The notes under the pieces: generated by a model
Databases searched by the model: none
Seen by the model: only the letters and a program-made list of their open reading frames with translations
What the model was told of the DNA's origin: nothing
Origin: Pseudoxanthomonas yeongjuensis
Lineage (GTDB): Bacteria; Pseudomonadota; Gammaproteobacteria; Xanthomonadales; Xanthomonadaceae
Reading direction: 5' to 3'
Length of the DNA stretch: 64,000 nucleotides
Assembly: GCF_010093345.1 (NCBI RefSeq)
Contig: NZ_PDWT01000003.1
Coordinates: 310,001 to 374,000, forward strand
Translations under genes and position numbers: made by a program
In this document: positions 1 through 64,000 of the stretch, one piece after another
How positions within the stretch are numbered: position 1 is the stretch's first letter
How the letters are laid out: every line of letters begins with the position of its first letter

Positions 1-1
1 T

Positions 2-2968
2 GTGGCGCCCTTGCCGGCGGCGCTCGCGCTGGATCCGGAAAAAGCGCTTACCCAGTATGTGCACACTGTGTGGAGAATGGAGGATGGTTTGCCGCAAAGC
101 GCGGTGACCAAGATCCTCGAGACCTCGGATGGATACTTGTGGGTAGGCACACAAGGCGGCCTTGCCCGTTTCGATGGCGTGCGATTCACCGTATTCGACC
201 ACACCAACACTCCCGCACTGCATGATGATTTCGTTTCGGATCTGGCCGAGGACAGCCATGGCACGCTATGGATCGCCACTGCCAACGGTGGCGTCACGTC
301 TTTCCGCAACGATGTCTTTTCCCATCTGGACAGCGTTGGTCCGAGGGCCGGCATAAGCGTTGCGGCAACCCCCGATGGCAGCGTGTGGGTGGGCGGCCAT
401 GGCGGCCTGGTGCATGTCCGCGACGGGAGCGTGGTGCGGATATACACCGCCTCCGATGGGCTCTGGACCGATCTCATCCGGCGCCTGGCGACCGCCGCGG
501 ACGGTTCGGTCTGGATCGCGACTTCCGGTGGTCTGAACCGCATGGCGCAAGGCAGAATCTTGCCTTATCCAAGTCAGGGCGATGCGGCTGGCAAAGACGT
601 GTCCGACCTGTTCCTCGATCTCGACGACAACCTGTGGGCTCGCACGCGCGACACCCGCATCACGCGACGTTCGCGCGAAGGCATCCAGCCCTGGAACATC
701 GACGGGTTCCCCTTCGGCACCGTCAGCGACACCCTCATGGATCGCGACCGAAACCTCTGGTTCGCCAGCGCGGGCGAAGGCCTGTTGCGGGTCAAGGGAC
801 AGCAGGTCGACCGTTTCACCGCCAAGCAAGGACTCAGCAGCGATCAGGTGAACACACTTTATGAGGACCGCACCGGAAACCTGTGGGTAGGCACCATGGG
901 TGGAGGACTGGACCGTTTCCAAGATGGCGCATTCACCACATACGCCACGGAGGAAGGACTGGCCGCCGACCCAGTCCAGTCGGTTCTCCAGGATTCCAAG
1001 GGCGATGTGTGGGTAGCCACGGGCGCCGGGCTCAGCCGCATACGTGATCACAAAGTGCGTACCTTCACCATCGTCGACGGATTGCCTTCGAACGAGATGA
1101 TCTCGCTACTCGAAGACCGCGCGCAGAACCTTTGGGTGGGAACCGGAGACGGACTGGTCCGGATCAGGGACGAGCGCGTAACGGAAACCGTCGCCGGACC
1201 ACAAGGCATGCCTCATTACCAGATCACCGGAATATACGAAGACGATCATCGCCGGCTCTGGCTCTCCACCAGGGGCGGAGGGATCGTGCGTTATGCCGCC
1301 GGAAAAGTCCGCTCTTACGCCAAGGCTGATGGATTGCTGGACGACTTCGTGTTCGCTCTGATCGGAGGCCCGCGCGGCACCATCTGGGCCGGCACCCGCT
1401 ATGGCCTGGACACCATCCAAGACGATCGCATCAGCAGCGACGCCACCAAGAGCGACCTCAGCGACGTGCTCATTCTGTCGCTGTATTACGACGCCGGGAA
1501 GACCCTGTGGATAGGCACGAACGGTCATGGCCTGTTTCGACGCAAGAATGGCTTGCTCGAACGATTCACTACCCATCAGGGGCTGATTGACGATACCATC
1601 AACAACATCATGGAGGACGCCACGGGTAACCTCTGGATCGGTTCCAACAAAGGCGTTCTGCGCATCCTCCGTTCGGATCTGGAGGCGGTTTCCGCCGGCA
1701 AGAAACGGCAACTGAATCCGCTTGTGTTCGGCAAAGCGGACGGCATGAAAAGCAGCGAGACCACTGCCGGTTCGCAACCGGCCGGATGGAAGGGGCGCGA
1801 CGGCAGACTCTGGTTCCCCACGATCCGCGGCGTATCGGTGATCGATCCCACTCGCCTTTCCTTGGGCACGCTGAAACCACAGGCCCGCATAGAGCAGGTG
1901 CTCGCCGACGAAATCCCAGTCACCCTGGGCGTGGCGGTGAAGCTGCTGCCGGGAACGGGTCGACTCGAGATCCATTTCACCGCACCGAATCTTTCCGCTC
2001 CTGAGCGAACCCGGTTCCGTTACAAACTCGATGGCCTGGACGCACAATGGATCACGGGCAACATGGAACGCATGGCGCAGTACACCAATCTTTCGCCCGG
2101 CCATTACACCTTCCATGTCGGTGCGAGCGGAGCGGATGGAAGCTGGAACGAACAGGAAGACATTCTTCACTTCTACATCAGTCCCCGGTTCTATCAGACC
2201 TGGTGGTTCCGGTTGTTGAGCGGCCTGCTCGTATTCGTTCTTGCATGGCTGACCTACCGGATGCGCGTCAACTGGCTTTATGCGAAAGCGGGAATCCTGG
2301 AAGAGCGCCAGCGCATAGCAGGCGAGATCCACGACAGCCTGGCCCAGGGCTTGAGCGGCATCGTTTTCCAGACCGAGGCCGCCTTGATCAGCATGACGCG
2401 CGCGCCCCACATGACTTCGACGCATCTGACCTCGGCCCGGGACCTCGCCAAGACCAGTCTGGACGATGCGCGGTATTCGGTATGGAACCTGAGTCCGCCG
2501 AACCTGGCCTACAAAAGCCTGATGGAATCGATCTCGGCCATGGCCCATCAACTCACCGCCGGCCGCGTCGATAAACTGGATATCCGTACCTCCGGGACGC
2601 TTTGGACATTGCGTTCGGAGGCTCGACACCATGTGGTTCTGATCACTCAGGAAGCGATATCCAATGCCATCCAGCACGGTAACGCGCGAACGATCTCCAT
2701 CGACGTGACTTACGCGACCGATGCGTTGCATCTGGTCGTTTCCGACGACGGCAGCGGTTTCTCCCAAGGCTCCAATACGCCGCAGCCCGCACGGGGCTAT
2801 GGAATGAACAACATCCGCCGACGCGCTGATCGTCTGGGTGCACGGCTTGAAGTAAGCAGCGAAATCGGCCAGGGCTCCCGGGTTTCGCTACGTGTCCCCC
2901 GGCCCAATTTGATGGAGCGGTTGTGGCGCTATTTACGTGGAAACGGCACTGAAAGGATAGAGGGATGA
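2..2968 (+). CDS. Two-component sensor histidine kinase with beta-propeller sensor domain (5' end possibly outside window)
   Basis: This is a membrane sensor kinase that would detect an extracytoplasmic signal and phosphorylate the response regulator encoded next. From the first residues to about 560 there are roughly a dozen Reg_prop propeller repeats of the form LWVGTxGGL. A Y_Y_Y domain follows at about 650-725, then one membrane helix at about 730-752. A HisKA_3 dimerisation box has the phospho-acceptor His near 776 (GEIHDSLAQG). The HATPase_c domain has DDGSGF near 915 and a GYGMNNIRRR G-box near 930. The visible start is a GTG at the window edge, and the first residues look like the end of a signal peptide, so the true start probably lies upstream. 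The stop overlaps the next start in ATGA. The ligand is unknown; such kinases often sit near polysaccharide genes. Confidence 0.9.
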   Translation: MAPLPAALALDPEKALTQYVHTVWRMEDGLPQSAVTKILETSDGYLWVGTQGGLARFDGVRFTVFDHTNTPALHDDFVSDLAEDSHGTLWIATANGGVTSFRNDVFSHLDSVGPRAGISVAATPDGSVWVGGHGGLVHVRDGSVVRIYTASDGLWTDLIRRLATAADGSVWIATSGGLNRMAQGRILPYPSQGDAAGKDVSDLFLDLDDNLWARTRDTRITRRSREGIQPWNIDGFPFGTVSDTLMDRDRNLWFASAGEGLLRVKGQQVDRFTAKQGLSSDQVNTLYEDRTGNLWVGTMGGGLDRFQDGAFTTYATEEGLAADPVQSVLQDSKGDVWVATGAGLSRIRDHKVRTFTIVDGLPSNEMISLLEDRAQNLWVGTGDGLVRIRDERVTETVAGPQGMPHYQITGIYEDDHRRLWLSTRGGGIVRYAAGKVRSYAKADGLLDDFVFALIGGPRGTIWAGTRYGLDTIQDDRISSDATKSDLSDVLILSLYYDAGKTLWIGTNGHGLFRRKNGLLERFTTHQGLIDDTINNIMEDATGNLWIGSNKGVLRILRSDLEAVSAGKKRQLNPLVFGKADGMKSSETTAGSQPAGWKGRDGRLWFPTIRGVSVIDPTRLSLGTLKPQARIEQVLADEIPVTLGVAVKLLPGTGRLEIHFTAPNLSAPERTRFRYKLDGLDAQWITGNMERMAQYTNLSPGHYTFHVGASGADGSWNEQEDILHFYISPRFYQTWWFRLLSGLLVFVLAWLTYRMRVNWLYAKAGILEERQRIAGEIHDSLAQGLSGIVFQTEAALISMTRAPHMTSTHLTSARDLAKTSLDDARYSVWNLSPPNLAYKSLMESISAMAHQLTAGRVDKLDIRTSGTLWTLRSEARHHVVLITQEAISNAIQHGNARTISIDVTYATDALHLVVSDDGSGFSQGSNTPQPARGYGMNNIRRRADRLGARLEVSSEIGQGSRVSLRVPRPNLMERLWRYLRGNGTERIEG

Positions 2969-3603
2969 GCGAGCAGCAAAAAATCCGGGTCCTGATAGTG
3001 GACGACCATCCTGTCGTACGCGCGGGTATCGGCGCCATCGTCGGCTACCAAGAAGACTTCGAACTGGTCGGAGCGGCGGCTAACGCGGCCGAGGCGATCG
3101 GACTGTTCGAATCGCGTGTACCGGATGTGACGCTGGTGGATCTGTCGCTGCCGGACCTGGGAGGCATCGAACTCATCTCGCTGCTTCGCGCCAAATCGCC
3201 GCGCGCGCGATTCCTGGTGCTGACCGCCAACGCGGGCGGCAGCGAGATAGAGAAAGCGCTGCAGGCCGGCGCTCAGGCCTACCTGTTCAAGAACGCGCCT
3301 TCCGAAGAACTGATGGGCGCCATTCGCACAGTCCACCATGGCGGAAGGTACCTATCGCCCGCTGTAGGCCTAAAGGCCGAGGAAGCAGCGACGCAGCCCG
3401 AGCTTACGGCCCGGGAACTGGAAGTGCTGCACTGGATCGTGCGTGGTCACAGCAACCAGCAGATCGGTCTGGAGATCGGCGTGTCCGAAGACACCGTCAA
3501 GTTCCACGTCAAGAACATTCTCGGCAAACTGGGGGTAGGTTCGAGAAGCAAGGCAGTCGCGCTTAGTCTCAAGTCCGGCCTGATGCAGTCGAACGACATC
3601 TAG
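2965..3603 (+). CDS. NarL/FixJ-type response regulator
   Basis: This is a DNA-binding response regulator and the partner of the preceding kinase, with which it overlaps by four bases. The receiver domain covers about residues 1-125, with acidic residues at 13-14 and the phospho-acceptor Asp near residue 59 (TLVDLSLPD). The conserved Lys lies in YLFKNAP near 112. A LuxR-type helix-turn-helix fills about residues 145-205 (LTARELEVL, then SEDTVKFHVKNIL). The length of 212 residues is normal for the family. Target genes cannot be read from the sequence. The pair may regulate genes upstream of the window. Confidence 0.93.
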   Translation: MSEQQKIRVLIVDDHPVVRAGIGAIVGYQEDFELVGAAANAAEAIGLFESRVPDVTLVDLSLPDLGGIELISLLRAKSPRARFLVLTANAGGSEIEKALQAGAQAYLFKNAPSEELMGAIRTVHHGGRYLSPAVGLKAEEAATQPELTARELEVLHWIVRGHSNQQIGLEIGVSEDTVKFHVKNILGKLGVGSRSKAVALSLKSGLMQSNDI

Positions 3604-3740
3604 AACATCCAATCGCTTTGCAATCGCCGCTGACGGCCACAAGTGAGCGCCGAAAAAGACTCTCTTGGAGAGAATCCTCGTTCCAATCATCGAATCCATT
3701 CGACCGCATTGCTGCGCTAGAGTCTCATGCTAATGCCCAG

Positions 3741-3769
3741 GAAGAACGGTGTCAGAGTTCCTTTCTGAC
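3741..3769 (+). repeat. Sequence resembling a RAYT-element end
   Basis: The stretch GAACGGTGTCAGAGTTCC resembles the GGGGxCAGAGT and ACGGGGTCAGG sequences that border the two RAYT genes of this window. No transposase lies next to it. It could be a relic end or a chance match. Confidence 0.3.
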
Positions 3770-3825
3770 CACGCAAAGAATCACCAAGCTATCATCAGCA
3801 GAATGGCACTTCGACTACGACATAA

Positions 3826-4226
3826 GTGTCTTTGAAACCGTTTCTCCAGTTAAGTCGCAACGACTGGAAAATCGAAGACCCGAAGCGCTACAACGAACCG
3901 TTGCACGATTTCCCGCAATGGTTGATGCGTTATGTCGCGCTGGCGCGCGAATGCGGTGCCACCCCCCGATCCTGGCCAGGCCGGTGGCGCCGCGCGAGTT
4001 CGACAAGATCCAGTTTCTGGACACGCACGGCTTGTACTTGTATGCACAGGCGGTGCGCGGACTGGCCGCTCCCACCACGCTGGCCATCCACACTGTACAG
4101 GCGCATCCCTCGTCGGTGATTGACGAGCGCGAACTGGCGGTGCTCCAGCCGGGCAGCACCCATTCGATCCGCCAGGCCGGCGACGAAGACCTGCAGCTGC
4201 TGATCATGTACAAGCGCGATCCTTAG
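3826..4226 (+). pseudogene. Small unrecognised protein gene with a frameshift in a C run
   Basis: Two reading frames join into one plausible protein of about 134 residues if a single base is added in the six-C run at 3962-3967. The first frame starts at a GTG at 3826 and reads through NDWKIEDPKRYNEP and FPQWLMRYVALARECGATP. The second frame continues PILARPVAPREFDKIQFLDTHG and ends in DLQLLIMYKRDP. Both halves have normal protein composition while the out-of-frame continuations are arginine-rich. I do not recognise the family. A sequencing or assembly error in the homopolymer is as likely as a real mutation. Confidence 0.45.
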
Positions 4227-4360
4227 GGAGCGGCGTGAGCCGCGAATAGAGCCTGACAGCGCCTGATGCATCGAGGCTCGCAGGATCGCCTTCGCGGCTT
4301 GCGCCGCTCCTACAGAGGCGTGGCATCGCGTCTCGCGGGAGCGGCGGGAGCCGCGAACGG
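4227..4360. repeat. Cluster of three REP-like stem-loops
   Basis: Three copies of a GGAGCGGCGxxAGCCGCGAA stem-loop lie within about 130 bases (near 4228, 4292 in opposite orientation ending GCTCCTAC, and 4338). This is the REP/BIME arrangement seen in Xanthomonadaceae intergenic regions. A short direct repeat GATGCATCGAGG occurs at about 4265 and 4378. The cluster lies downstream of both the frameshifted gene and the Lrp gene, so it could stabilise or end both transcripts. Confidence 0.75.
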
Positions 4361-4511
4361 AATCCCGACGACCCCGGATGCATCGAGGTTTCCGCAGAGC
4401 AGCCTCCGATCGGGGCGCCGGCAACCCATCGACAAATGCGGTCGGCCGGATCCATGCCGCGAGTCGAAGCTGGCGAGCGTCTCCGGAGCGACGGCAATGA
4501 TTCGCGTGCAG

Positions 4512-5000
4512 TCAACCGCGCTGCGGCCGCGACGTCAGCGGATAACCGGAGAATGGTTTCACTTCATCCATCAGGAAGTGCGAGACGATCTTCTCCACCC
4601 CGTACTCGCCGCCCAGCAACAGGCGCGCGATGTCCTTCCATTCGTGCACGTCGTGCACGATCACCCGCAACAGGTAATCGTAGGAGCCGCTGATGCGGCT
4701 GGCCTCGACCACTTCGGGCATGGCCAGGATGCGGTGGTCGAACTCGGTGAACTCGTCCAGCGCATGCTGCTTGAAGGTCACCTGCGCCAACACGATGGTG
4801 GCCGAGCGGATGCGGTCCACGGCCACGTGCGCGCGGTAGCTGCGAATCAGCCCACGCGCTTCCAGTGCGCGCACCCGCGCCAGGCAGGCACTGGGCGACA
4901 GCGCCACCAGGTCGGCCAGCGCCTGGTTGGTGATGCGCGCGTCCTGCTGCAGGACATCGAGGATCTTCAGATCCAGGCGGTCGGGACTCTTCTGGGACAT
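4512..5000 (-). CDS. Lrp/AsnC family transcriptional regulator
   Basis: This is a feast/famine-type regulator of 162 residues. An N-terminal AsnC helix-turn-helix spans about residues 8-60 (LDLKILDVLQQDARITNQ, then SPSACLARVRALE). A C-terminal RAM ligand-binding domain follows (AxVxRI... FTEFDHRILAMPEVVEASRISGSYDYLLRV). I chose the ATG at 5000 because it places MSQKSPDRLDLKI directly before the HTH; a longer frame to 5075 adds unsupported residues. It is divergent from the truncated TonB receptor across an AT-rich region. The family usually responds to an amino acid and regulates itself or an adjacent operon. The effector is unknown. Confidence 0.9.
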   Translation of the reverse strand: MSQKSPDRLDLKILDVLQQDARITNQALADLVALSPSACLARVRALEARGLIRSYRAHVAVDRIRSATIVLAQVTFKQHALDEFTEFDHRILAMPEVVEASRISGSYDYLLRVIVHDVHEWKDIARLLLGGEYGVEKIVSHFLMDEVKPFSGYPLTSRPQRG

Positions 5001-5331
5001 GTTCGGACTCGCAGGGGTCAGGACTCGTTGAAGAGACCACGGATCGGGCCGCAGGTTGTAGGAAATACGAAGCACTATCCAGAAGATTCTGCAGTTATTG
5101 ATGTCTGGATCCGTCGGCCATGCGGAATATAGACAAGTAACTTCTTTATTTTCAGCATCTTATCAAAATATCCAGCTCCGTTGTTTCTGCTGGACGCAGC
5201 GCCTGCGGTCACCTATTACTGCTAGCCAGCAGGCTCCCTGATGCCGCCCGCGACGGTAGGTCACCGGCGCGCCGTCCGGGAGCAGTCCTGCTTCGCAGCC
5301 TTACGCCACGACGCCATCGAGGGGATCGACC
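5001..5331. promoter_or_regulatory. AT-rich divergent intergenic region between lrp-like gene and TonB receptor
   Basis: This gap separates the divergent Lrp-type regulator and the receptor. The part at about 5120-5190 is clearly richer in A and T than the surroundings, as expected for promoters and Lrp-type binding. A purine-rich ribosome binding site (GAGGGG) lies about 10 bases before the receptor ATG. I saw no clear palindrome or coding sequence. Confidence 0.4.
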
Positions 5332-6096
5332 ATGAAAGCGCAAGCCCGCCACACCCTTTTCCACGCCATCCGCCTGGCTTGTCTGTGCAGCCTCATCGGC
5401 GGCGCCCCGGCCTGGGCGCAGGAAGCCGCTCCCGCAGAAACCACGGCACCCGACGCGACCACCCTGGACCGGATTACCGTCACCGCCGGCAAGCGCGAGC
5501 AGTCGGTGCGCGAAGTCGCCGGCTCGGTCTCGGCCGTCACCGGCCAGCAATTGCAGGACATCGGCGCGCAAAGCCTGGCCGACTACATCCAGAGCACCCC
5601 GGGCGTGGTCTTCAACCAGTACCAGCCGGGCGTTTCCCATGTCGTCGTGCGCGGCATCGCCAGCAACTCCGGCAACGTGCAGGGCCAGACCACCACCGGC
5701 TATTTCCTCAACGAAGTACCGCTGACCGAGCCGGGCTGGACCATCGTGGTGCCCGACATCGACACCTTCGACCTCAACCGGGTGGAAGTGCTGCGTGGCC
5801 CGCAGGGCACGCTGTTCGGTTCGGCATCGATGGGCGGTGCGATCAACTACGTGGCCAATACCGCCGATGCGTCGGGCTTCGACGCGGCGGTGGAAGCCAC
5901 GGTCAGCCAGACCCGCAACGCCGACACCGGCTTCGGCGCCAAGGCGATGGTCAATATCCCGATCAAGCAGGATGTGTTCGCGATCCGCGCCGTGGCCCAG
6001 TATCGCGACGATCCGGGCTACCTGGACAATGTCGGCCTCGGTCGCGATGGCTCCAACAACAAAAGGGGCCAGAGTAAATATACGTTTGAATCCTAA
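5332..6096 (+). pseudogene. TonB-dependent receptor truncated after the plug domain by RAYT element
   Basis: The N-terminus is a normal outer-membrane receptor: signal peptide ending near APAWAQ, a TonB box (TLDRITVTAGK), and a plug domain with EVLRGPQGTLFGSASMGGAINY at about residues 155-180. Homology stops near residue 243. The last ten or so codons come from the inverted end of the adjacent RAYT element, and the frame stops at 6096. A functional receptor would need about 700-900 residues and a 22-strand barrel, so this copy cannot transport. The missing barrel is not found beyond the element before the next gene. The substrate is unknown. The divergent Lrp-type regulator may once have controlled it. 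Confidence 0.85.
6057..6093 (+). repeat. Left inverted end of RAYT element 1
   Basis: The sequence CAACAAAAGGGGCCAGAGT and its continuation to TTTGAAT is repeated in inverted orientation at 6899-6935 with only a few differences. It marks the point where the receptor reading frame loses homology. Confidence 0.8.
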
Positions 6097-6800
6097 GCGT
6101 CAGCGGGCTCCCCTGGCTTCCGCGGCCTTCCTCGCGATCGTACCGTTACCGGACGATTGAGGGTCTTTTCCGCCATGGCCTGGAACCTGGGGTTGCCCAG
6201 GGCGCGCTCCTGTTGGAGATGCGCGCGGATAGCGTGGAGTTCGTCATCGTTGATGCCCTGCCGCAGCCATTCCCGATAGCTTTCCGCCCGCTGCGCGGGA
6301 TGCGTTCCGGACCACGCCAGGTAGACCTCGTGCGGGGTGATGATCGGATCGGCGAGGGTCATCAGGCTGGCATGCACGCTGGACCAGCGATAGTGCTCCG
6401 GAGCAGCGACCATGGCGGCACGCACCGGGTTGAGCTCGATGTAGCGATGGACCGTGAGCAGGTAGTGTTCCGAGTCCACCAGACAGGATTTGAAGCGCCC
6501 CTCCCAAAGCGTGCCGGTACGCCCATGCTTGCGGTTGAATGCCGGGACGTAACGCTGCCCCAATCTTCGCATGGCTGCGGACACGCGACCGGGTGCCGGT
6601 GGGGTGAGCAACAGATGGACATGGTTGGTCATCAGCACGTAGGCGTGCAGTGCGACGCCCTGTTCCGCCAGGGCGTCGCCGAGACAATGGCGGTAGTGGG
6701 TGAAATCCTCGGCATCCAGGAACGTGGCGGCGCGATTGACGCCCCGATGCGTGATGTGAAGCGGCACCCCAGGTAACTCGAGGCGTGGACGGCGCGGCAT
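6093..6800 (-). CDS. REP-associated tyrosine transposase (RAYT), full-length copy
   Basis: This is a Y1 HUH-type transposase of the IS200-related RAYT family, 235 residues. The HUH motif is NHVHLLL at residues 59-65 (His60, His62). The catalytic Tyr is near residue 120 in RYIELNPVRA, followed by EHYRWSS. I chose the ATG at 6800 because MPRRPRLELPGVPLHIT is the usual family start; an upstream extension to 6839 is possible. The C-terminus is basic (RGRPRKPG). The gene is bounded by inverted repeats and lies antisense to the receptor it truncates. These enzymes process GTAG-footed REP sequences, which are present in this window. Confidence 0.92.
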   Translation of the reverse strand: MPRRPRLELPGVPLHITHRGVNRAATFLDAEDFTHYRHCLGDALAEQGVALHAYVLMTNHVHLLLTPPAPGRVSAAMRRLGQRYVPAFNRKHGRTGTLWEGRFKSCLVDSEHYLLTVHRYIELNPVRAAMVAAPEHYRWSSVHASLMTLADPIITPHEVYLAWSGTHPAQRAESYREWLRQGINDDELHAIRAHLQQERALGNPRFQAMAEKTLNRPVTVRSRGRPRKPGEPADA

Positions 6801-6898
6801 GGCGGGAACCCTCTGCAGCGGAAAGACTGCAGCCAGCATCCCTGTCGCGCCGGGCCGGGACTATCGGACTTTCCCGCGTGGAAGCATGGTGAAATCCC

Positions 6899-6935
6899 GA
6901 ATTCAAACGGATATTTACTCTGGCCCCTTTGTTGA
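6899..6935 (-). repeat. Right inverted end of RAYT element 1
   Basis: Read on the minus strand this gives CAACAAAGGGGCCAGAGT followed by AAATATCCGTTTGAAT, matching the left end at 6057-6093 except for about four positions. The two ends enclose roughly 880 bases. Confidence 0.8.
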
Positions 6936-7007
6936 TGGCCCCTCTGTTGGACGACGTGGCACTATTGCGCGACGAGACTGGCTCATCCGAACGACGGAAC
7001 CCCCACC

Positions 7008-9338
7008 ATGACTGATCGCAAAGTTCCAGGCGTAGACGACTACGATGGCGCGGCGGGCGGATGGGGCGCGATGGGCGCGGTCGCCAGGGCGCTCAAGGGC
7101 CAGATGGCGATCGGCCGCGAGACCGCGGCGCTGCGCAGGGTCAACCAGCCCACCGGTTTCGATTGCCCGGGCTGCGCCTGGCCCGATCCGAAACACACTT
7201 CTTCCTTCGAATTCTGCGAGAACGGCGCCAAGGCCGTTTCATGGGAAGCCACCGGCAAGCGCGCGACACCGGAATTCTTCGCCGCGCATTCCCTTTCCGC
7301 GTTGTGGGAATGGAGCGACCACGCGCTGGAGGACGAAGGGCGGCTGACCCATCCGATGGCCTACGACCCGGCCACCGACACCTACCAGCCGATCGCCTGG
7401 GAAGCAGCCTTCGCCCGCATCGGCGCGGCGCTGCGCGAACTGCCGGATCCGGACATGGCCGAGTTCTACACTTCCGGCCGCACGTCCAACGAAGCGGCGT
7501 TCCTGTACCAGTTGATGGTGCGCGAATTCGGCACCAACAATTTCCCCGACTGCTCCAACATGTGCCACGAAGCGACCAGCGTCGGCCTGCCCGAATCGAT
7601 CGGCGTGGGCAAGGGCACGGTGACGCTGGAGGACTTCGACCACTGCGACGCGCTCTTCAGCTTCGGCCACAACCCCGGCACCAACCATCCGCGCATGCTC
7701 ACGACCCTGCGCGGGATAGCGAAGCGCGGCGCGCCGATCATCGCCGTCAATCCGTTGCGCGAGCGCGGCCTGGAGCGCTTCACCTCCCCGCAGCATCCGG
7801 CGGAGATGCTGACCAACAGCTCCACCCCCCTCGCCCAGACCTATTACCAGGTGAAGATCGGCGGCGACGTGGCCCTGCTCAAGGGCATGATGAAGTGGCT
7901 GTTCGAAGCCGATGCGGTCGACCTGGCGGCAGGTGGACCGGGCCTGCTCGATCGCGCGTTCATCGCCGAACACACCCATGGCATCGAAGACTTGCGCGCC
8001 GATATCGAAGGCACGCGCTGGGACGATATAGAACGCATCTCCGGACTGTCGCGCGCGGACATCGCAGATGCAGCTTCGGTCTATGCCCACGCCGAGCGCG
8101 TGATCCTCTGCTACGGCATGGGCATGACCCAGCACCGCTTCGGCACGCACAACGTGCAGCAGATGGCCAACCTGATGCTATTGCGCGGCAACATCGGCCG
8201 GCAAGGCGCGGGCATCGCGCCGATCCGCGGGCACTCCAACGTACAGGGCGACCGCACCGTCGGCATCACCGAGAAACCGACCGTGGAGCTGCAGGAGGCG
8301 ATCAAGCGCACCTACGGCTTCGAATTCCCGCTCAGCCACGGCCACGATGCGGTCGAAGCGATACGCGCGATACGCGATGGCCGCTCGAAAGCGCTGGTCT
8401 GCCTGGGCGGCAACCTGGCGGTGGCGATCTCCGACCCGCAGGTCACTTTCCCGGCGATGCGCAAGCTGGACCTGGTCGTGCACATCGCGACCAAGCTCAA
8501 CCGCTCGCACCTGATCGCCGCCAGGCAGGCGTTCCTGCTGCCCTGCCTGGGACGCACCGAGCTGGACCGGCAAGCCAGCGGATTGCAGTCGGTGACCGTG
8601 GAGGATTCCATGTCCATGGTCCACGCCTCCGAGGGCGGATTGAAGCCGGCGTCGGAACACCTGCTGTCCGAACCGGCGATCGTCGCGGGCATCGCCCAGG
8701 CCACCCTGCCCCACAGCAAGGTCCCGTGGCAGGCCCTGGTCGACGACTACGACCTGATCCGCGATGGCATCGAATCGGTGTTCCCTATCTTCGAGGATTT
8801 CAATCGCAGGGTGCGCGAGCCGGGCGGCTTCCGCCTGCCGGTGGGCGCCTCGGTACGCGACTGGGGCGGACCGGGCAGGAAGGCGAATTTCCTGGTCGCG
8901 CCGGGACTCGACGAGGACGCGGCAGGAGACCAACCCAACGGCCAGCCCGGTCTGCTGACGATGACGACGCTGCGCGCGCACGACCAGTACAACACCACCA
9001 TCTACGGATTGAACGATCGCTATCGTGGGATTTCCGGGCGTCGCGACGTGGTGTTCATGAACCGGCAGGACCTGGAGGCGCGCGGACTCGCGCATGGCGA
9101 CCGCATCGATATCGAATCGCGCGTGGCGACGGCGCAAGACGGCATCGCCACGCGTACCGTTCGCGGCTTCACCGCCGTGGCCTACGACATCCCGCGCGGA
9201 TCGGCCGCCATGTACTACCCGGAAGGCAATTGCCTGGTGCCGCTGGACAGCCACGATCCGAAATCCGGCACTCCGGCGTACAAGTCGATTCCGGTGCTGA
9301 TCAGCGCTTCCAGCGAAAGCGGAAACCGTGCCGTCTGA
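7008..9338 (+). CDS. FdhF/YdeP family molybdopterin oxidoreductase
   Basis: This 776-residue protein belongs to the formate-dehydrogenase-like FdhF/YdeP branch of the bis-MGD molybdoenzymes. Near residue 55 it has CPGCAWPDP instead of the longer four-Cys iron-sulfur motif of classical Fdh. The molybdopterin oxidoreductase core includes FYTSGRTSNEAAFLYQL, NMCHEATSVGL, FSFGHNPGTNHPR and RGHSNVQGDRTVGI. The C-terminal dinucleotide-binding domain has RAHDQYNTTIYG. No Tat signal is visible, so it is probably cytoplasmic. It overlaps fdhD by 11 bases, and moeA and mobA follow on the other strand. E. coli YdeP is linked to acid resistance, but the reaction is not established, so I do not call it a formate dehydrogenase. 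Confidence 0.9.
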   Translation: MTDRKVPGVDDYDGAAGGWGAMGAVARALKGQMAIGRETAALRRVNQPTGFDCPGCAWPDPKHTSSFEFCENGAKAVSWEATGKRATPEFFAAHSLSALWEWSDHALEDEGRLTHPMAYDPATDTYQPIAWEAAFARIGAALRELPDPDMAEFYTSGRTSNEAAFLYQLMVREFGTNNFPDCSNMCHEATSVGLPESIGVGKGTVTLEDFDHCDALFSFGHNPGTNHPRMLTTLRGIAKRGAPIIAVNPLRERGLERFTSPQHPAEMLTNSSTPLAQTYYQVKIGGDVALLKGMMKWLFEADAVDLAAGGPGLLDRAFIAEHTHGIEDLRADIEGTRWDDIERISGLSRADIADAASVYAHAERVILCYGMGMTQHRFGTHNVQQMANLMLLRGNIGRQGAGIAPIRGHSNVQGDRTVGITEKPTVELQEAIKRTYGFEFPLSHGHDAVEAIRAIRDGRSKALVCLGGNLAVAISDPQVTFPAMRKLDLVVHIATKLNRSHLIAARQAFLLPCLGRTELDRQASGLQSVTVEDSMSMVHASEGGLKPASEHLLSEPAIVAGIAQATLPHSKVPWQALVDDYDLIRDGIESVFPIFEDFNRRVREPGGFRLPVGASVRDWGGPGRKANFLVAPGLDEDAAGDQPNGQPGLLTMTTLRAHDQYNTTIYGLNDRYRGISGRRDVVFMNRQDLEARGLAHGDRIDIESRVATAQDGIATRTVRGFTAVAYDIPRGSAAMYYPEGNCLVPLDSHDPKSGTPAYKSIPVLISASSESGNRAV

Positions 9339-10164
9339 TCCGACCGCGGAAGGCGCCGGTTACCTGCGCCGACCCGTCACCCAGGTGCGCGGCGCGTCGG
9401 TGCAGCCGGCCGACGACCTGCTGGCCGAGGAAATTCCCGTCGCGGTGCATTACGACGGCGTCGCGTTCGCGGTGATGATGGCGACGCCGCACGACCTGGA
9501 GGATTTCGCCTACGGATTTTCATTGACCGAGGGCCGCGCGCATCCGCGCGACATCGTCGCGATCGGGATACGGCCGGTGCTCGAGGGAATCTTCCTGGAC
9601 ATAACCACCCGTCACCCGGCGCCGACCGGCGCGGACGAGGGTGGACGCAATCTTCCCGGGCGCAGCGGTTGCGGCATCTGCGGCAGCCGCCTGCTGGAAG
9701 AAGTGGTCAAGCATCCCGCAGCAGTCGCCGAAGGAACGACGATCAGTGCAGCTGCCCTGGAGGCGGCGCTGCAAGCGCTCGAACACAGGCAACCGCTCAA
9801 CGCCGCCACCGGCGCGACCCACGCCGCCGCGTGGGCGCGCCCCGATGGCGCACTGGTGCTGGTTCGCGAGGATGTCGGTCGCCACAACGCGCTCGACAAG
9901 CTGATCGGCGCGATGCTGCGCGCCGGCGTCGAACCCGACCGGGGTTTCGCTCTGGTCACCAGCCGCGCCAGCTACGAAATGGTCACCAAGGCGGCTATCG
10001 CCGGCATGCCGCTCCTCGCCGCGATTTCGGCGCCCACTGCCTTGGCGGTGCACCTGGCCCAGGACTGCGGCCTGACACTGGCCGGTTTCGTCCGGCCTGG
10101 CCGCCACGTGATCTACAGCCATCCGCGGCGATTGATCCAGCCGGAAGATCCGACGGCGGGTTGA
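9328..10164 (+). CDS. fdhD: Formate dehydrogenase accessory sulfurtransferase FdhD
   Basis: FdhD transfers sulfur from IscS to the molybdenum cofactor before its insertion into Fdh-type enzymes. The 278-residue protein has the diagnostic CGxCG motif (GRSGCGICGSR, Cys115 and Cys118). Other conserved blocks are AVMMATPHDLEDFAYGFSLTEG and REDVGRHNALDKLIGA. The frame starts with a GTG inside the end of the upstream oxidoreductase gene, an 11-base overlap that implies translational coupling. This pairing supports sulfurated Moco as the cofactor of the upstream enzyme. The gene is convergent with moeA, with only four bases between stops. Confidence 0.95.
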   Translation: MPSDPTAEGAGYLRRPVTQVRGASVQPADDLLAEEIPVAVHYDGVAFAVMMATPHDLEDFAYGFSLTEGRAHPRDIVAIGIRPVLEGIFLDITTRHPAPTGADEGGRNLPGRSGCGICGSRLLEEVVKHPAAVAEGTTISAAALEAALQALEHRQPLNAATGATHAAAWARPDGALVLVREDVGRHNALDKLIGAMLRAGVEPDRGFALVTSRASYEMVTKAAIAGMPLLAAISAPTALAVHLAQDCGLTLAGFVRPGRHVIYSHPRRLIQPEDPTAG

Positions 10165-10168
10165 AGCT

Positions 10169-11395
10169 TCAACCGAAATCCCACTTGCCGCCCGGATCCA
10201 GCGGCAACACATCGATCATCGCCTCGTCCGGCGTTTCGTCGACATCGTTAGGCAACACTGCCCAGGCATTGGCTTTCAGCAAGGGAGCCATGCGGAACGA
10301 TTCCTGCCCGTCGAGCAGGGTTGCCCGCAGCAGGCCATGCGTGTCGTGGTCGACCCGCGCCTTGAGGAAATGCCGCAATCCGGCTCGCCGGTCGCTTGCC
10401 ACGGAAAGCCGCGCGTGCAGCGGCGATTCCTGCGCCATGCCCAGCATCGCCCGCAACGCTGGCACCACGAAAAAACGGAATCCTGCCGCGGTCGCCAATG
10501 GATTGCCCGGCAGTCCGATCATCAGCGGACCGTCCGCCAGCATCGCGGCGAGCAACGGTTTGCCCGGACGGATACCCACCTTGTGGAACAGCAGGCGGGC
10601 GCCGATCGATTCCAGGCTGGCCGGCACGAAATCGTGGCGTCCCATGGAAACCGCGCCGGTGCTCAGCACCAGATCGGCCTGCACGGCGACCCGCTGCAGC
10701 TCCGCGGCGAAGATCGCCGGATCGTCGTCCAGGGTCAGGCTCGTCACCACCTCGGCACCGAAGGCGCGAAGCGATGCCTCGAGATAAGGGGCATTGGCCG
10801 CGCGGATCTTTCCCGGCTCCAGCGGCAGCGACGGATCGGCCACCAGTTCGCTGCCCGTGCTCAGGATGGCCACGCGCGGTCTGCGGCGGACCTCGACGCG
10901 CTCCACGCCCAGTGCCGCCAGGGCCATGCACAACGCCGGCTCGACGCGCTGGCCGGGGAGTGCGATTGGTTCGCCCGGCATGAGGTCGCTGCCGCGGCGA
11001 CGCACGTTCTGGCCGGGACTCACGTCCGCCAACAGTCGCATGCGCCCATCATCCAGCCGTTCTGTATTTTCAAGCGCCGCCACGCAATCGAAGCCATCGG
11101 GCAAGCACGCGCCGGTGGTGATTTCCCAGGCCGCGCCACTGGTCCCGGCAGGTATCGGTCCACCCGCAACGATCACCCCGGCGACGCGGAATTCGCCGCC
11201 GGCGCGCAGCGTCCCGCCGGCACTGGCCAGCGCGTAGCCGTCCATGGCCGCATTGTCGAAAAGCGGAAGCGCGCATGCCGCCTGTATCGGCATGGCAAGC
11301 ACGCGTTCCCGCGCATCGGCGGGAGAACACGATTCCATTTCCAGCAGGCGGGATCGATCCAGCACCCGCCGCAGCGCCTCCGCATACGCAATCAC
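10169..11395 (-). CDS. moeA: Molybdopterin molybdenumtransferase MoeA
   Basis: MoeA inserts molybdate into adenylated molybdopterin. The 408-residue protein has the expected domains: an N-terminal region with PLFDNAAMDGYAL, a GSDLMPGE loop, and a central MPT-binding domain with STGSEL and STGAVSMGRHDF. GLPGNPLATAAGF and a C-terminal beta domain follow. It lies downstream of mobA on the same strand with about 110 bases between them, so the two may be one operon. It faces the oxidoreductase-fdhD pair. A dedicated copy beside a molybdoenzyme does not exclude a second copy elsewhere. Confidence 0.95.
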   Translation of the reverse strand: MIAYAEALRRVLDRSRLLEMESCSPADARERVLAMPIQAACALPLFDNAAMDGYALASAGGTLRAGGEFRVAGVIVAGGPIPAGTSGAAWEITTGACLPDGFDCVAALENTERLDDGRMRLLADVSPGQNVRRRGSDLMPGEPIALPGQRVEPALCMALAALGVERVEVRRRPRVAILSTGSELVADPSLPLEPGKIRAANAPYLEASLRAFGAEVVTSLTLDDDPAIFAAELQRVAVQADLVLSTGAVSMGRHDFVPASLESIGARLLFHKVGIRPGKPLLAAMLADGPLMIGLPGNPLATAAGFRFFVVPALRAMLGMAQESPLHARLSVASDRRAGLRHFLKARVDHDTHGLLRATLLDGQESFRMAPLLKANAWAVLPNDVDETPDEAMIDVLPLDPGGKWDFG

Positions 11396-11503
11396 GAACG
11401 ATCCCCGGTTCTCAAACGGAAAGTGGATTGCATCGAGACGTCGGTTCGAGGCATGCCTGCCGATGCCAGGCCGTAGCGCATTCCGGTACCGCGCCTCGAT
11501 ATT

Positions 11504-12124
11504 TCATCGTTTTCCCGATGCAGGTTCCATCCGACGCATGAGCCGTTCACGCTCCTGCGGCGTGTTGGCGTTGTCCAGCACCGCATCGGGTGGCGTGGGC
11601 AACAACAGCATGTCGACCTGCAGCAAGGTGTCGCGCAAGCCGTTCCGCCCCGCGCGCACCTGCTGCTCCAGGCGACCCAGCGCGGCCGGTTCCCAGAGCG
11701 TGCAAAGCGGTTCGGGCAGGTCGTCATGGCCACTACGATAGCCGATGGCGGCATGGCGCCCGTCGCGTGCGCGGATCAATGCCTCCAATGCCGCGTCGTT
11801 CAACAGCGGCAGGTCGCAGGCCACCACCAGCCATGCCGCCTGTGGGTACGCGGCGCGCGCGGCGAGCAGCCCCGCCGCCGGTCCGACTCCCTCCAGGCCG
11901 TCGATGATCTGGCGCATTCCCGAGCGCAAAGGTTCGCTGCGCTGTCCGGCACGCAGCGATACGAAGCAAGGCCGCGCATGCTTCTGCAATAGCCGCAGCG
12001 TCGCCTGCAATTGCGGTTCCCCGCCGGCATCGAGCAGCGCCTTGTCTTCGCCCATGCGCAGGCTGTCGCCACCAGCCAGCACCAGTCCATGCAGCGACGA
12101 CAGCGCTTTTCCTTCAGCATCCAC
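11504..12124 (-). CDS. mobA: Molybdenum cofactor guanylyltransferase MobA
   Basis: MobA attaches GMP to the molybdenum cofactor to make the MGD form used by Fdh-type enzymes. The nucleotidyltransferase signature is LAGGDSLRMGEDKALL, with VVACDLPLL as the metal-binding block. I place the start at the GTG at 12124, which gives 206 residues, normal for MobA, and has a GAGG ribosome binding site seven bases upstream. A longer reading to 12346 would run through the neighbouring RAYT region and adds no family sequence. Together with moeA and fdhD it supplies the cofactor for the oxidoreductase at 7008. Confidence 0.9.
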   Translation of the reverse strand: MDAEGKALSSLHGLVLAGGDSLRMGEDKALLDAGGEPQLQATLRLLQKHARPCFVSLRAGQRSEPLRSGMRQIIDGLEGVGPAAGLLAARAAYPQAAWLVVACDLPLLNDAALEALIRARDGRHAAIGYRSGHDDLPEPLCTLWEPAALGRLEQQVRAGRNGLRDTLLQVDMLLLPTPPDAVLDNANTPQERERLMRRMEPASGKR

Positions 12125-12147
12125 GGACTTGCCTCGGCTTAAAGACT

Positions 12148-12170
12148 TAAAGGGGACGGAGGTAATTAAA
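12148..12170 (+). repeat. RAYT-element end-like sequence (left of RAYT 2)
   Basis: AAAGGGGACGGAGGTAATTA lies between mobA and the second RAYT gene. It resembles the bordering sequences of such transposase genes and shares ACGGAGGT with the repeat at 12951. It also lies in the region that should hold the mobA promoter. Confidence 0.5.
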
Positions 12171-12263
12171 CAGGCATTTCCTACGTTCCGCGCATCACTT
12201 CCCTGATTTTCCGCCGCGCCGCCGGTCGAGACATTGGATGCCCGCCACCCTCCGCCTTCCGCC

Positions 12264-13013
12264 ATGCCGCGCCGCGCACGCCTGGTTCTGCCAAACGTTC
12301 CGCTCCACATCACCCAGCGCGGCGTCAACCGCGCCGCCATTCTCATCGATGACGACGACCGTCATCACTACCGCAAGCTGCTGCACGAAGCCTGTACTGG
12401 AAATGCCATCGCCGTCCATGCCTCCGTTCTGATGGACAATCATGTCCACTTGCTCCTGACGCCACCCAGGCCAGAGGTGCTGGCCGTGGCGATGCGAGCC
12501 GTCGGCCAGAGCTACGTCCAGTGCTTCAACTACCGGCATGGTCGCTCCGGCACGCTGTGGCAGGGTCGCTTCAAGTCCTGCCTGGTCGATTCCGATCGAT
12601 ATGCGCTGACGGTATGCCGCTACATCGAACTGAACCCGGTGCGGGCCGCCATGGCCGCATTGCCGGAAGAATACCGCTGGTCCAGCGTACACACACACCT
12701 TGGCAAGGCCCGTGATCCACTGATTACACCGCACCCTGCGTACCAGGCACTGGGCGCTACCGGGGAAGAGCGGACCATCGCATACGGAATGTGGTTGCAT
12801 TCCGGAATCGACGACGAGGAACTCCCTGCGATCCGCAGTTACAGGAACGGGGTCAGGTTGACTTCTAGCAACACCCGCCCCGGTTCGGAAGCAGTTATTC
12901 CTGCTCGAGCGGATCATCCGATCTCGCTCACCAGACCCATGGAACGTGAAGAACGGAGGTCAGGTCTACTTCCTGATCGACCGAATCTCCCCACGATCCA
13001 TTCTTCAGGCTGA
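12264..13013 (+). CDS. REP-associated tyrosine transposase (RAYT), C-terminus replaced
   Basis: This is a second RAYT, about 60% alike to the copy at 6093 by eye over the first 195 residues. It keeps MPRRARLVLPNVPLHIT, the HUH motif NHVHLLL (His60, His62) and the Tyr in RYIELNPVRA near residue 120. After DDEELPAIRSYRNG the match ends; the remaining 50 residues are encoded by end-like repeats and unrelated sequence. The family C-terminal basic tail is therefore missing, although both catalytic motifs remain. The ATG at 12264 is the usual family start; an in-frame start at 12234 is less likely. Activity is uncertain. Confidence 0.85.
   Translation: MPRRARLVLPNVPLHITQRGVNRAAILIDDDDRHHYRKLLHEACTGNAIAVHASVLMDNHVHLLLTPPRPEVLAVAMRAVGQSYVQCFNYRHGRSGTLWQGRFKSCLVDSDRYALTVCRYIELNPVRAAMAALPEEYRWSSVHTHLGKARDPLITPHPAYQALGATGEERTIAYGMWLHSGIDDEELPAIRSYRNGVRLTSSNTRPGSEAVIPARADHPISLTRPMEREERRSGLLPDRPNLPTIHSSG
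12845..12866 (+). repeat. RAYT-end-like repeat, copy A
   Basis: GAACGGGGTCAGGTTGACTT lies inside the anomalous 3' part of RAYT 2 and is repeated imperfectly in the same orientation at 12951-12974. It marks the point where homology to the other RAYT ends. Confidence 0.5.
12951..12974 (+). repeat. RAYT-end-like repeat, copy B
   Basis: GAACGGAGGTCAGGTCTACT is an imperfect direct repeat of the element at 12845. Both sit between RAYT 2 and the aldose epimerase gene. Confidence 0.45.
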
Positions 13014-13022
13014 TCAGCCAGG

Positions 13023-13865
13023 TCAGGTCTCGCCCCATTCGATCAGGAATCGTCTCCGCAGCATTTCCCCTGGCAGGACCAGCGTCGGCTCCAAGTTGAA
13101 TGCATCGCCAGGACCGCTTTGCGGTTCCACGCAGGTGGCGAAGGATGTCGCGTCGTAAACCACCCAGTGCGTGCAATTCGAGCTCAGGCGCAGCTGCTGG
13201 CCTGCGCGCCGCAGCGTGACCGGCTCATGGTTGATGAAGCAGTCGTCCCAGGGGCCCGGCGGCGGATCCGCCAGCGGCAGGGTCGCTATTCCTTCATGGT
13301 CCCGTGGATAGATGCTGCTGGGTGAGAAGTGGAACTGCTCGGGCTTGCGGAACCAGGGATGCCAACCGATGACGGCAGGCATCGGATGTTGTCCGGCGCG
13401 TACCGACAGATCCATCTTCAACCAGCCCTCCCCTGCCTCGATGCGCTGATGCGCGGTACCGCCGAACGGCCAGCGTTCGTCTTCGGGCAACGCCAGCGAA
13501 AGTTCGACGGCGTGGCTTTCGTGCGCCTCCACCTTCCACGGCATTGCGAAGCCGACACCATGGATGGCATGCGCACCCATGTTCAAGGGAAGCTGATATT
13601 CCCGGTCCTGGAAGCCGAACCGGCCATGGCGGATGCGACCCGCCCACGGCAGCATCGGATAACTTCCCCAGGCGATCATCGCCGTGTTGTCTTCCTGATA
13701 GCCGACCAGATGATCGATCCCGTCGTAGTTGATCTGCGCGATGCGTCCACCCGCCTGCGGCGCGATCGTCACGCGCAGGCTTCCGTGGGCGATGCCGATC
13801 AGCGGCCCCGGCGCGAACGGCGCCATCGCATCCGCTGCAGGCGATCCGTGCGGATCAGCCGCCAT
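13023..13865 (-). CDS. Aldose 1-epimerase family protein
   Basis: This is a mutarotase-fold enzyme of 280 residues, expected to interconvert alpha and beta anomers of a free sugar, here probably xylose or arabinose released from xylan. Conserved parts are GGRIAQINYDG, the substrate His region NMGAHAIHGVGF (residues near 95-105), the IGWHPWFRKP block, and the Glu region AFNLEPTLVLPGE. No signal peptide is visible, so it is probably cytoplasmic. It overlaps the GH43 gene by 11 bases and is the last gene of the receptor-transporter-GH43-epimerase operon. Confidence 0.88.
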   Translation of the reverse strand: MAADPHGSPAADAMAPFAPGPLIGIAHGSLRVTIAPQAGGRIAQINYDGIDHLVGYQEDNTAMIAWGSYPMLPWAGRIRHGRFGFQDREYQLPLNMGAHAIHGVGFAMPWKVEAHESHAVELSLALPEDERWPFGGTAHQRIEAGEGWLKMDLSVRAGQHPMPAVIGWHPWFRKPEQFHFSPSSIYPRDHEGIATLPLADPPPGPWDDCFINHEPVTLRRAGQQLRLSSNCTHWVVYDATSFATCVEPQSGPGDAFNLEPTLVLPGEMLRRRFLIEWGET

Positions 13866-14871
13866 AAGGGTCGATGGTCCGGATCCTGCCCTGCCCGTCG
13901 TAATGCAGTTCCGTGACCTTGACCGATCGCAGGTGGGTCACGCCGCCCGAGAGAATCGAGTCGTGGTAGAACAGGTACCAACGGCCCTCGAACTCGCAGA
14001 TGGAGTGATGGGTCGTCCAGCCAACCACCGGCTGCAGGATCACTCCCTGGTAGACGAACGGACCATACGGGTTGTCGCCCACCGCGTAGCACAGCAGGTG
14101 CGTGTTGCCGGTCGAATACGAGAGGTAGTACTTGCCCAGATGCTTGTGCATCCATGGGCCCTCGAAGTATCGCCGTGCATGATCGTCGGCGCGTAGCGGC
14201 TGCCCCGCCTCATCCACTATCAGTACTTCACGCGGTGCCTCGGCGAACTGCTTCATGCCCGCCTCCAGCCTTGCCACGCGTGGACCCAGCGCCTGCCGGC
14301 CATCGGCAGGCTCTTCGTGCGAGGCATCGTAGGCATTGTCCCGGTATTTCTGCAGCTGCCCGCCCCAGAGGCCGCCGAAGTACAGGTAGCATTCGCCGTC
14401 GTCGTCGGTGAACGCGGCGGGGTCGATGGAATAGCTGCCGTCGATCGGCTGCGGCTCGGGCACGAACGGACCCGCCGGGTCGTCGCCGACGGCCACGCCG
14501 ATCTGGAAGATGCCGTCCGCGCGCTTGGCCGGGAAATAGAAGTAATAGCGGCCGTCGCGATACGCGATATCCGGCGCCCACATCTGCCGTTCGGCCCAGG
14601 GCACGTCTCTGATATGCAACGCGACGCCGCAATCGACCGCTTCGCCCTCGGGCGAATCCATGCGCAGCACGTGGTAGTCCTGCATGCCGAAGTGATCGCC
14701 CAGATCGTTGAAAGCGATGCCCGCCTCGATATCGTGGGAGGGATAGATATAGAGGCGGCCATCGAAAACGTGCGCCGAAGGGTCGGCGGTGTAGATGTGC
14801 GTGACCAGCGGTGGCGAGATCGCCTTTCCGGCCAGCGCCTTCAGCAAGATTGGATCGAATTCATCGGCCAT
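13855..14871 (-). CDS. GH43 family glycoside hydrolase (xylosidase/arabinofuranosidase), cytoplasmic
   Basis: This 338-residue five-bladed propeller enzyme has the three GH43 acidic positions. They are the catalytic base in TADPSAHVFDGRLYIYPSHD, the pKa modulator in SIDPAAFTDDDG, and the acid in YFEGPWMHKHLGKYYLSYS. I chose the ATG at 14871 (MADEFDPILL); the same frame continues upstream through the transporter gene but is not coding there. There is no signal peptide, so it would act on imported short oligosaccharides. It sits 35 bases after the GPH symporter and overlaps the epimerase, which supports uptake followed by intracellular cleavage. Xylosidase versus arabinofuranosidase activity cannot be told from sequence. 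Confidence 0.9.
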   Translation of the reverse strand: MADEFDPILLKALAGKAISPPLVTHIYTADPSAHVFDGRLYIYPSHDIEAGIAFNDLGDHFGMQDYHVLRMDSPEGEAVDCGVALHIRDVPWAERQMWAPDIAYRDGRYYFYFPAKRADGIFQIGVAVGDDPAGPFVPEPQPIDGSYSIDPAAFTDDDGECYLYFGGLWGGQLQKYRDNAYDASHEEPADGRQALGPRVARLEAGMKQFAEAPREVLIVDEAGQPLRADDHARRYFEGPWMHKHLGKYYLSYSTGNTHLLCYAVGDNPYGPFVYQGVILQPVVGWTTHHSICEFEGRWYLFYHDSILSGGVTHLRSVKVTELHYDGQGRIRTIDPYGG

Positions 14872-14906
14872 GGCGATCTGTTCCGCAGGGATAAGTAGTC
14901 GACAGT

Positions 14907-16385
14907 TCACGCATTGGCTTGTGCCCGGCGCGCATTGAGCTCCTGTTCGATCCGCGACTCCATCTTCTTGTCGATTTCGTACAGGAACAGCAGCGCCACG
15001 CAGGCCAGGAAAGGAATCGAGCAGTACACGCTGATCGCCAGCTTGATGCCGTGCACCGCTTGCGGCGACTGCGCGGCCAGGTCGGGGCTGTAGCCGTACC
15101 AGGCCAGGATGCCGGCGACCAGCGAGCCGCCGACGCTCAGTCCGATCTTCAACCCGCACAGGACCGCCGAGAAAGTGATCGCGGTGGCGCGGCGGTGGTT
15201 CTTCCACTCGGACCAGTCGGCCACGTCGGCGACCATCGCCCACAGCAGCGGGATGGTGATGCCGTAGAAGAAGCCGTGCAGGATGTACGACACGACCACC
15301 AGGCCGATCGACGACGGCGAATAGAACCAGAACGCCAGCAGGCACAGGGTGGAGACGAACAGCGCGGCTCCGAACACATCGCGCTTGCCGAAGCGGTCGG
15401 CGAGCCGTTTGGAGAAACCGATGCCGATGATCATGAAGATGATGCCGCCGGCATTGAACAGGCTGAACGCCGAGGTCGGCGCGTCCTTCGGCCACTGGAA
15501 TTCGCTCAGCCCGATGCCGGTGAGCGCGGCGTTGAGCCCGGCGATGAAGCGGTCGAAACCGACGTTTTCCAGGAACTGCGCCAGTTGTCCCGCATCCAGG
15601 TAGTACTTGAAGTAGTAGACGTACATGCCGCCCTTCAGGGCGAGGTTGATGAACACCAGGATGGTCAGCGCCAGGATCAGCAGCCACGGCCTGTTGCGGG
15701 TGAGGTCGGCCAGGTCCTGGCGGATGCTGGACTTCTGCCCCGCCGCCGGGACGATGCGCTCCTTCGTGGTGATGAAGGTGATCAGGAAGAACACGGTGCC
15801 GACCACCGCGAACAACGCCATGGTGTTGTGGAAACCCTGCACCTTGTCGCCGCCGCCGAGGATCAGCACCAGCGGCAGCAACAGCACCTGGATGACGAAC
15901 TGCGCGACCATCACCGCGACGAAGCGGTACGACGACAGGCTGTTGCGGTCGGCCATGCTGCCGGTGATCACGCCGCTCAGCGCCGAATACGGCAGGTTGT
16001 TGGCGGCGTACACCATGACCAGCAGGGTGTAGGTGGTCAGCGCGTACACGACCTTGCCGTGTTCGCCCAGGTCCGGCGTGCTGAAGGCCAGCAGCGAGAG
16101 CACGCCGAAAGGGACCGCGGTCCACAGTATCCACGGACGGAACTTGCCCCAGCGGGTGTTGGTGCGGTCGGCGATCAGGCCGACGACCGGGGTGAACACG
16201 AAGGCGCCGAGCAGGCCGCCGGCGAAGATGATCGTGGCCGCGGTGCCGGCGGGGATCCGGTACACGTCGGTATAGAAGAAGGCGAGGAAGGTGATGAAGG
16301 TCTGGAAGATCAGGTTCGCCGACAGGTCGCCGAGGCTGTAGCCGACTTTTTCCTTGACCGAGAGCGTTTCGGTTGCGTTGTTCAT
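14907..16385 (-). CDS. GPH-family sugar:cation symporter (MFS)
   Basis: This 492-residue inner-membrane carrier belongs to the glycoside-pentoside-hexuronide:cation symporter family. It starts KEKVGYSLGDLSANLIFQ, typical of the MelB/XynP group, and carries GLIADRTNTRWGKFRPWILW in the first cytoplasmic loop. About twelve membrane helices are evident. It lies between the TonB receptor and an intracellular GH43. It probably imports xylo-oligosaccharides or xylosides from periplasm to cytoplasm. Confidence 0.92.
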   Translation of the reverse strand: MNNATETLSVKEKVGYSLGDLSANLIFQTFITFLAFFYTDVYRIPAGTAATIIFAGGLLGAFVFTPVVGLIADRTNTRWGKFRPWILWTAVPFGVLSLLAFSTPDLGEHGKVVYALTTYTLLVMVYAANNLPYSALSGVITGSMADRNSLSSYRFVAVMVAQFVIQVLLLPLVLILGGGDKVQGFHNTMALFAVVGTVFFLITFITTKERIVPAAGQKSSIRQDLADLTRNRPWLLILALTILVFINLALKGGMYVYYFKYYLDAGQLAQFLENVGFDRFIAGLNAALTGIGLSEFQWPKDAPTSAFSLFNAGGIIFMIIGIGFSKRLADRFGKRDVFGAALFVSTLCLLAFWFYSPSSIGLVVVSYILHGFFYGITIPLLWAMVADVADWSEWKNHRRATAITFSAVLCGLKIGLSVGGSLVAGILAWYGYSPDLAAQSPQAVHGIKLAISVYCSIPFLACVALLFLYEIDKKMESRIEQELNARRAQANA

Positions 16386-16561
16386 GGCCGCGGGTTTTCC
16401 CTGTGGATCAAGCTTCCGGCATTATCGGCCACCCGGCCGCACTGCCCTGGATATGGCGCGACCCGCCCGGCGCTTTCGCACCGGAGCGGGCCGCAGGTGG
16501 TCGCCCACCGGTTTACCGCATCGCATGTCCCATCAGGACATGTCCATCGGCACATGCTGCA

Positions 16562-19549
16562 TCAGAACGTGCCGCGGATACCGACCATGTACGTGGTGCC
16601 CGGATCGTAGTAGTCGTTGACCGCGTTGTCGTGCCAGAAGTTGGAGCGACGCTCCTCGCCGGTGAGGTTGAGCACGTTGAGCGTGATCTGCGGCTTGCTC
16701 GGCAGGCTCGACAACGTGTAGCTCGCCGACAGATCCAGCTGGCCGCGGTCCTCGCCGTAGATCTGCGCCGGGGCGATGCCCTGCTGGTTCGGACCGGTGC
16801 CGAACGCGCCTTCCGCCCAACTGTAGGACAGGCGCACCGAAGCAAGGTCGTTCTCCCAATAGGCGGTGGCGTTCCACAGCGACGGCGAAACGCCGTACAC
16901 GTTGCCGGAAAGCGCGGTGGCGTCGCGGCCCTCGGTCGAGATCTTGATCTTGGTGTAGTTGGCCATGAAGCCCAGGCCGTTGAACACGAAGTCCAGCGGC
17001 TGCACCCAGATCGCTTCCCAGCCGCGGATGTTCAGCGCCGCATCGGCATTGACCTGCTGCTGCACGTTGATCGTGGCCACGTTCGGGCCGCCGCGCTGGT
17101 TCAGCGCCTCTTGCTGGGTTTCGGTGAGGTCTTCGAACGGAATGCCCAGTTGCAGGAACGGAATCGTGGTCACGCCCTGGAAGGTGTAACCCTCCACTCG
17201 CTTGTTGAACAGGGTCAGGCCGACGAAGCCTTCATCGCCGGTGTACCACTCGCCGCCCAGGTCGAAGTTGGTGGAGATGTACGGCGTCAGGCCCGGGTTG
17301 CCCTGGTTGGCGTTCGTCGCACCCTGGTCGGTGAAGGTGGTGTTCGGCAACATGCTGCTCGGGTTAGGCCGGGTCATCGTGCGCGAACCGGACATGCGCA
17401 GGACCACACTGTCGGCCACGTCCCAGGCCGCGCTGAACGACGGCAACCATTCGCTGTAGTCGCCGTCCAGGCTCTGCCACTGGCGCACGCCGCCGATGGT
17501 GACCGGACCATTGATGTTGTGCTTGGTGTCCACCCAGCGCACGCCGGCGTTGTAGCGCAGGGTGCGGTTGAGGATTTCGGACTCGCCATTGATCTCGATG
17601 TAGGCGGCCTTGCTCTTCTCCTCGAAGCCGCCGGTCGAACCGCCCGTGTTCGGGCCGCCCGATTCGGGCGCGGAATCGCGGAACTCGGCGTAGTTGGTGT
17701 CGGCCATGAAGCGGTCGAAGTCGATGGTGATGAAACCGTCGGGACCCGGCAGCAGGTACTGGGCCAGCTGGTCCTGCGGAACCGCGGCCAGCGGGCCGCC
17801 TTCGCAGGCCGGACGCGGGTTCGGCACGCTGCCGTCGGCATTCAGGCCGCGGCACACGTAATCCTCCCACGCCGCGCTGTTGTCGAAACCCTGGATGGTG
17901 CGGTAGTTGCGGTCCGTGGCCGCGCCGATCCTGATGTTGTTCCTGTCGTCGCCGAACTGCAGGTCGGCGCGGAAGCCGCCGGTCTCGGTCACGCGCTTCT
18001 CGTTCTGCACGTTGACGCGGCCGCCGGCCCAGGTCCAGCCCAGGTTCGGATCGTTGAGGTCCAGGTCGGTGGTCCACGAAGGCAGGCTGCCGTCGTTGGC
18101 GTACTGGATGGTGGTGTACGGAGAGTTGACCAGGATGGTCGGCGACTCGCGGCGCATCCAGCTGCGGCTGACGTTGGCCTGCAAGTCCAGCTTGACCTGG
18201 TCGTCTCCGCCGAACCAGAAGGTGGCGCCTGGATTGGCGCTCCAGTACTTCACGTCCTCGGCGTACGGGCGCGCCTCCAGGAAGTACCGCGCATTGGTGA
18301 AGGTGGCGCTGGTGACCACGCCGTTCTCGTCCAGCTGCATGTCCATCGGGATCATGCTGCCGTTGCGGCCGATCAGGTTCATGTCGATGCGGTCGTTGGT
18401 GCGGTGCGCTTTCGTGTACAGCAGGTCCAGGTAGAAGTTCATGTCCTCGTTCGGACGGAACTCGAACGAGCCCACGAACGCATCGCGGTCGCGGTCGCCG
18501 GACATGTTCACCGGGCGGCCCAGGCGCGGGATCAGCGCTTCGCCGATCTGCGCGGCGGTCAGGCCCGGATTGTTGGCCAGCAACCACGCGGCGTCGATCG
18601 GCTGGCCCGGGGTCAGGCCGGCGCCGATCGTCGAGGGGTTGTCCGGCACCGTGTCGGGGATGCGCCAGCCATTGCCGCCGTAGACATTGCAGGGCTGGCC
18701 CAGGGCGGGAAAGCCGGCGGGATCACCGCCATTGCCGCATTGCGCGTTGGTCAGGTTCGGATTGGTCCAGCCGATGGTCTCGTAGCCTTCGACGCCGATC
18801 TTGCCCTTGACCGAGGACACGCCGACCAGCGCGCCGAAGGTGCCGGCCTCGTTGGTCCAGCTGCCGATCAGCGAACCCTGCGGGCTGATCTTGTCGCTGA
18901 TGTCGTTGTACGAGCCCTGCAGCGAATAGGTGAGGTGCTTGCCGGGATTGTCGAACGGACGCGAGTTGCGCATGTCGACCACGCCCGCCGCGCCGCCTTC
19001 GGGCAGGCTGGCCTTCGGCGACTTGTATACCGTCACCTTGTTGAAGAATTCGGTGGGGAACAGGTTCAGGTCGACTTCGCGGTTCTGGTTGGTCGCGTCC
19101 AGGCCGATCGAGGCGGTGGCCGCGGCGGCGCCATTGATCGTGGTCTTGGTGAAGCTGTTGCCGAGGCCGCGGATGCCGATGTTCAGGCCTTCGCCGTTGA
19201 CGTCGCGACTGATCTGGATGCCCGGGATGCGGGTCAGCGATTCGGCGATGTTGGTGTCCGGGAACTTGCCGATGTCCTCGGCGAAGATCGAATCGGTGAA
19301 GCCGGTCGACTCGCGCTTGGCGTCGGTCGAATATTGCAGGCTCTGGCGGAATCCGGTGGAGACCACCCGGTCGAGGTCGGTCACGGTGGGCTCCGTGCCC
19401 TGCACCTGCGCCGCGGGTTCCGCAGGCGTGGCGACAGGCTCGGCCGGTGCGGATTCCGTGGACTGGGCGAAGGCGGAACCGCTCGCCAGACTGAAAAGCG
19501 CCAGACTCAATGCGCGCGACAACGCCGTTCTTGAAATATGAATTTGCAC
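16562..19549 (-). CDS. TonB-dependent receptor of the Xanthomonas/Caulobacter carbohydrate type
   Basis: This outer-membrane transporter of 995 residues probably takes up xylo-oligosaccharides. The signal peptide ends near SGSAFAQ. The linker leads to a TonB box (DLDRVVSTGFRQSLQ) and a plug with FAEDIGKFPDTNIAESLTR and IPGIQISRD. The barrel closes with GTTYMVGIRGTF, whose terminal Phe is the usual sorting signal. The start is a GTG at 19549 with GGGGAG just upstream. A perfect xyl-box-like palindrome lies 129-142 bases upstream. The gene heads an operon with a GPH symporter, a GH43 and an aldose epimerase, and resembles the xylan receptors of Xanthomonas in this setting. Confidence 0.93.
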   Translation of the reverse strand: MQIHISRTALSRALSLALFSLASGSAFAQSTESAPAEPVATPAEPAAQVQGTEPTVTDLDRVVSTGFRQSLQYSTDAKRESTGFTDSIFAEDIGKFPDTNIAESLTRIPGIQISRDVNGEGLNIGIRGLGNSFTKTTINGAAAATASIGLDATNQNREVDLNLFPTEFFNKVTVYKSPKASLPEGGAAGVVDMRNSRPFDNPGKHLTYSLQGSYNDISDKISPQGSLIGSWTNEAGTFGALVGVSSVKGKIGVEGYETIGWTNPNLTNAQCGNGGDPAGFPALGQPCNVYGGNGWRIPDTVPDNPSTIGAGLTPGQPIDAAWLLANNPGLTAAQIGEALIPRLGRPVNMSGDRDRDAFVGSFEFRPNEDMNFYLDLLYTKAHRTNDRIDMNLIGRNGSMIPMDMQLDENGVVTSATFTNARYFLEARPYAEDVKYWSANPGATFWFGGDDQVKLDLQANVSRSWMRRESPTILVNSPYTTIQYANDGSLPSWTTDLDLNDPNLGWTWAGGRVNVQNEKRVTETGGFRADLQFGDDRNNIRIGAATDRNYRTIQGFDNSAAWEDYVCRGLNADGSVPNPRPACEGGPLAAVPQDQLAQYLLPGPDGFITIDFDRFMADTNYAEFRDSAPESGGPNTGGSTGGFEEKSKAAYIEINGESEILNRTLRYNAGVRWVDTKHNINGPVTIGGVRQWQSLDGDYSEWLPSFSAAWDVADSVVLRMSGSRTMTRPNPSSMLPNTTFTDQGATNANQGNPGLTPYISTNFDLGGEWYTGDEGFVGLTLFNKRVEGYTFQGVTTIPFLQLGIPFEDLTETQQEALNQRGGPNVATINVQQQVNADAALNIRGWEAIWVQPLDFVFNGLGFMANYTKIKISTEGRDATALSGNVYGVSPSLWNATAYWENDLASVRLSYSWAEGAFGTGPNQQGIAPAQIYGEDRGQLDLSASYTLSSLPSKPQITLNVLNLTGEERRSNFWHDNAVNDYYDPGTTYMVGIRGTF

Positions 19550-19677
19550 CGTACTCCCCTCCCGTTTCTGGTGATTCGACCTGTCGCGGATATTGGCCGC
19601 GTGGAGTCGAGTGGTTGGTGTTTTTTGTCAGGACTGACCGTAGCGACCGCGATTGCGTGATGAGCGGACCGGCCGGA

Positions 19678-19691
19678 TGGTAGCGCTACCA
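19678..19691. promoter_or_regulatory. xyl-box-like operator before TonB receptor operon
   Basis: TGGTAGCGCTACCA is a perfect 14-base palindrome. It differs by one base from the xyl-box TGGTAGCGCTAACA described for the Xanthomonas XylR regulon. It lies in the 467-base divergent region between the receptor (minus strand) and the ExuT-like gene (plus strand). It is the likely site of the LacI regulator encoded at 40784. Confidence 0.8.
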
Positions 19692-19838
19692 TTTTTTTCC
19701 CGCACGCTGCGCAGCAACATGGATCCGGGATTGACCGAAAAGTGCCCTGCTGCGTTGCAGCAGGTGCTTGTTTATTGATCGCGGCGTTTTCCGGGACACT
19801 TCTTCCGGGTCTAGCCGGGCGTCGTTCCGCTGTGCTAA

Positions 19839-19852
19839 TGATAGCGCTATCA
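19839..19852. promoter_or_regulatory. LacI-type operator variant before exuT-xylanase operon
   Basis: TGATAGCGCTATCA is a perfect palindrome with the same AGCGCT core as the neighbouring xyl-box but with A/T in place of G/C at the third base of each arm. It lies about 165 bases before the ExuT start. It may be bound by the same regulator with different affinity or by another LacI protein. Confidence 0.65.
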
Positions 19853-20016
19853 CACAAGTCGCAATGCCACGTCGCGCAAGGGAAAACACCGATGATCCGA
19901 ACCAGACCCCACGCGCAATTCGCATTGCGCCGCAGCAATTCCCTTTCTGGCGCGCGCACTTCCTTCCTGCTTCGTCATTCGACGACATGCGCGGATTCTT
20001 CCGTGGCTTGTCGTAC

Positions 20017-21327
20017 ATGAGCAGCGCCGGATCCAGCGCCGACGCTGGGCAAGCGGCGCCGCGGCTGGGCAGGTACCGCTGGCGCATCTGCGCGATGCTG
20101 TTGGCGGCGACCACGATCAATTACATCGACCGCCAGGTCCTGGGCGTACTGGCGCCGTTCCTGCAGGAGGAATTCGGCTGGAACGAGATCGAATACGGCT
20201 ACATCGTCACCGCGTTCCAGGCCGCCTATGCCATCGGCCTGTTGTGCACCGGCGTGATCATCGATCGCCTGGGCACGCGCATCGGCTATGCCATCGCCAT
20301 TGGTGTCTGGAGCCTGGCGGCCATGAGCCATTCGCTGGCCGCAAGCGTCGGTGGCTTCATCGCCGCGCGCTTCATGCTTGGCCTGGGAGAAGCGGGGAAT
20401 TTCCCCGCGGCGATCAAGACCGTCGCCGAATGGTTCCCGCGGCGCGAGCGTGCGCTGGCCACCGGTATTTTCAATTCCGGCTCGAACATCGGCGCGATCG
20501 TCGCGCCGCTGATGGTGCCCGTGGTCGCCGTGACCTGGGGCTGGCAGGCCGCCTTCCTGTTCACCGGCGTGCTGAGTGCGGCGTGGATCGTGGCCTGGTT
20601 GTTGATCTACCGCACCCCAGAGCAACACCCTGCCCTCTCCAGCGCGGAACTGGCGCATATCCGCAGCGACCCGCCGGAACCGACCGTGCGCGTGCCGTGG
20701 TCGCGGATCCTGCGCCATCGCCAGGCATGGGCTTTCGTCGCCGCCAAGTTCATCACCGATCCCATCTGGTGGTTCTTCCTGTTCTGGCTGCCCAAATTCC
20801 TGCATGCCGAATACGGCCTGACCCTGATGGGCCTGGGGCTTCCTCTGATCGTCATCTTCGTGATGGCCGATGTCGGCAGCATCGCCGGCGGCTGGCTGTC
20901 CGGACGCCTGATCAAACGCGGCTGGAGCGTGAACCGCGCGCGCAAGGGCGCGATGCTGGTATGCGCGCTGTGCGTGGTGCCGATCGTCTTCGCCGCGCGC
21001 GCCGACAACCTGTGGCTGGCGGTGGCCTTGATCGGCCTGGCTACGGCGGGCCACCAGGGTTGGTCGGCCAACGTGTTCACGCTGACCTCGGACATGTTTC
21101 CGCGCCGGGCCGTGGCCTCGGTCGTGGGCATCGGTGGCTTCGCCGGTGCGGTCGGCGGCATGATGATCGCCACCTTCACCGGCCTCCTGCTGGAAGCGAC
21201 CGGCAGCTATGTGCCGTTGTTCCTAATGGCCGGCTCGGCCTACCTGCTCGCGCTGATGGTGGTGCATGCGCTGGCGCCCAGGCTTGAACCCGCACAGCTT
21301 GATGTCCCGCCTGCACAAACCATCTGA
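20017..21327 (+). CDS. exuT: ExuT-like hexuronate transporter (MFS)
   Basis: This is an inner-membrane anion:cation symporter of about 436 residues that probably imports glucuronate or aldobiouronic acids. The start of helix 1 (TTINYIDRQVLGVLAPFLQEE) and the loop RLGTRIGYAIAIGVWS are typical of ExuT. AARFMLGLGEAGNFPAAIKTVAEWFP is also a family block. I prefer the ATG at 20017 because MSSAGSSADAG leads into the family start; 19987 is an alternative. It opens a plus-strand operon with xylanase, uxaC, a second xylanase, GH115 and a lactonase-like gene, which fits uptake of the uronic side chain. Confidence 0.9.
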   Translation: MSSAGSSADAGQAAPRLGRYRWRICAMLLAATTINYIDRQVLGVLAPFLQEEFGWNEIEYGYIVTAFQAAYAIGLLCTGVIIDRLGTRIGYAIAIGVWSLAAMSHSLAASVGGFIAARFMLGLGEAGNFPAAIKTVAEWFPRRERALATGIFNSGSNIGAIVAPLMVPVVAVTWGWQAAFLFTGVLSAAWIVAWLLIYRTPEQHPALSSAELAHIRSDPPEPTVRVPWSRILRHRQAWAFVAAKFITDPIWWFFLFWLPKFLHAEYGLTLMGLGLPLIVIFVMADVGSIAGGWLSGRLIKRGWSVNRARKGAMLVCALCVVPIVFAARADNLWLAVALIGLATAGHQGWSANVFTLTSDMFPRRAVASVVGIGGFAGAVGGMMIATFTGLLLEATGSYVPLFLMAGSAYLLALMVVHALAPRLEPAQLDVPPAQTI

Positions 21328-21345
21328 CGCCCCCCGGAGAGTCGC

Positions 21346-22353
21346 GTGAACAAACATCGCATGAGCAAACATCTCTTTCTTGCAAGCCTGCTGTCGATCG
21401 CGGCGAGCGGACCGGCGTACTCCGCGCCCTTGGCGGAAGGCCAGTCGAAATTCCTGGGCAGCGCCTACAGCCAGGCGCAGGCCCCTGATTTTGCCAGGTA
21501 CTGGAACAAGGTGACGCCCGAGAACGCCGGCAAATGGGGCGAGGTCGAGGCGGTCCGCGACCGGATGGATTGGACCCTGCTGGACGAGGCCCACCGCTTC
21601 GCCAAGGCCAATGGCCTGCCCTTCCACATGCACGTGATGGTCTGGGGCAACCAGCAGCCCGAATGGATGGAGACCTTGCCGCCCGCGGAACAGCGCGAGG
21701 AGATCGAGGAGTGGTTCGCGGCCGTGGCCCAGCGCTATCCGGACCTGGATTTCGTGGAAGTGGTCAACGAGCCGTTGAACGACCCGCCGAACAAGGACGA
21801 CGAAGGCGGCGGCAACTACCTCGCCGCGCTGGGCGGCGAAGGCGCCAGCGGCTGGGAATGGATCCTGCAGTCCTACCGGCTGGCACGCCAGTACTTTCCC
21901 CGGGCCAAGCTGCTGATCAACGATTACAACATCACCAACAAGCCCGAGAACACGAAGCGCTACCGCGGGATCATCAAGCTGCTGCAGAAGGAAAACCTGG
22001 TCGACGGCATCGGCGTGCAGGCGCATTCCTTCGCCACGACCAGCGAATGGCCGATGGACGTGCACCGCGCCAACCTGGATTCGCTCGCACAGACCGGCCT
22101 GCCCCTCTACGTGACCGAGATGGATATCGACGGCCCCAGCGATGCCGAACAACTGGCCAGCTACCAGCGCGTTTTCCCGGTGTTCTGGGAACATCCGGCG
22201 GTCAAGGGCATCACCCTGTGGGGATACCGGCCGGGAATGTGGCGCGAGAAGGAAGGCGCGTACCTGATCCGCGCGGACGGCAGCGAGCGTCCCGCCCTGG
22301 AATGGCTGCGACGTTATGTCAGCGGCGATCCGGCAGGCGCCACGACGCGATGA
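21346..22353 (+). CDS. GH10 endo-1,4-beta-xylanase (first copy)
   Basis: This is an exported family 10 xylanase of 335 residues that cleaves internal beta-1,4 bonds of xylan. A signal peptide ends near GPAYSAP. The acid/base Glu is near residue 142 (VEVVNEPL) and the nucleophile Glu near residue 258 (YVTEMDID). WGYRPGMWR marks the last strand. The start is a GTG at 21346 preceded by GGAGAG; an in-frame ATG at 21361 is possible. No carbohydrate-binding module is present. The gene is 18 bases after exuT. The short catalytic domain suggests action on oligosaccharides close to the cell. Confidence 0.92.
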   Translation: MNKHRMSKHLFLASLLSIAASGPAYSAPLAEGQSKFLGSAYSQAQAPDFARYWNKVTPENAGKWGEVEAVRDRMDWTLLDEAHRFAKANGLPFHMHVMVWGNQQPEWMETLPPAEQREEIEEWFAAVAQRYPDLDFVEVVNEPLNDPPNKDDEGGGNYLAALGGEGASGWEWILQSYRLARQYFPRAKLLINDYNITNKPENTKRYRGIIKLLQKENLVDGIGVQAHSFATTSEWPMDVHRANLDSLAQTGLPLYVTEMDIDGPSDAEQLASYQRVFPVFWEHPAVKGITLWGYRPGMWREKEGAYLIRADGSERPALEWLRRYVSGDPAGATTR

Positions 22354-22399
22354 CCGGGATCTTCCATCCGCTCGAATGCATTCCACCGAAGCCGCTGCG

Positions 22400-23821
22400 A
22401 TGACTGCACCAACGCCACTGGTCCTCGACGAAAACCGGCTGTTTTCGCCCGATCCGACAGCCCGTGCGATCGCCCGCCGGCTTTATTCGCAGGTCGCCGG
22501 CCTGCCGATCGTCAGCCCGCACGGCCACACCGATCCGGCCTGGTTCGCGACCAATGCCGCGTTCGCCAACGCGACCGAGTTGCTGCTGGTCCCGGACCAC
22601 TACGTGTTCCGCATGCTTTACAGCCAGGGCATTGCGCTGGATGCCCTGGGCATTCCCCGCGCCGACGGCTCGCGCGCCGGCGTCGATCCCCGCGCGGCCT
22701 GGCGCCTGTTCGCGGCCAACTTCCACCTGCTGCGGGGCACGCCGTCGTCGATGTGGCTGAACCATGTCTTCCACGAGGTCTTCGGCTTGCGCGTGCGTCT
22801 GGAGGAAGCCACCGCCGACACGCATTACGACCACATCACCGGGGCGCTGCAGCGGCCGGAGTTCGCCCCGCGCGCGTTGTTCGAGCGTTTCAACATCGAA
22901 GTCATCGCCACCACCGAATCGCCGCTGGATCCGCTGCGGCACCATGCCGCGATCCGCGACAGCGGCTGGAACGGGCGCGTGGTCACCGCCTATCGTCCCG
23001 ATCCGGTGATCGACCCGGAACACGAACAGTTCCCGGCGGCGTTGCGCCGGTTCGGGGAAATCACCGGCGAGGACGTGCTCGACTGGAACGGATACTTGCG
23101 CGCGCATCGCCAGCGCCGTGCCTTCTTCGCCGCGATGGGCGCCACTTCGACCGACCATGGACACCCCAGCGCAGCGACCGCCGATCTTGCCGATGCCGAC
23201 AAGCGCCGGCTGTTCGACCAGGTCGTGCGCGGCGATGCGACGGCGCAGCAGGCCGAACTGTTCCGCGCGCAGATGCTGACCGAGATGGCCGCGATGAGCC
23301 TGGACGACGGCCTGGTCATGCAGCTCCATCCGGGATGCTTCCGCAACCACAACCGGCAGCTGTTCCAGCGCTTCGGCCGCGACAAGGGCGCGGACATTCC
23401 CGTGCGCACCGAGTACGTGCATGCGCTCAAGCCCTTGCTGGACCGGTTCGGCAACGAACCCGGATTCAAGCTGATCCTCTTCACCCTGGACGAAAGCGCT
23501 TATGCGCGGGAGCTCGGTCCGCTGGCCGGCCACTACCCTGCCCTGCTGCTGGGTCCGGCGTGGTGGTTCCACGATTCGCCCGAAGGCATGTGGCGTTTCC
23601 GCGAACAGACGTTGAGCACCGCCGGCTTCTACAACACGGTCGGCTTCAACGACGACACCCGCGCCTTCCTTTCGATCCCGGCCCGCCACGACGTAGCGCG
23701 GCGCGTGGATTGCGCCTTCCTGGCCAAGCTGGTCGCCGAGCACCGCATGGACGAAGACGAAGCGGCCGAGGTCGTGGTGGACCTGGCTTATCGGCTGCCG
23801 AAGAAGGCTTACAAGCTGTGA
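22400..23821 (+). CDS. uxaC: Glucuronate isomerase UxaC
   Basis: UxaC converts D-glucuronate to D-fructuronate, the first cytoplasmic step for the side-chain sugar. The 473-residue protein has the amidohydrolase-fold metal motif SPHGHTDPAWF near residue 36. Further family blocks are TTESPLDPLRHH, YRPDPVIDP, and LLLGPAWWFHDSPEGM with FYNTVGFNDDTRAFLSIPARHD near the C-terminus. I chose the ATG at 22400, which gives MTAPTPLVLDENRLFSPD; upstream in-frame ATGs at 22376 and 22316 are less likely. It sits between two xylanase genes, linking depolymerisation to catabolism. Confidence 0.95.
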   Translation: MTAPTPLVLDENRLFSPDPTARAIARRLYSQVAGLPIVSPHGHTDPAWFATNAAFANATELLLVPDHYVFRMLYSQGIALDALGIPRADGSRAGVDPRAAWRLFAANFHLLRGTPSSMWLNHVFHEVFGLRVRLEEATADTHYDHITGALQRPEFAPRALFERFNIEVIATTESPLDPLRHHAAIRDSGWNGRVVTAYRPDPVIDPEHEQFPAALRRFGEITGEDVLDWNGYLRAHRQRRAFFAAMGATSTDHGHPSAATADLADADKRRLFDQVVRGDATAQQAELFRAQMLTEMAAMSLDDGLVMQLHPGCFRNHNRQLFQRFGRDKGADIPVRTEYVHALKPLLDRFGNEPGFKLILFTLDESAYARELGPLAGHYPALLLGPAWWFHDSPEGMWRFREQTLSTAGFYNTVGFNDDTRAFLSIPARHDVARRVDCAFLAKLVAEHRMDEDEAAEVVVDLAYRLPKKAYKL

Positions 23822-23838
23822 GGCGGGCGAGCACGCCG

Positions 23839-25044
23839 ATGAGCTTGTCATCGCTGAAGGCCAGGACCCTGGCGTCGCTGTTGTTGGCGGGCCTGGCCGT
23901 TGCAGTCGTCCCGCCACTGCAGGCGGACGATAGCGCAGTGGGCGCCGCTGCGGGAACGTCGGCGAAGTCCGCCACGCTGAAGCAGGCCTACGCCGACGAC
24001 TTCATGGTGGGCGTGGCGGTCAACGACGACATCGTGTCGGGTCGCGATGCGCGCTCGCAGGCGCTGGTTCCGCTGCACTTCAACGCGATCACTGCCGAGA
24101 ACGTTATGAAGAACGAGGTCATACATCCAAGGCCGGGCGTGTACGACTTCGCCGCGGCGGATGCCTTCGTAGCCTTCGGCGAGAAGCACGGCATGTTCAT
24201 CGTCGGCCATACACTGGTCTGGCATAACCAGACACCCGACTGGTTCTTCCAGGATGGCGATGGCAAGCCGAATGATCCGAAAGCCCAGATCGAACGCATG
24301 CGCGGCTTCATCGAAGTTGTCGCCGGTCGCTACGCGGGGCGTGTGGATGCATGGGACGTCGTCAACGAGATCATCGACGAGGACGGCGGCTATCGTCCCA
24401 CCACTTGGGTCAAGGCGATCGGTGATGGCGACGAAGTGGTCCGCAACGCCTTCCGTTTCGCTCAACGCTACGCACCGGACACGGAGCTCTACTACAACGA
24501 TTTCAATGCTTGGCGGCCGGAAAAGCGCGATGGCATCGTGCGCATGGTCAAGATGCTGCAGGCCGCGGGCATCCGCATCGACGGCATCGGCATGCAGGGC
24601 CACTGGGGCCTGGACTATCCATCCACCGCGCATATCGAGACGGCGATCGACGCCTACGCAGCGCTGGGCTTGAAAGTAATGATCACCGAACTGGACGTGG
24701 ACGTGCTGCCGCTGACCAGGGAAGGCCAGATCATCGGCACCGGCATGGCCCATCCGCAATTCCAACGGGAGGAATTCGAACGCTTCCTCGACCCCTACCC
24801 CGATGGACTGCCGGCAGAGGTGCAGCGTCAACTGAGCGAACGCTATGTCGAACTTTTCCGCATCTTCCACCGCAAGCGCGATGCGATCGCGCGGGTCAGC
24901 CTGTGGGGCGTGCACGACGGCATGTCGTGGAAGAACGACTACCCGATCCCGCACCGTACCAACTATCCGCTGCTGTTCGATCGCGAACGCCAACCCAAGC
25001 CCGCATTGGACGCGGTGCTGAAGGTGCCTGCGCGACAGGACTGA
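23839..25044 (+). CDS. GH10 endo-1,4-beta-xylanase (second copy)
   Basis: This second family 10 xylanase has 401 residues. It has a signal peptide ending near PPLQADD and a full catalytic barrel starting LKQAYADDFMVGVAVN. Signatures are TAENVMKNEVIHP, LVWHNQTPDWFF, acid/base Glu177 (WDVVNEI) and nucleophile Glu284 (MITELDVDVLP). It differs clearly from the copy at 21346, so the two are paralogues rather than a recent duplication and may favour different decorations or chain lengths. The ATG at 23839 lies 15 bases after the uxaC stop; the frame continues upstream but is not coding there. Confidence 0.93.
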   Translation: MSLSSLKARTLASLLLAGLAVAVVPPLQADDSAVGAAAGTSAKSATLKQAYADDFMVGVAVNDDIVSGRDARSQALVPLHFNAITAENVMKNEVIHPRPGVYDFAAADAFVAFGEKHGMFIVGHTLVWHNQTPDWFFQDGDGKPNDPKAQIERMRGFIEVVAGRYAGRVDAWDVVNEIIDEDGGYRPTTWVKAIGDGDEVVRNAFRFAQRYAPDTELYYNDFNAWRPEKRDGIVRMVKMLQAAGIRIDGIGMQGHWGLDYPSTAHIETAIDAYAALGLKVMITELDVDVLPLTREGQIIGTGMAHPQFQREEFERFLDPYPDGLPAEVQRQLSERYVELFRIFHRKRDAIARVSLWGVHDGMSWKNDYPIPHRTNYPLLFDRERQPKPALDAVLKVPARQD

Positions 25045-25139
25045 AGGGACGACTCGACGAGGTTGCGCTTACCCGCCAATCCGCCCTTGCACGCCCCACG
25101 GAACCAGCGACCCACTCTTCGAAAGAGGATCTGAAAATC

Positions 25140-27743
25140 ATGCGCTTCGCCTGCGGAACCATAACCCTGCTGTTCGCCCTGGCGATCATGCCGGCCGCCC
25201 ATGCCTGCGAATCCCCTGCATCGGTTTGCGCTGAGCGAGGCGAAGGCAGCTTCCCGCTGATCGAAGCGGGAAAGCCGGCTACTATCCTCGTCGATGCCTC
25301 GGCGGATCCTGCCGTGCAGCGGGCGGCCGACAACTTCGCCGCCGATCTGGGACGCGTGGGCGGAACCAGCGCTCGACGCATCGCTGGAATTCCCGCGCAG
25401 GCAGGCGCCCTGGTGATCATCGGCGTGCTGGGGCAAAGTCCGGTCATCGATGACCTGGTCCGCAGCGGCAAGCTCGATGCGCGTGACATTTCCGGGCAGT
25501 GGGAAGCCTTCCGCCAGGTCGTCGTCGAGCAACCGCTGCCGGGTGTTTCGCGGGCGCTGGTCATCGTCGGTGCCGACCGTCGCGGGGCGGTGTTCGGCAC
25601 CTATGACCTCTCCGCGAAGATCGGCGTTTCGCCGTGGTACTGGTTCGCCGACGTACCGGTGCGCCCGCAGTCGAACCTGTTCGTCACTGCCGGATCGCAC
25701 CGGGATGCGCCGAAGGTCAAGTATCGCGGCTTCTTCATCAACGACGAAGATCCGGCGTTCGGCAGCTGGACCAGCAAGAAGTTCGGCGGCAGCAACGCGA
25801 AGATGTACGAGCATGTTTTCGAACTGCTGCTCAGGCTCAAGGGCAACTACCTGTGGCCGGCGATGTGGTCGCCGAGAGCTTTCAACGACGATGATCCGGA
25901 CAACATGGTCGTCGCCGACACCATGGGCGTGGTCATGGGCACTTCGCACCACGAGCCGATGACGCGCGCGCATGACGAATGGCATCGCAACACGGAGCAA
26001 GGCGTCACCGGCGGCAAGTGGGATTACGCAACCAATGCCGCCAACCTGGAAACCTTCTGGCGGGGTGGCATCCAACGAATGATGTCGAAAGGCAACGGGC
26101 AATCGTACGAAAGCCTGGTCACCATCGGCATGCGCGGGGACGGCGACGAAGCCATGGCCGAGGGCACCGCCATCCCGCTCATGGAAGGCATCGTCGCCGA
26201 CCAGCGCAGGATCATCGCCCAGGCGACCGGCAAGCCCGCCGGGCAGACGCCGCAGGTGTGGGCCCTCTACAAGGAAGTGCAGGACTACTACGACCAGGGA
26301 ATGAAAGTCCCGGACGATGTCACCCTGCTTTTCGCGGACGACAACTGGGGGCAGATCCGTCGCCTGCCCACCGGCGACCTCGGCCATCAGGGTGGATATG
26401 GCGTCTATTACCATTTCGACTACGTGGGCGCGCCGCGCAACTACAAATGGTTGAACACGGTCCAGATCGAGAAGACCTGGCAGCAGATGGATCTCGCCTA
26501 TGCGCGGGGCGCCAGAGCGCTGTGGATCGTCAACGTGGGCGACATCAAGCCGATGGAGTTTCCGCTCTCTTTCTTCATGGAACAGGCCTGGAATCCCGAG
26601 GCGATGACCCCGGATGCGCTCAAGCGCTATCCGGAAGCATGGGCGCGCGCGACCTTCGGACCCGCGCAATCGGTCGCGATCGCGGACCTGGTCACGCGCT
26701 ACAGCCAGTACGCGGCGCGGCGCAAGCCGGAATTGATCGACGCCGACAGCTTCCGCATCGGCGAACGGGTCGGCGACACGCTGGAGCGTGGTGAGTTCGA
26801 CATGCTGGTGGACGAATGGCAGTCGCTTGAACGAAACATGCTGAAGGTGAAGGCTGAGCTGCCCGAAGCACAACGTGCCGCGTACCTCCAATTGGTCGAA
26901 CATCCCATCGCGGCGCTGTCCAATCTTTATCAGCTCTACCATGCCGTCGCCTGGAACCGTCGCCTGGCTGCGGCCGGCGATCCGCGCGCCAACACTTTCG
27001 CCGATCGTGCCGAGGCCGCCTTCCGCCGTGATCAGGCATTGACCGACGCCTATCACCATGTGGCCGGCGGCAAGTGGGACGGAATGATGTCGCAGACGCA
27101 CATCGGCTACAGCAATTGGCAACAGCCCGCGACCCAGGTGATGCCCGGGATCAAGCGCATCCAGGCTTCGGGCGAAACCAGACCGGTCGTCTTCGCCAGC
27201 AGTGCCGCGGATCACGAGGCAACGCAGGAGGTCGTGGCCATCGAAGCACCCGACTTCAGCAGGGCCGTCGATGGCAAGGGATTGGCATGGAGGGTCATTC
27301 CGCATCTCGGGCGCACCCTGGGCGCCGTCGTCGCCCTGCCGCAGGGACGCGCCCCGACCGTCGAGCAAGACGCTGTGCGGCTGGAATACGACGTCATGGT
27401 CCGTCATCCGGGCGACCTGACCGTGCAGCTGTACCTGTCCCCGACCCTCGACACCATCGGCCGCGGATCGTTGCGGGTCGGCATCTCCCTCGATGACGGC
27501 CCCATGCAGACGCTGGTCGACAAACTGCTGCCCTCGCCGACGGCAACGACCCTGGAAGAGCAGCGCGACTGGAATCGCGCGGTCGAACACAATGTCCGCG
27601 TGCTGCAGACGGTGTTCCCGGGAGTGATCGCAGGCAAGCATTCGGTCAAGGTCTGGCGGCTGGACGACAACGTAGTGCTGCAGAAGCTGGTCGCGAGCAC
27701 TGGGCCCATTCCGTTGACGTACCTTGGGCCGGCAACGAAATGA
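25140..27743 (+). CDS. GH115 xylan alpha-1,2-glucuronidase
   Basis: This is an exported alpha-glucuronidase of 867 residues that can remove (4-O-methyl)glucuronic acid from internal xylose residues. The signal peptide ends near PAAHACES. Family blocks are RRGAVFGTYDLSAKIGVSPWYWFADVPV split around residue 155, KYRGFFINDEDPAFGSW near 200, NYLWPAMWSPRAFNDDD, and GTSHHEPMTRAHDEW. LFADDNWGQIRRLP and YYHFDYVGAPRNYKWLNT follow. A strong ribosome binding site (AGAGG) precedes the ATG at 25140; the same frame runs upstream into the xylanase gene but is not coding there. Together with GH67 it provides two side-chain strategies in one locus. Confidence 0.93.
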   Translation: MRFACGTITLLFALAIMPAAHACESPASVCAERGEGSFPLIEAGKPATILVDASADPAVQRAADNFAADLGRVGGTSARRIAGIPAQAGALVIIGVLGQSPVIDDLVRSGKLDARDISGQWEAFRQVVVEQPLPGVSRALVIVGADRRGAVFGTYDLSAKIGVSPWYWFADVPVRPQSNLFVTAGSHRDAPKVKYRGFFINDEDPAFGSWTSKKFGGSNAKMYEHVFELLLRLKGNYLWPAMWSPRAFNDDDPDNMVVADTMGVVMGTSHHEPMTRAHDEWHRNTEQGVTGGKWDYATNAANLETFWRGGIQRMMSKGNGQSYESLVTIGMRGDGDEAMAEGTAIPLMEGIVADQRRIIAQATGKPAGQTPQVWALYKEVQDYYDQGMKVPDDVTLLFADDNWGQIRRLPTGDLGHQGGYGVYYHFDYVGAPRNYKWLNTVQIEKTWQQMDLAYARGARALWIVNVGDIKPMEFPLSFFMEQAWNPEAMTPDALKRYPEAWARATFGPAQSVAIADLVTRYSQYAARRKPELIDADSFRIGERVGDTLERGEFDMLVDEWQSLERNMLKVKAELPEAQRAAYLQLVEHPIAALSNLYQLYHAVAWNRRLAAAGDPRANTFADRAEAAFRRDQALTDAYHHVAGGKWDGMMSQTHIGYSNWQQPATQVMPGIKRIQASGETRPVVFASSAADHEATQEVVAIEAPDFSRAVDGKGLAWRVIPHLGRTLGAVVALPQGRAPTVEQDAVRLEYDVMVRHPGDLTVQLYLSPTLDTIGRGSLRVGISLDDGPMQTLVDKLLPSPTATTLEEQRDWNRAVEHNVRVLQTVFPGVIAGKHSVKVWRLDDNVVLQKLVASTGPIPLTYLGPATK

Positions 27744-27881
27744 GTGCCCCACTACTGCAAGGATCCGGCTTGACCACCATTCTCAAGCGACTGACTATCG
27801 GCGTCGCTGGATCCGTCCAGAACGAATGCGATGCTTGAACGCCGACCGATCACTGATCACGAGCCGCCTGGATATCCCACA

Positions 27882-28919
27882 ATGCGAAATATCTCCCGCC
27901 TCATTCTTGCCCTTTCGTTCCTGGCTACACTGGTTGGCTGCACGACACCGGGCGAATCGGCAGCTGACTTTCCTGTCATCGGACGCACGACCGCCTTCGA
28001 TCCGTCATTCCACGCGGTCGTCGCTGCGGATGCACAGATCGAGAAGCTCACCGAAGGCTTCACCTGGTCCGAAGGACCCACCTGGATCCGCGGCGGAAAT
28101 TACCTGCTTTTCACCGACGTGCCCGAGAACACGCTGTATCGCTGGACGCAGCGCGACGGTCTCTCTGTTTTCCTCAAGCCTTCCGGTCTTGCCGACCCCG
28201 ACCCGGAAATCATGCGCGAGGCCGGCGCCAATGGCTTGTACGCGGAGCCGGCAGGTACCGTGCTGGTGGCCGACTCCGGGACGCGTGTCGTGGCCAGGCT
28301 CGATCCGGCTACGAAGCGGAAAACCACGATTGCAGCGACCTACGAAGGGAAACGTTTCAACAGTCCCAACGACCTGGTCCGGCGCAGCGATGGCGTGGTG
28401 TTCTTCACCGATCCACCTTATGGCCTGAAGGGACTGGACGATTCCCCGGCCAAGGAGCTGAAGTTCAACGGTGTGTACCGCATCGATACCGATGGCAGCG
28501 TGCATCTGCTGGATGATGAGTTGAGTTTCCCCAACGGCATCGCGTTGTCGCCGGACGAGCGGACTCTATATGTTTCGAACTCGGATCCGACGCGCCCGGT
28601 GTGGATGGCTTATTCACTGGATGCACAAGGCGATGTCGCCGGCAAGCGCGTGTTCGCCGATGCCTCCGACCTCATCGATGAAGGTGTCCAGGGGTTGCCC
28701 GATGGCATGGCCGTCGCTGGAGACGGACGCCTGTTCGCCACCGGACCCGGTGGCGTGCTGGTGTTCGATCCCGATGGCAAGCGCCTGGGACGTATCGAGA
28801 CCGGCCTCGCGATCTCCAACTGCGCCTTCGGCGACGACGGGCGCACGCTCTACATGACCTCGCATACCCTGCTGGCACGGATACGCTTGAAAGTCACCGG
28901 CCTGCAATTCGGCCGCTAG
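27882..28919 (+). CDS. SMP-30/gluconolactonase-like lipoprotein
   Basis: This is a six-bladed propeller of the SMP-30/gluconolactonase family, about 345 residues. It has a lipoprotein signal with lipobox LVGC (Cys20), so it should be membrane-anchored outside the cytoplasm. Conserved blocks are LTEGFTWSEGPTWIRGGNYLLFTDV split near residue 50, FNSPNDLVRRSDG, FFTDPPYG, and LPDGMAVAGDGRLFAT. It closes the exuT-xylanase-uxaC operon. It may open sugar lactones or act on a uronic ester; the substrate is not known. I prefer the ATG at 27882 because it gives a clean lipoprotein signal; 27831 is in frame. Confidence 0.85.
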   Translation: MRNISRLILALSFLATLVGCTTPGESAADFPVIGRTTAFDPSFHAVVAADAQIEKLTEGFTWSEGPTWIRGGNYLLFTDVPENTLYRWTQRDGLSVFLKPSGLADPDPEIMREAGANGLYAEPAGTVLVADSGTRVVARLDPATKRKTTIAATYEGKRFNSPNDLVRRSDGVVFFTDPPYGLKGLDDSPAKELKFNGVYRIDTDGSVHLLDDELSFPNGIALSPDERTLYVSNSDPTRPVWMAYSLDAQGDVAGKRVFADASDLIDEGVQGLPDGMAVAGDGRLFATGPGGVLVFDPDGKRLGRIETGLAISNCAFGDDGRTLYMTSHTLLARIRLKVTGLQFGR

Positions 28920-28941
28920 GAACGCCCGGACCGTCACCGCC

Positions 28942-29015
28942 GTAGGAGCGCCCCTTGGGCGCGATGCTCTGGTCTGGGCACTCGGTAGAGCATCGCGCCC
29001 AAGGGGCGCTCCTAC
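28942..29015. repeat. REP/BIME inverted repeat between convergent operons
   Basis: A 27-base arm starting GTAGGAGCGCCCCTTGGGC is repeated in perfect inverted form at the other end, finishing GGGGCGCTCCTAC. GTAG at the foot is the hallmark of Xanthomonadaceae REP elements processed by RAYTs. It lies exactly between the convergent lactonase-like gene and uxuB, where it could act as a bidirectional transcript end. The arms are the same as in the element at 43417. Confidence 0.85.
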
Positions 29016-29038
29016 ACAAGGCGTGGCGTCGGATCCGC

Positions 29039-30526
29039 CTAGGCACGTCCCTCGCCCGCAAGCACGCGCAGGATCGCCGACGGCGTCGCATCGCCGAACC
29101 TGGCGTAGGCCTCGCGCAATGCACCCACGAATCGCGGATCGCCGCCGAGCGGTGCGAACACCGCATCCATCGCGAGGAAAGCCGCCACGTCACCTTGTGC
29201 ATCACCCGTTGCCTTGCGACCGATGGTAGACAACGCCTGGTCGAGGGGATCCACCAGCGCCACTCCGTTATTGGCCTGGCGACGCACGAAGTGCATCCAG
29301 GCCGCGATCGGCAGGCACAGCACGTCGATGGGACGGCCGGCCGCCAGTGCATCTGAAATCGTGCCGAGCAGGCGTACCGGCAGCTTCTGCGAGCCGTCCC
29401 AGGCGATCTGCGACAGCTTGTGGCGGATGGCGGGGTTGCGGAAGCGTTCCAGGATGGCGCCGATGTAGGCCTGCGGATCGAATCCGCGCGGCGTGTCGAG
29501 GTTGGGCGCGATGTGTTCGCGCATCAATCGCTCGACGAAGCCGGCCAGTTGCGGACGGCGCATCGCATCGGCCACCGTTTCGATCTCCAGCAGCGAACCA
29601 AGATAGGCCAGTGCCGAGTGCGGCGCGTTGAGCAGGCGCAGCTTGGCCCGGTCGTAACCGGCGATGTCGTCGCTCAGGGTCACGCCGACGCGTTCGAAGC
29701 GCGGGCGGTCATTGCAGAAACGATCCTCGACCACCCATTGCGAATAGGCTTCGCGCTGGACCGGCCACGCATCGATGCAACCGAGTTGTGCGGACACCTG
29801 TTCGCGTAACACGTCGTCGGTGGCCGGGGTGATGCTGTCGACCATCGAGCGGGGGAATGCGACTTCGGCTTCGATCCAATCTTTCAATGCAGGATCGATC
29901 CGTTGCGCGAACTGCAGGACCGCGCGTCGCAAACGCCCGCCGTTGTCGGCAAGGTTGTCGCAGCTCAGAACGGTGTAAGGCGCCACACCAAGCCGCCAGC
30001 GCCGGCGCAATCCGGCCACTACGTAACCGATGGCGCCATGCGGCGCCCCGGGCGAAGCGAGGTCATGGACGATCTCCGGATTCGCCAGGTCCAGCCCATC
30101 GCCGGCCAGGCAATAGCCCTTCTCGGTGATGGTCAGGGTCACCAGCCGGGTGCAAGGATCGGCCAGGCGGTCGAGCACGGCGGAAGAATCCTCGCGCGCG
30201 TACAGCACTTCCTTGAGGGAGCCGATGACCCGCAGGACTGGCCGTTCGCCTAGCAAGGCAAGCGTGTACAACCCGTCCTGCGGTCGCAGGGCATCGCGTA
30301 CCCCAGCGCCGTGCAGCGAGACGCCGCAGATCGCCCATTCCGGTTCGTCGGCCAGCAGGTCGTCGACGTAGACCGCCTGGTGCGCGCGATGGAAGGCGCC
30401 GACGCCGATATGGACGATGCCGATGCGGGTGGCTGCACGATCGTAAGCCGGGCGCACGATGTCGACTGGAAGCGCGTCGAGCACGGTGTCGCCGAGTCGT
30501 GCAGCGGTGGAAATGGAAACGGTCAT
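29039..30526 (-). CDS. uxuB: Fructuronate reductase / mannitol dehydrogenase family
   Basis: This NAD-dependent polyol-type dehydrogenase of 495 residues most likely reduces D-fructuronate to D-mannonate. It has GIVHIGVGAFHRAHQAVYVDD as the nucleotide-binding start, split near residue 40, and TLTITEKGYCL. Catalytic-region blocks are FPRSMVDSITP and the Lys-containing YDRAKLRLLNAPHSALAYLG. Mannitol dehydrogenases are close relatives, but uxaC and manD in the same locus favour UxuB. I chose the ATG at 30526 (MTVSIST). It is the last gene of the minus-strand operon that starts with GH67. Confidence 0.9.
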   Translation of the reverse strand: MTVSISTAARLGDTVLDALPVDIVRPAYDRAATRIGIVHIGVGAFHRAHQAVYVDDLLADEPEWAICGVSLHGAGVRDALRPQDGLYTLALLGERPVLRVIGSLKEVLYAREDSSAVLDRLADPCTRLVTLTITEKGYCLAGDGLDLANPEIVHDLASPGAPHGAIGYVVAGLRRRWRLGVAPYTVLSCDNLADNGGRLRRAVLQFAQRIDPALKDWIEAEVAFPRSMVDSITPATDDVLREQVSAQLGCIDAWPVQREAYSQWVVEDRFCNDRPRFERVGVTLSDDIAGYDRAKLRLLNAPHSALAYLGSLLEIETVADAMRRPQLAGFVERLMREHIAPNLDTPRGFDPQAYIGAILERFRNPAIRHKLSQIAWDGSQKLPVRLLGTISDALAAGRPIDVLCLPIAAWMHFVRRQANNGVALVDPLDQALSTIGRKATGDAQGDVAAFLAMDAVFAPLGGDPRFVGALREAYARFGDATPSAILRVLAGEGRA

Positions 30527-30556
30527 GCAGCGAGCAGCCAGCAACGGGCCGCTTTT

Positions 30557-30620
30557 GTGGGAGCGGCGTCAGCCGCGAAAGAGTCGGCCGGATGCCGGTC
30601 GGGGCTGAAGCCCCTCCTAC
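30557..30620. repeat. REP-like pair inside the GH3-uxuB gap
   Basis: A GTGGGAGCGGCGTCAGCCGC stem is followed by an opposite GGGGCTGAAGCCCCTCCTAC stem. The element sits between the GH3 stop and the uxuB start within one operon, so it may affect the relative level of the last gene. Confidence 0.7.
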
Positions 30621-30632
30621 AAGTCTGCCGGA

Positions 30633-33338
30633 TCATCGCGATATGCCTGCGTCCACTTCGAACGTCGCGCGTGCGCGGATGTCCGCGCTGGACGCGCCCA
30701 CCTGCACCTCGTACGCGCCCGGATCGACGGCATAGCGCTTGCCCTGCTCGTCGTAGAACCGCAGGTCGCGCTCCGGGAGGATGGCGAACTCCACCTTCCT
30801 GCTCTCGCCCGGCTGCAAGGTGATGCGCTGGAAACCGCGCAATTCCTTCAATGCACGCCCGTGCCCGTGCCCGGGCCGGACCTGACGCAGGTACAGCTGC
30901 ACGACTTCATCGCCGGCGCGCGCGCCCTTGTTGCCGACTTGCAGCGACACTTTCACTTCATCGTCGACGTCCACCCGCGCACGATCCAGATGCAGATCTG
31001 CATACTCGAAGCTTGTGTACGAAAGGCCATGGCCGAACGCATACAGCGGTTCCCCCTCGAAGTAGCGGTAGGTGCGTCCTGCCATCGCATAGTCATCGAA
31101 CGGCGGCAGCTTCTCGTCCGCCTTGTAGAAGGTGACCGGCAGGCGCCCGGCGGGATTGGCGTCGCCGAACAGGACGTCCGCCACCGCATCGCCGCCACGC
31201 TGGCCCGGGTACCACGCCATCAGGATCGCCGCCACGTGCTGCTGTGCCCAGTCGATGGCCAGTGCCGAACCCGCGGTCAGCACCACCACTACCGGCTTGC
31301 CGGTGGCCTGCAGCGCCTCCAGCAGCTTGCGCTGCGTGGCGGGCAGGCGCAGGTCGGTGCGATCGCCACCGGCGAAACCCGGGTAGCTGACCGTCATCTC
31401 CTCGCCTTCGACATCGCCGGTCAGGCCACCGACGAACACCACCACGTCCGAACCGCGCGCCGCTTGCAGCGCTTCCTCGAACGGTGGTTTGGCACCCGGC
31501 ATGTTCCAGGCCAGGCGAACCCCGGCGTCGCGCTCGCCTTCGTAGTACTCCAGCCGGATGCCGTAGGCACGGCCGGCTTCCAGCTCCACGTCGACGCCAT
31601 TGGCACTCAGGCGATCGCTGGCCTGCCAATGGTCGAGCAACAGGCGTCCATCCAGGTACAGGCGGAAGCCGTCGTTGGCCGCGGCTTCGATGCGATAAGT
31701 ACCCGATACCGGCGGCAGCAGCTGGCCGCTCCAGCGGATGCTGAAATCGTCGGCGGGCACGCCCTGGCCAGGGCCGGCTTCTCCACGCGCCATCAGGTTG
31801 TCGGTGGGCGAACCACGATCCCAGCGGAACCCGATCTGCGCATCCACGCGCACCAATGCCGGCGTGCCCGACAGATCGCGGCTGCGGAAATATTCGCCGC
31901 GCAGGCCGCGCTCGCTGCTGCCCGCGGCCGGGCGCAGGTATTGCGCCTCGACCAGCGGCGTCGCGGCGGGATCTTCGCGCCCTTCGACCAGGTCGACGCC
32001 GCGCGCATGCACCACTTCCACCTGTGGCGCGGCCTCGCGGATGCCCTGCAGGAGGGTCACCGGCGCGGCCGGGGTGCCGTAGTAATTGCCCAGCAGGGCC
32101 ATGGTGTCGTCGGCGGTGGGGCCGACCACCGCGATGCGGCGCAGCTTGCGCGACAACGGCAGCACGCCGTCGTTTTTCAGCAGCACCATCGATTCCTGCG
32201 CGGCCTTGCGCGACAACGCGTCGTGTTCCGGCGACTGGTTGGCGGAGGCGGGAATGCGCGCCCAGCGCACCATTTCCGGCGGGTCGAACATGCCCAGGCG
32301 CATGCGCGCCGTGAACAACCGGGTCAGCGCATCGTCGATCTCCGCTTCGGTGATGAGGCCCTGGCGCACGGCCTCGGGCAAGGTCGAATACTCCTCCCCG
32401 CATTCCAGCTCGGTGCCGTTCTTCACCGCCAGCGCAGCGGCCTGCTCGCGCGTGGCCACGATCCTGTGGTTCTTCCAGATATCCACGATCGCCCAGCAGT
32501 CGGACACCACATAGCCCTTGAAGCCCCAGTCGCGGCGCAGCACGTCGCGCAGCAGGAACCGGCTGGCGCTGGCCGATTCGCCATGGACCCGGTTGTACGC
32601 GCCCATCACCGCGTCCACCTGCCCTTCCTTGACCAGCGCCTCGAACGCCGGCAGGTAGGTCTCGTAGAGATCGCGCGCGCTCGGGCGGGCGTCGAAGTGA
32701 TGGCGATCCGCTTCCGGCCCGCTATGCACGGCGAAGTGCTTGGCGGTGGCGTCGAGTTTGCGGTACTTCGGGTCGTCGCCTTGCAAGCCGCGCACGAAGC
32801 TCACCCCCATGCGCGCGGTCAGAAACGGATCCTCGCCATAGGTTTCCTGTCCACGCCCCCAGCGTGGATCGCGGAAGATATTGATGTTCGGCGACCAGAA
32901 GGTCAGGCCCTGGTAGCGGCCGTGTTCGCCACGCCTCAAAGCCTCGTGATGCTTGGCGCGCGCTTCGTCGCTGATCGCCCGCGACACCTGGTCCATCAAC
33001 GGCACGTCGAAGGTCGCGGCCAGACCGATGGCCTGCGGGAACACGGTAGCGCCTCCTGCGCGCGCCACGCCATGCAGCGCCTCGTTCCACCAGTCGTACG
33101 CGGGAAGGCCCAGGCGTTCGATCGCGGGCGCGCCGTTCTGCATCTGCGCGGCCTTCTCTTCCAATGTCATCCGCGACACCAGGTCGGCCGCGCGTTCCTC
33201 GAAGCTGCGCTGCGTGTCCTTATAGATCGGCAGCGCCCCCTGCGCCTCCGCGGCATGCAGGCCCGGCGCGTGCCACGCGAGCATCGCCATCAAGCCGCCA
33301 CGGATCATCGTCCGCAACCATGGATTCCTGTCGCTCAT
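30633..33338 (-). CDS. GH3 beta-xylosidase with inserted PA14 domain
   Basis: This exported family 3 enzyme of 901 residues probably removes xylose from non-reducing ends. The signal peptide ends near APGLHAAEA. The GH3 N-terminal barrel covers about residues 45-330, with the nucleophile Asp near 280 (KGYVVSDCWAI) and AKHFAVHSGPEADRH. The C-terminal domain starts near 385 and is interrupted by a PA14 domain at about 484-615. An Fn3-like domain ends the protein (about 815-890). The ATG at 33338 overlaps the GH43 stop by four bases; the frame runs further upstream through the GH43 gene but is not coding there. PA14-GH3 enzymes also act on glucosides, so xylosidase is inferred from context. Confidence 0.9.
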   Translation of the reverse strand: MSDRNPWLRTMIRGGLMAMLAWHAPGLHAAEAQGALPIYKDTQRSFEERAADLVSRMTLEEKAAQMQNGAPAIERLGLPAYDWWNEALHGVARAGGATVFPQAIGLAATFDVPLMDQVSRAISDEARAKHHEALRRGEHGRYQGLTFWSPNINIFRDPRWGRGQETYGEDPFLTARMGVSFVRGLQGDDPKYRKLDATAKHFAVHSGPEADRHHFDARPSARDLYETYLPAFEALVKEGQVDAVMGAYNRVHGESASASRFLLRDVLRRDWGFKGYVVSDCWAIVDIWKNHRIVATREQAAALAVKNGTELECGEEYSTLPEAVRQGLITEAEIDDALTRLFTARMRLGMFDPPEMVRWARIPASANQSPEHDALSRKAAQESMVLLKNDGVLPLSRKLRRIAVVGPTADDTMALLGNYYGTPAAPVTLLQGIREAAPQVEVVHARGVDLVEGREDPAATPLVEAQYLRPAAGSSERGLRGEYFRSRDLSGTPALVRVDAQIGFRWDRGSPTDNLMARGEAGPGQGVPADDFSIRWSGQLLPPVSGTYRIEAAANDGFRLYLDGRLLLDHWQASDRLSANGVDVELEAGRAYGIRLEYYEGERDAGVRLAWNMPGAKPPFEEALQAARGSDVVVFVGGLTGDVEGEEMTVSYPGFAGGDRTDLRLPATQRKLLEALQATGKPVVVVLTAGSALAIDWAQQHVAAILMAWYPGQRGGDAVADVLFGDANPAGRLPVTFYKADEKLPPFDDYAMAGRTYRYFEGEPLYAFGHGLSYTSFEYADLHLDRARVDVDDEVKVSLQVGNKGARAGDEVVQLYLRQVRPGHGHGRALKELRGFQRITLQPGESRKVEFAILPERDLRFYDEQGKRYAVDPGAYEVQVGASSADIRARATFEVDAGISR

Positions 33339-35026
33339 TTGTCTGCTCCGTTTCGTTCGTTCGGGGCGATTCGCGCATGCGGTCCGACCACGGCGCCGAT
33401 GAAACCCCCGGCCACGTCGGTACTGAGCAAGGTGCCGTCCTCGCCCTGCTTCAACCATTGCCAGCCCCTGCCTGCGTCGTAGCCGAACGAGTAGTCGGCG
33501 GCGTCGCCCGTGATCTTCAGTTCCAGCGAGTCCGAAGCCGGCAGCATCGTGGTGGCGACGATGCGTCCGCCTTCGCCGCCGTTTTTCTCCAGGAACAATT
33601 CCATGCGCTTGCCCTGGCGACGCACTCCGAGGAAGTACCAGTGGGTTTCGTTCTGGAAGGCGGCGATGCCCGCCTCGGTGCCCGCCTCGACCGGCACCCG
33701 CAATGCGGTGCTGGCTTCGAACGTCGTGTGCTGCTGGCGACGCGCCAGGAACGCCGGGTTGCGCAGCGTGTCCAGCGCTTCGGACAAGGGCCGCATGGAC
33801 AACTGCCCCGCGTGGCTGGCGAAATCGAGCCACGGCTGTTTGGGCACGCGCACGTACATCCAGGCGCGATCCAGTTCGGGCTTATCGAACTCGTCGCGCC
33901 AGGTGAAATTTCCGGTCGAGGGCGCCTGCGTTTCCGTGCGCGACATGAAAGCCGGACCTGCAGCGACATAAGGAATCTCGAGATCCGGTTCCAGGATCAT
34001 CGGCCAGCCGTCCTTCCATTCGACCGGCAGCAGGAAGGTTTCGCGGCCGGTGTTGTAGTGCACTCCGCCGTAATTGCGACTGGCCAGGAACGTGGCCCAC
34101 CAGCGGCCGTCCAATCCTTCCACCAGATCGGCATGGCCGGCGTTGGTGACGGGATGGACGCGGTCGCCCGGCAGGTCGCGCTGGGTCAGGATGGGATTGT
34201 TCCCGTACGGTTCGTACGGGCCCCACACCTCGCGGCTGCGCAGGATCACCTGCGAATGTTGCGGACCGGTGCCGCCTTCGGCGCAGTTGAGGTAATACCA
34301 GCCATCGCGCTTGAAGATGTGCGGCCCTTCGATCCAGATCGGATTCTTCGAAGGGTCGACGCCGCCATCGATCAGCACCTTGCGCGGACCGAACGGCTGC
34401 TTCTTCGCCAGGTCGAATTCCTGCATCCAGATCGCACGATGGCCGTCGTAGCGCGGCGTGCCGACCGGCGCATCGTTGTTGAGCAGATAGGTGCGCCCGT
34501 CGTCGTCGAAGAACAGCGAGGGATCGATGCCGCCGATCGTGGGCAACCAGACAGGATCGGACCAGGGCCCGGCCGGATCGGTGGCCGTGGCGAGGAAGTT
34601 GCCGCCGCTGTCCACGGCGGTGTTGACCACGTAGAAGACGCCGTCGTGGTACTCGATGGCCGGCGCGAATACGCCGCGCGACATGCCCAGTCCGTCGAAG
34701 TCCAGTTGCGAGGGACGGTCGATGACGTTGCCGATCTGTCGCCAGTGGACCAGGTCCGTGCTTTCGAACACCGGGATGCCGGGGAAGAACGCGAAGCTGG
34801 AGTTCACCAGATAAAAGCGGTCGCCGGCCCGGGCGATGCTGGGATCGGGATGGAAACCGGCCAGCACCGGATTGCGGTAACTTCCTTCGGGCACGGGGGT
34901 TTCGAATACCGTGTCCTTGCCGCTGTATTCGAACCAGTCGAACAGCACCGGCTGCCGCGCAAGGACCGGTACCGCGAACATCGAGCACAGCACCAGCATT
35001 CCGATTTTCATGCGCATCTTCATCAT
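33335..35026 (-). CDS. GH43 beta-xylosidase/arabinofuranosidase with C-terminal beta-sandwich, exported
   Basis: This 563-residue exported enzyme has a signal peptide ending near VPVLARQ. The five-bladed GH43 propeller covers about residues 45-340, with the base Asp in AGFHPDPSIARAGDRFYLVN, the modulator in IGGIDPSLFFDDDG and the acid Glu in WIEGPHIFKRDGWYYL. A beta-xylosidase-type concanavalin-like domain follows at about 365-550. It differs from the signal-less GH43 at 13855 and would act in the periplasm or outside. It lies 19 bases after manD and overlaps the GH3 gene in ATGA. Confidence 0.92.
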   Translation of the reverse strand: MMKMRMKIGMLVLCSMFAVPVLARQPVLFDWFEYSGKDTVFETPVPEGSYRNPVLAGFHPDPSIARAGDRFYLVNSSFAFFPGIPVFESTDLVHWRQIGNVIDRPSQLDFDGLGMSRGVFAPAIEYHDGVFYVVNTAVDSGGNFLATATDPAGPWSDPVWLPTIGGIDPSLFFDDDGRTYLLNNDAPVGTPRYDGHRAIWMQEFDLAKKQPFGPRKVLIDGGVDPSKNPIWIEGPHIFKRDGWYYLNCAEGGTGPQHSQVILRSREVWGPYEPYGNNPILTQRDLPGDRVHPVTNAGHADLVEGLDGRWWATFLASRNYGGVHYNTGRETFLLPVEWKDGWPMILEPDLEIPYVAAGPAFMSRTETQAPSTGNFTWRDEFDKPELDRAWMYVRVPKQPWLDFASHAGQLSMRPLSEALDTLRNPAFLARRQQHTTFEASTALRVPVEAGTEAGIAAFQNETHWYFLGVRRQGKRMELFLEKNGGEGGRIVATTMLPASDSLELKITGDAADYSFGYDAGRGWQWLKQGEDGTLLSTDVAGGFIGAVVGPHARIAPNERNGADK

Positions 35027-35045
35027 CCCTCGCTACCGCGCGTGC

Positions 35046-36305
35046 TCACCAGTCCCACATCGCACCGTCTTCCAGGCGCGCGACCGGCAGCTGCTTGGGC
35101 GCGTACGGGAAGCGTGCGGCGAGCTTTTCGTCGATATCCACGCCATGGCCCGGGGTATCGCCGACATGCAGCCGGCCGTCGCGGAACACGTAGTCGTGCG
35201 GGAACACTTCGTTGGTTTCGTCCGAATGGAACATGTATTCCTGGATGCCGAAGTTGGGCACCCAGGTGTCGAAGTGCAATGCCGCGCCCATGCAGACCGG
35301 CGACAGGTCGGTAGCGCCATGGAAGCCGGTACGCACCTGGTGCAGGGCGGCGAAATCGGCCAGCCGGCGGATGTGGGTGATGCCGCCGCCATGGACGATG
35401 GTGGTGCGGATATAGTCGATCAGCTGGTTCTCGATCAGGTGCTTGCAGTCCCAGATCGAATTGAACACCTCGCCCACCGCCAATGCCGTGACCGAATGCT
35501 GGCGGATCAGTTCGAACGATTTCTGGTTCTCCGCGGGCGTCGCATCCTCCAGCCAGAACAAACGATACGGCTCCAGGTCGCGTGCAAGGCGCGCGGCCTC
35601 GATGGGAGTCAGGCGGTGATGCACGTCGTGCAACAGCTCGAGGTCGTTGCCATGGTCCTTGCGCAGCTGTTCGAACAGTTTCGGCGCGGTTTGCAGATAA
35701 CGCGGCGTATTCCACACCGTTTCGGCCGGCAATTCGCTCTCGGCCGGCTCGTAGGGCTTGGTGCCGGTGGAGACGCCATAGGCCTTCTTCACGCCCGGCA
35801 CACCGCATTGCGCACGGATGGCCAGGAAACCCTTTTCCATGTACATGCCGACCTGGTCGCTGGCCTCGGCGATGTCGCGGCCGTTGGCATGCGCATAGAC
35901 CAGCGCGCCTTCGCGCGAGCGCCCGCCCAGCAACTGGTAGACGGGCATCCCGGCCATCTTGCCCAGGATGTCCCACAGCGCGACATCGACCGCGGCGATC
36001 GCGGTCATCGTCACCGGTCCACGACGCCAGTACGCGCCGCGATACAGGAATTGCCAGAGATCCTCGATGCGGCCGGCATCACGGCCGATCAGGTTGGGAA
36101 CCACGTGCTCCTGCAGGTAGGACGCTACCGCCAGTTCGCGGCCGTTGAGGGTCGCATCGCCGAGCCCGTAAACGCCGGAACGCGTGGTGATCTTCAGGGT
36201 GACGAAGTTGCGGCCCGGACAGGTGACGATGACCCTGGCGTCGACGATCTCGCGGTCGCGCGAGGAGCCGTGGGTACTGGTTTCTTTGACGACTTGGCTG
36301 TTCAT
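35046..36305 (-). CDS. manD: D-mannonate dehydratase, enolase-superfamily type (ManD)
   Basis: This 419-residue enolase-superfamily enzyme should dehydrate D-mannonate to 2-keto-3-deoxygluconate. ManD-type features are [20 protein letters not shown] near the N-terminus, [20 protein letters not shown], the [12 protein letters not shown] and [13 protein letters not shown] metal-ligand strands, and [20 protein letters not shown]. It replaces the unrelated UxuA dehydratase of enteric bacteria. Some ManD-like proteins have very low activity, so the function rests mainly on the presence of uxaC and uxuB. I chose the ATG at 36305; the frame extends to 36377 through the end of the esterase gene. Confidence 0.9.
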
Positions 36306-36330
36306 TGGAAAAGTCCGCTTTGGAGGTGCT

Positions 36331-38409
36331 TCAGGGAATGTCGATCTCGAACGGCCCCGCCGGCAGGCCGGCGCCATCGAACAGGGTCACGACCGGGCTG
36401 TCGGCCCAGCCGTAGCGCACCCGCACCGGATTGGCGACGGGGGCGCGCAGGACGACTTCCTTGCTGCGGATCCGCGCCTCGGCGTAACGGCAGGAACCGG
36501 CTTCGCTGCCGCACAACTCGAAACCGATGGGACCCTCGGCGCCGTAGGCGACCAGGCCGTCGGTGATGTCGCCGAACGCGACCGCCACCGCTTCGCCATC
36601 GCTGTCGATGCGTTTCGCCGACAGCGGCACCGGCCCGGAAGCCGGAAGCTTCTCGCCGTAGACCACGTGCCGTGCGGCGCGGGCGAGGCGACGGCCGAGT
36701 TCCTGCTTGTTGGCCGGATGGATGTCGTAGCGGTCGCCGATGTCGATGGCCACGGCCAGGCCGCTATGCCTGTCCTCGTCCACCACTTCGCGCTGCACTT
36801 CGCGCAATTCCGCCCAGCCGCTTTCGACCGGCCGGGTCGACGCGGCGCCGTAGCCGGCCAGTTGCGCCACCAGCAGCGGCAGGTCCGCTCCGTAGTGCGC
36901 ACGCAGATCGTCGCGATACGCGCGCAGCAGGCCGCGGTAGGCGACGGGGTCGCCGGTGTTCGACTCGCCCTGGTACCACAGCGCGCCGCGGAAACCATAG
37001 CCGCCCAGCGGCGCGACCATGCCGTTGTACAGCGTAGTCTTGCCGGAAGCCGACATCCACGGCGCCAGCGGCGGCGTGCCGACCGCGATCGGCACGATGC
37101 GGTATCGCCAGGCGCCGTCGAGCGGCAGCGACGAACCATCGGCGAAGCGCAGCGCGCGCGTGGACGAAGGCCCGGTGATGCCGCCGTAGACGTAGGTGTC
37201 CAGCGCATTGACCACCAGCGTGTTGTCGCCCGCGTGCAGCAGGCCGCGCGGCAGCGGGTATTCGCGCTTCTCGCCGATGTAGGCGCTGCCCACGCCGCGG
37301 CCGTTGACCCAGGTCATGTCGATTTCGTCGACCGTGCCCAGCGCCAGCACCGCGTCCTGCGCGGCCTGCTCCGCGGTGAGCTTGAGCGTGGTCCGATACC
37401 AGAGCATGCCGTTGAAGTCGGCCAGTTCGGGCACGCCCCAGGTTTCCCATGCGCCGAGCTCGCGCGGTGCGGCGCGCCAGTCTTTGCCCATTGCGTAATC
37501 CGCGCGCCACGGCTCGTCGCCCTGGGCCACGCCGGGCCGGCCGTGCCACCACTTCGCCCAGACCTCGCCCCAACTGGCGGTCGCCGCCAGCGGATCGGTC
37601 GCGTACTGCGCGAGCACGTCGAGCGCGTCGTCGTAGCCGCCGACCTTGCGCAATGCTTCGGCGCTGATCCACGTCTCTATCCGCGAACCGCCCCACGAGG
37701 AATTGACCAGGCCCATCGGCACATCGATGGTCTTCTGCAGTTCGCGAGCGAAGTAGTAACAGGCCGCGGAGAATTCCGGCACTTTCTCCGGATTGGTCTT
37801 CTGCCACTGCACCGGTAGGGCGAAATCGTACCGCGGCGCCACGCTTTCCTTCTGCCCGACCTTCAGCATGCGGATGCGATCGTTGTCCGCGTCGGCGATC
37901 TCGGCACGCGAATTCAGCGTGCGCTTGACCTGCAGCTCCATGTTCGACTGGCCCGAGCACAGCCACACGTCGCCGACCAGCACGTCGCCGGCGCTTCGCG
38001 TCGCGTCGCCCGAACTCGCGGTCAACGTGTACGGCCCGCCCGCCTTCAACGCCGGCAACGACGCTTGCCAATGCCCCGACGCATCCGCGCGGGCCTTGGC
38101 CCGGGACTTCGCCAACGTCACCGTCACTTCATCGCCTGGCCTCGCCTCGCCCCAGACCCGTATCGCCTGGTCGCGTTGCAGCACCGCGTGGTCCTGGAAC
38201 ATCGGATGCAGGCGCAACGCGCCGGCATCGCCGGCCATCGCCGGCGCCACGATCCCGAACGCCAGCAGTAGAGCCGAGCTTGCTCGGCTGTTCACGCCCC
38301 GGATCCAAGGGCAGCGGAGCAAGCTCCGCTCTACGCGGGCGAAGGCCGCCGCGCGCGGTGGACAATGGATCCGCGGAGAGGCGATGGAGTACCGGTCGCG
38401 TTGCATCAT
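36331..38409 (-). CDS. SASA-family (sialate O-acetylesterase-like) acetylxylan esterase
   Basis: This exported SGNH-fold esterase of up to 692 residues probably deacetylates xylan. The nucleophile Ser is near residue 155 in [12 protein letters not shown] second block ([13 protein letters not shown]) and [21 protein letters not shown] near the C-terminus supply the rest of the active site; an inserted beta domain lies between. The start is uncertain. The ATG at 38409 lies just after the GH67 stop, but a convincing signal peptide begins only at the GTG at 38295 ([15 protein letters not shown]). That stretch coincides with one arm of a REP element. It is the second gene of the GH67 operon. Confidence 0.85.
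38268..38334. repeat. REP/BIME element inside the 5' end of the esterase gene
   Basis: GTAGAGCCGAGCTTGCTCGG is followed by an opposed arm ending AAGCTCCGCTCTAC. The pair has the GTAG/CTAC feet of REP elements. It lies within the reading frame at the presumed signal peptide, where it encodes the SRASSALL part. Confidence 0.75.
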
Positions 38410-38411
38410 GT

Positions 38412-40604
38412 TCAATTTCCCGGTGCGTGCGGAAAGGAAAGCGACTGGTAGTACCCGAGCGTATGCGCTGGCGGCGCCTGGCCCTGCGGCAGCGGCAGGC
38501 CATTGAGGCTCTGCCAATAGGCGATGCTGGCATCGCGCCACCACTGCGCTTCGTCCTGCTGGATCGCAAGGAAGGCGGAGACCTGCGCATGCCGCCCGGC
38601 GTCGACGTAGGCGGACAGGCCGTCCCAGGTCGCGCGCATCTTCTTCACTTCATCGACGCCATGCGTGTAGCGATGGACCAGTTCGTCCCACAGCGGACGG
38701 CCCGACCGCATCCGGTGATCCCAGGGTACGTGGTGGAACCACAGCAGGAACTGTTCCGGCACGCGCTCCACGTCGCCGAACTGCTCCGCCAGCGGCGGCG
38801 CGTACTGCGCGTCCGCGTTGCTGCCGGTCGCGCTGCGGTCGAAGCCGATGCCGTTCTTATCGGCGCGGTGGTAGTACACCGGCGTCCAGTCGGCGCGCGG
38901 CCCGCCGGCGTCCCATGGCATCGGGCCGTAGTGATGGCCACGGCCCATCAGGTGATGCAACCCCAGCGGGGTCATATAATCGACCACCGCCTCGCGCGAA
39001 TCCATCATCATGCCGACCACCGGCGCGACGAATCTTTCGTCGTTGGAGAACGTCATCCGCACCCACTCTTCGGCGATCGCGCGCGAGGACAGATCCGGAT
39101 TCCACGCCAGGCGGCCATAGGCGTACCAGTTGGCCTGGTCGAAATGCGAGCCGCTCCAGTTGCGGTCGGCGCCGATGTTGGCCACCCCGGCCATGCCGGT
39201 CAGCCCGCTCCTGCCCGGTACGTCGCCGTCGAGCGAGCCGTCGATCACCTTGGTCACCGTCGAGCCCTTGCCGCGCGCATAGGTGTCGGCGCGCAGCGTC
39301 TCCTCGTACAACGGCCCCAGGTACACCAGGTGCGTGGCGAACCCCAGGTACTCCTTGGTGATCTGGAACTCCATCATCAACGGCGTCTTCGGCATCGCCC
39401 CGAACAGCGGGTGGAAGGGCTCGCGCGGCTGGAAATCGATCGCCCCGTTCTTCACCTGCACCAGCACGTTGTCGCGGAACTTGCCGTCCAGCGGCACGAA
39501 CTCGGTGTAAGCCTGCTTGGCGCGGTCGTCGGGTTCCTCGTCCGAGTAGACGAAGGCACGCCACATCACCGTGCCGCCGTGCGGAGCAAGCGCGTCGGCC
39601 AGCAGGTTGGCGCCTTCGGCATGCGTGCGGCCGTAGTCCTGCGGCCCCGGTTGCCCTTCCGAATTGGCCTTGACCAGCAAGCCGCCGAAATCGGGAATGA
39701 TGCGGTAGATCTCGTCGGCCTTCGCACGCCACCAGCGCCGCACTTCCGGATCCAGCGGATCGGCCGTCTTCAGTCCGCCGATCTCGATGGGCGCGCTGAA
39801 GCGCGCGCTGAGGAAGACGCGGATGCCATAAGGGCGGAACACACCGGCCAGCGCCGCGGCCTTCTGCAGATACATCGGGGTCAGGCTGAGCGCATTGGAG
39901 TTGACGTTGTTGAGCACGCTGCCGTTGATGCCCAGCGACGCATTGGCGCGCGCGTATTCGGTGTAACGCGGATCGAGGTAATCGGGCAGCTTGTGCCAGT
40001 CCCAGATCGAAGCGCCCGCATAGCCACGCTCCACATGCCCGTCCAGGTTGTCCCAGTGGTTGAGCACGCGCAGCTTCAGCCGCGGCGATTCGCGCACATC
40101 GAGCTTCGCCAGCGACTGCCCGGTCTGGACCAGGCGCAGGAAATGGAAAGCCCCGTAGAGCGCGCCGATATCCTCGCGCGCCGCGATCACCGTCGTGCGA
40201 TGGCCGTCGATCGCCACGCTGCGGATCAGGTAGCCTTCGGCTCCCACGTCATCCAGATCCAATCCCAGCCGGGCGATCAACGGCGACGAGGCGGCAGTGC
40301 CCATGACGATGGCGCCGTCACGGGTCACGCTATCGGATGCGGGCAAGGTCGCGCCGAGCAGGCCGCCGAGGCCGCGCAGCAGCTCATCGCGCGCGGCGAC
40401 CTGGGTCGGGGTGCCCTGCCCTGCGATCAATTGAGACGCGTCGGCGCGATAGGCATTCGCCTGCACGGTCTCGATCTGCCGATAACGCAGCCAGAGCTCG
40501 TGGCCATCTTCGGCATGCGCGGCAGGCATCCACGACATGACTGCCAGTACGGATAAGAATGCTGCAGCGAGCATCCTGGAAGGCGAAAGTGGACGCTTGC
40601 GCAC
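38412..40604 (-). CDS. agu67A: GH67 alpha-glucuronidase
   Basis: This enzyme of about 730 residues removes 4-O-methylglucuronic acid from the terminal xylose of xylo-oligosaccharides. A signal peptide ends at PAAHAEDGHE, so it is exported, probably periplasmic. Family blocks include RLKLRVLNHWDNLDGHVERG split near 155, FGGLLVKANSEGQPGPQDYG, MWRAFVYSDEEPDD, and EFQITKEYLGFATHLVYLGP. I favour the GTG at 40604, which gives a basic n-region before the signal helix; an ATG at 40574 also works. Longer starts up to 40781 would place the coding region over the operator at 40662. It leads a six-gene minus-strand operon ending with uxuB. Confidence 0.93.
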   Translation of the reverse strand: MRKRPLSPSRMLAAAFLSVLAVMSWMPAAHAEDGHELWLRYRQIETVQANAYRADASQLIAGQGTPTQVAARDELLRGLGGLLGATLPASDSVTRDGAIVMGTAASSPLIARLGLDLDDVGAEGYLIRSVAIDGHRTTVIAAREDIGALYGAFHFLRLVQTGQSLAKLDVRESPRLKLRVLNHWDNLDGHVERGYAGASIWDWHKLPDYLDPRYTEYARANASLGINGSVLNNVNSNALSLTPMYLQKAAALAGVFRPYGIRVFLSARFSAPIEIGGLKTADPLDPEVRRWWRAKADEIYRIIPDFGGLLVKANSEGQPGPQDYGRTHAEGANLLADALAPHGGTVMWRAFVYSDEEPDDRAKQAYTEFVPLDGKFRDNVLVQVKNGAIDFQPREPFHPLFGAMPKTPLMMEFQITKEYLGFATHLVYLGPLYEETLRADTYARGKGSTVTKVIDGSLDGDVPGRSGLTGMAGVANIGADRNWSGSHFDQANWYAYGRLAWNPDLSSRAIAEEWVRMTFSNDERFVAPVVGMMMDSREAVVDYMTPLGLHHLMGRGHHYGPMPWDAGGPRADWTPVYYHRADKNGIGFDRSATGSNADAQYAPPLAEQFGDVERVPEQFLLWFHHVPWDHRMRSGRPLWDELVHRYTHGVDEVKKMRATWDGLSAYVDAGRHAQVSAFLAIQQDEAQWWRDASIAYWQSLNGLPLPQGQAPPAHTLGYYQSLSFPHAPGN

Positions 40605-40661
40605 CGACCCATCGCTGCCGACGCGAGCGCCGGATCGATTCCGACTATCGCCGTACCTGCC

Positions 40662-40675
40662 TGTTAGCGTTACCA
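40662..40675. promoter_or_regulatory. xyl-box-like operator between GH67 operon and LacI gene
   Basis: TGTTAGCGTTACCA is the reverse complement of TGGTAACGCTAACA, one base from the Xanthomonas xyl-box. It lies in the 180-base divergent region, 58 bases before the GH67 start and about 110 before the regulator start. It could therefore control both, including autoregulation. Confidence 0.75.
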
Positions 40676-40783
40676 TTCGAACAGTCGTCATGCCAGTCTC
40701 GGATTCGTGATAGAGGTTGGTTTCCAGGGTCATCGAGGCGGCGTCCGCGTGCTGCGGCCTCCGCGACCGCCAGCAGGACAAAG

Positions 40784-41869
40784 GTGCGAGCGTTGGAAAA
40801 ACCCAAGAAATCGGTCCGCCGCAAGGGACGCGCCGTCACCATCGACGAAGTCGCGGCACAGGCCGGCGTATCGCCGATGACCGTGTCGCGCGTGGTCAAC
40901 GGCCAGGGCAAGGTGCGCGACTCCACCCGCGAGAACGTCATGCGCGCGGTACGCGACCTGGGCTATACGCCCAACCTGGCGGCCAGTTCGCTGGCGGCCG
41001 CGCAGCACACGCGCATCGCGCTGATCTACACCAACCCCAGTTCGGCCTACCTGCGCGAACTGCTGGTGGGCGCATTGAGCGGCGCCGCGCGCACTGCTGC
41101 CCAGCTGGTCATCGACACCTGGGACAACCTCAATGCCGAGGAGCAGCGCAGTGCCGCGCGCACCCTGGCCAAGAGCGTGGCCGGCGTCATCCTGCCCCCG
41201 CCGTTGTGCGAATCCAAGGCGGTGGTCAAGGAATTCGTCAGCGCCGGCATCCCGGTGGTGTCGATCGCTTCCGGACGTTTCAGCAACGAGATCTCCTGCG
41301 TGCGCATCGACGATTTCCGCGCCAGCAAGGAAATGACCGCGCACCTGGTTTCCCAGGGCCACACCCGGATCGGCTACATCAAGGGCCATCCCAACCAGAC
41401 CGCCAGCGCCCACCGCTACGAAGGCTTCCAGGCCGCGCTCAGCGAAGCGGGCATCGCCCACGACCCGACGCTGGTGCAGCAGGGTTACTTCACCTACCGG
41501 TCCGGCCTGGAAGCGAGCGAAAAACTGCTTGCCCACCGGCCGCCGCCCACCGCCATCTTCGCCAGCAACGACGACATGGCCGCGGCCGTGGTTTCGGTCG
41601 CCCATCGCAAGGGCATGGATGTCCCGCACGACCTCTCGGTGGTGGGATTCGACGACAGCTCCGCCGCAACCACGGTCTGGCCGGAGCTCACCACCATCCA
41701 CCAGCCGGTCGCCTCGATGGCGGATTCCGCGATCGACATCCTTCTGCGCAACATCCGGCGCAAGGATCGCGGCACGCGCGTCGTGGTCGATCATGTCGCC
41801 CCGCACCAACTGGTGACGCGCGACTCGGTCGCACCCATCGCCAAGCGGAAACGTCCGGCGAAAGGCTGA
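40784..41869 (+). CDS. xylR: LacI-family regulator of the xylan locus (XylR-like)
   Basis: This 361-residue LacI-type repressor has an N-terminal helix-turn-helix (VTIDEVAAQAGVSPMTVSRV) and hinge helix (YTPNLAASSLA). A periplasmic-binding-like effector domain follows (IALIYTNPSSAYLRELLVGA, FASNDDMAAAVVSVA, VVGFDDSSAATTVWPELTTI). I chose the GTG at 40784, five bases after an AGGA ribosome binding site. It is divergent from the GH67 operon and close to xylE-xylA-xylB. The four palindromes in this window fit its family's operator type. The effector (xylose, xylo-oligosaccharide or glucuronate) cannot be deduced. Confidence 0.85.
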   Translation: MRALEKPKKSVRRKGRAVTIDEVAAQAGVSPMTVSRVVNGQGKVRDSTRENVMRAVRDLGYTPNLAASSLAAAQHTRIALIYTNPSSAYLRELLVGALSGAARTAAQLVIDTWDNLNAEEQRSAARTLAKSVAGVILPPPLCESKAVVKEFVSAGIPVVSIASGRFSNEISCVRIDDFRASKEMTAHLVSQGHTRIGYIKGHPNQTASAHRYEGFQAALSEAGIAHDPTLVQQGYFTYRSGLEASEKLLAHRPPPTAIFASNDDMAAAVVSVAHRKGMDVPHDLSVVGFDDSSAATTVWPELTTIHQPVASMADSAIDILLRNIRRKDRGTRVVVDHVAPHQLVTRDSVAPIAKRKRPAKG

Positions 41870-41963
41870 CGGGCGTCCGCCGCATCGGCATTCATCCGAA
41901 CAGGGCAAGCGGCCGATCCGGCTTCCGTGGAACGCATGACCTGCCGGCGAGCCCATGGCCGTC

Positions 41964-43379
41964 TCAACCCTGCATCTGTTCCAGCTCCCTGCCCTTGGTC
42001 TCGTAGACGTACTTGAGCACGAAGAACACGGAGATGACCGCGGCCACGGTATAGATGCCGTAGGCGCCGGCCAGGCCGATGCTGGCCAGCAGGATCGGGA
42101 AGGTCACGGTGATGGCGAAATTGGAAGTCCATTGCGCCGCGCCCGCCACCGCCAGGCCCGAGCCGCGGATCTGGTTGGGGAACATCTCCCCCAGCATCAC
42201 CCACATGACCGGACCCCAGGACATGTTGAAGAACACCACGTAGACGTTGGCGGCGACCAGCGCCAGCACGCCCATCGAATCGGACAACGCCAGCTTGCCG
42301 CCGGCATCCAGTCCGGCGCTGGCGAAGGCAATGGTCACCAATGCCAACGACACCGCCATGCCGGCCGAGCCGATCCACAGCAGCGGCTTGCGGCCGATGC
42401 GGTCGATCAGGACCAGGGCCAGCACGCAGGCGCCGATGCTCAGCGCACCCGAGAGCACGTTGATCAGCAGCGCGTCGTTCTCGGAGAACCCGACCGCCTG
42501 CCACAGCACCGCGCCGTAATAGAACACCACGTTGATGCCGACCAGTTGCTGGAAAGTGGCCAGGCCGATGCCGATCCAGACGATGCGGCGCACCTTGCCC
42601 GAGGCTTTGTCGACCAGGTCGGACAGCCGCGGGCGATGCCCGTCCTGCGACAGCGAGCCCTCGATTTCGACCAGCTTGGTTTTCGCTTCCACGGATCCGT
42701 AGAGACGGGTCAGCACCTTCAGCGCGTCTTCCTTGCGGCCCTTCACCACCAGGTAGCGTGGACTCTCCGGGATCAGCAGCAACAGCAGCAGGAACACCGC
42801 GGACGGGATCGCCTGCATCCAGAACATCCAGCGCCAGGCCGCATGGCCCAGCCACAGCGCTTCGGTGGAGGCGCCGGCGGCCTTGGCCAGCAGGTAGTTG
42901 CTGAGGAACGCGCAGAACAGGCCGCTGATGATCGCGATCTGCTGCACGGTCGCCAGTCGTCCGCGATAGCGCGCGGAGGCGACCTCGGCGATATAGGCCG
43001 GCGACATCACGCTGGCGGCGCCGACGGCGAATCCGCCGAACACGCGGGCGACGATGAAGACCAGCGAACTGCCCGCCATGCCCGCGCCCAGCGCCGATGC
43101 CAGGAACAGCACCGCCGAGATGATCAGCACCGCGCGCCGGCCCCAGCGGTCGGCCAGGCGGCCGGCGAAGAAAGCGCCGAACGCGCAGCCCAGCAACATC
43201 GAAGCCACTTCGAAACCGGTGCCCGCGGAACTGGAGTGGAAAGTTTGCTTCAGTCCATCCACGGTCCCGTTGATGACTCCGCTGTCGAAACCGAACAGGA
43301 AGCCGCCGATGGTGGCCACGCAACTTATGAGGATGATGAACCTGGTGTTTTCGCCGCCATGCGCTGCTGCATTGCTCAT
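41964..43379 (-). CDS. xylE: Sugar-porter MFS transporter, XylE-like D-xylose:H+ symporter
   Basis: This inner-membrane sugar porter of 471 residues has twelve predicted helices. Family signatures are GGFLFGFDSGVINGT, GRLADRWGRRAVLI, PESPRYLVVKGR after helix 6, QQLVGINVVFYYG in helix 7, and DRIGRKPLLWIGS. The start is set at the ATG at 43379 (MSNAAAHGG). It follows xylA with a REP element in between and closes the xylB-xylA-xylE operon, so D-xylose is the likely substrate, although the family also carries glucose and galactose. Confidence 0.88.
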   Translation of the reverse strand: MSNAAAHGGENTRFIILISCVATIGGFLFGFDSGVINGTVDGLKQTFHSSSAGTGFEVASMLLGCAFGAFFAGRLADRWGRRAVLIISAVLFLASALGAGMAGSSLVFIVARVFGGFAVGAASVMSPAYIAEVASARYRGRLATVQQIAIISGLFCAFLSNYLLAKAAGASTEALWLGHAAWRWMFWMQAIPSAVFLLLLLLIPESPRYLVVKGRKEDALKVLTRLYGSVEAKTKLVEIEGSLSQDGHRPRLSDLVDKASGKVRRIVWIGIGLATFQQLVGINVVFYYGAVLWQAVGFSENDALLINVLSGALSIGACVLALVLIDRIGRKPLLWIGSAGMAVSLALVTIAFASAGLDAGGKLALSDSMGVLALVAANVYVVFFNMSWGPVMWVMLGEMFPNQIRGSGLAVAGAAQWTSNFAITVTFPILLASIGLAGAYGIYTVAAVISVFFVLKYVYETKGRELEQMQG

Positions 43380-43416
43380 CGGATGTGCCCTGGTTGTCAT
43401 CAAGATTTCATGACCC

Positions 43417-43492
43417 GTAGGAGCGCCCCTTGGGCGCGATGCTTTTCCGCCAGCACCGCATGAAGAGCATCGCGCCCAAGGGGCGCTCCTAC
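43417..43492. repeat. REP/BIME inverted repeat between xylA and xylE
   Basis: The inverted arms begin and end with the same GTAGGAGCGCCCCTTGGGC sequence as the element at 28942, with a different central loop. It sits inside the xylB-xylA-xylE operon and may lower expression of the transporter relative to the enzymes. Confidence 0.85.
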
Positions 43493-43506
43493 GGGAAGCG
43501 GGTACT

Positions 43507-44847
43507 TCAGCGCAGCAGGTACTGGTTCAACAGGTTCTCGTAACGCTCCTGCTTGCCGCTGGTCTGTTTCGGCTCGCCCTGCTTGAGCGCCAGCGCGTGC
43601 AGGCCGGCGAGATCCAGTTTGCCCTGCTCGAAGTCGCGACCCGCGCCACCGTCGAAGCTGGCGTAGCGCTCGCTGCGCCACTGTTCCCACGGCGAATCGG
43701 TCAACAGCGCGTGCGCCACTTCCAGGCCGCGGGCGAAGCTGTCCATGCCGCCGATATGGGCGATGAAAAGATCCTCGTTGTCCGTGGATTCCCGGCGCAG
43801 CTTGGCGTCGAAATTCAGGCCGCCTTCCAGCCCGCCCTGGCGCAATACGACCAGCATCGCGCCGACCGTGTCGTAGAGGTCGCTCGGGAACTGGTCGGTA
43901 TCCCAGCCGTTCTGCGCATTGCCGCGGTTGGCGTCGATGCTGCCGAGCAGGCCGTGGTCGGACGCCACCTGCAGGTCGTGCTCGAAGGTGTGGCCCGAAA
44001 GCGTGGCGTGGTTGGCTTCGATGTTGAGCTTGAAGTCCTTGTCCAGGCCATGTTCGCGCAGGAAACCGGCGACGGTGGCGCTGTCGAAGTCGTACTGGTG
44101 CTTCATCGGCTCCATCGGCTTGGGCTCGATCAGGAAGTTGCCCTTCAAGCCGATGCTGCGACCGTAGTCGCGCGCCATGGTCAGGAAGCGGGCGAAGTGA
44201 TCGACCTCGCGCTTCATCTGCGTGTTGACCAGCGACGCATAGCCCTCGCGGCCGCCCCAGAACACGTAGTGCTCTCCACCCAGTTCGACGGTGGCCTCGA
44301 GTGCGGCCTTGACCTGCACCGCCGCGCGCGCGACCACGGCGAAATCCGGATTGGTCGACGCGCCATTCATGTAGCGCGGATGCGAGAACAGGTTCGCCGT
44401 GCCCCACAGCAGCTTCATGCCGGTCGCGTCCTGGCGCGCCTTGGCCAGGCCGACCATGTGCTTCAGGTTCTTTTCGTACTCGCCGATGTCGTCGGAATCG
44501 GGCGCCAGGTCGACGTCGTGGAAACACCAGTACGGTGCGCCCAGCTTGGTGAAGAACTCGAACGCGGCATCGACCTTGGCCTCGGCCTTGTGCAGCGCGC
44601 TGCCGCCGCCCGCATCCCAGCCATAGGCGCGGGTACCGGGGCCGAAGGGATCGTGCCCGGCATTGCAGAAGCTGTGCCAGTAGCAGACCGCGAAACGCAG
44701 GTGTTCGGCCATGGTCTTGCCGCCGATCTTCTTCTGCGCGTCGTAGACCTTGAAAGCCAATGGATTGTCCGAGCCGCGGCCCTCGAACGGGATGCGGCCG
44801 ATACCGGGGAAGAATTCCTTGTCGCCGACGAAGTATTGGGTGCTCAT
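43507..44847 (-). CDS. xylA: Xylose isomerase
   Basis: XylA converts D-xylose to D-xylulose in the cytoplasm. The 446-residue protein is of the longer class II type. The catalytic His lies in [12 protein letters not shown] near residue 107. Metal-binding blocks include [17 protein letters not shown] and [18 protein letters not shown], and [20 protein letters not shown] completes the second site. I chose the ATG at 44847 ([16 protein letters not shown]). It is 40 bases downstream of xylB. A second xylA elsewhere would not be unusual in this family. Confidence 0.97.
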
Positions 44848-44887
44848 GGGGGTGTTCCTGTGGTCTGTCGTGAAGGAGGAAGGCGCG

Positions 44888-46381
44888 TCATGCGGCGTAG
44901 ATGCGTTGCACGGCGGCAAGGTGTTCCAGGAAACGGTGGTACGGCTCGCGGTAGGCGCTCACGTGTCCGGCGTTCGGCTTGCACGTGAGCGCCTCGTCGT
45001 TGCTCACGTGCGCGGCGACCAGTTCGGGCAAGGGAGTCTTGTCCCCTTGCGCCTGCGAGAGCGACCACAAGGCCTGCAACGCAGCGCCGAACGCGGCGCC
45101 TTCGGCCTCGCGCGGGACTTCCACGGTCAGGTCGAACACGTCGGCGATCATCTGCCGCCACGCGGCGCTGGTGGCGCCGCCGCCGGTCAGGACGATGCGA
45201 TCGAACGACATGCCGGCGGCACGGAAAGTGTCGTACCCGTGCTTCAGCGTGAACGTCGCGCCTTCCATCGCCGCGCGGTAGAAATGGGCCGGGCTTGCAT
45301 TGTGCGGATCGAGGCCGGTCAGCACGCCCTTGCCCAGCGGCAGGTCGGGGGTACGTTCGCCGTTCAGGAACGGCAACATGCTCAGCCCGTCGGCGCCCGG
45401 CGGCGTGGCGGCGATATGCGCATCGCCGGCGCGGGTGCTGAAGCCGAACAACCTGGCGATGGTCTCGGTGGCCACGGTGCAGTTCATGGTGCAGATCAGC
45501 GGCAGCCATCCGCCGGTGGAGGAACAGAACGCCGCCCAGCCGCCCGCCGGGTCGATCACCGGCGTGTCCGAATAGGCGAACAGCGTGCCCGAAGTGCCCA
45601 GGCTCATCGCCAGTTTGCCCGGCACCACGCAGCCGGTACCGATCGCCGCCATCATGTTGTCGCCGCCGCCCACCGCGACCAGCACGCCTGGCGGCAGGCC
45701 CAGTTCGGCGGCACGGTCGGCACGCAGCGGGAACGTGCTTTCGGTGGAAACCAGCGGCGGCAGGCAGTCCGCAAGATCGCGCTGCGGATCGATCGCCCGC
45801 AGCATCGCGGCGGACCACCGCCGCGTGCGCACGTCCAGCCATCCGGTGCCCGAGGCGTCGCCGTGTTCGCAGAACGCTTCGCCGGTGAGCCAGAAATTGA
45901 GGTAGTCGTGCGGCAGCAGGATCTTGGCCAGGCGCCGATAGACCTCGGGCCGGTGCTTGCGCGTCCACGGCAGTTTCGAGGCGGTGTAACCGGCCAGGAT
46001 CGGATTGCCGGCCAGGGCGATACTGGCTTCCACGCCGCCCAGCGCTTCCATTATCTCGGTGCATTCGGCGCTGCTGCTGGTGTCGCACCACAGCTTGGCC
46101 GGGGCCAGGACTTCGCCCTCGGCGCCGACCGGCACGAAGCCGTGCTGCTGTCCGGAAACCGCGAGCGCCTCGATCCCGCGACGCAATCCCGGATCGATGT
46201 TGGCGAAGCACGCGCCTACCGCTTCGACCCACGCATCCGGGTGCTGCTCGCGACTGCCGTCATCGCCACTGATCAGCTCCAGCGGCGCGCTCGCGGACGC
46301 TACCGCGCGACGTGCGTCGGCATCGTAGACGAGCACTTTTACGCTCTGCGTTCCCGCATCGATACCGGCGGTCAGAGTCAT
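44888..46381 (-). CDS. xylB: Xylulokinase
   Basis: XylB phosphorylates D-xylulose to D-xylulose 5-phosphate, feeding the pentose phosphate pathway. The 497-residue FGGY-family kinase has the phosphate 1 motif [15 protein letters not shown] at its start. Substrate-site residues lie in [11 protein letters not shown], and the ATP-binding half contains [15 protein letters not shown] and [19 protein letters not shown]. The ATG at 46381 has a GGAGG ribosome binding site nine bases upstream. A xyl-box lies about 25 bases before the start, so repressor binding there would block the promoter or early elongation. Confidence 0.96.
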
Positions 46382-46406
46382 CGGCAACGTCCTCCAACAT
46401 AAAAAG

Positions 46407-46420
46407 AGTTAGCGCTACCA
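46407..46420. promoter_or_regulatory. xyl-box-like operator before xylB-xylA-xylE
   Basis: Read on the minus strand the sequence is TGGTAGCGCTAACT, which differs from the Xanthomonas xyl-box only in the last base. It lies 26 bases before the xylB start codon. Confidence 0.82.
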
Positions 46421-46630
46421 TTCCGCTGGCAAAAAAAAGGGCGAGCCCTGGAAACGTTTGTTTGCACTTGCTGCCCCGGCACTTGCCCCGTGATTGCCCG
46501 CACTTTAACCAGCCCCTCGAAAAAAAGCCTGCTGCAGCGCGGAATTTCTTTTGAAACAATCAGTTGGAAGCAACCCGGCTGGAGATTCCCAACCGGGCGC
46601 ACGCGGTCCGCGGATATCGGAGAGGCGTCC

Positions 46631-47506
46631 TTAGGGGGCGTCCAAGCCCGCCTTCCGCAGCTCAAGTCCGCTTTGGTCGAATCCCTGCGCGGGTACATAG
46701 TCGTTCCTGCGGTCGGCGACTTCCGACCAGCGTTCGAGCAGGTTTTCGGCGGCGGTCGAACGGTCGGCAAGATGGATACCGTGGGTCAGCGTGATATGCG
46801 CCAATTCGAAACTGCCGGCACCCGCGCAGACGATCGCGCGCGTCGGAGCCTGTTCGGAGACCAGTGCGAGCACCGCGGGGCTGACCAGCTCCGGGCGCAG
46901 CAGGTCCAACTGCTCGGCGGGTAGCAACCCCTCCATCATCTGGGTCGAGGCGCTGGGCGCCAGGCAGTTGACGTGGATGCCGTATTTTTCGCCTTCGATC
47001 GCCAAGGTCTGCATCAGCCCGACCAGGCCCATCTTGGCGGCCGCGTAGTTCGCCTGGCCGAAGTTTCCATAGAGTCCGGAGGATGAAGTAGTCATCACGA
47101 TGCGACCGTAGCCCTGGCTGCGCATCGGTTCCCAAACCGCCCTGGTGCAGTTGGCGGCTCCCATCAGGTGCACTTCCAGCACAAGCCGGAAATCGTCGAG
47201 CTCCATCTTGGCGAAGGACTTGTCGCGCAGGATCCCGGCGTTGTTGACCAGGATGTCGATCCGGCCCCAGGCCTGCAGCGTGTCCTCGACCATGCGCTGC
47301 ACGAATCCGGCATCCGCCACCGAACCCACGGCGGCACGCGCCTGCCCGCCGGCGGCGTTTATTTCCGCGACCACCTGCGCGGCCCCGGGACCCAGGTCGT
47401 TGACCACCAGTTGCGCGCCGCGTTGCGCCAGCAGCAGCGCATGCGCCCGGCCCAGGCCACCGCCGGCACCAGTCACGATCGCCACCCGGCCCTTCAAATC
47501 GATCAT
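46631..47506 (-). CDS. Short-chain dehydrogenase similar to MFE-2 type 3-hydroxyacyl-CoA dehydrogenases
   Basis: This 291-residue SDR has the Rossmann motif TGAGGGLGRAHA and the VVNDLG motif of the peroxisomal multifunctional enzyme type 2 group. The catalytic residues lie in MTTSSSGLYGNFGQANYAAAK (Ser, Tyr and Lys). Family members oxidise 3-hydroxyacyl-CoA thioesters, often of branched or sterol-like chains. It is divergent from a TonB receptor that is followed by an acyl-CoA ligase and a TetR regulator, so a role in beta-oxidation of the cluster's substrate is likely. The exact substrate is unknown. Confidence 0.87.
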   Translation of the reverse strand: MIDLKGRVAIVTGAGGGLGRAHALLLAQRGAQLVVNDLGPGAAQVVAEINAAGGQARAAVGSVADAGFVQRMVEDTLQAWGRIDILVNNAGILRDKSFAKMELDDFRLVLEVHLMGAANCTRAVWEPMRSQGYGRIVMTTSSSGLYGNFGQANYAAAKMGLVGLMQTLAIEGEKYGIHVNCLAPSASTQMMEGLLPAEQLDLLRPELVSPAVLALVSEQAPTRAIVCAGAGSFELAHITLTHGIHLADRSTAAENLLERWSEVADRRNDYVPAQGFDQSGLELRKAGLDAP

Positions 47507-47599
47507 CGTCCTCTCCTGCTTGGCAAAAATAGGGATACCCGAATCTTTCCGATCACGCCCGTGGGCCTGGGTCCGGCAAGTTCATCCGAAATAATACTA

Positions 47600-47613
47600 A
47601 TTCACATGCGAAT
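47600..47613. promoter_or_regulatory. Candidate TetR operator in the SDR-TonB receptor divergent region
   Basis: ATTCACATGCGAAT is a near-perfect inverted repeat just upstream of a TTGACG sequence that could serve as a -35 box. A related ATTCAC...GTGAAT repeat lies before the MFS gene at 55595. The TetR gene at 51646 is the obvious candidate for binding. Confidence 0.4.
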
Positions 47614-47704
47614 GAATGTTGACGCAAGACTGAAGATATGGCAAACATGCACCTCCCGCGCGAACCGGCCGGGCACACGAACCGATTCCTGGGAGGGAAG
47701 GGTT

Positions 47705-49885
47705 ATGAATCGCACTGTCAAGAAGAATGCGCTGTGGGTGGCCATTTCGATGCTGATCCTGCCTTGCTGCGGGGTCGCCTCCGCGCAGACCACGGCACCA
47801 GAGCCCGCCAATGAAGCCGACCAGGCCAGCGAGGACACCAAGACACTGACTGAAGTGGTCGTCACCGCCGAGCGTCGCAGCGAACCGCTGCAGACCACCC
47901 CGATCTCGGCGACCGTGCTCAGTGGCGAAGAACTGGCCAAGATGGGCGTCAACGTGATCGACCAGCTGCAATTCGCCACGCCGTCGGCGACGGTCAACAA
48001 CTTCGGCCAGGGCATCGATTTCAATATCCGCGGCATCGGCAAGGCCGAGCACAACACGCAGACCACCACCGGCGTCATCACCTACCGCGACGGCATCGCC
48101 TCGTTTCCCGGTTATTTCACCGCGGAGCCCTACTACGACCTGTCGACCGTGGAAATCCTGCGCGGCCCGCAGGGCACCTTCGTCGGCCAGAACGCCACCG
48201 GCGGCGCGGTTTTCGTCAATTCCAACAACCCGATCATCGGCGGCGGACACACCGGCTACGTATCCGGACAGATCGGCAACTACAACGACCTCGGCGTGCA
48301 GGGCGCGATCAACCTGCCGATCAGCGACACGCTGGCCGCGCGCGTCGCGTTGAACGCGGAGAACCGCGACAGCTTCTGGGACATCGATGGTCCCTACACC
48401 GGTTCCGACGCGCGGCTGCGTTCGCGCAGTGCGCGACTGGGATTGCTATGGCAGCCTTCCAGCGCGTTGTCGGTGCTGTGGAAGACCGACTACAGCCACC
48501 TGGACATGGGCGCCTACCCGGCCGACCCGGTCAATTCGCCCAACGATCCCTTCGACGTCACCGCCAATGCCGACCTGAAAGCGCTGGACAGGTTCGTGCG
48601 TTCCGGCCTGACCGTGGACTACCGGTTCGACAATGGAGTCAGCTTCCGCTCGATCAGCGGTTACCAGGACGGCAACACGGCCTATCGGGGCGACCTGGAC
48701 GGCACCAGCATCGGCAACACCACCTTCCGCGACTCGGTGGACGAAACCATCTACTCGCAGGAATTCAACCTGATCTCGCCCGACGAGGGCAAGCTGTCGT
48801 GGATCGTCGGCGCGTACTGGCAGAAGGACACCTACCACTTCCTGCCCGGCGAATTCGTGATCGGCGCGCCTCCCGGAAACCCGGCCACCGAGTACGTCCT
48901 GGACGGCACCAATCCGAAAAAGACTTCGGCGCTGTTCGGCCAGCTCGGTTACCAGTTCACCGACCGCCTGCAAGTCCAGCTCGGCGGCCGCTACTCGCGA
49001 AGCAGCACCTCCAATGACGTTTCCGTCCGCCAGTACGGCGTGCCGCTCGAATCGGTGCAGACCGCCAGGTTCAGCAACTTCTCCGGCAAGCTGGCGCTCA
49101 ACTACGAACTCAGCGAGTCGCAGTTCCTGTATGCGTTCGCCGCCACCGGCCACCGGCCGGGCGGGTTGAACGTTCCGGTCGGCTTCGGCCAGCCGGAGCC
49201 GTTCGATGAAGAAGAAGTGACCAGCTACGAGCTGGGCTGGAAATCGGTGTGGCTGGACGGCAGCGTGCGTACGCAGCTCACCGCGTTCCACAACGACTAC
49301 GACAACTTCCAGGTGATCATCGGCTACCCGGATTTCCCGGTGTTCGGCATCGAAGTCAACGTTCCCGACACCACGAAGATCTCCGGCATCGAAGCGCAAG
49401 TGCAAGCCTCCCTGGGCGAGTGGACGCTGACGGGCGGCCTGGGTTGGCTGAAAAGCGAACTCGGCGAGTTCTATGCCACTGACCCCAGAGCGATCGCAGT
49501 CGTGCCGTGCACTCCGGAAAGCGGACCGGAAAGCGCCAGTTGCCACGCGCTCGAGGGTCGCGACCAGACCTACGCGCCCGACCTGACTTTCAATGTCGGC
49601 GTCGAGCGGGAGTTCACTTTCGGAAACGACACCCTCACGCCGCGCATCAACTACGGCTACGTTTCCGAACAGTGGGCCACGCTGTTCCAGAACGAAGCGC
49701 GCGGCGATCGCATCGAGAGCCGCAGGATGATCAATGCCCAGGTCGCCTGGAAACACGGCCAGTACGTGGTGACGCTGTACGGCACCAACCTCAACGACCA
49801 GCACTACGTCGCGGCGATCAACTCCGGCCTGCGCTTCGCCGGTGCGCCGCGCCAGTACGGGCTGCGGATCGTCAGGTGGTTCTGA
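47705..49885 (+). CDS. TonB-dependent receptor of the catabolic cluster
   Basis: This complete outer-membrane receptor of 726 residues has a signal peptide ending near GVASAQT. A TonB box (LTEVVVTAERR) follows, then a plug domain with TVEILRGPQGTFVGQNATGGAVFV and a barrel ending in RIVRWF. It belongs to the general iron-complex/lipophilic-compound receptor group rather than the large carbohydrate type at 16562. The ATG at 47705 has a GGGAGGG ribosome binding site. Neighbours (acyl-CoA ligase, SDR, esterase) point to a hydrophobic acid or ester as cargo rather than iron or sugar, but this is inference. Confidence 0.9.
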   Translation: MNRTVKKNALWVAISMLILPCCGVASAQTTAPEPANEADQASEDTKTLTEVVVTAERRSEPLQTTPISATVLSGEELAKMGVNVIDQLQFATPSATVNNFGQGIDFNIRGIGKAEHNTQTTTGVITYRDGIASFPGYFTAEPYYDLSTVEILRGPQGTFVGQNATGGAVFVNSNNPIIGGGHTGYVSGQIGNYNDLGVQGAINLPISDTLAARVALNAENRDSFWDIDGPYTGSDARLRSRSARLGLLWQPSSALSVLWKTDYSHLDMGAYPADPVNSPNDPFDVTANADLKALDRFVRSGLTVDYRFDNGVSFRSISGYQDGNTAYRGDLDGTSIGNTTFRDSVDETIYSQEFNLISPDEGKLSWIVGAYWQKDTYHFLPGEFVIGAPPGNPATEYVLDGTNPKKTSALFGQLGYQFTDRLQVQLGGRYSRSSTSNDVSVRQYGVPLESVQTARFSNFSGKLALNYELSESQFLYAFAATGHRPGGLNVPVGFGQPEPFDEEEVTSYELGWKSVWLDGSVRTQLTAFHNDYDNFQVIIGYPDFPVFGIEVNVPDTTKISGIEAQVQASLGEWTLTGGLGWLKSELGEFYATDPRAIAVVPCTPESGPESASCHALEGRDQTYAPDLTFNVGVEREFTFGNDTLTPRINYGYVSEQWATLFQNEARGDRIESRRMINAQVAWKHGQYVVTLYGTNLNDQHYVAAINSGLRFAGAPRQYGLRIVRWF

Positions 49886-49964
49886 TCCAGGCAGCGGCCC
49901 GCCATCCGTCGCGTCCTCGCACGCGGCGGTTGGCATCACGGAAGATCCCGATTTCGGCAAGCCC

Positions 49965-51587
49965 ATGCAGACTTACGCGCTGACCGTCGACAAATTCCTG
50001 GAGCACGCCGCCAAATGGTCGTCGCGGCGCGAGATCGTCTGGGCGGAACAGGGGATCGTGCAGGATCGCCTCGGCTATTCCGGGCTGCGCGAACGCAGTA
50101 ATCGCTTGTCCGGCGCATTCAAGTCGCTCGGGTTGAGTGTCGGCGATCGGGTCGGCACGCTGGCATGGAATAGCCAGCACCACCTGGAAACCTATTACGC
50201 GACGATGGGTGCGGGACTGGTTTGCCACACGCTCAATCCGCGCTTCACCGTCGCCCATCTGGCGACGATCATCAACGAAGCCGGGGACCGCCTGCTCGCC
50301 GTGTCTTCGAGCCTGGCGCCATTGCTGCAGGAGTTGGCGCCGCTATGTCCGACGGTCGAGCATGTCGTGCTGCTTGATGGAAACGTGTCCGCGCTTCCGA
50401 TCCTGGAAGGATCCGGACTCGAGGGATCCAGGGCAAAGCTGTGGTCGCACGAAATCCTGATGGAAGAACACGGCGCTGCTGTCGCCTGGGGAAACTTCGA
50501 CGAGAACGCGCCTGCGGGACTCTGCTACACATCGGGCACCACGGGCGCGCCGAAAGGCGTGCTCTACAGTCATCGTTCCAACTACCTGCACACCCTGCGT
50601 GCCCTGCAGGCGGACGCCATGGCCCTGACCGCCGACGATGTCGTGCTGGCGGCGGTGCCGATGTTCCATGCCAACGGTTGGGGCCTGCCCTATGCCGCGC
50701 CTGCGGTCGGCGCGAAGCTGGTGCTGCCGGGCCGCCATGCCGACGGTGCCAGCCTGGCGAACCTGATCCGCGATGAAGGCGTCACTGTCGCCGTCGGCGT
50801 CCACACCCTGTGGCTTGGAGTGATAGACCACGTCGACTCGACCGGCATGCGATTGCCCAGCTTGAAGCGCGTGCTGATCGGCGGCTCCAGTTGCCCCGAC
50901 GCGCTGATCAAGCGGATCGAGGAATGCCTGGGCGTCCAGGTACAGACCAGTTGGGGAATGACCGAACTTTCGCCGATGGGCACGATCGCTACGCTGGGCA
51001 CCACGAGAGTCGATCAGGCGTCCGGACGTCCGCCGATGGGCCTGGATCTCAAACTCACCGATGCCGCTGGCGCGTCGCTGCCGCAGCAGCGGGACGGCTC
51101 CGTCGGTCATCTCAAGGTCAAGGGCGCCAGCGTGCTGGATCGCTACTACAAGTCCGATGCCGACGCATTGGACAGCGAGGGCTACTTCGACACGGGCGAC
51201 CTGGCCAGTCTCGACGAAGATGGCAACCTGACCATCCGCGGACGCTCCAAAGACCTGATCAAGTCCGGTGGCGAATGGATCAATCCGGCGGAAATCGAAG
51301 ACATCGTCGGTCGCCATGCTTCCCTTCGCCAGCTTGCGGTCGTCGCCAAGCCCGACCCGAAATGGGGAGAACGCCCGGTGCTCGTCATCGAACTCCACGC
51401 CGGGCGATCCTTCCGCCATGAGGATCTGCTCGCAAGCCTGCAAGGCCAGGTGGCCGCCTGGTGGATCCCCGACGAAATCATCGTCGTGGATGCCATGCCA
51501 CTGGCCGCTACCGGAAAGATAGACAGGGAGCGACTGCGCGCCGGAGCTGTGGCAGCCGGTCTCGCCCCGGAGCGGATGCGCGATTGA
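49965..51587 (+). CDS. Acyl-CoA synthetase (AMP-forming fatty-acid/aryl-CoA ligase family)
   Basis: This adenylate-forming ligase of 540 residues activates a carboxylic acid to its CoA thioester. Motifs are the P-loop-like YTSGTTGAPKGVLYSH near residue 190, TSWGMTELSP near 330, GYFDTGDLASLDEDGNLTI and GRSKDLIKSGGEWINPAEIE near 415-435, and the catalytic Lys in ATGKIDRE near the C-terminus. It resembles medium- or long-chain and DmdB-type ligases. I chose the ATG at 49965, 79 bases after the receptor stop. It probably shares the receptor's transcript. Confidence 0.92.
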   Translation: MQTYALTVDKFLEHAAKWSSRREIVWAEQGIVQDRLGYSGLRERSNRLSGAFKSLGLSVGDRVGTLAWNSQHHLETYYATMGAGLVCHTLNPRFTVAHLATIINEAGDRLLAVSSSLAPLLQELAPLCPTVEHVVLLDGNVSALPILEGSGLEGSRAKLWSHEILMEEHGAAVAWGNFDENAPAGLCYTSGTTGAPKGVLYSHRSNYLHTLRALQADAMALTADDVVLAAVPMFHANGWGLPYAAPAVGAKLVLPGRHADGASLANLIRDEGVTVAVGVHTLWLGVIDHVDSTGMRLPSLKRVLIGGSSCPDALIKRIEECLGVQVQTSWGMTELSPMGTIATLGTTRVDQASGRPPMGLDLKLTDAAGASLPQQRDGSVGHLKVKGASVLDRYYKSDADALDSEGYFDTGDLASLDEDGNLTIRGRSKDLIKSGGEWINPAEIEDIVGRHASLRQLAVVAKPDPKWGERPVLVIELHAGRSFRHEDLLASLQGQVAAWWIPDEIIVVDAMPLAATGKIDRERLRAGAVAAGLAPERMRD

Positions 51588-51645
51588 CGGCTGCGGAGTG
51601 GACTGCCTAGACTCGGATACCCCTTCCGAAGACCGCCGCGGCGCG

Positions 51646-52356
51646 ATGCCCAAAGCCACGAAAAAGCGAGTTCACCGCAGCAAGGCCGAGCAACGTGCGG
51701 AGAGCATCGAGCAGATTCTGGACGTGGCCGAATACCTGTTCTCCAGGAACGGACTGCATGGCGTGACCCTGAGCGACGTGGCCAAGCAGGTGGGAATCCA
51801 CACTACGCTGGTCCACTACTACTTCAAGGACAAGCAACATCTGTTCGAATCCGTGTTCGCCCGCCGCGCCGGAGTGAGCAGCGGCGCGCGCATGGCGGCG
51901 CTGGAACAATACGAAGCCGAGGCCGGCGACCGGCCCACGGTCGAAGGCGCGCTGCATGCCTTCCTGGATACCGACTTCGATCTCTATGTCGCCGGTGGCG
52001 AGAACTGGATGAATTACGCCGCCTTCGGCGCGCGGGTGAGCAACACGCCGGAAGGCGCGGCGCTGATGGACGTGTACTTCGATCCGGTGGTGCTCAAGCT
52101 GGTCGGCATCCTGAAGCGTGCCCTGCCCGACCATTCCGACCAGGACATCTTCTGGGGCTATCACTTCGTGACCGGCGCGCTGATGAATACGCTGGCCCGC
52201 ACCGGACGCATCGACCGGCTTTCCGGCGGACTCTGCCACTCCGATGATTTCATGGCGGTCAAGCAGCGCATGGCGAAGTTCATGGCTGCCGGCTTCCTTT
52301 CATTCGCGCCCCAGCCAGCGGCCAAAGCCAAGACCAGGGCCAAACGCCGCGGTTAG
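51646..52356 (+). CDS. TetR-family regulator
   Basis: This is a 236-residue TetR-type repressor. The helix-turn-helix covers about residues 22-70 (ILDVAEYLFSRNGLHGVTL, then IHTTLVHYYFKDKQHLF). A C-terminal domain of about 110 residues would bind the effector, in this setting probably an acyl-CoA or the free acid. I chose the ATG at 51646. It follows the ligase by 58 bases on the same strand and faces the carboxylesterase. Two related inverted repeats, before the receptor and before the MFS gene, are candidate operators. Confidence 0.9.
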   Translation: MPKATKKRVHRSKAEQRAESIEQILDVAEYLFSRNGLHGVTLSDVAKQVGIHTTLVHYYFKDKQHLFESVFARRAGVSSGARMAALEQYEAEAGDRPTVEGALHAFLDTDFDLYVAGGENWMNYAAFGARVSNTPEGAALMDVYFDPVVLKLVGILKRALPDHSDQDIFWGYHFVTGALMNTLARTGRIDRLSGGLCHSDDFMAVKQRMAKFMAAGFLSFAPQPAAKAKTRAKRRG

Positions 52357-52379
52357 TCGGGCCCGCTTCCGAGTCGGGC

Positions 52380-54053
52380 TTACTTCGCCAGCGGCGGAGA
52401 CGCCAGTCCGGTGTTCCAGTTCCACGGATCCTTGCCCGTCGCCCGGCGCCTGCGCACGGTTTCCTCATGCAACTCGTACATGCCAGGCATCAGGCGCACG
52501 GAAGCTTGCGGCGTTTCGCCGAAGGCCATGAAGCCTTCTGTCTTGCCGTAACGCGGCCAGGTCGCCTCGCCTTCCGCCCTGGGTATGCCGGTACGCGCAA
52601 AGCTGCTCCAATAGGCGAGCATCGCATCGGCCATCCGCGTCTCGTTCGCCGTGGCGGGGATCGCCGGCCACAGCGCTGGCGTGCGGCCGGCATTACCGAA
52701 GACGTAAGGCAGCTCGCTGGCATGGAAGGCGTGCAGACCCGCCGCGTCGGCAGCCGGATAACCATGGTCGAACAGGTAGAGGTACGACGCCTGCCCGATC
52801 GCCTCCTGGTTGCGCACCAGCCGCTCCGCCGTCCATCCGTACAGCGCGTCGCGGGTGGTGGCGTAGATGCTTTCCTGCAGCTGCGTGGACGGATACAGGC
52901 GCAGGAACTCGTCGGCCAGGTCGCCGTAGCGTTCGCGGATCGCCGCTTCGTACTTGTCGGCCGTCGCCGGCACCGGCGGCGCAAGGAAGCTGAGCGAACG
53001 GATCTCGCCGCTGTTGAATCCCGCGAGCAGCGGCACCGGCGCCTGTTCCCCGCGCTCGAAAATATCGACCAGTTGGCGCGGCAACACATGGCCGTCGACG
53101 GTGGCGAACGGCAGGAACCCCAGCTTGGCGGCCGCCTCGGTCAGCTCCTGCGCGCCGGCTTTACGGAGGTCGGCGATGTTGTCGGCATGCACGGCGGCGC
53201 CCAGCAGCGCGCCGGCTTCCTGCGCAGGCCGCTCGCCGAATTTCCTTTCCTTCAGTTCCGGCGTGGAAATCATGTACGCGCTTTGCGCGATCGCCTTGGC
53301 GAACAGGCCGCGCGCCTGCGGCGACGCCATCAGGTACATCACGCTGAGGCCGCCGGCGGACTCGCCGACGATGGTGACATTCGCCGGATCGCCGCCGAAT
53401 GCGCCGATGTTGTCCTTGATCCAGCGCAACGCCGCGATCTGGTCGAGCAAACCATAATTGCCCGACACGCCGTCCGGCGACTCCGCGCTGAGTCCCGGAT
53501 GGGCCAGGTAACCGAGTACGCCAAGCCGATAGTTGATCGACACGACGACGAGGCCCTGTTGCGCCATGCGCGCACCGTCGTACAAGGGCTCCTTGCTCGA
53601 TCCCTTCACCAGCGCACCGCCGTGGATCCAGACGAACACGGGCGCACCGGCCGCATCCGCGGGCGCCCAGACATTCAAGTTCAGGCAGTCCTCGCTGGTC
53701 GGTGTGATATCCGACGTGTAGAGGTTGGGCACCGGCGTCACCGGCTGGATGCACGACGCCCCGAATTCCGTCGCCTGGCGCGCTTCCTTCCAGGGCGGCA
53801 GCGGCGCAGGCGGCTTCCAGCGCGCCGCGCCCACCGGCGGAGCGGCATAGGGAATGCCCTTGAACACGTGCAGCGAACCTTCGAACTTGCCCACCAGCTG
53901 GCCGGAGGGCGTGTCGATGAGGCTGAAGGAACCGGTTCTCGCGTCGGCTGGGATCTCGGTGGGCATCGAAGAGTCTCGCTCGGCACTGAAAGAGGTTGGA
54001 GCCGCAAGGCAGGCGGCCAGAGAGCAGCAGAAGGCCATGCTACGCAGGTTCAT
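52380..54053 (-). CDS. Type B carboxylesterase, exported
   Basis: This 557-residue alpha/beta hydrolase of the carboxylesterase/cholinesterase type has a signal peptide (MAFCCSLAACLAAPTSFSA), so it acts outside the cytoplasm. The oxyanion block is FVWIHGGALVKGS and the nucleophile elbow is GESAGG with Ser232. The conserved entry EDCLNLNVWAP and the late His region AFHASELPYVFGN are present. The ATG at 54053 overlaps the MFS stop by four bases. It would hydrolyse an ester before or after uptake of the product by the receptor and MFS carrier. Confidence 0.9.
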   Translation of the reverse strand: MNLRSMAFCCSLAACLAAPTSFSAERDSSMPTEIPADARTGSFSLIDTPSGQLVGKFEGSLHVFKGIPYAAPPVGAARWKPPAPLPPWKEARQATEFGASCIQPVTPVPNLYTSDITPTSEDCLNLNVWAPADAAGAPVFVWIHGGALVKGSSKEPLYDGARMAQQGLVVVSINYRLGVLGYLAHPGLSAESPDGVSGNYGLLDQIAALRWIKDNIGAFGGDPANVTIVGESAGGLSVMYLMASPQARGLFAKAIAQSAYMISTPELKERKFGERPAQEAGALLGAAVHADNIADLRKAGAQELTEAAAKLGFLPFATVDGHVLPRQLVDIFERGEQAPVPLLAGFNSGEIRSLSFLAPPVPATADKYEAAIRERYGDLADEFLRLYPSTQLQESIYATTRDALYGWTAERLVRNQEAIGQASYLYLFDHGYPAADAAGLHAFHASELPYVFGNAGRTPALWPAIPATANETRMADAMLAYWSSFARTGIPRAEGEATWPRYGKTEGFMAFGETPQASVRLMPGMYELHEETVRRRRATGKDPWNWNTGLASPPLAK

Positions 54054-55426
54054 TGGACGGGTTCTCCATTCAAGGTTGGCTGTTTGCCGCGGCGGAGCAC
54101 CCGCGCGAGCCACAGGAAGAGTGCAATGGCGACGAAGTAGGCCGGCACCAGCGTGTACAACGCCATCTGCAGCGAGTTGTCCGGATGGCTGGCGCGGAAA
54201 TAGTCGCTGGCCGCGCCCACATACGTCGGGCCCAGGCCCAGGCCGATCAGGTTCATGATCAGCAGCAGCAGCGCACCGGACATGACCCGCTGGTCGGGTC
54301 GGACTTCCTCCTGCACCAGGGTGACCGACGCCGACAGATAGAAGTAATTGAGGAAGGTGGGACCAATCAGCAGCGCAATCGCAAGCGGCCAGCTCGGCGC
54401 CCATACGAATCCGATGTAGAACGGTATCGCGAGCACCAGCGACGCCGCCGGCAGCAACGCATAGGCTTGCCGGTAGCGTCGCGTATAGCGGTCCAGCAGG
54501 CGTCCCGAGACGAAGATTCCCGCACTCATGCCGATGCCGACGACCAGCGCGTAATAGACGGCGACTTCGTTGAGCGTCATGCCCTTCTCGCGCATCAGGA
54601 ACAGCGTGGTGAAGTTGCCCATTCCGTAAGTGACGAACTGCGTGGCGCCGCTGCCGAGCGCGGCCAGGAGAAGTTCGGGACGGGTAAAGAACATCCTCAG
54701 TGTCGGCAAGAACTGCGGAGTCTTGTTCGCCGGACCGATGGGCGCCGCAACGACGGCTTCATCGAGGCCGCCGCGGCGCGGCTCGCGCACGATCAGCAGC
54801 AGCGCGATCGCAGCCGCGATGCCGATCGCGCCGAGAACGATGAAGGCATGGCGCCAGCTGAAGGCCGCGGCGATCGAGGCGCCGAAGGCAATGCCCAGCG
54901 CCGCGCCGATCGGCGGCCCCAGGTTGAAGATGCCCAGTGCGGTGCCGCGACGGCCGCGCGGGAAATAGTCGGAAATGATGGCGTAGGAAGGCGGCACGCC
55001 ACCGGCTTCGCCCACGCCCACCGCCATGCGTGCCACGACCAGCTGCGGATACGTGTTGGCCATGCCGCAGGCCAAGGTCGCCGCGCTCCACAGCGCACAG
55101 GCGAGAGACAGGACCTTCACCCGATTGCTGCGGTCGGCCAGCCAGGCCACCGGAATGGAAATGAAGCAGTAGAACAGCGCGAAGTACAGGCCGCCGATCA
55201 GTCCCAACTGGCTATCGGATACGTGCAGCGTGTCCTGGATGGGTTTGGCCAGGATCGCCAGCAACTGCCGGTCGAGGAAGTTGAGGACATAGATGAAGCA
55301 CAGCATCCCCAGAGCGACCCAGGCCCTGGCACCCGGGGCTTTGGATGCCGCTGGCGACGGATATGCGGTCTGCGGGATCGATCCGCCAGGCGAAGCCTCG
55401 GCAACCCCCATCGGCGCGCGGCTCAT
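54050..55426 (-). CDS. MFS transporter, spinster-like group
   Basis: This inner-membrane carrier of about 458 residues starts its first helix with YVLNFLDRQLLAILAKPIQD, as in the spinster/Spns-like MFS group common in sphingomonads and Xanthomonadaceae. Other signatures are AWLADRSNRVKVLSLACALWS and GEAGGVPPSYAIISDYFP. I set the start at the ATG at 55426; an earlier in-frame start at 55486 adds 20 residues. It overlaps the esterase gene. Transport of the released acid is the likely role; direction is not evident. Confidence 0.87.
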   Translation of the reverse strand: MSRAPMGVAEASPGGSIPQTAYPSPAASKAPGARAWVALGMLCFIYVLNFLDRQLLAILAKPIQDTLHVSDSQLGLIGGLYFALFYCFISIPVAWLADRSNRVKVLSLACALWSAATLACGMANTYPQLVVARMAVGVGEAGGVPPSYAIISDYFPRGRRGTALGIFNLGPPIGAALGIAFGASIAAAFSWRHAFIVLGAIGIAAAIALLLIVREPRRGGLDEAVVAAPIGPANKTPQFLPTLRMFFTRPELLLAALGSGATQFVTYGMGNFTTLFLMREKGMTLNEVAVYYALVVGIGMSAGIFVSGRLLDRYTRRYRQAYALLPAASLVLAIPFYIGFVWAPSWPLAIALLIGPTFLNYFYLSASVTLVQEEVRPDQRVMSGALLLLIMNLIGLGLGPTYVGAASDYFRASHPDNSLQMALYTLVPAYFVAIALFLWLARVLRRGKQPTLNGEPVQ

Positions 55427-55594
55427 GCCGACCCGGGATCGGGCGCACGCCAGCGGAAATGCCCGCCCGGTCTGCCGGGCACGCACGGGACCACCCTCGC
55501 AACGGGGTTGTTCATTGGCGCCCTCCCAGGCAATCCAGTCGACTGGCGTCGACGCTGCAGCCCGATCATGCAGTCAATCGGCGGCCGCCGTCAA

Positions 55595-55618
55595 CATTCA
55601 CTATGTTGTGTGTGAATG
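55595..55618. promoter_or_regulatory. Candidate operator upstream of MFS-esterase operon
   Basis: CATTCAC and GTGAATG form a perfect seven-base inverted repeat with a ten-base spacer. The arms share ATTCAC/GTGAAT with the site at 47600, suggesting one TetR regulon for the cluster. Confidence 0.35.
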
Positions 55619-55834
55619 ACTTCGGATGACCGCCAGCCTCCGGTTCTGGTGGCATCGGACAGGATCGGTCCACCCGGATGGCATCGCTCTACGCCAACAC
55701 CAGGTGTGGCCGGGCGCGGGGAAATTCCCGGGCATGGTGACGACCGAATCCCGGCTCGGCCCAGGCGACCGCAGCGACGATCACTTCGCAGGCAGCGCCC
55801 TGTTCGGCCAGCGTGCGCCAGACGATGATGGGGC

Positions 55835-55930
55835 GGATAGCCGGGTACTTTCCGCTGCAGTTCCAGCAATCCGCCCAGGCCGGCGATATTGGCGTCGTGC
55901 CCGATCGCCATCGTGAATCGGCCTGCCCTC
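55835..55930 (-). pseudogene. Fragment of a histidine acid phosphatase C-terminus
   Basis: In a stretch of about 490 bases without a gene, the minus strand reads GRFTMAIGHDANIAGLGGLL followed by LELQRKVPGYP. This matches the second catalytic block (HDxN) and the following helix of histidine-type acid phosphatases. Similarity ends on both sides within a few codons. The rest of the region 55619-55979 shows no other convincing coding sequence. It looks like a gene remnant. Confidence 0.45.
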
Positions 55931-55979
55931 CGTCGCCGCCCGCCTGGCGAAGACGGGAGGCGACGCGGTGCGAGCGGCG

Positions 55980-58571
55980 CTAGGGGCCGTCGCAACCGAG
56001 CACATGGTCGGCGACGGTTCCGTAACCGACCTCGCTGATCGCCAGCCGATAGCCCGCGCTGGATTCGATGCCCGCCGCCACGGTCAGCTTGCCCATGTTG
56101 GCGCCGGCGGCGGCGAAGCACTTCAATGGCATGCCGATGCTGGTCCATTGATTGACCGGCAGCGCCGCCAGTTGCGCGCCTACCGGCACCCGTCCGGCGC
56201 AATCGTCGCCGCACTCCACGAACAAGGCCGTCTCCCTGGGTGTCGGGGTTTCGATCCGCATCGTCAGCAGCAACAGCACGTCGCCATTGGTCTCGCGGCT
56301 GAGGTCGAGCGCATCGGGAGCCACCAGCGCGACGCTCGAAGGACCGTCCGCCACCCAGGCGTATCGCCAGGCGTCTTCCTGGGCCTTGTGGTCGACCGCG
56401 GTGACGGTGACGTTCGCATCCTTCGCTTCGGCAACGACAGTGGAATAGGCGGGTACGCCGGCGTGGGCCACGCGCAGTCGCCAGCCCTTGGCCAACGCCC
56501 CCCTTTCGAAGAAGCGCGCGCTCTGCACCGCGCTCAGGTCCAGGCCGGGATCCTCGCTCAACGGCGCGAGGTTGCCGTCTTCTCCGTACTTCAGGCCATA
56601 GCCGTACGCGAATTGCGGATCGCCGCCCTGCCCGGCGTTGAGCGGCGTCTGTGCCGCACTGCGCGGCCATGAGTAGGACAACTTGCCGCTGAAATCGTGG
56701 GCGACCTTGCCCTGTCCGTCGCGCAGCAGGACATCGGCTACGCCGCCGCCTTCCGAACCCGGCAACCACGCCGCGACGAAGGCATCGGAGACGTTGATCT
56801 CGCGGTTCACCCACAGCGGACGGCCCGACAGGAATACGGCGACCACGGGGATGCCTTCCTGCTTCAGGCGCTTGATCAGGTCCAGGTCGGCGGTGCTGGT
56901 CGGCTTGTAGGCGACGGTCTTGATGTCGCCCTGGAATTCGGCATAAGGCTCCTCGCCGAACACGACCACGGCCACGTCGGGTTTTGTTGCGTATTTTCCC
57001 TCCACCGACAGCGTCGCCTTGCCGCCGGCGGCCGCGACCTGCTCGGCGATGCCCGACCAGATCGACTGCGCCTTCGGAAAATCGGAAGGTTTCAAGCCCG
57101 TACCTTGCCAGGTCAGGGTCCAGCCGCCGGACTGCTTGCCGATATCGTCCGCGCCATCGCCGGCCACCAGCACGCTGGCTTTCGGATCCAGCGGCAATAT
57201 CCCACCCTGGTTCTTCAGCAATACCAGCGACTCGCGGACCGCGCGGCGGGCGATCGCGCGATGCTTCGGATCGCCCAGCAGATTGTCGTTGCCGGCCAGC
57301 GGGCGTTGCGAGGGTCGCGGGGCCTCGAACAGCCCCGCCCGCATCTTCACCCTGAGGATCCGGGTGACCGCGTCATCCAGCCGCGCCATCGAGATCTCGC
57401 CCGACTTCACATGCTTCAGGGTGCTTTCGTAATAACCCTTCCAGGTATCGGGCGTCATCATCATGTCCACGCCCGCGTTGAACGCAGCGGCGCAATCGGT
57501 GTTGCTGCAGCCGGGAACCTGGCCCTGCGCATTCCAGTCGCCGACCACGAAACCGTCGAAGCCCATGCGCTTCTTCAGGACTTCGGTCAGCAGGCTTTCG
57601 TTGCCGTGCATCTTGACCCCGTTCCAGCTGGAGAACGAAGCCATCACCGCCTGCACGCCGGCTTGCAGCGCCGGCGGATAGCCGGCGCCCTGCACGTCGC
57701 GCAGCTCTTCTTCGCTGACCCTGGCATCGCCCTGGTCGCGGCCTTCGTAGGTGCCGCCATCGCCGAGGAAGTGCTTGGCCGTGGCGATCACGTGCCCGGG
57801 CGCCAGGAACGACTTGCTGTTGACCTTGCCCTGCAGACCTTCGACCAGGGGTCCTGCGTAAAGCGCCGCGATTTCGGGATGCTCCGAATAACCTTCGTAG
57901 GTGCGCCCCCAGCGATCGTCCCTGGGCACGGCCAAAGTGGGAGCGAAGGTCCAGTCCAGGCCGGTGGCGCGGATTTCGACCGCGGTCGCGGCGGCGATCT
58001 CGCGCAGCAGTTCCGGGTCGCGGGTGGCGCCCAGTCCGATGTTGTGCGGAAACAGGGTCGCTCCCACCAGGTTGTTGTGGCCGTGCACCGCATCGATGCC
58101 GAACAGGACCGGGATGGCGTTATCGCCGCCGCTGGTGTCCATCGAGGCCTGGTAGAAAGCATCGGCCAGCGCCACCCACTGCGCCGCGGTCGCATGGAAG
58201 TCGTTGCCGGGATCGGAGTTTCCGCCCGCCAGCACCGAGCCGAGCCGGTATTTGCGCACGTCCTCGGGAGTCACGCTGGCGATGTCGCCCTGCACGACCT
58301 GGCCGACTTTTTCCTCGACGCTCATCCTGGACAGCAACTCGCGCACGCGACGCTCGAGTTCGGGATCCTGCTTCACCGGCGATCGCATCGCCGGCCATAG
58401 TCCGGGATGCGCCTGGGCGGATCGATTCGCCTCCGGATCACCGGCGGATCCGGGATCCTGCGCCCCCACCGAACCCGATACGCAGAGGGCCATGGCCAGC
58501 AAACAGAGGACGGGAAAGCGAGGGCGGGAAAGACGTGGTTCGTGCGGATACGGACGGATGGCTGGCTTCAT
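55980..58571 (-). CDS. GH3 exo-beta-glucosidase with C-terminal carbohydrate-binding-like domain
   Basis: This exported family 3 enzyme of 863 residues is of the 1,4-beta-D-glucan glucohydrolase/exo-1,3-1,4-glucanase type. The signal peptide ends near SGSVGAQD. The barrel carries LFGIDAVHGHNNLVGATLFPHNIG, AKHFLGDGGTYEGRDQGDA and the nucleophile Asp near residue 345 (DGFVVGDWNAQ). The second domain has RRAVRESLVLLKNQGGILPL and VVFGEEPYAEFQGD. A further beta-rich domain of about 180 residues ends the protein. It differs from the PA14-GH3 at 30633, and glucans rather than xylan are its likely substrates. It lies downstream of the halogenase cluster on the same strand. Confidence 0.9.
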   Translation of the reverse strand: MKPAIRPYPHEPRLSRPRFPVLCLLAMALCVSGSVGAQDPGSAGDPEANRSAQAHPGLWPAMRSPVKQDPELERRVRELLSRMSVEEKVGQVVQGDIASVTPEDVRKYRLGSVLAGGNSDPGNDFHATAAQWVALADAFYQASMDTSGGDNAIPVLFGIDAVHGHNNLVGATLFPHNIGLGATRDPELLREIAAATAVEIRATGLDWTFAPTLAVPRDDRWGRTYEGYSEHPEIAALYAGPLVEGLQGKVNSKSFLAPGHVIATAKHFLGDGGTYEGRDQGDARVSEEELRDVQGAGYPPALQAGVQAVMASFSSWNGVKMHGNESLLTEVLKKRMGFDGFVVGDWNAQGQVPGCSNTDCAAAFNAGVDMMMTPDTWKGYYESTLKHVKSGEISMARLDDAVTRILRVKMRAGLFEAPRPSQRPLAGNDNLLGDPKHRAIARRAVRESLVLLKNQGGILPLDPKASVLVAGDGADDIGKQSGGWTLTWQGTGLKPSDFPKAQSIWSGIAEQVAAAGGKATLSVEGKYATKPDVAVVVFGEEPYAEFQGDIKTVAYKPTSTADLDLIKRLKQEGIPVVAVFLSGRPLWVNREINVSDAFVAAWLPGSEGGGVADVLLRDGQGKVAHDFSGKLSYSWPRSAAQTPLNAGQGGDPQFAYGYGLKYGEDGNLAPLSEDPGLDLSAVQSARFFERGALAKGWRLRVAHAGVPAYSTVVAEAKDANVTVTAVDHKAQEDAWRYAWVADGPSSVALVAPDALDLSRETNGDVLLLLTMRIETPTPRETALFVECGDDCAGRVPVGAQLAALPVNQWTSIGMPLKCFAAAGANMGKLTVAAGIESSAGYRLAISEVGYGTVADHVLGCDGP

Positions 58572-58682
58572 GGTGTTCGGCTCCCGGCGGATGTTTTATC
58601 TGGATGTCCCGCGCCATGGCGGAAAGCCATGTCACGGGTCTTTGGGGAATGCATGCATCGAGGGTACCCGACCCGTATCGCC

Positions 58683-59381
58683 TCAGTGCACCACGTCGAT
58701 GAAAGTGTTGATGGACAGCCGTCCCGCCAGCGGATCGGCGGGCGGGATGCGGGCATTGTCGATGCGCCCGGAATGCAGCGAGTTGCGCCGGTAGACCAGC
58801 ATCCGGTTGAACGCGCCATCCACATGGGCGACGCGCTCGAACAGCGATGTGTCGTCGTCGATGTAGCCTTCGCCGGTGGCGTCGCTGCGACGGCTTTCCA
58901 GCTCCAGGGAGCGGTAGTAAGAATCACGGCGCGACGGATCGATGCATTCGAAACCGCTTTGGCGGTGCCGGTAGAAAGCCGTTCCGCCCCATTCGCCACG
59001 GAACAGGTAGTGCACGGTCGCCAGGCCATCGCCCTGGACCGAATCGACATGCGGCACGCGCTGCAGGAACGACAGCTTTTCCGGCGGCAGGGTGACCAGG
59101 GAAAAGTGGCACATCGGGAATGCGAACCGGCCCGGCTGCAAGCCGAAGCATTCCGCCAGCAGCGGGTTCAGCGTCGTTTCCAGGAAATGCCGGTACGCCA
59201 GCGGCGCGGGGGCGCGGATGCCGGGAAAACCCGAGGATTGTGCGACGAAATGGCTGGTCGCGGCCTTGCGCACCAGCCGGTCGGGATCGGAGACCAGGTC
59301 GTCGATGACCAGCAACGGCGCTCCTTCCGCGCCGATGGAGAGCTTGCTGATGCGGATCCCGGGATGGCGATTCAGGAGCAT
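58683..59381 (-). CDS. DUF6445-type putative 2OG-Fe(II) oxygenase
   Basis: This 232-residue protein resembles the DUF6445 family, which is linked with TonB receptors and tryptophan-halogenase-like genes. A possible iron site is HVD at residues 111-113 with a second His at 203 (SLHSGRID) and an Arg at 221 (GRLSINTFIDV), the spacing expected of a prolyl-hydroxylase-like double-stranded helix. No signal peptide is visible. The ATG at 59381 has an AGGA site upstream and follows the halogenase by 24 bases. Enzymatic activity is not proven and the substrate is unknown. Confidence 0.75.
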   Translation of the reverse strand: MLLNRHPGIRISKLSIGAEGAPLLVIDDLVSDPDRLVRKAATSHFVAQSSGFPGIRAPAPLAYRHFLETTLNPLLAECFGLQPGRFAFPMCHFSLVTLPPEKLSFLQRVPHVDSVQGDGLATVHYLFRGEWGGTAFYRHRQSGFECIDPSRRDSYYRSLELESRRSDATGEGYIDDDTSLFERVAHVDGAFNRMLVYRRNSLHSGRIDNARIPPADPLAGRLSINTFIDVVH

Positions 59382-59405
59382 GGGTCTTCCTGGCGAGCCT
59401 GCCGG

Positions 59406-60971
59406 TCAAGGCGTCGCCAACGCCGTCTTCGCCGCCCAGACTTCGGGCGCGGCTTTGCAATAGCGCTCGATGAATTCCTGCTGCGACGGCATCTGCGCGA
59501 TGGCCCGGCCGATGGGCTGGCGGATCGAATCGAACAGCTGGCGCATGTTCTCGTCGGGCAGCGCCCGCGTCACCGGATGGTGTTGCTGCGGCGCGATGCC
59601 TTGCCCCAGCAACACATGCGTCCACGAATCGATCCGGAACAGTTCGTCCGCGCCCTGCCATGCGTGCGCGCGATCGCGCCACGCGCGCAGGCGCAAGGCC
59701 AGCGATTCCGGCAATTCCATCTCGCGGCATTCCTTCCACATCGGTTCGTCGCGCTGGTTGGCGTGGTAATGCAGGATGATGAAATCGCGCACATGCTCCA
59801 TTTCCGCGCGGCCGGCGTTGTTGTACAGGTCGACCAGGGTCGGGGAGATGCCGTCGAACGGGAACAGCTGGACCAGGCGCACGATGGCGCTGATGGTCAG
59901 GTGGATGCTGGTCGATTCCAGCGGCTCGATGAAGCCGCTGGCGAAGCCCAGCGACACCACGTTCCTGTTCCAGGTCTTGAGCCGGCGGCCGGTGCGGAAA
60001 GGCACCAGCCACGGCTCCTTGATCGGCGTCGCTCCAACGTCGCGCAACAGCTTGGCCCGGGCCTCGTCGTCGGACATGTGCCGGCTGGAAAAGACCAGCC
60101 CGCCGCCATTGCGATGCTGCAGCGGAATGTGCCAGCGCCAGCCGGCCTCGTGGGCGATGGCGCGCGTGTACGGCACTGGCGGGCCGACCGATTCGGTCTG
60201 CACCGCCACGGCGCGGTCGCTGGGCAGCCAGTGGTTCCAGTCTTCGTAGCCGGTGTGCAGGGTCTGTTCGATCAGCAATCCGCGGAAGCCGGTGCAGTCG
60301 ATGAACAGGTCGCCTTCCAGCACCTGCCCGTCCTCCAGCACCAGCGCCTGTATATCGCCGCTTTGCGGGTGCTGCCGCACTTCGTGGATCTTGCCTTCGA
60401 CGCGCTTGAGGCCGTGGCCCTCGGCCATGCGCCGCAGGAAGCGCGTGTAGAGGCTCGCGTCGAAGTGGTAGGCGTAATTGATCTGCGGTTGTTGCGGCTG
60501 CCCGAACAGGTCGCCGCGCGCGGCCAGCGTCTCCAGGCAGAAGTCGCCCAGTTCCGATTGCATGCCGCGGCGCTGGCTTTCCAGCCAGAAATGGTGGAAG
60601 GCGCAAGCCAGGGTGCTCTGCCCGGTGACCCCGAACGGATGGATGAAGCGGTCGCCCGGGCGGCGCCAGTTCTCGAAGGAGATGCCGACCTTGAAGGTGC
60701 CGGCGACGGTGCGCAGGAACTCCTGCTCGTCGATCTGCAGGAAACGGTGGAAGGTGCGGATCGTCGGCACCGTCGATTCGCCGACGCCGACGGTGCCGAT
60801 CTGTTCCGATTCGATCAGGGTGATGTCGAGCAGGTCGCGGAACTGGTGCGCCAGGGTGGCCGCGGCCAGCCAGCCCGAGGTGCCGCCACCGGCGATCACG
60901 ACCTTGCGGATCCTGGCCTTGCCCGATGCGTTGTCGTTCAAGCTGCTGTCGTTCGATCCGCTGCTGTTCAA
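59406..60971 (-). CDS. Flavin-dependent tryptophan-halogenase-like protein
   Basis: This 521-residue flavoprotein belongs to the tryptophan 7-halogenase family. It has the FAD motif GGGTSG at residues 28-33, the Lys expected to carry hypohalite at 94 (TFKVGISFENW), and the WxWxIP motif at 278-283 (WRWHIP). The start is a TTG at 60971 with an AAGGGG ribosome binding site; no better start is in frame. Family members encoded beside TonB receptors and SapC have no established function and need not halogenate tryptophan. It sits 43 bases after the JmjC-like gene in an apparent four-gene operon. Confidence 0.88.
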   Translation of the reverse strand: MNSSGSNDSSLNDNASGKARIRKVVIAGGGTSGWLAAATLAHQFRDLLDITLIESEQIGTVGVGESTVPTIRTFHRFLQIDEQEFLRTVAGTFKVGISFENWRRPGDRFIHPFGVTGQSTLACAFHHFWLESQRRGMQSELGDFCLETLAARGDLFGQPQQPQINYAYHFDASLYTRFLRRMAEGHGLKRVEGKIHEVRQHPQSGDIQALVLEDGQVLEGDLFIDCTGFRGLLIEQTLHTGYEDWNHWLPSDRAVAVQTESVGPPVPYTRAIAHEAGWRWHIPLQHRNGGGLVFSSRHMSDDEARAKLLRDVGATPIKEPWLVPFRTGRRLKTWNRNVVSLGFASGFIEPLESTSIHLTISAIVRLVQLFPFDGISPTLVDLYNNAGRAEMEHVRDFIILHYHANQRDEPMWKECREMELPESLALRLRAWRDRAHAWQGADELFRIDSWTHVLLGQGIAPQQHHPVTRALPDENMRQLFDSIRQPIGRAIAQMPSQQEFIERYCKAAPEVWAAKTALATP

Positions 60972-61014
60972 TTCGTCCCCTTCGCTTTCGCAATCGTTGG
61001 TTGGCGCATCCGGC

Positions 61015-62046
61015 TCAGCGGTTGAGCTTGCCGATCAGCATCGCCCGCATCCGCCGGGCCAGGTTTTCGTCGATGGGGCCGAGCAGGTCGCGCGCGGCCG
61101 GCGGCAGGTGCTCGCCGGCGCGCTCGCCGGGGCCGAACACGTAGTAGTCGAAGACCTCGCGCCAGGCCTGCTTCTCGCGCTCGGGGCGGTCGCGGATCGT
61201 CCACAGCGCGTGGTACAGCGCATGCATCGGCGTCGGCAGGTAGGCCGGCACGCTGCTCCACCAGTAGTTGACCAGCACGGTGAACGCATCCAGCCCCTGC
61301 ACGTGGTGCCACCACATGCTGGGGATGAAGATCGCATCGCCCGGTTCCAGCACCGCGGCTTGTCCCGACGCCAGCGCTTCGCGGAAACGCGGATGGCGCT
61401 CGAAGTCGGGATCGGCGAAATCGACCACGCTCACCGCCTGTCCGCCGGGCGTCGGTTCCAGCGGACCGGGATACAGGTTGACGATCTGTTCCGGCGGAAA
61501 CAGGGTGAACCGCCGTCGCCCGACCGTGCAGCAGGCGATGTTGTTCGGCGCGTCGTAATGGCAGGACGCGGTGACGCGGTTGCCGATCCAGATGCTTGGC
61601 GGCGCCTGCACGCCATGCGCGGCGAAGTCGAGATCGTTGCCGGCGCGCAGGCCCGGCAGGCAGCCGTCGACCAGCAACGAAGCGATGTAGTAGGTGGGCG
61701 GATGCGCGTCTTCCGCGTGCGCCGCGATTTCGTCCAGCACCTGGTCCAGCCCGCCACGCCGGACCTCGCAGTTCAATGCGCTGAAGTCGTCATTGTAGAA
61801 CGGACGCCCCGCGACCTCCGGGCCGCCATGGGAATACTGCACCGGCTTGCCGTTGTAGTGGCCACGCAGGCAGGCCATCGCCGCCTGCGGCGACTCCAGC
61901 CCTGCCCGTACCAGCTCCCAATCGCGGACGGCGCCCTTCAGCACCGCGGGCCGTCCCGCCGCGAGCAATTCGTCCAGTGGCAACGCGTCGGGCTTGCAGC
62001 CTTCGATCACGCGGATGTCGCCTGCCGCCACGGCCATGTCGCTCAC
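61015..62046 (-). CDS. Cupin-like JmjC-domain oxygenase
   Basis: This 343-residue protein of the cupin_8/JmjC-like group has an HxD metal pair at His163 and Asp165 (SCHYDAPNNIACC) and a later His at 247-248 (IPSMWWHHVQG). These fit an Fe(II)/2-oxoglutarate hydroxylase acting on a protein side chain or small molecule. The start is a GTG at 62046 that overlaps the SapC stop in GTGA; an ATG three codons on is an alternative. Such proteins recur in TonB receptor loci with SapC and halogenase-like genes. The target is unknown. Confidence 0.85.
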   Translation of the reverse strand: MSDMAVAAGDIRVIEGCKPDALPLDELLAAGRPAVLKGAVRDWELVRAGLESPQAAMACLRGHYNGKPVQYSHGGPEVAGRPFYNDDFSALNCEVRRGGLDQVLDEIAAHAEDAHPPTYYIASLLVDGCLPGLRAGNDLDFAAHGVQAPPSIWIGNRVTASCHYDAPNNIACCTVGRRRFTLFPPEQIVNLYPGPLEPTPGGQAVSVVDFADPDFERHPRFREALASGQAAVLEPGDAIFIPSMWWHHVQGLDAFTVLVNYWWSSVPAYLPTPMHALYHALWTIRDRPEREKQAWREVFDYYVFGPGERAGEHLPPAARDLLGPIDENLARRMRAMLIGKLNR

Positions 62047-62801
62047 GCCGCGCGTTCGGGCGCGGCAGCGTCCTGTTCGCGCAAGCGACGCTGCTTTTCC
62101 GCCATCAGCCGGCGCATGTTGTGCATCGAGGCCAGCACCAGGTAGGCGCCTTCGAGGTAGCCGGCCTGGTTCAGGCGCTGCAGCGATGCGGCGTCGAGTG
62201 CGGCCAGCTTTTCGCGGTCGATGCCATGCAGCCCGCTGACGCTGACCCGGTTCTTTTCGTCGAGTCGCACGTCGAGGTCGACCGGCTGGACCAGCCCCAT
62301 CGAATCGAACATCGCGAACATCGCCTTGCCGAATTCCGCGCCATCGCGGATGCCGCGCAGTACGCTGGCGATATGTTGCAGATACGGGCTTTGCCCGCCT
62401 TGCGGCAGGAATACCGCCTCGCCTTCGCTGGAACCGACGCGCGGATGTTCCAGGTCGACGTGCATGACCGGCTCCATGCGCAGTTCGCCATCGATGCGCT
62501 GTTCCTGGAAGCCGATCAGGAACGGCCCCTTGGCGACGGCGCCCGGCAGGTAGGCGGCGTTCCAGCGGCCGTCCCGCAGGAACAGGTTCTCATGCTGTTC
62601 GAACCCCAGCAGCGCCACCGACTGCCATTCGCCGCTGTCGCGGTCCTTGCGGAAGAAGATCGGATATTCCCTCTGCAGCTCGGCGTATTCGCTCGGGAAC
62701 GCCGGCACCATGCCGATGTCGTCGCCGAATTCGCGGCCGAAGCGGGTGACCACGCGCAGATCCTTGTGGGTCACGTTGTCGAGCAGTTCGTATCGGGCCA
62801 T
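62043..62801 (-). CDS. SapC family protein
   Basis: This 252-residue protein resembles the SapC family first named for a Campylobacter S-layer locus. It shows HKDLRVVTRFGREFGDDIGM near the start, then YPIFFRKDRDSGEW and the SVALLGFEQHENLFL block. A charged C-terminal tail follows (RRLMAEKQRRLREQD). There is no signal peptide or membrane helix. The ATG at 62801 has GGAACCG upstream; a longer frame to 62936 crosses a terminator and is unlikely. It is the first gene of the SapC-JmjC-halogenase-DUF6445 set and follows a TonB receptor. The molecular role is unknown. Confidence 0.85.
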   Translation of the reverse strand: MARYELLDNVTHKDLRVVTRFGREFGDDIGMVPAFPSEYAELQREYPIFFRKDRDSGEWQSVALLGFEQHENLFLRDGRWNAAYLPGAVAKGPFLIGFQEQRIDGELRMEPVMHVDLEHPRVGSSEGEAVFLPQGGQSPYLQHIASVLRGIRDGAEFGKAMFAMFDSMGLVQPVDLDVRLDEKNRVSVSGLHGIDREKLAALDAASLQRLNQAGYLEGAYLVLASMHNMRRLMAEKQRRLREQDAAAPERAA

Positions 62802-62900
62802 TTCGGTTCCGGCAATGAAACAGGTGCGGCCTGGGCCACGACGACGATTGCAGAAAACCATTGCATCGGCAAGCGGGATCGTTTGCGCCGCGCTCCTCGA

Positions 62901-62931
62901 TAAAAGGGACCGCTGCTTTCGCAGCGGTCCC
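62901..62931 (-). terminator. Intrinsic terminator after the TonB receptor gene
   Basis: GGGACCGCTGC and GCAGCGGTCCC form a perfect 11-base stem with a four-base loop. On the minus strand the stem is followed by TTTTA. It lies 36 bases after the receptor stop and before SapC, so the receptor and the SapC operon are probably separate transcripts. Confidence 0.85.
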
Positions 62932-62966
62932 GCCACGCGACATCCGGGGAGGATGTATCGCAGGAC

Positions 62967-64000
62967 TCAGAACTTGTAACGCACCCCGAGCATGTAGCGC
63001 GGGCTCTGGTCGGCCAGCTTGACGATCTGCTTGTCGGTGCGGGCGTGCCAGCGCACGTCCTCGCCGGTCAGGTTGATCGCCTCCAGGCCGAACGACCAGT
63101 GGTCGTTGAGCGCGTAGTTCACGCTCAGGTCCCACTGATCGTAGGCCTCCACGTAGTACGGATTGCGGCTGGCGCCCTGGTTGGCCAGGATCAGGTATTC
63201 GTCGCGCCAGTTCCAGGCCAGGCGCACGGACCAGCCGTATTTCTCGTACATGAACATGGCGTTGGCGGTGTCGCTCAGCCCGGTCAGCGAGAACTGGTCG
63301 ATGTTGGGATCGCCCGCGTCGTCGTAGCCCACGTCGCCCTTGACGATGGTGTAGTTGGCGAAGATGCCGAAACCACTGTCGCCGAAGAAGTACTGTCCAC
63401 CCAGTTCCCAGCCATGCAACTTGGCCTGGTTCTGGTTGACCGGGCGGTTGACGTTGAACATGTACAGCGGATCGTCGGCTTCGCCGACCAGGTTGTAAGC
63501 CGCTTCCGTCGCCAGCGCCTGCGCGCCGGTGCCGTTGAAGGCCGCCAACCCGGCGGGATCGTTGCGCAACAGCGCCAGCGCGGTGAACAGCGAGGTGTCG
63601 TTGCCCGAACAGGCGGCGGCGTTGGCCGCGCCCACCTGGGTTATGCAGGCCGCGCTCTGCAGGAAGTCCAACGCCGCCTGTGCATCGGGGCCGGAAGTCG
63701 GATCGGTCAGGCCGTACAGCGGTTGCTGCGTCACGCCATTGCCGATGAAGTTTGCTACCGACTTGTTCCAATAAGTCAACGAAACGTAGCTGGCGTCGGC
63801 GAAATACCACTCCAGCGCCAGATCCAGGTTGTCCGATTCCAACGGCTTCAGCATGGGATTCTGATCGTTACCGCTGGCGCGGACCGAGGGGTCGAGCAGC
63901 ACCGAGCCGAACGGCTGCTGCGCAGTACCGGGGCCAGCGTACAGATTGCCGTAAGGCGCGCGTGCGATGGTCTTGCCGAATGAAGCGCGGCCCTTCAACT
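62967..64000 (-). CDS. TonB-dependent receptor, C-terminal part (runs off window)
   Basis: This partial reading frame encodes the last part of an outer-membrane barrel. It contains the typical block LKPLESDNLDLALEWYFADASYVSLTYWNK, split near the visible start, then the YNLVGEADDPLYMFNVNRPVN region. It ends in SPRYMLGVRYKF with the C-terminal Phe. The style matches the large Xanthomonas/Caulobacter carbohydrate receptors rather than siderophore receptors. The N-terminus lies beyond position 64000. A terminator separates it from the SapC operon. With the GH3 glucosidase on the far side, an oligosaccharide or glycoside cargo is plausible. Confidence 0.9.
   Translation of the reverse strand, partial: LKGRASFGKTIARAPYGNLYAGPGTAQQPFGSVLLDPSVRASGNDQNPMLKPLESDNLDLALEWYFADASYVSLTYWNKSVANFIGNGVTQQPLYGLTDPTSGPDAQAALDFLQSAACITQVGAANAAACSGNDTSLFTALALLRNDPAGLAAFNGTGAQALATEAAYNLVGEADDPLYMFNVNRPVNQNQAKLHGWELGGQYFFGDSGFGIFANYTIVKGDVGYDDAGDPNIDQFSLTGLSDTANAMFMYEKYGWSVRLAWNWRDEYLILANQGASRNPYYVEAYDQWDLSVNYALNDHWSFGLEAINLTGEDVRWHARTDKQIVKLADQSPRYMLGVRYKF

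Follow-up and report, generated by a model that had tools for sequence, protein, structure and literature searches.

A receptor-linked gene set on the minus strand

The window, the 64,000-nucleotide stretch of Pseudoxanthomonas yeongjuensis DNA that we analysed, ends in a gene set that lies entirely on the minus strand, at the positions given in the initial annotation. The first gene encodes a TonB receptor of the TonB-Xanth-Caul subfamily, the C-terminal part of which occupies 62967..64000; the full gene (L004:6968-10135, equivalent to window 62967-66134) extends beyond the window. The C-terminal part scored 65 bits in Pfam (cut-off 27) and, taken alone, 274 bits against a cut-off of 310 for TIGR01782, for which the whole gene scored 772 bits. 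SapC follows (PF07277; 220 bits, cut-off 28.9) at 62043..62801. Its frame opens with a GTG at 62936, a start that would lie 30 bp from the receptor; judged from homologues, the start is probably at 62801, which leaves about 165 bp. Next are a Cupin_8 gene (PF13621; 232 bits, cut-off 27) at 61015..62046, a flavin-dependent halogenase gene (Trp_halogenase; 641 bits, cut-off 21) at 59406..60971 and a DUF6445 gene (261 bits, cut-off 24) at 58683..59381. SapC and Cupin_8 overlap by 4 bp and the remaining two junctions measure 43 bp and 24 bp, in keeping with the tight packing that had been described. The key residues first reported were likewise all present: the iron triad of Cupin_8 (HxD...H) is His163/Asp165/His247, the halogenase has Lys94 and WRWHIP from 278 (the WxWxIP motif), and the HVD...H triad of DUF6445 is His111/Asp113/His203. 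The halogenase also carries a GxGxxG FAD motif and Glu352. The genes of the set are real and intact. A GH3 glucosidase-type gene with an Exop_C domain, recognized by profile matches at 55980..58571, and an MFS gene lie downstream on the same strand. A sugar regulator was not identified beside the window set; a second set has LacI. At E<=0.01 the four proteins matched 0 families in PADLOC, a collection of anti-phage defence models, and an Rfam search gave no match.

Conservation of the set and of its receptor clade

We surveyed 121 genomes of the order Xanthomonadales, which hold 58 full-length SapC genes after exclusion of two SapC fragments in genome G052. Cupin_8 adjoins SapC in 30/58, and at these 30 loci the receptor was present in every case and the halogenase in 29; the remaining 28 SapC genes had neither Cupin_8 nor halogenase within ~20 kb. 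A receptor-anchored search, which considered up to six receptor candidates in each genome and failed to recover some set receptors, yielded 22 matches, with SapC adjacent or one gene away in 22/22. A further collection of named loci consists of the 80 top-ranked among 580 relatives. It was found through Cupin_8, so the frequency of Cupin_8 inside sets is not readable from it, and it overlaps with the order sample (L115 and L078 have contigs of equal length). SapC directly precedes Cupin_8 in 106 of 113 Cupin_8 genes. This co-occurrence is far beyond chance. Rather than the random scattering that the initial annotation would have taken as a refutation, we found receptor, SapC, Cupin_8 and halogenase together, a result to which the halogenase positions described below also contribute, and these four genes are the conserved unit.

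The five-gene grouping first proposed holds for this core and not for DUF6445, which is an optional fifth member. As a core gene it was rejected: in the order sample, six of 22 strong DUF6445 matches sit in a set (21 were judged with wider flanks, and the stretch of G059, L024, is too short to tell). It lies within 9 kb of 26/103 set receptors. GH3, present at 13/30 set loci of the order sample, is an unfixed neighbour and drops out of the core.

The sugar genes near the sets vary (GH3, LacI, FGGY kinase, GH67 and GH2). The occurrence of GH3, LacI, FGGY kinase and GH67 genes near many sets would suit a receptor that imports an aromatic-decorated sugar or glycoside, the freed aromatic part of which is hydroxylated or halogenated by the cytoplasmic enzymes; acceptance of free indoles by known halogenases, as given in the available text of PMC7336383 and PMC8269204, would suit it too. 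We scanned 61/69 downstream and 48/63 upstream nearest ORFs, with short ORFs omitted, and a hydrolase, kinase or inner-membrane transporter recurred in few sets only (top counts, 8/48 and 5/61 nearest neighbours). One cargo would require recurrence, so this weak recurrence speaks against cargo modification, in which halogenation would also be an odd catabolic step, and we consider it rather unlikely. Flavin halogenases and 2OG oxygenases often serve as tailoring enzymes, and the set might instead make a halogenated, hydroxylated metabolite or peptide in a short pathway, with the receptor retrieving the product. This appears improbable: short precursor genes aside, peptide synthetases, polyketide synthases and other core genes are absent from the 25 commonest families of the 61 and 48 scanned neighbours, and from the window neighbours scanned.

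Set receptors form one clade with a support of 100, in a tree for which their labels were corrected by hand: five were added, including L127, whose available stretch ends after receptor and SapC, and three upstream receptors were removed. In four genomes with two sets each, of five candidate genome pairs, the set genes tracked their own receptor (matched correlation 0.62-0.92) and not the paralogous set (swapped, -0.07 to -0.35). The initial annotation had suggested modification of the receptor's cargo or of a surface protein. Either could apply, and the data lean to the receptor as target because its clade is constant while the neighbouring sugar genes vary. Two observations count against the receptor being modified: operon linkage alone can explain the co-inheritance, and no compact recognition motif was seen in the set receptors.

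Oxygenases and halogenases of the set

The nearest solved relatives of Cupin_8 are FIH (best, E 6e-21) and JMJD5/7, which are protein hydroxylases. Cupin_8 is alignable with them and keeps the HxD...H triad in 112/112 proteins; it differs in being bacterial and in having Arg, again in 112/112, at the position of the Lys through which FIH binds 2OG. Homology and residues together point to a FIH/JmjC-type 2OG oxygenase, with a protein side chain as its putative substrate. Xanthomonas annotations presumably label this gene 'Pass1-related'. For DUF6445, a structure model (pLDDT 94.3) gave OGFOD1 as its best Foldseek match (E 6e-6) among 34 at E<=0.001, which predicts a 2OG-Fe oxygenase with a double-stranded beta-helix fold, and the HxD...H triad is found in 43/43 proteins. 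Among the halogenases of the loci examined, Lys and Glu are each kept in 124/125 and both Trp residues of WxWxIP in 125/125, with the final Pro in 86/125. The initial annotation had held that loss of catalytic residues in most homologues would speak against a joint system; these counts show the opposite.

By eye and unscored, STVPTI at 66 and HPFG at 111 of the window halogenase resemble the group-C rows in the table of PMC8269204, where the substrate-site motifs of BrvH, also of group C, are ATIPTI / HPFGL. The window enzyme has the motifs of this group, which does not act on free Trp, and is predicted to be active on indoles. In the available text of that paper, related halogenases refuse free Trp and MibH acts on peptide Trp. 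The available text of PMC7336383 presents the Xanthomonas halogenases as isolated indole brominases with activity on free indole-type substrates, and Xcc4156 and BrvH as solved structures with native substrate not known. This published activity on free substrates counts against receptor modification.

Xcc4156, other X. campestris halogenases and BrvH are of the same halogenase type as the set enzymes and share their FAD, Lys and WxWxIP features. The clade of set halogenases includes the brominase Xcc4156 (72% to L082), and orthologues of this enzyme (88-90%) end a receptor-SapC-Cupin_8-halogenase set in 4/4 genomes examined. Halogenases with STVPPI/HPFG- (Xcc1333-like) were set members in 4/4 cases, and ATVPHI/HGFGT genes (Xcc4345-like) in 0/3. 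Published Xanthomonas halogenases, Xcc4156 and the Xcc1333-like enzymes, thus belong to such sets. BrvH, from Brevundimonas, differs in lying outside the clade, and a term search of the main text of PMC5945002 found TonB, SapC and cupin not named. In five genomes picked from set carriers, 39/46 halogenases lie within 2 kb of a TonB receptor (runs counted; a single partial frame excluded from the 75 receptor rows), and the link between halogenase and receptor extends beyond this set. QhpG and LodB offer a working parallel, as wide-superfamily flavoproteins encoded near their substrate, a partner protein in which they target a Trp; the window halogenase is not a member of either family, because its NCBIfam matches of 29 and 24 bits fall far below the cut-offs of 240 and 400.

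A possible maturation route for the receptor

We tentatively favour, with a confidence a little short of even, a reading of the set as a cytoplasmic oxidative modification cassette for the TonB receptor precursor. The receptor would be produced together with three or four proteins of the cytoplasm, and SapC would hold or present the unfolded precursor in the cytoplasm. The substrate would be this protein and not a small molecule: the FIH-like Cupin_8 would hydroxylate a receptor side chain, the halogenase would halogenate, probably brominate, a peptide-bound indole ring, and DUF6445, where present, might perform one more hydroxylation, also 2OG-dependent. After export the modified receptor would fold in the outer membrane, and there the change may tune ligand binding or shield an exposed site. 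Gene pairing, the single receptor clade, matched over swapped correlation, kept residues, FIH/JMJD kinship, the example of MibH and the adjacency of halogenases and receptors in five genomes all support this reading. That no modified residue is known counts against it.

The predicted SapC model is confident, yet it is without a structural match (at best E 0.07 against PDB and E 0.013 against BFVD, with no match at E<=0.001). We know of no function or fold for SapC, which counts against receptor modification, as do the neighbours scanned around solitary SapC genes, mostly without a Pfam match and in one case an elongation factor. Some solitary SapC genes adjoin exported-protein genes (an autotransporter, a ShlB-type transporter, an OmpH-like gene and giant ORFs), an observation that we count for receptor modification and that also suits a set whose target is some other exported protein of the surface or outer membrane, the receptor being no more than co-expressed. 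The one-clade pairing and the matched-over-swapped co-inheritance point to the receptor instead, and we think this other target quite improbable.

We then considered the receptor Trp residues as halogenase targets. Across 103 set receptors longer than 850 aa, compared with the 17 non-set receptors nearest in the tree, Trp347, 551, 668 and 971 are invariant. They are also kept in three Sphingomonas sets without a halogenase, which counts against such a target; the genomes of these sets hold 11-15 other halogenases. A post hoc count by eye gave a hint (6/11 halogenase-adjacent versus 1/22 other non-set receptors). A plan was fixed before a fresh batch, which comprised every one of the 20 halogenase-adjacent receptors and, out of 47 non-adjacent ones, the 40 with the best scores, seven set-like receptors being left out. 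Trp551 occurred in 13/20 halogenase-adjacent receptors versus 8/40 others (p 0.0012) and Trp971 in 13/20 versus 7/40; Trp347 (3/20 versus 5/40) and Trp668 (2/20 versus 2/40) were not enriched in this batch. Once ancestry is considered, the Trp551 enrichment carries no independent signal, with about six changes on the tree, too few for significance, and a difference as large or larger is seen in 26/923 receptor column states. A receptor Trp as an established target was rejected, since ancestry can explain the enrichment, and Trp551 is only a candidate.

Receptor residues were also considered as DUF6445 targets and rejected, for example Pro367 (26/26 versus 39/77), which gave no signal in independent pairs. 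Among the matches listed, no receptor residue tracked DUF6445 in such pairs, a result that counts against receptor modification.

The sets resemble in part CUT loci (carbohydrate utilisation with TonB receptors), which combine a receptor with a carbohydrate enzyme, an inner-membrane transporter and a sugar regulator: the receptor belongs to the subfamily found there, and GH3 and MFS transporter genes, at other sets also LacI genes, lie nearby. They differ in that a term search of the main text of PMC1790865 found halogenase, SapC and Pass1 absent. We did not find the set described as such in the full-text literature, a scope that leaves most subscription papers outside, nor in the available text of PMC7336383, PMC8269204, PMC5945002, PMC11337851, PMC1790865 and PMC5343134.

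With Xcc4156 in a receptor-dedicated set and a TonB receptor next to the majority of halogenases in five genomes, the question of the native substrate becomes testable by mass spectrometry on a named protein. Orphan halogenases would gain a first testable job, and SapC gains strict partners to test. Modification of the receptor would add an oxidative branch to the maturation of outer-membrane proteins, and modification of the cargo would be an unexpected uptake chemistry. It is conceivable, and in our view somewhat doubtful, that TonB receptors of this clade and others linked to halogenases are brominated and hydroxylated in the cytoplasm, before export, by the adjacent enzymes, with SapC as a precursor-presenting factor of a new kind. 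If so, they would be the first class of outer-membrane proteins with a dedicated oxidative maturation, and this would be the native role of the orphan indole halogenases.

A four-gene core that includes a TonB receptor

At the end of the window, on the minus strand, genes are transcribed in the order receptor C-terminal part, SapC, Cupin_8, flavin halogenase, DUF6445 and GH3, with the TonB receptor gene extending past the window edge. The same genome carries a second set, which has a receptor, SapC, Cupin_8 and halogenase but lacks DUF6445; LacI and GH3 genes lie close by. The two full-length halogenase matches that this genome gave, and likewise its two Cupin_8 matches, all fall within these two sets. 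The third SapC of this genome is solitary, immediately 3' of an autotransporter-type ORF of 3,191 residues that has PATR repeats (locus stretch L006:9440-19825); a distant second DUF6445-family gene (51 bits; L108:9257-9883) has no set genes nearby.

Across 121 genomes of the order, Cupin_8 adjoined 30 of the 58 full-length SapC genes, and these loci carried a receptor in 30/30 and a halogenase in 29/30. Neither Cupin_8 nor this halogenase type was found at the remaining 28 SapC loci within the sequence read around them, in most cases 20 kb. One set locus (L095) reaches a contig edge, and in another the halogenase is in two pieces through a stop codon (L083:11311-13474), perhaps a recent loss. 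When the search was anchored on the window receptor, SapC was adjacent or one gene off in all 22 matches at E<=1e-120, being present as a fragment only in one genome (G052). A Cupin_8 profile scan of named genomes, from which the best 80 of 580 relatives were kept, gave loci in Xanthomonas, Stenotrophomonas, Luteimonas, Lysobacter, Steroidobacter, Microbulbifer, Cellvibrio and Rheinheimera, as well as Sphingomonas, Caulobacter, Asticcacaulis and Hyphomonas; the nearest named relative among these 80 was Pseudoxanthomonas sp. CF125 (87% in Cupin_8), and the window therefore probably stems from Pseudoxanthomonas or a close relative.

In the two samples, which overlap slightly, Cupin_8 lay directly 3' of SapC in 106/113 cases, the seven exceptions (L055, L116, L127, L148, L152, L167 and L175) including some that lie where the retrieved sequence ends. 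The commonest layouts were receptor-SapC-Cupin_8-halogenase (60), the same followed by DUF6445 (18), and receptor-halogenase-SapC-Cupin_8-halogenase (8). What the initial annotation observed holds, and more strongly than it claimed; the core comprises four genes, not five. An extra halogenase between receptor and SapC was seen at L041, L053, L072, L080, L082, L087, L092, L096, L100 and L106, and in the tree the majority of these upstream copies group in a clade separate from the downstream copies. At three loci outside sets, DUF6445 genes had a TonB receptor ~2.5-3 kb further on (L049:9618-16183, L051:873-8033, L045:1680-8251); the scanned ORFs in between had no Pfam match.

Inheritance with the receptor and named halogenases

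In a FastTree phylogeny with eight labels corrected by hand, 106 set receptors formed one clade (support 100), which also holds three receptors without a full set seen (L114_2, L168_1871 and L175_6709). The seven other above-cut-off TIGR01782 receptors of the window's genome fall outside it. Pairwise distances for receptor, SapC, Cupin_8 and halogenase correlated at 0.85-0.93 over 98 complete sets. Within four two-set genomes, correlations were 0.62-0.92 for matched genes versus -0.07 to -0.35 for swapped ones, and sets therefore travel with their own receptor without exchange of parts. Operon linkage alone would likewise give such co-inheritance.

Xcc4156 (PDB 6y1w) lies inside the set halogenase clade, with 72% identity to one set halogenase, and its orthologues (88-90%, four genomes) are the last gene of a receptor-SapC-Cupin_8-halogenase set in 4/4. 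The same held for STVPPI/HPFG- halogenases (4/4), whereas ATVPHI/HGFGT halogenases were in a set in 0/3. From the motif table of PMC8269204 we read these as Xcc1333-like and Xcc4345-like, respectively, although Xcc1333 has HPFGS there and the STVPPI-type genes have HPFGI. The native substrates are stated as unknown in a passage of PMC7336383, and the main text of the BrvH paper (PMC5945002) does not name TonB, SapC or cupin.

Enzyme features and the candidate substrate

The catalytic residues are retained in homologues, some of them from outside sets: HxD...H plus Arg (which in Cupin_8 fills the presumed 2OG site) in 112/112 Cupin_8 and 43/43 DUF6445 proteins, and the equivalents of Lys94 and Glu352 of the window halogenase in 124/125. 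In its WxWxIP motif both Trp are kept in 125/125 and Pro in 86/125. The DUF6445 model (pLDDT 94.3) matches 2OG-Fe oxygenases, OGFOD1 best; the SapC model (pLDDT 95.9) had no match at E<=0.001 in PDB or viral models. N-terminal hydropathy, a crude check with a small margin rather than a signal-peptide prediction, was lower (less hydrophobic) for the window enzymes and SapC (0.90-1.33) than for the second set's receptor (1.61) or GH3 (2.42).

The set enzymes look cytoplasmic, and the receptor would meet them there as an unfolded precursor. We favour the receptor as substrate because it is the constant partner, while the sugar genes around sets vary. Proteins are the substrates of FIH/JMJD-type enzymes, which are among the relatives of Cupin_8. 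According to a passage of PMC8269204, a peptide Trp is the substrate of MibH, which belongs to the same halogenase group. Argued in this way from elimination and kinship, the receptor is a plausible substrate, and modification of its precursor is the leading candidate mechanism, likewise plausible. A Pfam scan of 13 of the 56 listed neighbours of solitary SapC genes gave one elongation factor and three exported-type matches: an autotransporter at L006, a ShlB-type transporter at L058 and an OmpH-like gene at L093. The nine without a Pfam match include giant ORFs at L071 and L075 and, at L077, a 1,760-residue segment of such an ORF.

Four Trp columns, 347, 551, 668 and 971, are invariant in set receptors (103/103), halogenase-free sets included, and occur in 2/17, 2/17, 1/17 and 5/17 non-set receptors, respectively. 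Under a plan fixed beforehand, we compared fresh receptors, 20 halogenase-adjacent and 40 non-adjacent. Trp551 was commoner beside halogenases (13/20 versus 8/40, p 0.0012), and Trp347 and Trp668 showed no enrichment in this comparison. Ancestry alone can explain the Trp551 result, because the tree of these receptors shows only about six switches in halogenase adjacency and 26/923 column states show a difference of equal or greater size. Trp551 is kept only as a candidate target residue, with an enrichment that may reflect ancestry.

Halogenases beside other receptors

Three Sphingomonas sets lack the halogenase, and those genomes hold 11-15 halogenase matches elsewhere, many of which, where inspected, come after other receptor kinds, some in tandem arrays. 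In five further genomes, picked for carrying a set, 39/46 halogenases lay <=2 kb from a TIGR01782 receptor; five of these were set halogenases and the other 34 lay within ~520 bp, counting through halogenase runs, where ~0.2 would be expected by chance within 500 bp. Genomes of Sphingomonas, Cellvibrio and Caulobacter carried tandem arrays in which three to four halogenase genes lie beside TonB receptors (L271:10500-17700, L272:8800-15900, L273:8700-13300, L274:1500-7100 and, on a contig of genome G261, G261:C26:107838-113750). Each array has one divergent low-scoring copy (309-326 bits in L271-L274, 337 in G261), and some also have a Cupin_8 gene.

No description of the receptor-SapC-Cupin_8-halogenase cassette was found in the full-text literature searched, a body that holds few subscription papers. 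It forms a conserved cassette dedicated to its receptor, and its setting, that of TonB sugar loci, is a familiar one.
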